A DNA stretch of 34,063 nt, from positions 1 to 34,063 of the forward strand of contig NZ_JAUXNK010000080.1 in assembly GCF_030682845.1 (NCBI RefSeq). Direction: 5' to 3'. The notes under the pieces were generated by a model. The model did not search any database and was not told the DNA's origin. It was given only the letters and a program-made list of their open reading frames with translations. Of this stretch, positions 1 to 34,063 are shown piece after piece. This DNA is from Methanolobus sp. Its GTDB lineage: Archaea; Halobacteriota; Methanosarcinia; Methanosarcinales; Methanosarcinaceae. Position 1 is the first letter of the stretch, and each line of letters starts with the position of its first letter. The position numbers and the translations under genes are program-made.

Positions 1-170
1 AACATTTTATTAAGAGAGAATCTTGATATTGCTTTTCCGCCCTGTTCGTATGACCTGATTTTGTTTTCTAAAGCCCAATTATAGACGAACCTGCATGCGC
101 CGAAATGCTGGAAGAACGATTCTTCCTGTTCTTTTGTAGGGTACATTCTATACTTGCAGGCTTTTAACAT
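1..170 (-). CDS. tnpB: TnpB / OrfB-type IS200/IS605 (IS1341) protein, N-terminal part only
   Basis: Translating the minus strand from an ATG at 170-168 gives 56 residues that run off the left edge. They begin MLKACKYRMYPTKEQEESFF and continue with HFGACRFVYNWALENK. This is the standard amino-terminal helix-turn-helix segment (HTH_OrfB_IS605) of TnpB, the RNA-guided nuclease carried by IS200/IS605 and IS1341 elements. The RuvC-like nuclease and zinc-ribbon parts would lie outside the window, so it cannot be told whether the gene is intact. No TnpA gene is seen on the visible side. Family call is confident; completeness is unknown. Confidence 0.88.
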   Translation of the reverse strand, partial: MLKACKYRMYPTKEQEESFFQHFGACRFVYNWALENKIRSYEQGGKAISRFSLNKM

Positions 171-255
171 ACAATACCTATATATGAATTTAACGCATAT
201 ATATTTTGTGTTAAGTTACAAAGGAACTTCGTTTTGGAGAATAGACGTAATTCAT

Positions 256-290
256 CCACCTGTTTCATTTCAAAGAAATGAAACAGGTGG
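256..290. repeat. Perfect 16-bp inverted repeat with 3-nt loop
   Basis: The arm at 256-271 (CCACCTGTTTCATTTC) is exactly complementary to 275-290, leaving the loop 272-274. It lies between the start of tnpB and the stop of the UPF0016 gene, 17 nt beyond that stop on the minus strand. No T-run follows on the minus strand; the plus-strand side is followed by a pyrimidine-rich stretch. It could be an RNA 3' end for the UPF0016 transcript, or part of the left end of the IS element. Confidence 0.8.
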
Positions 291-306
291 TCTTCTTACT
301 CCATTA

Positions 307-546
307 TTATAAAATAAACATTGAGCCTGCGCCTATGCGCACATAATCCATCGGGACTCTCTGAGCAATGTAATTCCCGAAAAGTATGGCTATGCCCTCC
401 GTCAAAGCAAACGCCAGCATCACTCCAGCAAGCAGTGATGTATATCTGTGCGTTTTCATGGAAAGGACCAGCACTGCAAGCTGTGTCTTATCTCCGAGCT
501 CCGCAAGCCCTATCAGCAGAAAAGGAAGCAGTATGTCCTGGATCAT
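307..546 (-). CDS. UPF0016 (Gdt1/TMEM165-like) small membrane protein
   Basis: A 79-residue, very hydrophobic protein whose first helix carries the family signature ELGDKTQ (about residues 15-21). UPF0016/Gdt1 proteins are cation transporters, with Mn2+ or Ca2+ handling known in yeast and bacteria. Large members carry two such units; this is a one-unit form that would have to pair with itself or a partner. I chose the ATG at 546 because the protein then starts right at the first membrane helix. A TTG at 597 would add 17 residues and sits better relative to a TATA-like stretch near 640-652. Substrate is not shown by the sequence. Confidence 0.75.
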   Translation of the reverse strand: MIQDILLPFLLIGLAELGDKTQLAVLVLSMKTHRYTSLLAGVMLAFALTEGIAILFGNYIAQRVPMDYVRIGAGSMFIL

Positions 547-637
547 TCTATGCAGAGATACCGGTATTCGGATATATAAATTGCCAGGACTATCCAATGA
601 ATGATTGAGTATTCACAAGTAGTAAGGAAACCTGATT

Positions 638-695
638 CCTTATAAATATAAAAAAGGGTTGTGGTGAAAGACAAAAAGGCTATATATAGATACTA
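638..695. promoter_or_regulatory. Putative divergent promoter region (TATA-like boxes)
   Basis: TTATAAATA at about 640-648 and CTATATATAG at about 680-689 lie between the divergent UPF0016 gene (minus) and the 901-aa gene (plus). Either could be an archaeal TATA box. Transcription starts are not visible from sequence alone. Confidence 0.4.
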
Positions 696-740
696 ACTAA
701 CCGATATCCTACTACTCTCAGGAAAGAAGGAAGTAAAAGT

Positions 741-3446
741 GTGAATGAAAAAGGCATAGCAGAAACTAAGGTCTTCAAGTATGCAGACAAGGAGAAGATC
801 ACCAGCGGAGTTCCCCAGTTAGACGAGATACTCCATTCCTTCCGCCTGGGAGATAATGTGGTATGGGAAGTAGAGGAGCTTGAAGACTACAGATATTTTG
901 CCGGCAGGCTCATTTGTCAGGCTATCAGGTCCGGTTATAAGTGTGTTTACGTACGATTCGCACCTCATGATCCCATCCTTGAGGCAATGGAAGGACTTGA
1001 GGTAGTAAAAATAGACCCTGGTAACGGCTTTGACTATTTCAGCAGCCAGGTCCACAGGATGATAGAATACTACGGCGAGAAGGCATACTACGTATTCGAT
1101 AATCTTTCCTCGCTTATGGTTGAATGGGCCACTGATGAACTGGTAGCTAATTTCTTTAAGGCTACATGTCCCTACCTGTTTGAACTTGAAACAATAGGAT
1201 ATTTCTGCCTCACCAGGGGAAAACATAGCCATTCGACAGTAGCCGGCATCAGGGAAACCACGCAGGTGCTTATTGACTATTACCATATCAATGACAGGGC
1301 ATATATACATCCCCTGAAGGTCTACGACCGTTATTCACACAGCATGTTCCTGCCTCACCTGATAACAGATGAGGGATGGGAACCTATATTCGATAGTGGA
1401 AAGGCTGCTATCATATCCTCAGGAGACCGCAGGAAAGTGCTCCGTGCAGGCAGCCGCGGCACAGCTCCCTGGGATACAGTGTACACAAAACTAAGGCTCC
1501 ATTATGAGATGGGAATGCTGGATGCCATCCCGGGACCAGAGATAACCGCGCTCAAGCAGGAGCTTTCGAGGATGCTCATCGGTGAACACCCCCGCTTCAG
1601 CCATCTTGCAGACACCTACCTGACATTAGAGGACCTGCTCAGTATAAGGGACAGGATGATAGGTTCCGGACGCATCGGAGGGAAAGCTGTTGGAATGCTG
1701 CTCTCACGCAGCATAGTCCTGAGCAGCGATAATAAAGACGCATTCTCAGAGGTAATTGAACCGCATGATTCATTTTACATTGGTTCGGACGTCTTTTTCA
1801 CTTTCATGATCAACAACGACCTGTTCCGCCTCAAGGTCAGGCTATCTGACAGCTCCAGCATGACAAAGGAAGAATTCGAGGGGGTCGAGAAAAGATTCCT
1901 TGATGGCAAATTCCCGGAAGATATAACGGAACAGTTCAGGGACCTGATGGATTATTTCGGACAGGCACCCATCATTGTCAGATCAAGCAGTCTGCAGGAA
2001 GACAGTTATGGGAATGCTTTCGCGGGCAAATATAAAAGCGAGTTCTGTGCCAACCAGGGAGGGCCGGAAGAGCGTCTTGAAGCGTTCATGCATGCTGTCA
2101 AGCTTGTTTATGCCAGCGCCCTTAACCCGGATGCTCTTGCTTACAGAAGGACCAGGGGACTTCACTACCAAGACGAGCAGATGGCAATACTGGTGCAGCG
2201 TGTGTCCGGTGTGCCTTACAAACAGTACTTCTTCCCTGCACTTGCAGGTGTTGCATTCTCAAGGAATCTCTTCCGGTGGACAAAGCGCATAGACCCCGGA
2301 AAAGGATTGATAAGGCTTGTCTTCGGACTGGGAACAAGAGCTGTTGACCGTGTCGGACGGGACTATCCCCGGATGATCGCTGTCAGCCACCCGGCGCTCC
2401 GCCCGGAAGCTGGCACAAAGGTGATCAAATACTCTCAATGGGATGTGGATGTCCTGGACCTGGAAGAGAGAAAGCTCATAACCATACCTTTCAGCGACCT
2501 TGCAAAAGATTGCAATTATCCGGCTCTCAGAATGTTTGTTTCAGTCATGAATGACGGATATCTTACAGATCCTTACACCAACGCAATAGACTGCTCACAG
2601 GAAATGGTGCTCACATTCAACAACCTGATAAAGAACACCAAATTCGTTGATATCATGGGGCAGGTACTCAGAACAGTGGAAGAAGTCTACGAACAGCCGG
2701 TTGACATAGAATTCACAGCATCCGCCGACCAAAAGGGAAATGTGAGGATCAATATAGTCCAGTGCAGGCCCATGACAACACCCGGGGGCAGTGAGCAGAT
2801 CACTGTGCCAGACAATATAAAGGAAGATAATGTACTGTTCAGGTCCAACATGCTCATAAACGAAGGAAAAGTGGAAAATATAGAGTACATTGTGTACATA
2901 GATCCACAGGCATATGAAGTGGCAGACATGGATACTAAAAGATCGATAGGGAGAGTTGTCGGCCGCATCAATGAAAAGATAGGTGGTATGGGAGCTTCAT
3001 TCATACTTATGGGACCTGGCAGATGGGGGAGCAGCAATATCGAACTGGGCGTCAATGCGACGTATAGTGAAATAGACCGTACTTCCCTGCTCGTGGAAAT
3101 CGCGCGTGAGAAAGCAGGCCACACCCCGGAGGTTTCCTATGGGACTCATTTCTTCCAGGATATCGTGGAGGAAGAGATCATCTATATGCCTGTATATCCC
3201 GACACGAAAAAATCAGGCTTTAACGAAGCTTTCTTCAAAAATTCAGAAAACATGCTTACAGACATGCTGCCGGACCAGGAGCGATTCAAGGAAGTGGTCA
3301 AAGTGATCAATGTCCATGAAGCATCAAGCGGAGCTCATGCGGTAGTGATAGCAAATCTCTGTGAACAGGATGCTATCTGTTACCTTGAGAAACAGGCAGG
3401 CACCAGGACATGGAAACTTGACAAGCTAAAAGGCCAGTGGCACTAA
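741..3446 (+). CDS. KaiC/RecA-like domain fused to a PEP-synthase-type ATP-grasp (PPDK_N) domain
   Basis: A 901-aa protein starting at GTG with purine-rich GAAGGAAG upstream; an ATG 4 nt downstream is out of frame and soon closed. Residues 1-220 resemble the KaiC/RecA ATPase fold (SGVPQLDEIL, then a hydrophobic strand and FDNLSSL near 118), but the place of the Walker A loop (about 41-55) has no GxxGKT. Residues about 300-690 match the ATP-grasp domain of PEP synthase/pyruvate phosphate dikinase: RSSSLQEDSYGNAFAG near 414 and QCRPMTT near 674. The phosphohistidine swivel domain and the PEP/pyruvate barrel are missing, so it is not a full PEP synthase. The last 200 residues (GMGASFILMGPGRWGSSN near 750, YGTHFFQDIVEEE near 799) form an unassigned conserved-looking tail. 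Role unknown; a nucleotide-dependent phosphotransfer or regulatory function is my inference. Confidence 0.8.
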   Translation: MNEKGIAETKVFKYADKEKITSGVPQLDEILHSFRLGDNVVWEVEELEDYRYFAGRLICQAIRSGYKCVYVRFAPHDPILEAMEGLEVVKIDPGNGFDYFSSQVHRMIEYYGEKAYYVFDNLSSLMVEWATDELVANFFKATCPYLFELETIGYFCLTRGKHSHSTVAGIRETTQVLIDYYHINDRAYIHPLKVYDRYSHSMFLPHLITDEGWEPIFDSGKAAIISSGDRRKVLRAGSRGTAPWDTVYTKLRLHYEMGMLDAIPGPEITALKQELSRMLIGEHPRFSHLADTYLTLEDLLSIRDRMIGSGRIGGKAVGMLLSRSIVLSSDNKDAFSEVIEPHDSFYIGSDVFFTFMINNDLFRLKVRLSDSSSMTKEEFEGVEKRFLDGKFPEDITEQFRDLMDYFGQAPIIVRSSSLQEDSYGNAFAGKYKSEFCANQGGPEERLEAFMHAVKLVYASALNPDALAYRRTRGLHYQDEQMAILVQRVSGVPYKQYFFPALAGVAFSRNLFRWTKRIDPGKGLIRLVFGLGTRAVDRVGRDYPRMIAVSHPALRPEAGTKVIKYSQWDVDVLDLEERKLITIPFSDLAKDCNYPALRMFVSVMNDGYLTDPYTNAIDCSQEMVLTFNNLIKNTKFVDIMGQVLRTVEEVYEQPVDIEFTASADQKGNVRINIVQCRPMTTPGGSEQITVPDNIKEDNVLFRSNMLINEGKVENIEYIVYIDPQAYEVADMDTKRSIGRVVGRINEKIGGMGASFILMGPGRWGSSNIELGVNATYSEIDRTSLLVEIAREKAGHTPEVSYGTHFFQDIVEEEIIYMPVYPDTKKSGFNEAFFKNSENMLTDMLPDQERFKEVVKVINVHEASSGAHAVVIANLCEQDAICYLEKQAGTRTWKLDKLKGQWH

Positions 3447-3468
3447 AAAAAGAAATCCACAAGGGATA

Positions 3469-4194
3469 TTAATCTACGAATTTGATACCAACATCTTTCA
3501 TGTGGTTGCGTATAGCCACATTGACAAGCAGCGGTGTGATTGATTCCACCATGGAAGAGGTTTCTATGGGGCCAATATCCAGAGGCCGCATTCCGGGAAT
3601 GGCTTTGACAAGACCAAAGACGATGTTCTTCGAATGCATGCTATTCCCGCACACGCCGACATCGTAATTTAGTTCGATGTCAAGGTTGGCAAGCTTGGCC
3701 GCAGGAACATTATGGAATGCAGAGACCAGCTCAGTTCCTTCCGGAAGCAGAGGAGCTATTTCCTGTGCAGCGCTTCCTGCAGGAGGAGTGACATAACAGA
3801 AATAGTCTGCTTTGTAGTCTTCCCGGGAATTTGTCGATATCTCTAAGGGAACTCCATCCGGAACAATGATACAGCGATCTTTTTCCATTGGCACTACCAC
3901 GGATATGACAATCTTACCGGCAAGTCCGGGTTTTATCTGCTCGATTGTAGAAGCTATCTGACCATATCTTATAGCAAGGAGCACTACATCGGCTTCTGAG
4001 GCTGCCTTTGCATTTACATCACCTGTTATGTCTGCCTTATAGCCATATTCTTTCAGTATAGCATTATATTCGGCAGCTTTGGTCCGGGCCTTTTCCTGTT
4101 CTCTTGAACCGACTATGACCTGATGTTCCTGCCCCCACCGAAGGGCAAAACCTTTACCAATGCTGCCTGTGCCGCCTATTATTGCAATCTTCAT
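3469..4194 (-). CDS. npdG: NADPH:coenzyme F420 oxidoreductase (Fno/NpdG)
   Basis: A 241-aa cytoplasmic enzyme that moves hydride between reduced F420 and NADP+, supplying NADPH for biosynthesis in methanogens. The start MKIAIIGGTGSIGKG is the Rossmann dinucleotide loop (residues 7-15) and is followed by IVGSREQEKA, the usual NADP phosphate-binding segment. VTPPAGSAAQEIAP and SAFHNVPAAKL are also typical of NpdG, and the length is normal. It converges with the 901-aa gene, with 22 nt between stops. Upstream on the minus strand are two abutting TATA-like units (4212-4229) that place transcription start close to the ATG, suggesting its own promoter and a very short leader. Confident. Confidence 0.92.
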   Translation of the reverse strand: MKIAIIGGTGSIGKGFALRWGQEHQVIVGSREQEKARTKAAEYNAILKEYGYKADITGDVNAKAASEADVVLLAIRYGQIASTIEQIKPGLAGKIVISVVVPMEKDRCIIVPDGVPLEISTNSREDYKADYFCYVTPPAGSAAQEIAPLLPEGTELVSAFHNVPAAKLANLDIELNYDVGVCGNSMHSKNIVFGLVKAIPGMRPLDIGPIETSSMVESITPLLVNVAIRNHMKDVGIKFVD

Positions 4195-4211
4195 GATAAT
4201 CCCATCTACAG

Positions 4212-4229
4212 CAATATAAACAATATAAA
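4212..4229 (-). promoter_or_regulatory. Tandem TATA-like boxes before npdG
   Basis: On the plus strand CAATATAAA occurs twice back to back (4212-4220 and 4221-4229). On the minus strand this gives two TATA boxes 18-35 nt before the npdG ATG, suitable for leaderless or near-leaderless initiation. Confidence 0.5.
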
Positions 4230-4254
4230 CTACCCGACCTAGAATGGAAGGAGA

Positions 4255-4282
4255 TATATGGCCTGTGACTTCAGGCCATATA
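4255..4282. repeat. 11-bp perfect inverted repeat between gdhA and npdG
   Basis: TATATGGCCTG at 4255-4265 pairs with CAGGCCATATA at 4272-4282 across a 6-nt loop. It lies 47 nt beyond the gdhA stop and 61 nt before the npdG start (both minus strand). It may be the 3' end structure of the gdhA mRNA or an operator for npdG; there is no T-run after it on the minus strand. Confidence 0.6.
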
Positions 4283-4328
4283 AATGTTGCTTAATTAAAT
4301 TATATTGCAGGGTTGGATCCAGGAAGGA

Positions 4329-5576
4329 TCAGATCCATCCACGGTCTTTCATTGCAACTACAACACGCTCAATGGCAACTACATAAGCAGCTGTCCTCAT
4401 ATCGATGTTGAATTTCTGTGATGCCGCATAGACTGCCTTGTATGCCTCGGTCATCTTCCTGTCCAGACGGGTGTGGACCCTGATCTCACTCCAGTAGTAC
4501 ATGTAGAAGTTCTGGACCATCTCGAAGTATGATACGGTTACCCCACCTGCATTACAGAGGAAGTCAGGAATAACATGAATACCCCTCTGGAAGAGTATCT
4601 CATCTGCTGCGGGTGTTGTCGGGCCGTTTGCAAGTTCTGCAACGATCTTGGCATTGACCTTGTGAGCATTCTTCTCTGTTATCACGTTCTCAAGAGCTGC
4701 AGGTATAAGTATGTCCACAGCAAGCTCAAGGATAGCTTCATTGCTGACAGGTGTTGTGTTTGGCAGTCCTGCAACTGACCCGGTCTTTACCTTGTGCTGA
4801 TTTGCAGCCTCAGGGTCAATACCGTCCATGTTCATGACACCGCCTCTGCTGTCGCTTACAGCTATGATCTTGCAGCCGAACAGTTCCTTTGCGAGTTTTG
4901 CTGCGAAGTACCCGGCATTACCGTATCCCTGAACAGCTATCCTGGCATCCTTAAGCTCGATACCGAGCACTTTGGCCGCCTCACGGATTGTGTAGAGACC
5001 TCCTCTTGCAGTTGCGTCTCCCCTTCCAAGTGAACCGCCCATTGTCAATGGCTTACCTGTGACAACCCCGGGCTGGTTGAATGAGGAAATCTTTGAGAAT
5101 TCATCAACCATCCATGCCATGATCTTCGGGTTGGTATACACATCAGGTGCAGGGACGTCTTTTCTCGGACCAATTATCTGGGCAATGCTGGCTATATACT
5201 TGCGGCTGAGGCGCTCAAGTTCGCCATCGGACATTTCCTTGGGGTTACAGATAACTCCTCCTTTACCGCCACCCAGTGGAATGTCTACTACTGCGCATTT
5301 CCAGGTCATCCATGCAGCAAGTGCCCTTACTGTGTCGATGTTCTCTTCTGGATGGAATCTGATACCACCCTTTGTGGGACCTCTGGCATCGTTATACTGT
5401 ATCCTGAAACCTTCAAACACTTTGATTGTGCCGTCATCCATGCGAACGGGAAGAGTGACACGCAGTTCGCGCATCGGGTGCCTGAGCATTTCATGTACGC
5501 TTTCATCCAGCCCAAGAATAGTAGCACATTTTGCTAACTGTTTTCTTGAATTTTCAAATGGGTTTTCTGTGGACAT
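4329..5576 (-). CDS. gdhA: Glutamate dehydrogenase (Glu/Leu/Phe/Val family)
   Basis: A 415-aa soluble enzyme, standard length for hexameric GDH, interconverting 2-oxoglutarate plus ammonia and glutamate with NAD(P)H. The substrate domain shows GPTKGGIRFHP (about 66-76) and PLGGGKGG (100-107) with catalytic-region Lys105. The Rossmann loop VQGYGNAG lies at about 215-222. The ribosome binding site AGAGGT stands just upstream of the ATG. On the minus strand a TATA-like TATTTATATG (5731-5740) suggests a transcript with about 130 nt of leader. The neighbour npdG makes NADPH, which could feed this enzyme, but the 134-nt gap argues for separate promoters. Cofactor preference cannot be read reliably. 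Confidence 0.93.
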   Translation of the reverse strand: MSTENPFENSRKQLAKCATILGLDESVHEMLRHPMRELRVTLPVRMDDGTIKVFEGFRIQYNDARGPTKGGIRFHPEENIDTVRALAAWMTWKCAVVDIPLGGGKGGVICNPKEMSDGELERLSRKYIASIAQIIGPRKDVPAPDVYTNPKIMAWMVDEFSKISSFNQPGVVTGKPLTMGGSLGRGDATARGGLYTIREAAKVLGIELKDARIAVQGYGNAGYFAAKLAKELFGCKIIAVSDSRGGVMNMDGIDPEAANQHKVKTGSVAGLPNTTPVSNEAILELAVDILIPAALENVITEKNAHKVNAKIVAELANGPTTPAADEILFQRGIHVIPDFLCNAGGVTVSYFEMVQNFYMYYWSEIRVHTRLDRKMTEAYKAVYAASQKFNIDMRTAAYVVAIERVVVAMKDRGWI

Positions 5577-5730
5577 TGGTCTACCTCTTTACGTGCGATA
5601 TATATGTTGAAATAAGGTGGATAGTAACCTACTTCTAAGTATAAGATGCTTTCTACCAACCTCCGCCAAAAAAGATAACAAAAAAACAGCAGTATGATAA
5701 CGTTTTTAATTGCCATTATGAATTAAGGAC

Positions 5731-5740
5731 CATATAAATA
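5731..5740 (-). promoter_or_regulatory. Putative TATA box for gdhA
   Basis: On the minus strand the sequence GCTATTTATATGG contains a TATA box with a purine/GC element before it. Start would fall near 5708 and leave a leader of about 130 nt before the gdhA ATG. Confidence 0.4.
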
Positions 5741-5799
5741 GCAGACCAAACAAATATATTTCTTCAGACGGTTGCAGAAAAAAAGGACAATATAGGACA

Positions 5800-6006
5800 T
5801 CAGTCCTCTTCTTCAAGAAACTGAACAATATCAGTCACAGTAAGCTCCCCCCTTGCAACACGCAGCACTGACGGATATATATAGGCACAGTCATCGATCT
5901 TGTTCCACCGTTCTTCGCCCACAGTATTCACTATATCAGCCATGACCCTTCCGCACCTTGCACAATACCTGTTCTCACTTTCTACTCCGCACACAACACA
6001 TTTCAT
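5800..6006 (-). CDS. Small zinc-ribbon protein
   Basis: A 68-aa protein beginning MKCVVCGVESENRYCARCGR. Two CxxC pairs (Cys3/Cys6 and Cys14/Cys17) make a classic zinc ribbon. The rest is a short acidic helical part ending FLEEED. I use the ATG at 6006 because AGAGGT lies 7 nt upstream; an ATG at 6036 would put that site inside the gene. It sits between gdhA and the divergent methanogenesis marker gene. The function is not recognisable; such small proteins often bind nucleic acid or a protein partner. Confidence 0.65.
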   Translation of the reverse strand: MKCVVCGVESENRYCARCGRVMADIVNTVGEERWNKIDDCAYIYPSVLRVARGELTVTDIVQFLEEED

Positions 6007-6205
6007 AGAAAAACCTCTTTCTGCATAAAATACCATTTTAAAACTGTGTGATGATACTATATAATAATGACCGGCTTATAGTAGCAAGCCCACAAATGAT
6101 TCCTGAAGTGGTTTTATCGTACACATTTAAACACTGCAGCGTCACATTAATATTAAAATAATCATTATTGAGCAACATAACCAAATTACATTAACGAGGT
6201 AAAGC

Positions 6206-7354
6206 GTGCCTGATGAACTATTCGATCTGAAAGTGGGATACACATCTTTTAGGAATCCTATTGCTCTTGCCCCAATGGGCGGCATGACTGACAGCAAATT
6301 CACAAACCAATACGCTGCAGATGCAGGGCTTGTAGTGCTCGGAGGTTACAACCTTGATGCCATGACACAAGCAGCAGCTTCACAAATGGTGGCAAGAGGA
6401 AGAGAAGAGTTCATTTCAGAGAATCCGATGAAGCTCATTGAAAAAGAGATAAGATCGATCATAAATGGCAGTACGGTTGCAGTCAATGTAAGGAGCACCA
6501 CAATCGAACCTCTGGTGGAAGCTGCAGCCATTATCAGAGATAACGGTGCCATTATTGAACTGGATGCACATTGCAGGCAGAAGGAAATGACCGATATCGG
6601 TGCAGGGCAGGCACTGATCCACGAAATTCCAAGACTCACTGAATGGATCAGGAAGATCAAAGAAACGGGTGTTGTGCTCTCAGTAAAAATTAGAGGAAAT
6701 GTGATTGATGATGCAGCACTTGTAAAAGCCATTGAGAATGCAGGAGCGGACATACTGCACCTCGATGCAATGAAAGAAGGCGCAGGAGCGGACCTTAAGC
6801 TCATAAAGGAGATACGTGACTCCACACGCATGTTCCTTATTTGTAACAACTCTGTTACCAGTACCGATAGCGCAAAAGAGATGTTTGCCAGGGGAGCAGA
6901 CATGGTTTCGGTAGCACGCGGAGTCCTGGGTGATTCCGGTCTCATCAGCAGACTTGTTGCGGATATCTCAGCCACCCAGAAAGAGGCGGGATGGTATAAT
7001 GCACCCAAGCATGTGTGCAGAGGAGAGGGCGACCTGCGCGGACTTGCATTCTGCTGCCTGCCGGTCAAATCATGTCCGGTACACAGCAACATAAAGAAAC
7101 TTGGGCTTACCGCGCAGCAATTTGCCGATATGAAAATTGACTTCGCAAAGGGCACTATGCTTGAATATGGCGATAGCACATGTTTTGGGAGCCTTGTATG
7201 GTGCTGCAAGATATCCAAACCATGCTTCCTCAGGGATGGCGTGCTTGAAACCCTGGGTCTCTCAGATACAGAATACATGCGCCTTAAAAGAGAACTTGGG
7301 GATTATATCATTGGACAGGCTAACAAGTCCTCACATGGTCCTAAAAATGGATGA
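6206..7354 (+). CDS. Methanogenesis marker protein 9 (DUS-like TIM barrel with Cys-rich tail)
   Basis: A 382-aa protein with a GTG start preceded by GAGGT. Residues 1-260 look like the FMN-binding TIM barrel of tRNA-dihydrouridine synthases (NPIALAPMGGMTDSKF near 17; GADMVSVARGVLGDSG near 230). The last 110 residues are rich in cysteine: HVCRGEGD, FCCLPVKSCPVHS, STCFGSLVWCCKISKPCF. That combination defines putative methanogenesis marker domain 9, found across methanogens and lacking an established reaction. The cysteines could bind an Fe-S cluster. Its stop overlaps the start of the CitG-like gene by 8 nt, so the two are probably translated together. Family call good; function unknown. Confidence 0.82.
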   Translation: MPDELFDLKVGYTSFRNPIALAPMGGMTDSKFTNQYAADAGLVVLGGYNLDAMTQAAASQMVARGREEFISENPMKLIEKEIRSIINGSTVAVNVRSTTIEPLVEAAAIIRDNGAIIELDAHCRQKEMTDIGAGQALIHEIPRLTEWIRKIKETGVVLSVKIRGNVIDDAALVKAIENAGADILHLDAMKEGAGADLKLIKEIRDSTRMFLICNNSVTSTDSAKEMFARGADMVSVARGVLGDSGLISRLVADISATQKEAGWYNAPKHVCRGEGDLRGLAFCCLPVKSCPVHSNIKKLGLTAQQFADMKIDFAKGTMLEYGDSTCFGSLVWCCKISKPCFLRDGVLETLGLSDTEYMRLKRELGDYIIGQANKSSHGPKNG

Positions 7355-8330
7355 GATCCCAGCCTTCACTATCAAGAAGGGAGACTATGGCCCTTCATCA
7401 TATGTTGCGCGCTGTGCCCAGCTTGCAATGTGTCTGGAAGTCTCAGCATCCCCAAAGCCTGGAAATATCGACAGACATGACGATTATGCTGATACGCGCT
7501 ATGAGCACTTCCTTGCCTCTGCAGTAAGCATATATCCCGTTATAGAGGAAGCGTCAAAAAATATACAGGGTACTGGCAAATATATAAAAGCTGCCGTCTC
7601 AGAGAGCGTAAACTGGCACAAAGGAGGAAATACCCACTTTGGCGCCATCATCCTTCTAGTACCGCTTGCCATGGCCGCCGGAAAGATACTTTCGGAAAAG
7701 GAAACTTTCACTATCCCAGAACTGACCGCATGTGCACACAGCATAGTGAAGGAGACAAGCACGGAAGATGCTGTTGATTTGTACAGCTGTTTCGGGATTT
7801 CAGGAGTGCGTGTCAATCCGGTGGAAGAGTTCGACCTTCAGAAAGACAGTGCTGTAGCAGATCTCAAAGAAAAGCATGTCAGCCTGTATGATCTGATGGT
7901 GATTGCACAAGGCTATGATATGATAGCAAGCGAATGGACTTCAGGGTTTATCAGATGTACAGAGTGTGCAGAGATGATCACAAATGGAATGAAAGGCAAA
8001 CTTCCAGGGCTTGCTGCTGATATTAATGATATCATTGTATACACATTCCTGAGCATCCTGTCCCGGAACGAGGATACATTCATTACCACTAAATCCGGCG
8101 CTGAAACCGCACTTTACGTATCAGGCCTTGCCAGAACGATAATTGAAAAAATCGAAAATTTGCATGAAGTACATAAGATATATAATAGTGAACATGAATT
8201 TGATATTATAAAGCCACTTATAATAGAAATGGACAGGGAACTCCTGCAAAGGAAGATCAATCCGGGATCTACTGCTGATATAATCATAGCAGGCTTATTC
8301 ATCGCGTTGCTTGGAGGAGTTAGGTACTAA
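7347..8330 (+). CDS. CitG/MdcB-like triphosphoribosyl-dephospho-CoA synthase family protein
   Basis: A 327-aa protein of the CitG family (COG1767). The signatures EVSASPKPGNIDRHDDY near the start and HKGGNTHFGAIILLVPLA near residue 90 match the family's nucleotide-binding motifs. Bacterial CitG and MdcB join ATP and dephospho-CoA to make the prosthetic group of citrate or malonate lyase. No such lyase is seen here, and archaeal homologs occur in C1 organisms, so a role in a methanogenesis cofactor pathway is more likely (inference). The ATG at 7347 or the one at 7335 may be used; both overlap the marker-9 gene and neither has a clear ribosome site. The stop TAATG overlaps the next start. Confidence 0.78.
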   Translation: MDEIPAFTIKKGDYGPSSYVARCAQLAMCLEVSASPKPGNIDRHDDYADTRYEHFLASAVSIYPVIEEASKNIQGTGKYIKAAVSESVNWHKGGNTHFGAIILLVPLAMAAGKILSEKETFTIPELTACAHSIVKETSTEDAVDLYSCFGISGVRVNPVEEFDLQKDSAVADLKEKHVSLYDLMVIAQGYDMIASEWTSGFIRCTECAEMITNGMKGKLPGLAADINDIIVYTFLSILSRNEDTFITTKSGAETALYVSGLARTIIEKIENLHEVHKIYNSEHEFDIIKPLIIEMDRELLQRKINPGSTADIIIAGLFIALLGGVRY

Positions 8331-8920
8331 TGCTGGGAAAAAATATCAATCTGGACGATTTTGGCATATATGACGGGATATGTGAGACCATAGTCACAAC
8401 ATGCAAGGGATGGACACCAAACGCAGCGCCCATGGGAATCATTCGCAGGAATGATAAACTCTATGTGCGACTTTTCAAAGGCTCCAAGACGTATGAGAAT
8501 GTGCTGGCTGAAAAGTTCCTTGTCGCAAACATCACCCATGATCCGATGATTTTTGCACTTTCCACATTCACTAACCTGGATGATTCTGTTTTTGAACAGA
8601 CAGCACATGAAAACCATACAATGTATCCTTTAAGGGATGCGCAGAGCTGGGTTGCCTTTGAGTGCATTAACGCAAAAATAACATCTGAAGCCATGGTAGC
8701 TGAGCTTGTGCCAATCCATGCCCGTCTGAACAAATGCAGAATAAAAGCGCCTAACAGGGGTTTCTACGGAGTTATAGAAGCCTGCATACATGCAACCAGA
8801 TACCAGCTTACAGGTGATGAAAAATATCTCAAGCTTATCAAAGCATACGGAGAGATCGTGGAAAAATGCGGAGGAGAGGTTGAAAAAAATGCTTTGAAGA
8901 AAGTCTATGAGTTCCTGTGA
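8330..8920 (+). CDS. DUF447 family protein (split-barrel flavin-binding type)
   Basis: A 196-aa protein whose ATG shares its A with the stop codon of the CitG-like gene, so translation is coupled. The amino half (GICETIVTTCKGWTPNAAP, then LYVRLFKGSKTYENVL) has the look of the FMN-binding split barrel of flavin-reductase-like proteins. The carboxy half (RLNKCRIKAPNRGFYGVIEA) is the DUF447 helical part. As I recall, DUF447 genes also occur in tetrahydromethanopterin gene clusters of methylotrophic bacteria, which fits a C1-cofactor role. No reaction is known to me. Confidence 0.72.
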   Translation: MLGKNINLDDFGIYDGICETIVTTCKGWTPNAAPMGIIRRNDKLYVRLFKGSKTYENVLAEKFLVANITHDPMIFALSTFTNLDDSVFEQTAHENHTMYPLRDAQSWVAFECINAKITSEAMVAELVPIHARLNKCRIKAPNRGFYGVIEACIHATRYQLTGDEKYLKLIKAYGEIVEKCGGEVEKNALKKVYEFL

Positions 8921-8941
8921 GAAGGCTTATTAGTTTTTTGC

Positions 8942-9631
8942 TTAAACGGTTTCCTGTTTCAAAAGTTTCACAAAATGCTTTTTCGCCTTCTTCATGTGAC
9001 CTGCAAACATCTGCTTAACAACGAATGATGGAGGAGTTTTACAACCTCCAGGGCATGTTTTTCCCTGCCGTATGGCGTCCAGGACAGCTTCCACGCTTCT
9101 TTGGGAAACATCTATCTCAGTATAGGACCTGCCTACCATCAATGCCTCATGTGCATCACTGCCACCTACCTGTGGAATATTCAGTTGTTCTGCAGCTTTC
9201 CGGGCTTTATAATTGGGACCGTCTGTCAGGCAACGAGAATTGAGAACTTCCACTGCATCGATGTCAAGCCCCTCCACATAACCTATACCATGCGATGTCA
9301 TCTTAAATGGATGAGGTATGATCACAACAGCTCCCTGTGCCCGTGCTCTTTTAATAGTCTCTTCCGGACTTAAGCCGGGTTCGATCTTTTCTTTAATTCC
9401 CAGGACCAGTATGTGACCTTTTGAAGAACTTACCTCGATCCCTGGAATGACTATCTGCCCGGAGCCGATCTCAAGCGCCCTTTTAGCACATGCTATGCCA
9501 CCTTCAATGGAATCGTGGTCACAGATAGCAAAACCATCAAGCCCATTCTTGGAGGCACATTCCAGAATATCATCAAGGCATGAGTTGCTGTCCTTTGAAA
9601 AAAGCGAATGTACATGAAGATCGAATCGCAT
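8942..9631 (-). CDS. PHP-domain metal-dependent phosphoesterase
   Basis: A 229-aa PHP protein. Metal ligands are visible in order: FDLHVHS (His6, His8), ICDHDSIEG, PGIEVSS, IIPHPF and GGSDAHE. PHP proteins are phosphoesterases using two or three metal ions; the stand-alone form (COG0613) often acts on nucleotides or RNA fragments. The substrate is unknown here. I chose the ATG at 9631 over one at 9685: a TATA box (minus strand TTTATAAAT at 9653-9661) lies about 26 nt before it, which predicts a leaderless mRNA and excludes the longer form. The last 25 residues are lysine-rich. Confidence 0.85.
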   Translation of the reverse strand: MRFDLHVHSLFSKDSNSCLDDILECASKNGLDGFAICDHDSIEGGIACAKRALEIGSGQIVIPGIEVSSSKGHILVLGIKEKIEPGLSPEETIKRARAQGAVVIIPHPFKMTSHGIGYVEGLDIDAVEVLNSRCLTDGPNYKARKAAEQLNIPQVGGSDAHEALMVGRSYTEIDVSQRSVEAVLDAIRQGKTCPGGCKTPPSFVVKQMFAGHMKKAKKHFVKLLKQETV

Positions 9632-9652
9632 GATAGCATGTAAGAGCCTGGG

Positions 9653-9661
9653 ATTTATAAA
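9653..9661 (-). promoter_or_regulatory. TATA box giving a leaderless PHP mRNA
   Basis: TTTATAAAT on the minus strand is centred 26 nt upstream of the ATG at 9631, the normal archaeal TATA-to-start distance, so transcription should begin at or next to the start codon. Confidence 0.55.
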
Positions 9662-9691
9662 GATTCTTATATTGCAGGCAGGCAATTATGC

Positions 9692-9790
9692 AAAAACAAT
9701 CGGAAAGGTTAAGCGAACGGGAAGATAGAAGTTTTGGTTGGTTGGGTGGTTGGATAGGATTGGTGGTACATAGAGAAGTTACCCGTTCGC
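9692..9790 (-). ncRNA. Candidate small RNA between hflX and the PHP gene
   Basis: On the minus strand a TATA box (GATATATATC, 9813-9822) lies about 27 nt before position 9790. From 9790 the sequence GCGAACGGG begins, and its exact complement CCCGTTCGC ends at 9713, so 5' and 3' parts close a 9-bp stem around 60 nt. A T5 run at 9692-9696 could end the RNA. The enclosed loop on the minus strand is almost free of G and rich in CCAACC motifs, as in some antisense regulators that target G-rich ribosome binding sites. It matches no RNA family I know, and it is not tRNA-like. Inference from promoter, stem and T-run only. Confidence 0.4.
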
Positions 9791-9812
9791 ATGGGTACAA
9801 ACAACATTATAG

Positions 9813-9822
9813 GATATATATC
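9813..9822 (-). promoter_or_regulatory. TATA box of the candidate small RNA
   Basis: GATATATATC lies 24 nt past the hflX stop and about 27 nt before the 5' edge of the 9-bp stem at 9790. It is too far from the PHP gene, which has its own nearer box. Confidence 0.45.
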
Positions 9823-9845
9823 TTGCGTATAGAACATAGCATAAA

Positions 9846-11105
9846 TTATGAAGACGATGAGTGTTCTTTTACAAATGAGCGTGCCTTATTTATCACAGCA
9901 TCCCGGGCTTCAAGGTCGATATCTATCGAATCCCCGTAAGAGATATTATGAACCACACCTTCCTGAAATAGCCAGGAAACCATGGACATCCCTTCTTCTG
10001 ATAGCGGGAGCGAGATATGTATCCTTTCCCATTTGGGCAGGTGATTACGCAACTCCGCTTTCAGGATCTCCAGGCAAAAACCTTTTTTAGCCGAGATAGC
10101 CACCGGATTGGGCGTAAGATACTCAAGTGCTAACATACGCTCACTCAACTCCTCCTTTGTAAGCATATCAGCTTTATTGAAAGCTGTGACAATCTCCACT
10201 TCCTGTAGTTGCTCCCACATCGTTTCATGTGACGCCAGGAGTTTCCTGCGGATAGTTTCAACGGGCTCGCTCGAGTCCACCACCAGCAGGACTACGTCAG
10301 CAAGGAAGATCTCGTTCAGCGTTGAACGGAACGCATCTACCATCCAGTGAGGCAGATCCTCTATGAAACCCACAGTATCGGTCAGTAACACGTTCCTGCC
10401 TTCCACATCAAGGGACCTTGTGGTGGGCACCAGGGTGGTGAACATCATATCCTTTACCTGGACATCTTCCTTAACGAGAGAATTGAAAAGCGTGCTTTTG
10501 CCTGCATTGGTATAACCTGCCAGGGCTACAAGTGAGAAGCCTTTTGAATGTCTCAGGCTGCGTAGGGAATCCCTGTCCCTTTCCATGCTCTCCAGTTCAT
10601 TCTTGATGCGGTTGATCCTGTTCTTTACATCCTGGGCATATGAGTTCTCATAACCTCCAAGGCCCATGAAACCCGGCCTTTCTTCCTTCTTAAGGATAGA
10701 GATAATTGTCCTTGCCCTTGGAAGCTCGTACTCAAGCCTTGCAAGCTCCACCTGCAGCTTGGAGCGAGGAGTCGTAGCACGGGTAGCGAAAATCTCAAGG
10801 ATGAGCTGGAACTTATCAATAACTTCCCGGCGACACGTCTCAGAGATATTGTATATCTGCATCGTGCTCAGAGGATTATGGAAAATTATCTTGTCCGCGT
10901 TCAGGCCTTGCACTGCCTGGGCCAGTTCCTCCACCTTTCCCCTGCCTACCTGGTATCTGCTGTCGGGATGTCTTGTCTGGATCATTTCGGCAACGACAGT
11001 GTAACCCGCCGAGTGGGCAAGCTCTTTTAACTCAAGCATCTGGAGCTCGTTCTTGTGCTCGTCACTGCGGGGATCATTTCTCTTTACCAGGATAGCGCGT
11101 TTCAT
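9846..11105 (-). CDS. hflX: GTPase HflX
   Basis: A 419-aa ribosome-associated GTPase. The amino-terminal HflX domain contains SRYQVGRGKVEEL and IFHNPLSTMQIYN; a coiled linker with GYENSYAQDVKNRI follows. The G domain starts at about 195 with G1 GYTNAGKST (197-205), then FTTLVPTTRSL (G2), TDTVGFIEDLP (G3) and FNKADM (G4). HflX binds 50S subunits or 70S ribosomes and is known in bacteria to rescue stalled or heat-damaged ribosomes. Length and motifs are normal. A TATA box near 11127-11135 (minus) lies about 26 nt before the ATG, so the mRNA may be leaderless. Confidence 0.93.
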   Translation of the reverse strand: MKRAILVKRNDPRSDEHKNELQMLELKELAHSAGYTVVAEMIQTRHPDSRYQVGRGKVEELAQAVQGLNADKIIFHNPLSTMQIYNISETCRREVIDKFQLILEIFATRATTPRSKLQVELARLEYELPRARTIISILKKEERPGFMGLGGYENSYAQDVKNRINRIKNELESMERDRDSLRSLRHSKGFSLVALAGYTNAGKSTLFNSLVKEDVQVKDMMFTTLVPTTRSLDVEGRNVLLTDTVGFIEDLPHWMVDAFRSTLNEIFLADVVLLVVDSSEPVETIRRKLLASHETMWEQLQEVEIVTAFNKADMLTKEELSERMLALEYLTPNPVAISAKKGFCLEILKAELRNHLPKWERIHISLPLSEEGMSMVSWLFQEGVVHNISYGDSIDIDLEARDAVINKARSFVKEHSSSS

Positions 11106-11139
11106 AACAATGGAGTATTGTCATTAAAGATATAAGGGA

Positions 11140-11529
11140 TTAGATGTCCAGCTCCCTGAGAAGAAGCTTCCTGGCACTTAGGGATATGTGGTGCGCAAGT
11201 TGCATGCAGAGTCTCTCGCTAAGAGATTCTTCGTACTTGAAATTGCCAGAGAACATACTGTCTATGAGCCACTGGGGTTTATTATACATGTCTCCCGGCT
11301 CTGTGACTATTGTACCTCCAAAACGGATCTCTGAGACCGTCTCTTCTATCATGCGCACCACAAAGGGTACATCCGGCGCTGACTCGCTCCTGAAGGAGCG
11401 GACATTCACCTGGTTGACTTTTTCTATATGGTCGGCAGTGACTGAAGCAGCAACTGCCGCACAGACCATCAAATAGTATCCATCGATCTTATGACGGCCA
11501 GAGATATCCACTGCGATTATGTCAAACAT
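11140..11529 (-). CDS. DUF2209-like archaeal protein
   Basis: A 129-aa protein starting MFDIIAVDISGRHKIDGYY. The early aspartate within a hydrophobic strand followed by a glycine-rich turn resembles the first strand of RNase H-like folds. I recall the family as DUF2209, restricted to archaea and uncharacterised. TTATATACAA (minus, centre about 11556) lies 26-27 nt before the ATG and no ribosome site is present, so it is predicted leaderless. It lies 34 nt upstream of hflX on the same strand. Confidence 0.55.
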   Translation of the reverse strand: MFDIIAVDISGRHKIDGYYLMVCAAVAASVTADHIEKVNQVNVRSFRSESAPDVPFVVRMIEETVSEIRFGGTIVTEPGDMYNKPQWLIDSMFSGNFKYEESLSERLCMQLAHHISLSARKLLLRELDI

Positions 11530-11608
11530 TTTTTGAAGGTAGAGTAAGTATTGTATATAAGCATAACATCAAACACACTTTCACACAGAATATATGCTGT
11601 ACCCATGT

Positions 11609-12676
11609 TCACATTTTAATCCTGCCGATATCGACATAGGCAATTGTGCCTCTGTCTTCGACTGCATACAACATCCTTTTCCTGACGCTGTTTGCAAGCC
11701 GTACAGCCCTGGACATCACAGGCAGCATGAACACATGGTCCCAGGGAATGGCATGGACCAGATATTCGGAGTGAGGCATCTTCCCGGTGAGGCTGACCTG
11801 CGAATATACCCTGAAATGTGTACCGAACTTGAATCCGGTCTTTGGGACAAGCCCACTGTCTCTGATATCTGCATACGCCCTGTACTTGCGCAGGAAATCC
11901 GGCTCAATAGAAGAAGCCACGCCTGAAAAACCATCGATGTCAAGGATCTTCCCAGTCTCGCTGCTCCCTATGCTGATGCAGCTGCGCTCCATCAGGTAAG
12001 CGGACTCCACCAGGGACAACTGCAGACGCTCATCATCAAGCGGCTTGCCGTAAAAGCCGGCCTGGTGCAGATGCTCTGAAGAAGCTGCATCCCATACAAT
12101 GACACGATCTTCTAGCAGAGTAGACCTGACTGGATTTTCCGGAACGGAAATGCCCTCCATCCCGCCCTTTATGTTCACTTTCCGCACTTCATAATATGTA
12201 AGGTCGCTCTCTTCATCGACTATTGCCAATACCATCTGCTTATGAACATTATCAGCAGCATTGAGGGATGTGAACAGGTCAGGAAGCGGCATGGGTATGC
12301 GCTCTGACCTTACATAGACAAAACTCTTTGCAGGAGTCTTACCGGGGTGCCCGCCTCTTGGGTAGACCCTGAAATCTGTAACGCTTGGCTGGACATAGAA
12401 ACCTCTTTCCCGAAGGTCCTTGTAAACAATGTACTTCAATTCAAATTGCTGCTGCATCTTGGATGCTTCAGTGAAGAACTCCTCAAATCCCATGATCCTG
12501 CTCTGGGATTCTATATCCAGTTTCTTCTTGTAAAGGAGATACGCTGCCTCAACAAGTGTCAGTTCGAGATTATCACCTTTGGGACGTCCGTAATATCCTG
12601 TATTATAAAGCTCATTTATTGCCTGCTTGCCTGCAAGGATACGGTCCTTTACGAGTTTCCCTATCAAAAATGTCAC
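11609..12676 (-). CDS. endA: tRNA-splicing endonuclease EndA, fused two-repeat (alpha2) type
   Basis: A 355-aa enzyme that cuts bulge-helix-bulge motifs in precursor tRNA and rRNA. It consists of two tandem endonuclease repeats (about 1-175 and 190-355), as in Archaeoglobus-type homodimers. By spacing against the known triad, the second repeat has Tyr291, His302 (PHSEYLVH) and Lys333. The first repeat keeps Tyr105 and Lys146 but has no His at the matching place (Ala116), so it should be structural. The listed start is GTG; a TTG three codons later has a better-spaced GGTGA and may be used instead. Confidence 0.9.
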   Translation of the reverse strand: MTFLIGKLVKDRILAGKQAINELYNTGYYGRPKGDNLELTLVEAAYLLYKKKLDIESQSRIMGFEEFFTEASKMQQQFELKYIVYKDLRERGFYVQPSVTDFRVYPRGGHPGKTPAKSFVYVRSERIPMPLPDLFTSLNAADNVHKQMVLAIVDEESDLTYYEVRKVNIKGGMEGISVPENPVRSTLLEDRVIVWDAASSEHLHQAGFYGKPLDDERLQLSLVESAYLMERSCISIGSSETGKILDIDGFSGVASSIEPDFLRKYRAYADIRDSGLVPKTGFKFGTHFRVYSQVSLTGKMPHSEYLVHAIPWDHVFMLPVMSRAVRLANSVRKRMLYAVEDRGTIAYVDIGRIKM

Positions 12677-12853
12677 CAGCTGAATTAGAAAATAGCTACA
12701 GGGTCCAGATATAGGACAAGCTATTTAACCGTGATGGGCTACCCCGCCAAGAGCGCTGTTATGACACCCGGTTAAGAGAGGCACAAAAGAGTTAACCATA
12801 CAGAAAGCATCTGAAATATAGAAACTTTAGCGTAAAGTGAAGGAGATGAAAGA

Positions 12854-13150
12854 ATGGAAAACCCACTTCAAGTGATAATAGATACTGACCCGGAGCTGGC
12901 CGGTCTGATTGGAAAGACACGTGAAACTGCGCTCTCTCAAGGTGCCATCCCCCTCAAGTATAAATTTCTAATTGCCATGGCCCTGGATGCTGCTGAGGGT
13001 GCAGCTGACGGAGTAAGAATGCTTGCCATGCAGGCGATGAGCGAGGGAGCTACAAAAGAGGAGATAATGGAAGCTGTCAGGATAGCCCAGTACATCACAG
13101 GAGTGGGTAGTGTCTACACCGCTGCAAATGGCCTGAAAGGCATATTGTAA
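12854..13150 (+). CDS. Carboxymuconolactone decarboxylase (CMD)/AhpD-like small protein without CxxC
   Basis: A 98-aa all-helical protein with AAGGAGATG just before its ATG. The segment LLIAMALDAAEG-like helix followed by EGATKEEIMEAVRIAQYITGVG matches the CMD domain. In AhpD-type peroxidase partners a CxxC pair lies where this protein has AADGVRM, and there is no cysteine in the entire protein. It therefore cannot do the AhpD disulfide chemistry. Its partner or substrate is unknown. It is divergent from endA, with 177 nt between them. Confidence 0.72.
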   Translation: MENPLQVIIDTDPELAGLIGKTRETALSQGAIPLKYKFLIAMALDAAEGAADGVRMLAMQAMSEGATKEEIMEAVRIAQYITGVGSVYTAANGLKGIL

Positions 13151-13301
13151 CTGACATATCAATGTCATATAGGAGGTTTCTACCAGGGGGGATATTGGTA
13201 CTTGTAAATGCTTTAAAGATTCAGGCCTTCATAATAATTAAATATCCGGACAGTTAATACTTAATAGTGTAATAGAAAAGTATTAAAAAGAGGTAAAAAA
13301 A

Positions 13302-13607
13302 ATGGGACTTTTTGGCGATTTTAGAGATTTTCTGTACGAATATAAGGTAATACCACTAGCAATTGCTTTTATAATAGGTCTTGCGGCGACTGCTCTTGTG
13401 AAATCCTTTGCAGAGAACATAATTATGCCTGTCATCACTCCGTTCATAGCTGACGGCGCATGGAAAACAGCAACTTTAGCACTTGGCCCTATTGTGATCA
13501 GCTGGGGTGCATTTATAGGAGAATTGGTCAATTTCATTATAATTGCATTTGTGGTATTCATCATTGCAAAAAAAGTCTTAAAAGAAGAGAAAGTAACCAA
13601 AAAATAA
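13302..13607 (+). CDS. mscL: Large-conductance mechanosensitive channel MscL
   Basis: A 101-aa membrane protein with a GAGGT ribosome site 8 nt before its ATG. FRDFLYEYKVIPLAIAFIIG is the amphipathic amino helix leading into TM1, and IIGLAATALVKSFAENIIMPV is the pore-lining helix. TM2 is ISWGAFIGELVNFIIIAFVVFII, followed by a lysine-rich tail. MscL forms a pentamer that opens under membrane tension and releases solutes in osmotic downshock. It is short because the extracellular loop and carboxy bundle are small. A strong terminator hairpin follows at 13639. Confidence 0.88.
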   Translation: MGLFGDFRDFLYEYKVIPLAIAFIIGLAATALVKSFAENIIMPVITPFIADGAWKTATLALGPIVISWGAFIGELVNFIIIAFVVFIIAKKVLKEEKVTKK

Positions 13608-13638
13608 TCTTAAGTGCTTTTGCCTTTGATCAATATAG

Positions 13639-13674
13639 TGTCTTGATGAGCTTATCAAGACATTTTATATTTTA
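13639..13674 (+). terminator. Hairpin plus T-rich tail after mscL
   Basis: TGTCTTGAT (13639-13647) pairs with ATCAAGACA (13654-13662) over a 6-nt loop. TTTTATATTTT follows directly. Confidence 0.7.
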
Positions 13675-13805
13675 GTAACTACTTATTTTATCCAAATAAT
13701 ATATTTATCTATTTATTTATGTTTTGTTGCGTTTCAACTCTCTGCATTACTATGACTTCTCAGAAAGTAAGACTATAAAGAGTAGTAAAGTATATGCATC
13801 GCTCC

Positions 13806-14306
13806 TTACGGATTGAGCAGCCATATATAATAGTTCAGCAAGGCTGCAAAAGATACCCATGCAAGGTAGGGCATAAGCAACGCTCCGGCTAGCCGCGATA
13901 TCCTGTAGAACAGCCAGATAGTTGCTACGATAGCAAACCAAAGGAATACGATCTCGATCATTCCCAGCAGGGGCGAACGCAGGCCGAAGAACAGCACGGA
14001 CCAGAGGAAATTCAGGAACAGCTGAATCCCGAACACACCCATTGCCAGCCGGACATCGCGCCGTTCCCAGCCGTTCATCCATACCAGGTATAAAGACAGA
14101 CCCATGAGCAGGTAAAGGAAAGTCCATACCACGGAGAACGTCCAGTCCGGAGGCACAAAGGGAGGCTTTTCTAGAGTTGCATACCAAGTGGGGATTGCAG
14201 AACTTGTGAATATAGCGCCAAGCAGCCCTGCAACCTGACATATGATGACCGATGCGATCAGTTTCCTCCAGTCAATATTCCCAAAGCCCAAATGCGATCC
14301 TCCCAT
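13806..14306 (-). CDS. tspO: TspO/MBR family membrane protein
   Basis: A 166-aa protein with five predicted membrane helices. It carries the tryptophan- and proline-rich TspO signature: PTWYATLEKPPFVPPDWTF, VVWTFLYLLMG and FLNFLWSVLFFG. TspO proteins bind porphyrins and other hydrophobic ligands and are linked to tetrapyrrole handling and stress. A role with tetrapyrroles is possible in an organism that makes F430 and corrinoids, but unproven. The ATG at 14306 is preferred: a TATA box (TATATAGAAA, about 14325-14334, minus) lies 25 nt before it and would sit inside a gene starting at 14336. The mRNA is predicted leaderless. Confidence 0.88.
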   Translation of the reverse strand: MGGSHLGFGNIDWRKLIASVIICQVAGLLGAIFTSSAIPTWYATLEKPPFVPPDWTFSVVWTFLYLLMGLSLYLVWMNGWERRDVRLAMGVFGIQLFLNFLWSVLFFGLRSPLLGMIEIVFLWFAIVATIWLFYRISRLAGALLMPYLAWVSFAALLNYYIWLLNP

Positions 14307-14386
14307 ATACAATTCTGATCGTTTTCTATATATCATTCCCGGTAAAGTTTTAGCAGATAAGCGCTAATTATCTTCCGGGTAGATAT

Positions 14387-14611
14387 ATGGCTGACATATC
14401 AACTCTGGCAGCAGATATCCAGTCAGGGGGATTCCTGGCACTTATAATCATCCTTGCACTATGGGAACTTATATGGAAAGGCATTGCCCTCTGGAAGGCT
14501 GCGAAGAACGAGCAGAAATACTGGTTCATTGCAATGCTGATAATCAACAGCTTAGGGATACTGCCGATATTGTATATATTCGTGTTCCAGAAAGGGGAGA
14601 AGAGAATATGA
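14387..14611 (+). CDS. DUF5652-like small membrane protein
   Basis: A 74-aa protein with two membrane helices (GGFLALIIILALWELIWKGIA and YWFIAMLIINSLGILPILYIF) joined by WKAAKNEQK, ending GEKRI. The tryptophan/lysine loop is typical of the DUF5652 small membrane proteins in archaea. Function unknown. It is divergent from tspO and converges with the lipoprotein gene. Confidence 0.65.
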   Translation: MADISTLAADIQSGGFLALIIILALWELIWKGIALWKAAKNEQKYWFIAMLIINSLGILPILYIFVFQKGEKRI

Positions 14612-14635
14612 GCAGCCAATTCCTCCAAGACCCTG

Positions 14636-15190
14636 TTACGGATTAAGAACATAATAGGAATCGGCATAGTAGGAATCAGTATTGTGGGCCTCTGCTTCAG
14701 GCGATGTGTCATAGTTTGGGTTGTTATAATTAGACATTTTATAACCCGGTTTGACCAGAACTATTTTCTTTGATACCACTGCCATACCGGTTCCGCCTGC
14801 CTGTGATTCAGCTTCCTGATAATTAAAGCCCACAGAATCAGTTGCACCATCAATAGAAGCCACCGTCCCTATACTTTCAGGCACCGCATATCCACGGCTT
14901 TCATCCTTGATGAGATCATATCCTACTGTGAACTCAACCTTCCCGTTTGAGTCTGTCCAGTCATCCAGTTCTGTCTTGCTGTCGCCATACGGAGATATGC
15001 CCATATATTTAACCGACATGAAATGCACCTTTTCACCAACTATCGGCTTTCCATTCTCATCAAGCACAAGCACTTCAATAATGGCTGTAACATGAATCGG
15101 TTTCCCTTTAGCTGGTTCCAGACAGCCACTTGAGACCATTGACAATAAAAAAATCAGGAGGATTAGATAAAAGATGGTGTTTTTCTTCAT
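14636..15190 (-). CDS. Secreted lipoprotein with an Ig-like (carboxypeptidase-regulatory-type) domain
   Basis: A 184-aa protein. Its start MKKNTIFYLILLIFLLSMVSSGC is a lipoprotein signal peptide with lipobox SSGC; Cys23 would be the lipid-bearing first residue. Residues about 30-140 form a beta-sandwich-like domain: ITAIIEVLVLDENGKPIVGE-like strands, DSNGKVEFTVGYD. The tail is rich in Asn, Asp, Ser and Tyr (YNNPNYDTSPEAEAHNTDSYY). It should sit outside the membrane. Its function is unknown. It lies downstream of cfbB, 159 nt away, so it need not belong to that operon. Confidence 0.65.
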   Translation of the reverse strand: MKKNTIFYLILLIFLLSMVSSGCLEPAKGKPIHVTAIIEVLVLDENGKPIVGEKVHFMSVKYMGISPYGDSKTELDDWTDSNGKVEFTVGYDLIKDESRGYAVPESIGTVASIDGATDSVGFNYQEAESQAGGTGMAVVSKKIVLVKPGYKMSNYNNPNYDTSPEAEAHNTDSYYADSYYVLNP

Positions 15191-15349
15191 GGATGTAGTT
15201 CCTGCGAATGTAGCTAAGTTCTCTTTTTAAACTGATAATTAATCTTCTTTTATGAATTTATTAAGCTTTCTATTTGTCAAGACAAATTCTTTTCCCCTGA
15301 TAAAAACAGACATAATATACCCAATTTCTGGTGAATGGATACAATGCAC

Positions 15350-16846
15350 TCATCGTTCCTTCATCACAAATTCCACAAAACTCCCCGCGAACTCCCTGTA
15401 CGAGCTCGCCACCAGATGAGCATAGCAACCTAAAGTATTGTTCACCGTCAGCCCGTCCCAGCCGTCAATGATGCCGGTACCCCGGGAAAGCTTGATGGAG
15501 AACTTCGCATCTTTGGGAATATCGGTGACCTCAGAGTGATGGAATTCATGGCCGCGGAAGGAGTTACCCATCTTGCCGATGACTGTGTCCATGGCAAGGG
15601 AACCGATATTGTAGCTGACCACACGCTTGTGGCCCATGAGAGTGTGGCCGGGGAGTGCTCCCACCATCTCATGGGTGGATTCCGGCATTTCGGCCATGTG
15701 GTATGTGCCCTTGCCCTTGACACCGGTGGTCAGTTTTTCCGTGAGGTACATCAGGCCGCCGCATTCTGCATAGATGGGTAGGCCAGAGCGGGAAACGGTG
15801 AGTATGTCCTCGCGCATGGAGACGTTATCTTCAAGATCAGCCGCGAAAAGCTCAGGGTAGCCGCCGCCGATATACAGGCCATCAACATCCGGGAGTTTTC
15901 TGTCGTGTATGGGGCTGAAATACCGGAGGTCTGCGCCCGCAAGCTGTAACAGCTCCAGATTGTCATGGTAATAAAAGTTGAATGCCTCGTCCAGAGCTAT
16001 ACCGATGACAGGGCGCTCACCACCAGTTCCTTTGGCCAGGAAGGCCGTATTTGCGGTTTTCTCCAGAGGCTGGGCATTGTGCGCAATCTCCAGCAGGCGG
16101 TCAATATCCACGCCTTCTTTTATCGTATCCCTGATGAATGTGATGCGCTCATCAAAATTATCAGCCCTGCGCCGTTCCTCGATGGCAGGGACCAGGCCCA
16201 GATGCCTCATGGATATCTTCATGGAACCGTTGCGGTGGATTACCCCGATCACAGGAATGCCGGTGTAGAACTCTATAGCTTCTTTAGCTTTTGTGGCATG
16301 TCTCGGACCGCCGATGTTGTTAAGGATGACACCTGCGATATGCACATCCTTATCAAAATCCTTAAAACCGTTTACAAGGGCTGCTGCAGAACGAGTGATG
16401 CTCCTTGCATTGATGATCAATATGACAGAGCACTTGAGTATCTTGGCAATCTGTGCCGTGCTGCCGACATCTGTGAAACTGTCAAAGCCCTCAAAAAGAC
16501 CGCGGACACCTTCAATGACAGCAATGTCAGCTTCTCCGTCTACCTCGCATCCATGGATGAATACATCCCTGACACTTTCTTCTTCCATCAGGAAACCATC
16601 CATATTACGAGCCCTCCGCCCGGTTATTTCAGAATAGTAGCTGGGATCTATATAATCAAGCCCTACTTTGAAAGGTTGGACGTTGTAGCCGGCCTCGGTA
16701 AGAGCTGCAAGCAGACCGATAGTTATTGTAGTCTTGCCCGAAGAGGAACTACCTGCAGACAGAAGTATCCGGGGTATTTCCTTGAATGCCAGTGCCGGAA
16801 GCTCACTTGCTTCAGGGTTCTTATCTGTGGGAGAGGTTTGCTGCAT
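15350..16846 (-). CDS. cfbB: Ni-sirohydrochlorin a,c-diamide synthase CfbB
   Basis: A 498-aa enzyme of the CbiA/CobB family. It uses ATP and glutamine to amidate the a and c acetate groups of Ni-sirohydrochlorin, the second step of F430 synthesis; many members also accept cobyrinic acid. The dethiobiotin-synthetase-like ATP domain starts with ILLSAGSSSSGKTT (P-loop about 31-40). The glutaminase domain has Cys362 (YAECGGL), GHEFHHSE (His436/437) and His477. The linkage to cfbC, cfbD and cfbE decides for CfbB over a pure cobalamin enzyme. Last gene of the E-D-C-B set, 29 nt after cfbC. Confidence 0.93.
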   Translation of the reverse strand: MQQTSPTDKNPEASELPALAFKEIPRILLSAGSSSSGKTTITIGLLAALTEAGYNVQPFKVGLDYIDPSYYSEITGRRARNMDGFLMEEESVRDVFIHGCEVDGEADIAVIEGVRGLFEGFDSFTDVGSTAQIAKILKCSVILIINARSITRSAAALVNGFKDFDKDVHIAGVILNNIGGPRHATKAKEAIEFYTGIPVIGVIHRNGSMKISMRHLGLVPAIEERRRADNFDERITFIRDTIKEGVDIDRLLEIAHNAQPLEKTANTAFLAKGTGGERPVIGIALDEAFNFYYHDNLELLQLAGADLRYFSPIHDRKLPDVDGLYIGGGYPELFAADLEDNVSMREDILTVSRSGLPIYAECGGLMYLTEKLTTGVKGKGTYHMAEMPESTHEMVGALPGHTLMGHKRVVSYNIGSLAMDTVIGKMGNSFRGHEFHHSEVTDIPKDAKFSIKLSRGTGIIDGWDGLTVNNTLGCYAHLVASSYREFAGSFVEFVMKER

Positions 16847-16875
16847 GACTATCCTATTTTGATATAAACGGACCT

Positions 16876-17670
16876 TTATCTTGTAAGCTCCCTGAGCCTT
16901 TCGTCATCCAGTGAACCGGGGAGGATAGACTGGTTGTTGAACATTATATCTTTTGCAAGGTTCCTGTACACCTGTGCAATGTCTGATTTTGGAGCTTTCT
17001 CAAGTACTGAAAAGCCATCCCTCTCACAGTCCTGGACTATCTGCTCCTTAGGTATGAAAGCCACCAGCCTGCTGCCTATCTCTTCGGAGAACTTTCGCAC
17101 GATTTCTTCCTCACGGGTTACGCTTCTTGAATTGCAGATTATGCCGGACAGGGGCGTGTCTATTTTGGCAAGGCCCTTGCAGATATTATTCGCTGCGTAG
17201 AGGGGCATATATTCCCCGGATGTGAGGACGTAGGCTTCAGTGACCAGTCCCTTGCGTATGGGTGCCACAAAGCCGCCACATACGATATCCCCGGGGACGT
17301 CATAGATTATGAGATCCATATCGTTCATAGAGGGGCATACTTTCTGCAGCTTCTGGATGGCGACAATAATACCCCTGCCTGCACAACCAATACCCGGCTC
17401 AGGTCCGCCTACCTCTACGCATTTTACTCCGCCGTATCCCTCAAAGACTATATCCTTTTCGTTCACATCGAGATGCTGCTTCAGAAGATCGAGAATTGTC
17501 GGTATCCTCCTGCCTCCAAGCAGGGTGATGGATGAGTCGCTTTTAGGGTCGCATCCGATTATCATTACCTTATAGCCTTCATCGGCGCATGCAGCAGCAA
17601 CATTTGAAGCTGTGCTGGATTTGCCGATACCGCCTTTGCCGTAGATTGCTATCCTTTTCTGGTCCTTCAT
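16876..17670 (-). CDS. cfbC: CfbC, NifH-like reductase of Ni-sirohydrochlorin a,c-diamide reductive cyclase
   Basis: A 264-aa homolog of nitrogenase iron protein. It hydrolyses ATP and passes electrons to CfbD in the six-electron reduction and cyclisation that makes 15,17(3)-seco-F430-17(3)-acid. P-loop GKGGIGKS is at 11-18; the cluster-bridging cysteines are Cys96 (GIGCAGRG) and Cys131 (DIVCGGF), as in NifH. I chose the ATG at 17670 because GGTGA lies 5 nt upstream; a GTG at 17679 lies inside that site. It starts 43 nt after the cfbD stop. The absence of nifK/nifE and the neighbouring cfb genes rule out nitrogenase. Confidence 0.94.
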
Positions 17671-17713
17671 TTCGATCACCTTGATACTTGACGATAATCA
17701 TTTGGCATTAATA

Positions 17714-18835
17714 TTATCTTCCGAGCATATCCTTTGCAACTTCACGCAGGGTCGCACCGAATTCGGACTCGACTATGTGATTGACGCCGAGAGTTTTTGG
17801 GTGGAGATCTATTTCCACGATGACGTGCTGATGGCCCATCTCTTTCAGAGGCAGGACCTGCCTTGGCCCGTTGGTTACGGAGATTATCTCCATACCTTCA
17901 AGAGCTTCCATGGGGATTGCGTGAGGTACACCAGTGATGATAGCAAAATCATAGTCGCTGTACTTCTGCTTTATGAGCTCACTCACCTTCGTCCCTGTGA
18001 TTGGATACTCATCCATTCCGCCAATAATTTCATGAACAATCATACCTCTTTCCTGAAGGTCAGCCGTGATGCACTTCGCATGGTGGCGCACTCTGGGGAG
18101 ACCAAGGGAATCATCGATATTGGCCATATTGACCACATTGCCTTCTTTTCCCAGGGCCAGAGCAACTTCGTTCACAGCTGCGCTGACGTCTGCGAACATA
18201 TAGCCGGTCTCCTTCTTGGCGTTCATGATGGTTATGCCTTTCTTGCCTTCCTGCAGGAGCCGGACAACCTTTTCTGCGACCTTGTACTTGACATCTCCCC
18301 TGGATGGCTCAAGATACTCTTTGCTGGCGGCACCATGACGCTTTTCCACCAAAGTGGCCTCCCTGAGAAGCACTTTCTGCCTCTCAAGCTCTTCCTTACC
18401 GATTACACCTACTTCGAAAGCAGATTCCAGAGTGATAAGCACACCTTTTGTGTTATCCGGATAGCCCGCATGCACTTCCACTTCGATGACAGGCACGTCA
18501 AGGTTGGCATCCTCCACAGGTTCGTGTAATTCTTCACCAATGATCATGCTGGCACATGTCCCGACCACACCTATAAGCTTTGGTTTGAACATCTCGTTGA
18601 CCTTCACCAGCAAAGAAGAAAGCTCCTGGCGCCCTCCGAAAACAAAGCCGTTCTCGTCAAGGGCTGTGGTCACAACACGGATCCCATCCTCTTCCAGAAG
18701 CCTCGCATGCTTGAAAGAACATCCCGGCGGACCGTGCAGTATAGCAACGTCTACATTCAGATCGCGTAATGTGTATAGTGCAGCGACGATAGAACTTGGC
18801 CGCGGATGCATGATAGATAAATTTTTTCCCATCAT
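17714..18835 (-). CDS. cfbD: CfbD, NifD-like catalytic subunit of Ni-sirohydrochlorin a,c-diamide reductive cyclase
   Basis: A 373-aa protein of the nitrogenase component-1 superfamily, shorter than Nif[11 protein letters not shown] (Cys39) and [10 protein letters not shown] (Cys94) are cluster-ligand cysteines of the family; CfbD homodimers hold a 4Fe-4S cluster. It works with CfbC to reduce and cyclise the Ni-tetrapyrrole. [19 protein letters not shown] and [12 protein letters not shown] are typical of the subgroup. Gap to cfbE is 266 nt, so a promoter for cfbDCB is likely there, with two direct repeats around a TATA-like box (18862-18914). Either of two adjacent ATGs may be used. Confidence 0.94.
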
Positions 18836-18861
18836 AATGAATAACCTTGTCAGCTTTGATT

Positions 18862-18919
18862 AGTATGAATAGTGAAATTGGTTAATATCTTTGTCGGGAT
18901 AAGTATGAAATAGTATACT
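18862..18919 (-). promoter_or_regulatory. Putative cfbDCB promoter with flanking direct repeats
   Basis: AGTATGAATAGT (18862-18873) and AGTATGAAATAGT (18902-18914) flank a minus-strand TATA-like AAAGATATTAAC at about 18882-18892, which would start transcription near 18860. The second copy runs into the palindrome AGTATACT (18912-18919). The layout suggests a regulator site on each side of the promoter. Confidence 0.4.
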
Positions 18920-19101
18920 TACTGCCTGGCAATTTTTCTGAAATGAGTAGTTCCCGTTTCCATAAGAAATATAGGAAATCATGTCTTTAAATGCCTGTAA
19001 TCCCGTGCATCACATAAGTAACCATATCGATAATATTCTCACCATAAAAGCCTGTTGATTTGGAGTTGAAAAGAAGATGACTTCAGCAAAGAAGCCAATT
19101 A

Positions 19102-20523
19102 TTATCTAAAGCACTTCACGCAGGATATCACAAGATCGCCTTCTTCCGACATCCCCATTGCCTGTTCAAGCCCATCCTCCAGGTGCACAGCATGGCTTAT
19201 CTTCTCATTCCTGATATCCCTCATCCTATCCCCGACGAGTATCAGATGGTCGATATCACAAATGCGCCTTCCTGCAAACTCCGCCACCTTTTCCGGGGGA
19301 AGTCCCTCGCAGACCTGCGCAGCCTCCTCTCCAAGCACCATCAGCACCTTTCCTGCATTTTCACGGGCAAGCCCCCGGAGGCCATAATCAAGCGCCCTTT
19401 CTGCAGACGTGATATCCATTCCGGAGTTGGAGTTATCAATGAGCAACCTGCCATTAATGTCCTTTTCCTGCATCCTGCCCTGAAGTCCGGTGAAGCCGGA
19501 GATAACCTCGGCGATTGCCTCTCCGGATACTCCCATATGCAACGCAGCGGCGCCAGCGGCCACAAAGGCCAGAGTATATGAAAAGGCATTATAGGAAGAG
19601 TCAACATCGGCACAGATGCTTATTTTTCCTGCATTCAGCGTGACACTTTTCCCGTTAAAAGCCAGTCGCAGGTCAGCCTGCGTGTCCTGTGAACCGGAGT
19701 CCATGAATGTGAAAAAGTCCCTGCCTAACTCCCTGGCTTTGCTGACGGACCTGCTGTCATGGGAATTAAGGACGAAAACACTTCCCTCTTTACCATAATC
19801 AAGCATCCGGAGTTTTGCATCGCTTGCCTGGGAAGTGGACTTTGCGATAGTGTAGTCAGGCTCCAGTGTGGTTATCATGCCGATGTCAGCATATCCGGTG
19901 CCTCCGATGGAAACTTCGAATATACAGCAGTCAGGATGGATATCCATGAATTTCAATGTATCAACAGCATGTAGTATACTCCCGGGTGCTATGCTGAGAC
20001 CGAGATGCAATATCCTGGCCCTACCACCGGTCCAGAGCTCAAGACCCCGGGTGGTGTGCAGGGCCACGACCATGGTCCTTGAGAGCATATCTGCCAGAAT
20101 GGATGCAGTGCTGGTCTTTGCTTTGGAGCCAGTGATCTCAATCACTTTTATTCCTTCAAGCGTCTTATTTGCGGAAAGGATCATTCCCACAGCCCTGTGA
20201 TGGCTGATGATCTCCTTGCCCTGTTCCCTTGCCTCCGCGAGCATCTGATAGCCAGGTTCCAGATGGACTGGGCTCACGATAATGTCAAAGGGGCCGACGG
20301 GGACAGGCGATCTGGAAACAGCGATACCGAAGTCCACTTGCAGAGAGAAGAGAACATCTTCAGCTATGGTATTATAAACATCTACTGCAGTAACATCAAA
20401 ACCCATTTCTGCCAGCTTTTGGGCTATGATAATACCTGCATGCGTCAGGTCAAGGACTGCCAATTTGCATTTTGCTGGGAAAGCATTTGAAATGCAGGAT
20501 ATTCCTTTCATCATGTTGATCAT
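19102..20523 (-). CDS. cfbE: CfbE, coenzyme F430 synthase (Mur-ligase-like)
   Basis: A 473-aa member of the Mur ligase superfamily. It uses ATP to activate the propionate side chain and close the carbocyclic ring of seco-F430, giving F430. An amino-terminal Rossmann-like domain (LAVLDLTHAGIIIAQKLAEM) is followed by the ATP loop TGSKAKTST (131-139), a variant of GxxGKTxT, then SIGGTGYADIGMIT and the ligand domain DNSNSGMDITSAERAL near 366. It ends CVKCFR. It is first in the minus-strand set, then a 266-nt gap. The listed ATG is the outermost; ATGs at codons 4 and 5 are also possible. Confidence 0.9.
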   Translation of the reverse strand: MINMMKGISCISNAFPAKCKLAVLDLTHAGIIIAQKLAEMGFDVTAVDVYNTIAEDVLFSLQVDFGIAVSRSPVPVGPFDIIVSPVHLEPGYQMLAEAREQGKEIISHHRAVGMILSANKTLEGIKVIEITGSKAKTSTASILADMLSRTMVVALHTTRGLELWTGGRARILHLGLSIAPGSILHAVDTLKFMDIHPDCCIFEVSIGGTGYADIGMITTLEPDYTIAKSTSQASDAKLRMLDYGKEGSVFVLNSHDSRSVSKARELGRDFFTFMDSGSQDTQADLRLAFNGKSVTLNAGKISICADVDSSYNAFSYTLAFVAAGAAALHMGVSGEAIAEVISGFTGLQGRMQEKDINGRLLIDNSNSGMDITSAERALDYGLRGLARENAGKVLMVLGEEAAQVCEGLPPEKVAEFAGRRICDIDHLILVGDRMRDIRNEKISHAVHLEDGLEQAMGMSEEGDLVISCVKCFR

Positions 20524-20638
20524 GGAGACCAGGTACCAGAGAATATCTCACAACAGAAGACCGATGGGAAATGCAATGTTTGATCAACCACTGGCACAGA
20601 AAGTAGATTAAACAGATAATCAAGAGAAAATGATGATT

Positions 20639-21262
20639 CTAACTTTCATCATCTTCTTCATCATCTTTATAACTGTCGGAGCCCACCATTGCCGCTGCAA
20701 TTGATTCTATTCCGTCAAGCCACTCTGCCACAAGCCCGTAGGGTATATCTTCCATAGTTTTATCAGACAATTGCTTTCCACTCAGGATGTGAGCGCCAAT
20801 CTCAGCAACAGTGGCAAGAGATATCTCGATGTCATCGGATTCCTCGGCTTCAAGGGCAACCTTTACAAGGTCATTGACATCGTCCTTCTCATCATAGTCC
20901 TTGTTCAGGTAGCATTCACATGCCGCAAAACTGCCCATAAGAGATGTCTGGAGTGATTCGATCATCAGGTCCGCATCCTCAGAGATAGGATCTATCTCAG
21001 CAAGTGCTATATTCCTCACACGGAAAAGCATCTGAAGAGCAGATTCTGATGATATCTGGTTCTTATCGCGTTTTGCAATTATTTTCAGGCAGGCAAGAAT
21101 GATGTCATCTTCCATATTGACAAAAATAGCGCCCTCTTTTCCCTGCGGTTCAGCAGACTCAACAAACTTGAAATTGCTTTCTTTGACCTGGTTCAGCCAG
21201 TTCTTCCAGCGTTCCTCAGTATAAAAATCATGATGAAAAGCTTCATCTTCCCTACCAGACAT
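20639..21262 (-). CDS. DUF2150-like acidic archaeal protein
   Basis: A 207-aa soluble protein with a GAGGT site before its ATG. It begins with YTEERWKNWLNQVKESNF, is mostly helical, and ends with the very acidic YKDDEEDDES. I associate it with DUF2150, an archaeal family of unknown function. No catalytic motif or membrane helix is visible. It lies 115 nt upstream of cfbE on the same strand; whether it shares the transcript is open. Confidence 0.6.
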   Translation of the reverse strand: MSGREDEAFHHDFYTEERWKNWLNQVKESNFKFVESAEPQGKEGAIFVNMEDDIILACLKIIAKRDKNQISSESALQMLFRVRNIALAEIDPISEDADLMIESLQTSLMGSFAACECYLNKDYDEKDDVNDLVKVALEAEESDDIEISLATVAEIGAHILSGKQLSDKTMEDIPYGLVAEWLDGIESIAAAMVGSDSYKDDEEDDES

Positions 21263-21345
21263 TTGCTTACCTCGATTTTGTATTATTCACCTGAATTTTG
21301 TTTCCTGCTACTTCGATATTGTTGTGATAAGTAAATCTTCATGGG

Positions 21346-21792
21346 TCACAACTTTAGCTCGACCTTCTTAAGTGAGCAGCCTGAAAGACCTTCATCTATG
21401 TTTTCAAGGACTTTAGCCACGGTGCACTTGTCACCATTCCTGATACCTTCAGGGTTGATCAGATCATAGAGACTATCATCGAAACTGGTGCATTTTGGGG
21501 TCTCATAGCTGATCCTGGCGCCTGCGATAGCCTTCTTGGAATCTATCGCTGCCAATATAGGGGAGGTCACAACCTCCACTGCCAGGACACCTGCATCGTG
21601 TACGAAGCATTCATGAACCGTATCGCCCCTTAATTTAACTATCCGGTACTTACGCCCGGGCTCCAGATTCATACAGGTTCTTTTAAGTTTACATTTTTGA
21701 CACTCACGGGACTCGCCAAAGAACATGAAATCTGCTCCTTCTTTTGCGAGCCTTGAGCCAACAAGGGTTATAGTAGTATCAGTATCGGTCAT
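21346..21792 (-). CDS. UPF0179 family Cys-rich protein
   Basis: A 148-aa protein with GGTGA before its ATG. It has a cysteine cluster ECQKCKLKRTC (Cys31, Cys34, Cys40) and further cysteines in HECFVHD, PKCTSF, DKCTVAK and GCSLKK. This set, together with EPGRKYRIVKLRG, matches the archaeal UPF0179 family. The cysteines could hold zinc or an Fe-S cluster. No function is established to my knowledge. It lies 21 nt after the glycerol-1-phosphate dehydrogenase stop and is probably cotranscribed with it. Confidence 0.8.
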   Translation of the reverse strand: MTDTDTTITLVGSRLAKEGADFMFFGESRECQKCKLKRTCMNLEPGRKYRIVKLRGDTVHECFVHDAGVLAVEVVTSPILAAIDSKKAIAGARISYETPKCTSFDDSLYDLINPEGIRNGDKCTVAKVLENIDEGLSGCSLKKVELKL

Positions 21793-21813
21793 ATGGTCAC
21801 CTTGAAAGATTAA

Positions 21814-22860
21814 TTATGAGATCACCTTAGTTATGCGTGCTACTTTTTCAGCGGCTGCGGGTGTCAGGCCCGTTCCGAGTATCGTATATCTTTCCGGGCG
21901 GATAGTATGTGCAACAAGAAGCGCCTCTAATATATACCTATCTTCAATACCCAGCTCTTCGGCCGTCGTGGGAGCACCTATTACTTCGAGGCATTCTTTT
22001 ATTTTAGTCCAGTCTCCACCGTGCAGATACATCATCATGATCGTTCCCACACCACACTGCTCACCGTGCAGCGCATGGTGAGGAGATACCATATCCAGAG
22101 CATGACTGAACATGTGTTCAGATCCGGATGCCGGTCTTGATGAACCTGCGATGCTCATGGCAACACCACTTGATACAAGGGCCTTGACAACCATCCTTAC
22201 AGAACTCTCAAGGCCGGGTTTAATAGAATCAGCTGAATCAATGAGTATCTTTGCAGTCATCCGGGACAGAGCCGCAGCATACTCACTGAAGGGCTCATTT
22301 GTCAGGCGATAGGCAAGCTCCCAGTCCCTGACAGCAGTATAATTAGAAATAATATCCCCACAACCTGCTGCAAGCAGGCGGTATGGAGCCTTTGAGATGA
22401 TAGCTGTGTCAGCTATTACAGCCATGGGTGCATTTGCCTCAATCGAACTTGTCTTCCCGTTGCAGCGAATAGAGGCCCTTGATGAGACAATGCCATCATG
22501 GGACGCAGCTGTTGGCACACTCATAAAAGGAACATCCAGTTGTGTGGCGGCAAGTTTTGCAACATCGATGGATTTTCCGCTGCCAACACCGATCATGTAT
22601 GAAGAGTTGTGTTCAAGAGCCTCTTTTTTAACTTTTTCGACTTCGACCATAGAGGCTTCAGCTGATACCACTACCAAGGCATTCTGCCCGCAGTCGTTCA
22701 GCAGATCGCAGACTATATCCCCGGCTATCTTCCTGGTATTACAGCCTGTGACAATGACCGGATCTGTTCCCAGTTTGAGGTCTTTGCAAACATATTTTAT
22801 ATCATAGATGACATCGTGGCCGACCAGCACGTCTCTGGGCAGCTGCATCCATTTTTTCAT
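21814..22860 (-). CDS. egsA: sn-Glycerol-1-phosphate dehydrogenase
   Basis: A 348-aa enzyme that reduces dihydroxyacetone phosphate to sn-glycerol-1-phosphate, the backbone that sets the stereochemistry of archaeal lipids. Motifs: [12 protein letters not shown] (nucleotide binding, about 90-101), [15 protein letters not shown] (about 113-127), and metal ligands in [10 protein letters not shown] and [10 protein letters not shown]. It belongs to the zinc-dependent iron-alcohol-dehydrogenase fold. I use the ATG at 22860; a TTG at 22881 would add 7 residues. A TATA-like box near 22900-22915 fits a short leader. UPF0179 follows in the same direction. Confidence 0.92.
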
Positions 22861-23047
22861 TCCATCTTGCACGGGGATCAATTCTATACCTGCTGGTTCG
22901 AGTAGTATATTTAATTAATATTAAGATATATTGCCTTTAGAGAGAATCGCCCTTATATAAAATCTATTATCAATGGAGTTCCCCATAAACTATTAAACAT
23001 TTGTTGTATTAGGATATTCCTATATTACTTTACTGCTGTGATCACAA

Positions 23048-23896
23048 ATGGTTCCAATCATAGACAAAATCAGCCAGCTAATCAACGAATATTATATAGA
23101 CCCCATATTACACGATAGTGGTTATAATATAGTTAACACTGTTACATGGGCAATCATATTGGGAATATGTATATTCGGCATAGTAAAATTACTAAAGAGG
23201 ATGAATGTCAATATCACTGACAGGCTTACTGCCTCGGTGATTCCGTTCATACTTGCAGGTTCATCCCTCAGGGTAATAGAGGATACAGGCATGCTTGAAC
23301 CGCCTGTCAGTTACCTGTTCATAACCCCTAACATCTATTTTTTGGTGTTCTTTGTCACGGTGATTTTCCTCATCATTGCAAAACTGGTGAGCAGATCAAT
23401 GAACAAAGACTTTGAGATGGTATTTGCACTTTTTGGGTGTGCATGGTTTATTGCTAACATAGCCTACCTGCTCCATCTGGAAGACATTGTTCTTCCATGG
23501 GTACCGGTATTTGTTATCGTTTCTGCAAGCGCGCTGCTTTACGTACTCTATTTGGTATTCGACCGGGCAGGCTCTGATATACTCAAAAATAAACTCAACC
23601 TCTCCATACTGGGAGTGCATCTCCTGGACGCTTCATCCACTTTTGCAGGTGTCGATTTCCTTGGATACTACGAAAAACATGTTGTACCTGCATTCCTCAT
23701 CGACCTGACAGGTACAGCTCTGGTGATGTATCCGCTAAAACTTTTAATATTCCTGCCAGTAATATACATACTTGACACGCAGTTCAATGAAGACGAAGAG
23801 TCAAGGACCCTGAAAACGTTCCTTAAACTTGTAATAATCATGCTGGGACTGGCACCTGCTGTCAGGAACACTATCCGGATGATGTTGGGAGTGTAA
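23048..23896 (+). CDS. DUF63 family polytopic membrane protein
   Basis: A 282-aa protein with about seven membrane helices (for example TWAIILGICIFGIVKLL, YFLVFFVTVIFLIIAKLV, LLIFLPVIYILD). The conserved-looking polar segments SSLRVIEDTGML and HLLDASSTFAGVDFLGYYEKH fit DUF63, an archaeal membrane family. Function unknown; the Glu/Asp/His residues in those loops could be functional. GTGATC before the ATG can pair with 16S rRNA. Six nt separate its stop from the SpoIIM-like gene, so the two are very likely one transcript. It is divergent from egsA. Confidence 0.75.
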   Translation: MVPIIDKISQLINEYYIDPILHDSGYNIVNTVTWAIILGICIFGIVKLLKRMNVNITDRLTASVIPFILAGSSLRVIEDTGMLEPPVSYLFITPNIYFLVFFVTVIFLIIAKLVSRSMNKDFEMVFALFGCAWFIANIAYLLHLEDIVLPWVPVFVIVSASALLYVLYLVFDRAGSDILKNKLNLSILGVHLLDASSTFAGVDFLGYYEKHVVPAFLIDLTGTALVMYPLKLLIFLPVIYILDTQFNEDEESRTLKTFLKLVIIMLGLAPAVRNTIRMMLGV

Positions 23897-23902
23897 TATA
23901 TT

Positions 23903-24508
23903 ATGTTTAGTCTGGAAAGAAGAGAGAACCTGAGGGCCTACCTTACTGGCCTCAAGCCATACATCGTGCTCAGCACGATCGTTTTTGCCTTGTCGATAGC
24001 TGTGGGTTATATTACATACGGAATTTACCCCGAATATGCCATGCAATCCATATCGGGTCTTGAGGAACTTGTAGAAATGCTGGAAGGCCTCTCGCTCCTG
24101 GAGATCATGCTTTTGATATTTATCAATAACACCATAGCAATGTTCATTGCAATATTGTTTGGTATAGTATTGGGTATAGTGCCCCTGCTGGTCCTGGTGC
24201 TAAACGGATTCATAATAGGTACGATAGTCCGCTTATTGCTTGTTGAGAACGGCCTGGCCTTTATTGTTGCCGGGCTTGTTCCCCACGGTATAATAGAGAT
24301 ACCCCTCCTGCTGCTTTCGACTTCAATCGGAATGAAGATCGGTTATGAGGTTTTGCTGGCTCTTGCCGGAAAGCCTTCCGATATAAAGAATGAATTCATA
24401 AAAGGAATGAAATTCTTCTTCTACTGGATGGTGCCCCTCATATTCGTCGCTGCGCTCATCGAGACATTCATAACACCGGTTATAATGTACCTGGTTGCAG
24501 GTACATAA
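23903..24508 (+). CDS. SpoIIM / DUF95 family membrane protein
   Basis: A 201-aa protein with about five membrane helices. IFINNTIAMFIAILFGIVLGIVP and GFIIGTIVRLL with VPHGIIEIPLLLLSTSIGM are the hallmark segments of the SpoIIM/DUF95 family; the buried N-N pair, the H and the E are conserved polar residues. In Bacillus, SpoIIM helps cell-wall remodelling in engulfment; archaea have neither spores nor murein, so the archaeal role is unknown. It follows the DUF63 gene by 6 nt. Confidence 0.85.
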   Translation: MFSLERRENLRAYLTGLKPYIVLSTIVFALSIAVGYITYGIYPEYAMQSISGLEELVEMLEGLSLLEIMLLIFINNTIAMFIAILFGIVLGIVPLLVLVLNGFIIGTIVRLLLVENGLAFIVAGLVPHGIIEIPLLLLSTSIGMKIGYEVLLALAGKPSDIKNEFIKGMKFFFYWMVPLIFVAALIETFITPVIMYLVAGT

Positions 24509-24612
24509 GGACATCATAAGGTTAATGGTGACTGGCTGACAATATATACAATTCATAATGTGAACAGATTTATTAACGACTAGGACATTTGCGGAGAAAA
24601 CCGAGGCTAAAC

Positions 24613-25770
24613 ATGATTAATAGGAAAGATATCATAGAGATGATCGAAGGTTATGATACTGACAACATAAAGATAGGCTCTATTGCCTCACATTCTGCAT
24701 TAGACATCTTTGACGGTGCTATAGAAGAGGGCTTCAGGACCTTTGCAGTCTGCCAGCAGGGACGCGACAAGACCTATACCGAGTACTTCAGGTCCCAAAG
24801 GGATGCTGAAGGAAATGTGGTAAGGGGAATCGTGGATGAATCCATGTGCCTGAAGAAGTTCAATGAGGTGATAAGTCCAGAGAACCAGAAGAAACTGGTC
24901 GATAACAACGTCCTTTTCATTCCAAACCGTTCATTCACATCCTACTGCGGCATCGATGATGTAGAGAACGAGTTCCGTGTACCTCTTGTGGGCAGCAGGA
25001 ACATGCTCAGGAGCGAGGAGAGAGGCATCGAAAGAGATTACTACTGGCTCCTTGAGAAGGCAGGACTGCCATTCCCGGAAAGAATAGAGGACCCCCAGGA
25101 TATCGATGAGCTTGTGATGGTCAAACTACCCCATGCTGTCAAGAAACTGGAGAGAGGGTTTTTCACAGCCGGTACATACGAGCAGTACCTCGAGAAGTCG
25201 CAGGCGCTTCTGAAGCAGGGAGTCATTACCCAGGAAGCCCTTGAGCATGCAAGGATAGAGAGATACATAATCGGACCCGTGTTCAACCTGGATATGTTCT
25301 ATTCACCTCTTGAGTCAGAGATGAGCAAGACAGAGCTTCTGGGAGTTGACTGGAGGTTTGAGACCAGCCTGGACGGGCATGTGAGGCTACCTGCCCCGCA
25401 GCAGATGTCCCTTGCACCACATCAACTCACACCTGAATACACCGTATGCGGTCACAACTCAGCAACGCTCAGGGAGTCACTACTTGAGGAAGCGTTCGCC
25501 TTGGCAGAAAAATACATAGAGGCCGCCAGGAAGTATTACGATCCTGGAGTTATAGGCCCGTTCTGCCTGCAGACCTGCGTGGACAAAGACCTTAACTTTT
25601 ACATATATGATGTAGCTCCAAGGGTTGGAGGCGGCACCAATGTACACATGTCAGTTGGACACCCCTACGGTAACACTACATGGCGCAAGCCAATGAGCAC
25701 TGGCAGACGCATGGCTTTTGAAATTAGGAGAGCCATTGAGACTGGCCAGCTTGACAAGATCATCACCTGA
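24613..25770 (+). CDS. purP: PurP, formate-dependent FAICAR synthetase (ATP-grasp)
   Basis: A 385-aa archaeal purine enzyme that makes FAICAR from AICAR, formate and ATP, replacing folate-based PurH transformylase. KIGSIASHSALDIFDGAIEEGF is split by the PurP amino domain (DUF1246); PLVGSRNMLRSEER, VKLPHAVKKLERGFF and YIYDVAPRVGGGTNVH (ATP-grasp metal site) follow. I prefer the ATG at 24613, with GAGG 6 nt before it, over a TTG at 24589. Methanogens may carry more than one PurP-like copy, so this one could act on a related substrate. A terminator hairpin overlaps the stop. Confidence 0.87.
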   Translation: MINRKDIIEMIEGYDTDNIKIGSIASHSALDIFDGAIEEGFRTFAVCQQGRDKTYTEYFRSQRDAEGNVVRGIVDESMCLKKFNEVISPENQKKLVDNNVLFIPNRSFTSYCGIDDVENEFRVPLVGSRNMLRSEERGIERDYYWLLEKAGLPFPERIEDPQDIDELVMVKLPHAVKKLERGFFTAGTYEQYLEKSQALLKQGVITQEALEHARIERYIIGPVFNLDMFYSPLESEMSKTELLGVDWRFETSLDGHVRLPAPQQMSLAPHQLTPEYTVCGHNSATLRESLLEEAFALAEKYIEAARKYYDPGVIGPFCLQTCVDKDLNFYIYDVAPRVGGGTNVHMSVGHPYGNTTWRKPMSTGRRMAFEIRRAIETGQLDKIIT

Positions 25771-25797
25771 GCAGGGCTCAGGTAAATTCTTTTTTAT
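25765..25797 (+). terminator. Hairpin overlapping the purP stop codon
   Basis: ACCTGAGC (25765-25772) pairs exactly with GCTCAGGT (25776-25783) over a 3-nt loop, followed by AAATTCTTTTTTAT. The TGA stop of purP is inside the left arm. Confidence 0.7.
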
Positions 25798-25931
25798 ATC
25801 CTCAGAGTACTGCATGATAAGACTCACTTTAGTACGTCATCCTGTAAAATAATAACACCTGTGCAAGCTCCAAATAGCACAGCCCCCAGTATAGAACACT
25901 TTTTATATAAGTGGATATATTATAATTACGG

Positions 25932-26687
25932 ATGCATATCAAAAGGATACCGACCGGAATCGCAGAACTTGATCAGATACTGGAAGGAGGGTATCCAGCC
26001 GGTCATGGACTTCTTGTCAGGGGACCTCCCGGAGCTGGAAAGACCATACTTGCCACACATTTCCTTCACAGGTCGTGCAGGGACGGAAAAAGATGCATGC
26101 TTATGCTAACACATGTCAATGTGGAAAGTTTCCTGGAACAGGCAGAGAACATTGGCTTTGACTTCAGGAAATGTATCGAGAACGGAAAGCTCCTGATAAC
26201 GAAATCCTTTGAGATCAGGACAAATAAGATCCACAATGCTTCCAGGCTTGGAAGTGGCATTGGTTTTCTGGAAAAGGACTGCGTGGAAAGCGTGCTGGAG
26301 ATACCGGATGATGTGGAGGTAGTAGTCATTGACAACCTGGATATGCTGTCCCTATACCATACTGTAGAGGAATTTGCAGACAAGTTCTTTACTATCAATG
26401 ACATCCTGTCTAATAAAAAATGCACCAGCCTTTTTCTGATAGGCCAGGACGGATCGGGGGAAAAAGATAGCATTGCCGAGCATATCGTCTTTGGAAGTAT
26501 CAATCTATACGTCAATAGGGATGAAAGGACAGGCAAAGGATTGAGGCAGCTCTATATCCCAAAGATGCGCTGTACAAATATCTCTCTTGAGCCCATGAGC
26601 TTCAGGATAACGCCTATGGGAATAAAGATAGAGAAGATATTCCAGAGAGATGAAGTGCTCCGTGGCGTCCTCGACATAACTGTGTGA
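25932..26687 (+). CDS. KaiC-like RecA-superfamily ATPase
   Basis: A 251-aa single-domain KaiC-type protein. It has RIPTGIAELDQILEGGYPAG, Walker A GPPGAGKT (about 31-38) and Walker B VVVIDNLDML (about 134-143). Archaeal relatives act in signalling, gene regulation or motility, with no single agreed function. TTTTTATATAAG near 25900-25911 puts a TATA box 26 nt before the ATG, so a leaderless mRNA is predicted. There is no associated kinase or receiver domain. Compare the degenerate KaiC-like head of the 901-aa protein at 741. Confidence 0.85.
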   Translation: MHIKRIPTGIAELDQILEGGYPAGHGLLVRGPPGAGKTILATHFLHRSCRDGKRCMLMLTHVNVESFLEQAENIGFDFRKCIENGKLLITKSFEIRTNKIHNASRLGSGIGFLEKDCVESVLEIPDDVEVVVIDNLDMLSLYHTVEEFADKFFTINDILSNKKCTSLFLIGQDGSGEKDSIAEHIVFGSINLYVNRDERTGKGLRQLYIPKMRCTNISLEPMSFRITPMGIKIEKIFQRDEVLRGVLDITV

Positions 26688-26975
26688 TTTCTTGTACGGA
26701 TTGCCTAAGGGCTTGAGCTGAGGCAGTATGTGCATGACAGGGTCTTCTGAACACAAGGCAATAATCTATTCATGTACAGCAAGTTATATACATGATAAAA
26801 ATAATAGGGAGAAAGACCCCAGGACCTTGGATAGGAATATATGCATTTTAAAGATGGTAGAAATCATTTAAATACCATAAATGAAATGATACCACAAACT
26901 TAAATTATAATCAATCAAATCGTTCGTAATTTTATGCTTTCAAACCTTATACCCAACCGGGAGGGAATTTAAAAA
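26688..26975. other. Intergenic region before the aIF2-gamma operon
   Basis: No convincing gene. It holds a weak hairpin just after the KaiC-like gene (TGCCT at 26702-26706 with AGGCA at 26721-26725), an inverted repeat CATGTA/TACATG around 26771-26794, and AT-rich TATA-like stretches near 26867-26912. GGGAGGG at about 26960 is the ribosome site of the next gene. Confidence 0.5.
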
Positions 26976-28202
26976 TTGAGTCAGCCTTGTGTTAATATCG
27001 GCATGGTGGGTCATGTCGACCATGGAAAAACCACGCTTGTAAGCGCGCTGTCCGGTGTATGGACAGACACGCACAGTGAAGAGATGAAACGCGGCATATC
27101 CATCCGTCTGGGATATGCAGATACCACATTCCGGAAATGCCCTAACTGCCCTGATCCCCAGTGCTATACTGTCTCAGACAAGTGCGAAGGATGCGGCGAG
27201 GCGTCCGAAGAACTCAGGACCGTTTCTTTTGTCGATGCCCCCGGGCACGAAACTTTGATGGCAACAATGCTTTCAGGAGCTGCTATAATGGATGGGGCCA
27301 TACTTGTCATAGCAGCTAACGAGCCCTGCCCGCAGCCCCAGACAAAGGAACACCTCATGGCACTGAACATAATCGGAATCAAGAATCTGGTAATCGTGCA
27401 GAACAAGATCGACCTGGTATCCAGGGAGAAAATGATAGAGCATTATCATCAGATCAAGGAGTTCGTAAAGGGTACAGTAGCTGAGAACGCACCTGTTGTC
27501 CCAATATCGGCACAGCAGAACACCAATATTGATGCCCTTATCCAGGCAATGGAAGAGATGATACCGACACCTGTTCACAAGCATGACAAACCTGCTCACA
27601 TGCTTATTGCAAGGTCTTTCGATATCAATAAACCAGGAACTGCCATCAGCGGCATCAGTGGAGGAGTCATAGGCGGCACCCTTACAGAAGGCATCCTTCA
27701 CCCGGGAGATGAGCTGGAAATATGTCCTGGCATCAAGATAGAAAGTGAGGGAACCACCAGGTGGAAGCCGGTCAGAACTAAAATAACAAGAATAGTGGCT
27801 GGAAAGGAAACTGTTAAAGAGGCGACCCCCGGAGGTCTTCTTGCAGTCGGGACCAGTCTTGACCCTACGCTGACCAAGAGTGACTCCCTTACAGGCCAGG
27901 TTGCAGGCATACCCGGGACCTTGCCGCCAACACATGATTCATTCACACTTGACCTGCACCTGCTGGACAGGGTAGTGGGAGTCACTGATGAGGAAAAGAT
28001 AGGACCGATCAAGACAAGCGAACCCCTGATGCTCAATGTAGGGACTGCAACCACAGTAGGAACTGTGACAAGTGCAAGGAAGGATATCGCAGAGGTAAAG
28101 CTGAAAAGGCCTGTTTGCGCCGAGATCGGAGCAACGGTGGCTATCAGCAGGCGTGTTGGCTCCCGGTGGCGTCTTATCGGTGTAGGAGTAATCAAGGGTT
28201 GA
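26976..28202 (+). CDS. eif2g: Translation initiation factor aIF2 subunit gamma
   Basis: A 408-aa GTPase core of aIF2 that carries Met-tRNAi to the small ribosomal subunit. G1 GHVDHGKT (12-19), G3 DAPGH (87-91) and G4 NKID are present. The gamma-specific zinc knuckle sits between G1 and G3: Cys55, Cys58, Cys70, Cys73. Two beta-barrel domains follow and the length is normal. It starts at TTG, with GGGAGGG about 12 nt before it. It is first in a plus-strand run with PIN, Rpo7, Spt4, a dephospho-CoA kinase, S24e and S27ae, an order common in euryarchaea. Confidence 0.95.
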
Positions 28203-28576
28203 AAGTCATTATCGACACCAACGGCCTGATGATACCTGTCCAGTTCAATGTCGATATATTCGAAGAGTTAAAAAGACTGGGATACAACAGGTTCATCGTA
28301 CCGCTTGCTGTGATAAAAGAACTTGAAAGCCTTGGGAAAAAACTCCGCGGAAAAGACAGGACTGCTGCAAAGATCGCGCTCTCGCTTTCACAAAGATGTG
28401 AGGTCATAGAGGCTTGCGGGCATGCCGATGATATCATAATCGGACTTGCCAGGGAACTTGGCGCAGCAGTGCTGACAAATGATATCGGATTAAAGAAAAG
28501 GCTGGAAAGTGAACATATACCCATTATATGCCTGCGTCAGAAGAACAGGCTTGGCAATATCAAGGATGACATATAG
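28199..28576 (+). CDS. PIN-domain ribonuclease-like protein
   Basis: A 125-aa PIN protein (COG1412-like) starting at TTG, whose TTGA overlaps the eif2g stop, with AGGAG about 10 nt upstream. The four acidic metal-binding positions are present: [25 protein letters not shown] and [12 protein letters not shown]. Such proteins are usually single-strand RNA nucleases. Position beside aIF2-gamma in many archaea suggests a role in rRNA or translation rather than a toxin, and no antitoxin gene is adjacent. The stop is TAG. Confidence 0.85.
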
Positions 28577-28644
28577 ATCCAATAGGATCAGCTAAGAATA
28601 AGACAGAGATATGACAATCATACAGGATTTTTGGAGTTAATCAC

Positions 28645-29211
28645 ATGTACAAAAAGATGAGACTCGCGGACACTATTCGTGTGGCTCCTAACCTTTTGGG
28701 CGGAGATGTAAAGGCAAATGTGAAGAATGCCTTAAGAGATAAGCTTGAAGGCAGAATTGATAAAGCACTAGGTGCCATTGTAGCTATCACTGAGATCGAT
28801 GCCATCGGAGAAGGACACATTCTTGTTGGCGATGGAGCCGTCTATTACGATGCTACGTTTGATGCGATCGTGTTCGTTCCTGTGATCCAGGAAGTGATCG
28901 AAGGAGAAGTTGTTGAAACTGTTGACTTCGGTGCATTCATTAGCATTGGTGCAATGGACGGACTTTTACATGTGAGCCAGATAACTGATGACTTCATGTC
29001 CTATGACGGCAAAAATGGCAGGCTTGTCAGCAAGAGCGGTGGAAGGTCTCTTGGAGAAGGTGACAAGGTCAGGGCACGTGTCGTCGCAGTCAGCATCAAC
29101 GAAAGGGAGCCCAGGGAAAGCAAGATAGGTCTTACTATGAGACAGCATTCTCTCGGTAAAATGGAATGGCTGGAAGAAGACAAGAAGCCCAGCTCAGAGA
29201 AGGCACAATAA
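28645..29211 (+). CDS. rpoE1: DNA-directed RNA polymerase subunit Rpo7 (RpoE1, E')
   Basis: A 188-aa archaeal polymerase stalk subunit, homolog of eukaryotic Rpb7. The amino RNP-like domain is MYKKMRLADTIRVAPNLLGG onward. The S1/OB domain begins near 82 (IEGEVVETVDFGAFISIGAMDGLLHVSQI). The stalk binds nascent RNA and helps open the promoter. GGAG lies 8 nt before the ATG. Spt4 follows after 15 nt. The partner Rpo4 is not in this window. Confidence 0.94.
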   Translation: MYKKMRLADTIRVAPNLLGGDVKANVKNALRDKLEGRIDKALGAIVAITEIDAIGEGHILVGDGAVYYDATFDAIVFVPVIQEVIEGEVVETVDFGAFISIGAMDGLLHVSQITDDFMSYDGKNGRLVSKSGGRSLGEGDKVRARVVAVSINEREPRESKIGLTMRQHSLGKMEWLEEDKKPSSEKAQ

Positions 29212-29226
29212 TTTGGAGGGATGGAG

Positions 29227-29412
29227 ATGGGTGAACAGGTTTGCCGAGAATGCCATCGTATATTATCAAGTCAGACATGCCCGATATGCGGTTCCAGTAA
29301 TCTCAGCTCCGACTGGAGCGGCATGGTCGTTATCATAGACCCGGAACGTTCAGAGATCGCAAAGAAGATAGATGTCAAGGTAGCAGACAAGTATGCATTG
29401 AAGGTGCGCTGA
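29227..29412 (+). CDS. spt4: Transcription elongation factor Spt4 (RpoE2, E'')
   Basis: A 61-aa zinc protein starting MGEQVCRECHRILSSQTCPICG. Cysteines 6, 9, 18 and 21 bind zinc; NLSSDWSGMVVIIDPERSEIAKK is the typical Spt4 body. It pairs with Spt5 to keep RNA polymerase processive. I chose the second ATG (29227): GGAGGG at 29215-29220 touches the first ATG at 29221 directly but is well spaced for the second. The next gene starts at the base after its stop. Confidence 0.93.
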   Translation: MGEQVCRECHRILSSQTCPICGSSNLSSDWSGMVVIIDPERSEIAKKIDVKVADKYALKVR

Positions 29413-30009
29413 TTGGGTGCGCAGATAAGTTTGCCTGAATCCGTCAGGCCACTTTTCCGCAAACTTTTTGGCACATTGTACACAGGCACTGGTGATGACA
29501 CCATCAGAAAACTATCCAAGGACCTGGATAGTCCCACAAAACTTATATCCGTGGGTGATGTTACTACATTCCACTTGCTCAGTTCAGATATCATACCGGA
29601 CATCCTTATAGTGGATGACCGGACAAAACGCGGACCGGCTTCTGACCGGGTCGTGGTGGGCACAAAGCACAAAGGCTTCAGAGAAATATCCGTTGACAAT
29701 CCGGCCGGGGTGATAACCGGGGATTTGATAGACGCTGTAGGAGATGCAATTGCGTCGAACTGCCGTGTGAGGATATTTGTGCGCGGCGAAGAAGACCTTG
29801 CAGCTGTACCCGCCATGCTGATGGCTCCCGAAGGTTCAGCAGTGTTGTACGGACAACCTGACCAGGGAGTTGTACTTGTACAAATCACAGAATCAAAAAA
29901 AGAAGAGATAAGGGACCTGTTAACAAAGATCATTGAAGCACAGGGCCATAATGAAGATACAGAAACCATTTGGAGGAAATTAGATGGATATAAAGATCAC
30001 GAAGGATAA
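29413..30009 (+). CDS. GTP-dependent dephospho-CoA kinase (DUF359/PF04019)
   Basis: A 198-aa archaeal enzyme that phosphorylates dephospho-CoA with GTP in the last step of CoA synthesis, as shown for the Thermococcus member of this family. ISVGDVTTFHLL, DILIVDDRTKRG, DNPAGVITGDLIDAV and VRGEEDLAAVPAMLMAPEGS are family motifs; the acidic residues in VDD and GEED are thought to be catalytic. It starts at TTG directly after the spt4 stop. Its last 26 nt overlap the S24e gene. A kinase of cofactor synthesis inside this operon is common in euryarchaea. Confidence 0.88.
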   Translation: MGAQISLPESVRPLFRKLFGTLYTGTGDDTIRKLSKDLDSPTKLISVGDVTTFHLLSSDIIPDILIVDDRTKRGPASDRVVVGTKHKGFREISVDNPAGVITGDLIDAVGDAIASNCRVRIFVRGEEDLAAVPAMLMAPEGSAVLYGQPDQGVVLVQITESKKEEIRDLLTKIIEAQGHNEDTETIWRKLDGYKDHEG

Positions 30010-30283
30010 CACCAATGCGCTTCTCAACAGGCGCGAGATGAACTTCAGCGTTACCTATGAAGGACCAACCCCTGCAAGAAGCATTGTCAGAGGAAAAATA
30101 GCAGCTATGCTGAACGTACCTCTTGAACTTGTAGTAGTCCACAAGATGGGAAACGAGTTTGGCAGGCAGGCACTTGAAGCATATGTGAAGGTATATGAAA
30201 CTGAAGAGCGCATGAAACAGATCGAGAACAAATATATACTGGAAAGGAACACAGTTCCTGAGCCGGAAGCAAAAGAAGAATAA
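29984..30283 (+). CDS. rps24e: 30S ribosomal protein S24e
   Basis: A 99-aa protein with GGAGG 7 nt before its ATG, inside the end of the preceding gene. [37 protein letters not shown] and [21 protein letters not shown] are S24e motifs. The tail is acidic (EPEAKEE). It is part of the small subunit and is followed by S27ae after 17 nt. Confidence 0.95.
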
Positions 30284-30300
30284 TTTCCAAAGGTGAAATA

Positions 30301-30450
30301 ATGGCTGCAAAAGATTACTACAAAATCAATGGTGATTCCATCGAGAGGGCAAACCAGATATGCCCCCGCTGCGGAGAAGGTGTATTCCTGGCTGAGCACA
30401 AGGACAGACGCTCCTGCGGAAAGTGCGCATACACCGAGTTCAAGAAATAA
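30301..30450 (+). CDS. rps27ae: 30S ribosomal protein S27ae
   Basis: A 49-aa zinc-ribbon ribosomal protein read directly from sequence: [19 protein letters not shown], then [16 protein letters not shown] and [12 protein letters not shown]. Four cysteines (21, 24, 39, 42) hold zinc. In eukaryotes the homolog is fused to ubiquitin; the archaeal form stands alone. AGGTGA precedes the ATG. It is the last gene of the operon, followed by a terminator at 30470. Confidence 0.95.
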
Positions 30451-30469
30451 CCACATTTAATATTTTTTT

Positions 30470-30515
30470 AATCACAACCACAAGTTGTGATTTTATTTCT
30501 ACTTTTTTGTTTTGG
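30470..30515 (+). terminator. Hairpin and T-rich tail ending the ribosomal-protein operon
   Basis: AATCACAAC (30470-30478) pairs with GTTGTGATT (30484-30492) over a 5-nt loop. TTATTTCTACTTTTTTG follows. Confidence 0.75.
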
Positions 30516-30591
30516 CTTTTCAATGCATGCTTTTAGTCTTGTCATGCTTACTTGCCCGAATATTTATACAGCAAATACCAACTGTCACATA

Positions 30592-30663
30592 ATGCATCTG
30601 CTTTCGATAAACATAATTCTTATGCTTGCAAGCATACTTACTCTTCCTGTAAAGATATTATAG
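30592..30663 (+). CDS. Possible 23-aa hydrophobic small protein
   Basis: ATG to TAG encodes MHLLSINIILMLASILTLPV and three more residues, a single membrane-helix-like peptide. TATTTATAC at 30561-30569 is centred 27 nt upstream, so a leaderless mRNA would begin at this ATG. The short length means it could be chance, and the 16-bp palindrome inside it offers another reading of this stretch. Confidence 0.25.
   Translation: MHLLSINIILMLASILTLPVKIL
30621..30636. repeat. 16-bp perfect palindrome upstream of the DUF2162 operon
   Basis: TATGCTTGCAAGCATA is its own reverse complement. Size and position, about 210 bp before the DUF2162 start, suit a dimeric regulator site. Confidence 0.5.
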
Positions 30664-30846
30664 TTCAGCATTACCGATTAGTAAGATTAAAATATAGGGT
30701 ATGTATTACCTAAAATGCAAACATTTGAATCAGTTATAGCAATTAACATGTGTTAACTAAAATATACACATTGGCACCTTCAGCTATAGGTAGAAATCAA
30801 ATGTCAAGATTGGGTTATTGTCACTATAAAAAGTTGGTGAATCAAA

Positions 30847-31521
30847 ATGGATACTATTTATGCTGCAGTCGTAGGCATTCTTATCGCCATATTCATCTTT
30901 GGGCTAAAGACAGGAGTAGGGTGTGGGTTTTCGAGTATACGGAAACGAGATGTGCTCATCCTGGCTACAGGTTACTTTGTTATATCTGTTATTCTTGGAA
31001 GTCTTGTAGGATTGGTGGATGAGTCGTATCTGGAAGGAATAGCAGGTCTTGGCATGACCCTGCACGTCCTTATCGCGCTCATTCTTATCGCTGTTGGGAT
31101 ATACACCCAGAAAAAGTGGATCTGCGGACATGATGTCTCAAAAAAGACCTTCCTCGTTATCTCCGTGCCATGTCCTGTGTGCCTGACAGCACTTTTCGTG
31201 TCCTGCATGCTCCTGGCGTCAAGCCTTGAGATAAGCGGATGGAAGGTCGGTGTCATAGTAGGCATCGTTTTCTTCCTGTCAGTGGTATCATCCACATGGG
31301 TTTTCAGGAGCATGAAAAAATCCCCTGAAGACCTTGGGACCGCAATGATGTTCCTTGGGATATTCTACCTGATGGGAGCCATGATAGTTCCCGCCTATAT
31401 CAAGGCAAAACAGTTGAATATTTCAACTATCGAGGGCGGAGGCCTGGATATCGTTCCGCTGGTAGTGATATCATTATTCATACTTGGCGGATTTGCTTTT
31501 AATCATATGAGAGGTCAATAA
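30847..31521 (+). CDS. DUF2162-type predicted transporter (polytopic membrane protein)
   Basis: A 224-aa protein with about seven membrane helices. The start MDTIYAAVVGILIAIFIFGL leads to TGVGCGFSSI and a central VPCPVCLTALFVSC at about 107-120. A CPxC motif at the membrane is uncommon and could bind metal or undergo thiol exchange. I place it in DUF2162, a predicted archaeal transporter family that I recall beside MotA/TolQ/ExbB and DUF2149 genes. GGTGA precedes the ATG. The ExbB-like gene starts 2 nt after its stop. The substrate is unknown; metal or corrinoid handling is conjecture. Confidence 0.72.
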   Translation: MDTIYAAVVGILIAIFIFGLKTGVGCGFSSIRKRDVLILATGYFVISVILGSLVGLVDESYLEGIAGLGMTLHVLIALILIAVGIYTQKKWICGHDVSKKTFLVISVPCPVCLTALFVSCMLLASSLEISGWKVGVIVGIVFFLSVVSSTWVFRSMKKSPEDLGTAMMFLGIFYLMGAMIVPAYIKAKQLNISTIEGGGLDIVPLVVISLFILGGFAFNHMRGQ

Positions 31522-31523
31522 AA

Positions 31524-32147
31524 ATGGATACAACGTCTTCATTGTTCGGTATTTTGTACACTTTCTCAGCTTCACTGCTGTACCCTGTAATAATAATCCT
31601 GCTGGGAATGGTAGTCCACTCCCTTATCCTCATCGGAGAGTTCCTTTCGGAATATGCAAGGCGTCATCGTGATGTGAAGAACCTGCAGGACTGTTGCCAA
31701 GATATAAAAGAACATATGGATAAGGCTGCTTTTGGGAAAGCTGCAGTTTCCCTGCGTAACATCAAACAGAACTTCATGGTCACGGGTTTTGCGAAAGCTG
31801 CTGCGGAACATCTTGAAAAGAGCACTGTTGCTTCTATAGAATGGCTTTCCCAAGAATATGAGATAATGATGGCAAAGAGGCTTGAGCAGACAAGGATCGT
31901 CGCGACGATTGCTCCGATGCTCGGCCTGATGGGAACACTGATACCGCTGGGACCCGCACTTATAGGGCTTTCCCAAGGCAATATCGAACAACTTGCAAAC
32001 AACCTAATGATAGCATTTGCAACAACGGTTGTGGGACTTTTCGCAGGCACCATTGCCTATGTGCTCACTCAGGTGAGGAAGAGATGGTACTGGCAGGATA
32101 TGGCTGACATCGATTATATCCTGGATACTCTGGAGATGCAGGAATGA
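31524..32147 (+). CDS. MotA/TolQ/ExbB-family proton channel protein
   Basis: A 207-aa membrane protein with three membrane helices: about 14-38, 123-148 (VATIAPMLGLMGTLIPLGPAL) and 157-180. A long cytoplasmic loop lies between the first two. TIAPMLGLMGTLIPLGPALIGLSQGN followed by LANNLMIAFATTVVGLFAGTIAY is the ExbB/TolQ/MotA proton-channel signature. In bacteria these form a pentamer with ExbD-type dimers in the pore and turn proton flow into mechanical work. ATGA overlap with the DUF2149 start indicates coupled translation. Confidence 0.88.
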   Translation: MDTTSSLFGILYTFSASLLYPVIIILLGMVVHSLILIGEFLSEYARRHRDVKNLQDCCQDIKEHMDKAAFGKAAVSLRNIKQNFMVTGFAKAAAEHLEKSTVASIEWLSQEYEIMMAKRLEQTRIVATIAPMLGLMGTLIPLGPALIGLSQGNIEQLANNLMIAFATTVVGLFAGTIAYVLTQVRKRWYWQDMADIDYILDTLEMQE

Positions 32148-32503
32148 GAAGGCGAAGATACAGACGAACAGGGCTCATCACCAACGAGGATGAACAGAAC
32201 CCCCTTACAGGGGTTGCCAATCTCTTCGATATTGCAATGGTATTCTCAGTGGCACTCCTGGTAGCACTGGTAATGTCCTACAACATTCCGGAATTGTTAA
32301 CCGACGAGGACATAACCATCGTGAAGAACCCCGGACAGAAAGACATGCAGATCATCATGAAGGAGCAGGGTAAGCCCATTGAGATAATGAACATGACAGA
32401 CCAGATCGGAGGAGGAACCGGAGAAGCTCTTGGTACAGCTTACAAACTGGCTGACGGAAGAGTGGTGTATGTGCCGGAGGAGGGAAACGTAACTTCAACA
32501 TAA
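32144..32503 (+). CDS. DUF2149 protein with ExbD/TolR-like architecture
   Basis: A 119-aa protein. An Arg-rich cytoplasmic start (MRRRRYRRTG) is followed by one membrane helix (NLFDIAMVFSVALLVALVMSY, about 26-46) and an external domain of about 70 residues. This layout, and Asp29 at the beginning of the helix (LFDIAMVF), is the same as in ExbD/TolR/MotB, where that Asp carries protons. I place it in DUF2149. The gene overlaps the ExbB-like gene by 4 nt. A T8 run after the stop (32504-32511) may end transcription. The ExbD analogy is inference from architecture and context. Confidence 0.78.
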   Translation: MRRRRYRRTGLITNEDEQNPLTGVANLFDIAMVFSVALLVALVMSYNIPELLTDEDITIVKNPGQKDMQIIMKEQGKPIEIMNMTDQIGGGTGEALGTAYKLADGRVVYVPEEGNVTST

Positions 32504-32511
32504 TTTTTTTT
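32504..32511 (+). terminator. Oligo-T stretch after DUF2149
   Basis: Eight T residues follow the stop codon directly, without a hairpin, as at many archaeal RNA 3' ends. Confidence 0.35.
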
Positions 32512-32551
32512 GCTTATTGGGACAAGTTAGGTTGTTTTAACACAATTATAA

Positions 32552-32560
32552 TTTATAAAA
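32552..32560 (+). promoter_or_regulatory. Putative TATA box of the repeat-protein gene
   Basis: TTTATAAAA would start transcription near 32583, giving a leader of about 77 nt that includes both hairpins at 32598-32652. Confidence 0.5.
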
Positions 32561-32597
32561 AAGATTTGTGAATAATAAGAATAGAAAACGCGTGAAA

Positions 32598-32656
32598 GCA
32601 TTTCGGTACCGCCTGCAAGCAAAGTGACCGAAATGCCCGGCACGCTATCGGGTGAT
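32598..32656 (+). promoter_or_regulatory. Structured mRNA leader with possible ribosome-site sequestration
   Basis: GCATTTCGGT (32598-32607) pairs exactly with ACCGAAATGC (32627-32636) over a 19-nt loop. A second small stem pairs CCCG (32636-32639) with CGGG (32649-32652), and its right arm covers the start of the ribosome site GGTGAT (32651-32656). C32636 belongs to both stems, so they compete. No known riboswitch consensus is recognised. Confidence 0.5.
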
Positions 32657-32659
32657 AAC

Positions 32660-34063
32660 ATGCAAGTAAAAAGTATAGCGGTATTACTATTAAGCGTATT
32701 GTTGCTGGCATCGCTGGCAACACCTGTATCGGCAGATGAACTGAAGTTTGTTGCCAATGCAACCAGTGATGAGAACGGGGAATTTATTCTCACAGACATT
32801 CCTAATGGAAATTATACACTCTCAGGAATAATATGGAGCACTGCAATGAGCGGCATGTGGCTCACAAACGTCCAGGAGATCACGATCGAGAACGGACAGC
32901 CTGTTGAGGATATCGTCATGGAGATGAGAAAGAACGACAGCATAGACCATGATGCAATACTGAGCATGCTGCACAGGACCACGATATCCGGAACCACGGT
33001 TGACAAGAACAAGGCTATCAAGCCTGAAACGAATCTTATTCTTACTGACAAGGATGGGAAATTCATCCTCAACGCCACTAGCGATGTCAACGGACAGTTC
33101 GTCCTGGAAAACATAATGAACGGAGAGTACACACTATCCGGGATAATCTGGAGCACTGCAATGAGCAGCATGTGGCTCACAAACGTCCAGGAAATAACAG
33201 TCGAGAATGGGCAGCCTGTAGAGAATATCGTCATGGAGATGAGAAAGAACGACAGCATAGATCATAATGCAATATTGAACATGCTGCACAGGACCACGAT
33301 ATCCGGAAACACGGTTGACAAGAATAAGGCTATCAAGCCTGAAACTAAGCTTATTCTTACTGATAAGGATGGAGAATTCGTCCTCAACGCCACCAGCGAT
33401 GCCAACGGAGAGTTCGTCCTGGAAAACATAATGAACGGAGAGTACACACTATCCGGGATGATCTGGAGCACTGCAATGAGTGGCATGTGGCTCACAAATG
33501 TGCAGGAAATAACAGTTGAGAATGGGCAGCCTGTAGAGAATATCGTCATGGAGATGAGAAAGAACGACAGCATAGACCATGATGCAATACTGAGCATGCT
33601 GGACAGAACCACCATATCTGGGAAAACAGTAGATAAGAACGAGAACAACAGGCCGGGAGTGCAGCTTGTGCTCACTAAGAAGATAGAAGAAACTGCAGCT
33701 CCAGAGCCTGATAAACCTATTGTATCGACGTATGAATATGAATTTATTCTCAGTGCAACAAGCGATGAGAACGGGGAGTTCGTTCTCACAGAGATCCCTA
33801 ACGGAGAGTACACGCTCTCAGGAATAATATGGAGTACGGCAATGAGCGGCATGTGGCTCACAAATGTACAGGAGATCACAGTTGAGGATGGACAGCCGGT
33901 AGAGAATATTGTCATGGAGATGAGAAAGAACGACAGCATTGACCATGATGCAATACTGAACATGCTGGACAGGACTACGATCTCCGGAACTACAGTTGAT
34001 AAGAATGGAGGCATCAAACCAGGAACCCAGCTTCTTCTTACCAATGAAGAAGGTCAATTTGTC
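32660..34063 (+). CDS. Secreted tandem-repeat protein (carboxypeptidase-regulatory/Ig-like repeats), 3' end outside window
   Basis: An open frame of 468 codons running off the right edge. ATG at 32660 is preceded by GGTGAT. Residues 1-25 (MQVKSIAVLLLSVLLLASLA then TPVSA) form a signal peptide. Then follow four repeats of about 105 residues, each with NATSDENGEFVL, NGEYTLSG, TAMSGMWLTNVQEIT, ENGQPVENIVMEMRKNDSID and LHRTTISGTTVDK. The strands resemble carboxypeptidase-regulatory-like beta-sandwich modules. It should be outside the cell membrane; no anchor is visible in this part. It follows the ExbB/DUF2149 genes but has its own promoter. The partner or ligand is unknown. Confidence 0.85.
   Translation, partial: MQVKSIAVLLLSVLLLASLATPVSADELKFVANATSDENGEFILTDIPNGNYTLSGIIWSTAMSGMWLTNVQEITIENGQPVEDIVMEMRKNDSIDHDAILSMLHRTTISGTTVDKNKAIKPETNLILTDKDGKFILNATSDVNGQFVLENIMNGEYTLSGIIWSTAMSSMWLTNVQEITVENGQPVENIVMEMRKNDSIDHNAILNMLHRTTISGNTVDKNKAIKPETKLILTDKDGEFVLNATSDANGEFVLENIMNGEYTLSGMIWSTAMSGMWLTNVQEITVENGQPVENIVMEMRKNDSIDHDAILSMLDRTTISGKTVDKNENNRPGVQLVLTKKIEETAAPEPDKPIVSTYEYEFILSATSDENGEFVLTEIPNGEYTLSGIIWSTAMSGMWLTNVQEITVEDGQPVENIVMEMRKNDSIDHDAILNMLDRTTISGTTVDKNGGIKPGTQLLLTNEEGQFV
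32756..34063 (+). repeat. Tandem in-frame coding repeats of 315, 315, 366 and more than 312 nt
   Basis: Units begin at equivalent Asn/Ser-Ala/Thr codons at 32756, 33071, 33386 and 33752. Spacing is 315, 315 and 366 nt; the third unit has 17 extra codons rich in Glu and Pro (KIEETAAPEPDKP). Runs of 40-58 nt are identical between units 2 and 3, which shows recent duplication or gene conversion. A fifth unit should begin just past the window. Confidence 0.9.

Follow-up and report, generated by a model that had tools for sequence, protein, structure and literature searches.

Class I chelatases of the CobN-CobS-CobT and ChlH-ChlI-ChlD type, whose large subunits belong to one family (PF02514), are cytosolic and driven by AAA+ ATPases. 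A different setting is known from the hmuYRSTUV loci of Bacteroidota, which combine an anchored extracytoplasmic CobN-like enzyme with a polytopic protein, an ExbB homologue and a DUF2149 protein; there, HmuS strips iron from heme (PMC12583661). Proteins of the same CobN-like class, termed BtuS, occur in B. fragilis and in Methanosarcina barkeri, whose CobN-like copies increase when FeS2 or cysteine supplies the Fe/S; the same literature has M. barkeri without the remainder of the operon (PMC6460266, PMC10846266). A 2025 paper on HmuS regards the function of archaeal HmuS/CobN homologues as unclear and describes these species as being without complete hmu operons.

The window (the whole 34,063-nt stretch of Methanolobus sp. 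DNA analysed here) ends in four genes, all on the plus strand, at 30847-34063. Together with its continuation in relatives, this T-U-V-CobN set corresponds, on the archaeal side, to hmuSTUV of Bacteroidota. The initial annotation had seen in it a possible new use of the ExbB/ExbD module: the module is real in an archaeon, yet not wholly unknown, since it matches the HmuS-HmuT-HmuU-HmuV/BtuS loci of Bacteroidota.

The T-U-V operon and its ExbB-like pair

The features are as follows, with the evidence for each in brackets.

30847..31521, plus strand: T, a DUF2162 polytopic membrane protein of 224 aa with about 7 helices (Pfam, alignment, structure model)
31524..32147, plus strand: U, a proton-channel subunit of the MotA/TolQ/ExbB family, 207 aa (Pfam, PDB profile match, genome search)
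32144..32503, plus strand: V, a DUF2149 protein of 119 aa, the single-helix ExbD-like partner (Pfam, alignments, low-confidence model)
32228..32230, plus strand: codon for Asp29 of V (alignments)
32660..34063, plus strand: N-terminal part of an exported CobN-like (BtuS/HmuS-type) chelatase, with signal peptide and repeats, ending at the contig end (ORF, relatives)
32725..34020, plus strand: four 300-nt repeats that encode beta domains of the CarboxypepD_reg type, preceding CobN (Pfam, repeat analysis)

T, U and V form a tight operon, with 2 nt between T and U and an ATGA overlap of U and V at 32144; 156 nt separate the end of V from the repeat ORF. Gene spacing and Pfam thus uphold the coupled operon of DUF2162, ExbB/TolQ-like and small single-helix proteins that was first proposed.

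U matches Pfam MotA_ExbB (PF01618) with E 6e-13 (49.2 bits against a cut-off of 22.9), and a PDB profile search returned TolQ (E 2e-5) and ExbB (E 0.004). The Thr residues of its GTLIP and FATTVVGL motifs align with channel-lining TolQ/ExbB positions, and it is the only PF01618 member that a search of this genome found. V matches DUF2149 (E 5e-34) and no other Pfam family. Its N terminus is rich in Arg, and the single helix predicted, spanning residues 20-46, bears Asp29 close to its start; the conservation expected of this residue was found in 60/60 aligned relatives, and in a smaller alignment set the position is Glu in Runella. One helix with a conserved acidic residue, and a gene paired with ExbB, are ExbD-like traits; V nevertheless does not match the ExbD family, and the PF02472 profile had no match in the whole genome. 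A PDB profile search with V gave nothing below E 0.25, and its structure model (pLDDT 61) had no match in a fold search.

The pair therefore resembles ExbB-ExbD-TonB and TolQ-TolR-TolA in the Thr motifs of U and the Asp-bearing helix of V, and differs from them in that there is no outer membrane, in the family of V, and in that no outer-membrane receptor, TonB or TolA is encoded within the operon. A genome search also found no TonB-dependent receptor, so that an ExbB/ExbD-like pair does stand here, as the initial annotation had it, in an archaeon whose genome lacks such receptors and ExbD.

T matches DUF2162 with E 7e-67, and K21, C26, H73, D96 and a P-C-P-x-C motif at 108-112 are invariant in 42 aligned relatives. 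Its structure model (pLDDT 81) found no convincing fold match, the best being MFS half-domains (VIA Z 7.4) and ZIP transporters (6.8). The DUF2162 profile matches a NicO-like gene weakly (22.5 bits; hhalign probability 32 in the NicO/HupE comparison). Unlike the Bacteroidota loci, the archaeal operon has a T without clear homology to HmuT: clear membership of HmuT in DUF2162 was rejected at 13-16% identity, no Pfam match and a weak profile match (probability 61).

An exported CobN-like chelatase interrupted by the contig end

The repeat ORF, which matches CarboxypepD_reg repeats in Pfam, was initially annotated as a separate secreted beta-repeat protein. Whole CobN genes in relatives rule this out: the ORF is the N-terminal half of a CobN-like chelatase broken by the contig end, and the cobN-like gene suspected downstream is the repeat protein itself. 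The mechanical ORF call starts at GTG 32624; we take the chelatase to start at 32660, with the signal peptide MQVKSIAVLLLSVLLLASLATPVSA. Contiguous relatives read T-U-V-[signal/repeats/CobN/TM], and uninterrupted genes are seen in two of them (L039 and L040). Another contig of the same genome, C17, begins within this repeat motif and continues as CobN (PF02514, 1067 bits) with a C-terminal helix. The overlap of the two contigs is only 24 bp of repeat sequence, and one or more repeat units are apparently missing from the assembly between them; from the relatives, rather than from a direct read, we infer that the window end joins C17 and that the gene is broken inside the repeats. The protein is predicted to be exported and membrane-anchored, by the signal peptide, one C-terminal helix and a following basic tail.

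In a close relative, the CobN portion finds its best PDB match in HmuS (PDB 9d26), E 3e-142; the archaeal protein differs from HmuS in the repeats added in front. The essential catalytic His538 of HmuS (H-G motif; HGT) is retained, as MGRHGTVEW, in L039, L040 and the C17 protein. The second axial His1209/Glu1212 (LSLDHxxE) is replaced by Asp/Gln (LDxDDFYQ; LDTDDFYQY or LDIDDFYQY), and His1209 is also replaced in cobamide- and nickel-linked bacterial relatives. Because His1209 is lost, the archaeal substrate, judged from these motifs, is probably not heme. As to substrate and reaction direction, we infer that metal would be removed by this enzyme from a metallo-tetrapyrrole or comparable chelate or, less likely, inserted into one.

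The same active-site variant (LDNDDFFQYLGG) occurs in a plasmid cluster of Trichlorobacter lovleyi (Glov_3667-3675 region), where DUF2162-ExbB-DUF2149-CobN lie beside cobamide genes. Unlike the window operon, that cluster has TonB receptors on its flanks, along with a second, canonical ExbB-ExbD-TonB set. This second set counts against the published assignment for Bacteroidota (PMC12583661, PMC10100974), by which HmuU/HmuV are the ExbB/ExbD that power an outer-membrane receptor via TonB; the archaeal copies would then be repurposed relics. U is a genuine ExbB/TolQ relative, as that assignment has it, but archaea bearing the operon have neither outer-membrane receptor nor ExbD, and U/V accompany the exported chelatase in bacteria and archaea alike, making this explanation very improbable. 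Nor does an HmuY or HmuR receptor flank the archaeal loci, in contrast to hmuYRSTUV, and this genome has no receptor.

Linkage of U and V with exported CobN

Whole T-U-V-CobN operons were found across the order, and T-U-V adjoin the CobN-like gene in the sampled Methanosarcinaceae, contrary to the BtuS account. Among DUF2149 loci with full flanks, U is present in 44/44 and CobN lies within 10 kb in 37, a strong showing for the gene linkage initially proposed; gene order differs between loci, so the linkage has been maintained through rearrangement. In an archaeal sample chosen by CobN, proteins with a C-terminal helix were linked to UV in 9 of 11 cases and had ChlI/D within 8 kb in none (0/11), whereas those without the helix, which are cytosolic, had UV in 0/31 and AAA+ ChlI/D in 20/31. 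In a further set, chosen by V, none of 73 UV-linked CobN had ChlI/D within 8 kb. Genome coordinates place 0/84 of the CobN frames shorter than 1400 aa, and 38/65 of the longer ones, within 15 kb of V; of 19 frames of at least 1500 aa away from V, 18 are in genomes possessing V. V and CobN occur without ChlI/D in eleven genomes of 98% completeness or more, and among sampled genomes of the window's family CobN occurs in 35/35 with V and 0/4 without it. The UV-linked and ChlI/D-linked forms separate in the CobN tree with support 100; since the UV-linked CobN are one clade, the linkage counts are not independent events.

A ChlI/ChlD pair on contig C58 of the Methanolobus genome was rejected as the motor for these CobN, being cytosolic while the chelatase domain is outside; the same pair also occurs in genomes without any CobN match (G001, G005, G107). 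One genome (L187) has two exported CobN genes without nearby UV, though it carries V elsewhere.

A few loci without CobN have U/V next to genes for surface proteins of other kinds (S-layer, beta-helix, CARDB). S-layer genes adjoin U-V in L046 and L088 (with a similar arrangement in L076), and the neighbours are beta-helix proteins in L058, CARDB/PQQ in L056 and PKD in L045. U/V might accordingly be a general motor for C-terminally anchored archaeal surface proteins (S-layer, beta-helix, chelatases), for example in S-layer reshaping or transport, with the chelatase merely its commonest client. We consider this improbable, as such contexts are few and limited by lineage, set against the 37 of 44 loci with CobN.

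A proposed motor for a chelatase outside the cell

With anatomy and linkage observed, the energy coupling can be proposed as follows, in a reading that we hold to be somewhat more probable than not: in the exported form of class I chelatase, the ATP motor is replaced as energy source by a proton-driven ExbB/DUF2149 motor, and T imports the released metal. T-U-V-CobN would handle metal-tetrapyrroles on the outer side of the cytoplasmic membrane, with U (presumably five copies) and V (presumably two) forming the motor and Asp29 of V as presumed proton carrier. AAA+ ATPases cannot work outside the cell; U/V, whose genes stand here instead, would act mechanically on the anchored enzyme and supply what cytosolic CobN/ChlH obtain from CobS-CobT or ChlI-ChlD. 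T, whose helices carry conserved Cys/His/Asp, would let the freed Co, Ni or Fe into the cell. In favour of this reading, dechelation by HmuS requires no ATP, and recombinant HmuS without its helices halts after 1-2 turnovers. Against it, the recombinant protein performs some chemistry with NADH alone, and heme is converted by B. theta membrane fractions in lysates (PMC12583661); the reaction can therefore proceed to some extent in the absence of a proton gradient.

U/V could alternatively energise T. T-U-V would then be a proton-driven importer that brings metal or tetrapyrrole through the cytoplasmic membrane, and the CobN-like protein would serve it outside for capture or release. In archaea T almost always lies immediately upstream of U, HmuT and HmuU are apparently fused in Prevotellaceae, which suggests T as a direct partner of U and counts against the chelatase as the motor's target, and HmuTUV is presumed to carry heme across the inner membrane (PMC13227078). 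Such an importer resembles the inner-membrane HmuTUV complex that has been put forward for P. gingivalis. The T slot, however, changes family while U-V-CobN stays (DUF2162, HmuT, NicO/DsbD-like in Runella) or looks empty (Azospirillum, L125, L143, L149). ExbB-type motors, moreover, are not known to drive permeases, and we regard the importer as rather unlikely, if a serious contender.

Extending the preferred reading, in which U/V power the chelatase, it is tentatively conceivable, at a little below an even chance, that class I chelatases come in two power versions, one cytosolic and run by AAA+/ATP, the other exported and run by the proton gradient through an ExbB-DUF2149 rotary-type motor. 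HmuU/HmuV of gut Bacteroides would then power HmuS (or HmuT) and not TonB, and methanogens would use such a machine to obtain Co, Ni or Fe from tetrapyrroles in their environment.

Archaeal HmuS/CobN homologues do, then, come with an ExbB/DUF2149/DUF2162 set, and this set tracks the exported chelatase whether or not there is an outer membrane. The preferred reading contradicts the published view of HmuU/V as servants of TonB import. If it is true, 5:2-type ion motors would have a new job, HmuU/HmuV of gut and oral Bacteroidota would be reassigned, and the working of a class I chelatase outside the cell without ATP would be explained; our findings suggest that, in a methanogenic archaeon without an outer membrane, the proton gradient powers a large surface metal-chelatase directly, rather than work at an outer membrane.

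The last operon of the window and its inferred continuation

The window, which spans contig C35 entirely, ends in four genes whose Pfam matches all lie far over cut-off. T and U are 2 nt apart, U and V overlap by 4 nt, and 156 nt separate V from the repeat frame.

30847-31521, + strand: T, polytopic membrane protein, DUF2162
31524-32147, + strand: U, MotA_ExbB
32144-32503, + strand: V, single-helix protein, DUF2149
from ATG 32660, + strand: frame of CarboxypepD_reg repeats, running off the end of the window

In the genome (2.87 Mb, 99.8% complete) DUF2149 and MotA_ExbB occur in one protein each; there are also two CobN-like proteins, both encoded where contig C17 begins. The first of these opens mid-frame with GIKPGTQLVLMKKVK, the motif closing a repeat, and runs on through a CobN domain (1067 bits) to a hydrophobic C-terminal helix followed by a basic tail. 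The gene is unbroken in two congeneric genomes, where T-U-V precedes a protein of 1741 aa (locus L039) or 1523 aa (L040) in which a predicted signal peptide leads into repeats, the CobN domain and the helix; a simple hydropathy rule served to assign signal peptides and helices throughout. From these relatives we infer that C35 joins C17, and that the repeat frame starts a CobN-like chelatase gene. NCBI already names proteins of this kind 'cobaltochelatase subunit CobN'. The contigs have no more than 24 bp of repeat sequence in common, and probably one repeat or more is therefore absent between them. Repeat number before the CobN domain (32725-34020 in the window, and in relatives) differs within the genus, with protein lengths ranging from about 1520 to 2620 aa, and is a likely reason for the contig break. 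The initial annotation had described a secreted beta-repeat protein and suspected a cobN-like gene after the cluster: the repeats stand, but not as a separate protein, since the L039 and L040 genes continue into CobN and helix, and the suspected gene is whole in those loci and, here, is inferred to run on into C17.

Linkage and partition of CobN proteins

Of 150 genomes of the order, 98 encode DUF2149, as do 85 of the 296 genomes drawn from the phylum. An 11-sequence DUF2149 alignment, scanned against 84,980 species genomes, gave 80 loci in Archaea, Bacteroidota, Planctomycetota and Pseudomonadota. Among 44 DUF2149 genes with at least 7 kb on either side, drawn from these and 20 other loci, U adjoins V in all 44, and CobN lies within 10 kb in 37 (adjacent on the same strand in 34), where we estimate a chance expectation of ~1-2% from about two CobN genes per 2.9 Mb; the gene linkage across genomes to which the initial annotation looked is thus borne out. 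The order varies (T-U-V-CobN, CobN-T-U-V, U-V-CobN, CobN-U-V), so linkage outlasts rearrangement. In the window's family, CobN accompanies V in 35/35 sampled genomes and occurs in 0/4 V-less genomes, from four genera.

AAA+ ATPases drive CobN and ChlH. Within one archaeal phylum, 40 regions were hand-picked for short and long frames from the list of CobN matches, and ChlI/D, the AAA+ motor of cytosolic class I chelatases, was scored as AAA plus VWA domains verified in Pfam. Helix-less CobN in this sample had U/V within 8 kb in 0/31 cases and a ChlI/D protein in 20/31; for CobN with a C-terminal helix the counts were 9/11 and 0/11. In the V-selected loci ChlI/D was near 0/73 CobN. By coordinates only, with CobN length as proxy, V lay <15 kb from 0/84 frames under 1400 aa versus 38/65 longer ones. 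Nineteen frames of at least 1500 aa lack a nearby V; for 18 it is elsewhere in the genome, and the exception has no helix. Eleven genomes, each at least 98% complete, combine V and CobN with ChlI/D matches no higher than background (G004, G009, G014, G041, G045, G081, G085, G087, G091, G093, G103). In a tree of 78 CobN proteins a branch of support 100 sets the UV-linked ones apart; they are therefore one old lineage, and these counts are of non-independent events. The window's genome has a ChlI gene paired with a ChlD-like gene at a separate site (G000:C58:63307-65604; L194:7196-9682), and such pairs are also found in G001, G005 and G107, genomes without any CobN match.

Residues, substrate and surface neighbours

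Asp29 of V, whose conservation in relatives the initial annotation made a condition of its reading, is invariant in 60/60 sequences from both domains of life, and the channel Thr motifs of TolQ/ExbB are also found in U. The best match of the CobN part among solved structures is HmuS, the heme de-chelatase. The essential His538 motif of HmuS is retained, but almost all archaeal exported CobN proteins have Asp and Gln for His1209 and Glu1212, a replacement suggesting that the substrate is not heme; it may be a tetrapyrrole of cobalt or nickel. Trichlorobacter and Runella likewise have Asp/Gln; Bacteroidota retain LSLDHxxE. In Methanomicrobiales and relatives (L102, L108, L124, L184, L185) exported CobN lacks the catalytic HG motif, with FSIFSS... 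in place of HFGTHG, and U and V still adjoin; these may be non-catalytic or changed chelatases.

Extra T-U-V copies in two congeneric loci (L043:5208-15226; L045:6147-7620) lie beside genes for an iron-dependent DtxR-type repressor and flavodoxin, and in one of the two a FecCD-type importer, a possible sign of control by iron or metal starvation. Some U-V pairs have neither T nor CobN and come directly after a gene for a surface protein, and U/V may have other surface clients:

L046:15303-19091, - strand: after an S-layer (PF07752) gene with C-terminal helix
L088:5829-10336: after another such gene, a gene for a small CARDB membrane protein intervening; DUF1538 comes next
L076:1822-6264: similar in arrangement

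T-U-V or U-V also adjoin beta-helix/NosD-like, CARDB/PQQ and PKD surface proteins (L058:715-6109; L056:1-5445; L045:1-6146), the L058 DUF2162 protein having a TPR-like N-terminal extension. Downstream of the chelatase genes comes a large S8 (subtilisin-like) surface protease that bears repeats and a C-terminal helix (L006:9794-13975; L039:11885-19998).

Bacterial relatives and the proposed role of U/V

HmuU/HmuV, the U/V of Bacteroidota, have been assigned to energising TonB-driven uptake (PMC12583661, PMC10100974), HmuTUV has been presumed a transporter (PMC13227078), and the archaeal homologues were left unexplained (PMC12583661). De-chelation requires NADH and the membrane fraction, not ATP, and HmuS without its helices halts after one or two turnovers (PMC12583661). 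Among the open-licence papers searched, none mentions DUF2162, and DUF2149 appears in five. The B. finegoldii and Prevotella loci read HmuY-TonB receptor-CobN-T-U-V. On a T. lovleyi plasmid, in a cluster adjoining cobamide genes, TonB receptor-DUF2162-U-V-CobN is followed directly by canonical ExbB-ExbD-TonB and a second receptor, a second energiser that would be odd if U/V served TonB. On a Runella plasmid (L068:752-15010) U-V-CobN lies within a cluster for [NiFe]-hydrogenase maturation (hypABFCDE), and a NicO/DsbD-like protein takes the place of T, a setting that suggests nickel as the metal; Azospirillum lacks T and carries CobN-U-V close to a nikR gene.

The main alternative is that U/V energise T, as T-U fusions in Prevotellaceae would favour: there, beside V and CobN, HmuU apparently carries an HmuT-like N terminus, giving a protein of about 350 aa with 6-9 predicted helices (L122:8965-10014, L132:8669-9718, L133:8959-10014). 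We lean towards U/V energising the chelatase, since U-V-CobN persists in several bacterial loci where T differs or is missing; all four proteins could also form one complex. On the favoured reading, U/V would form a proton motor of the ExbBD type that replaces the AAA+ motor in pushing the anchored chelatase through each cycle, and the freed metal would be taken up by T.
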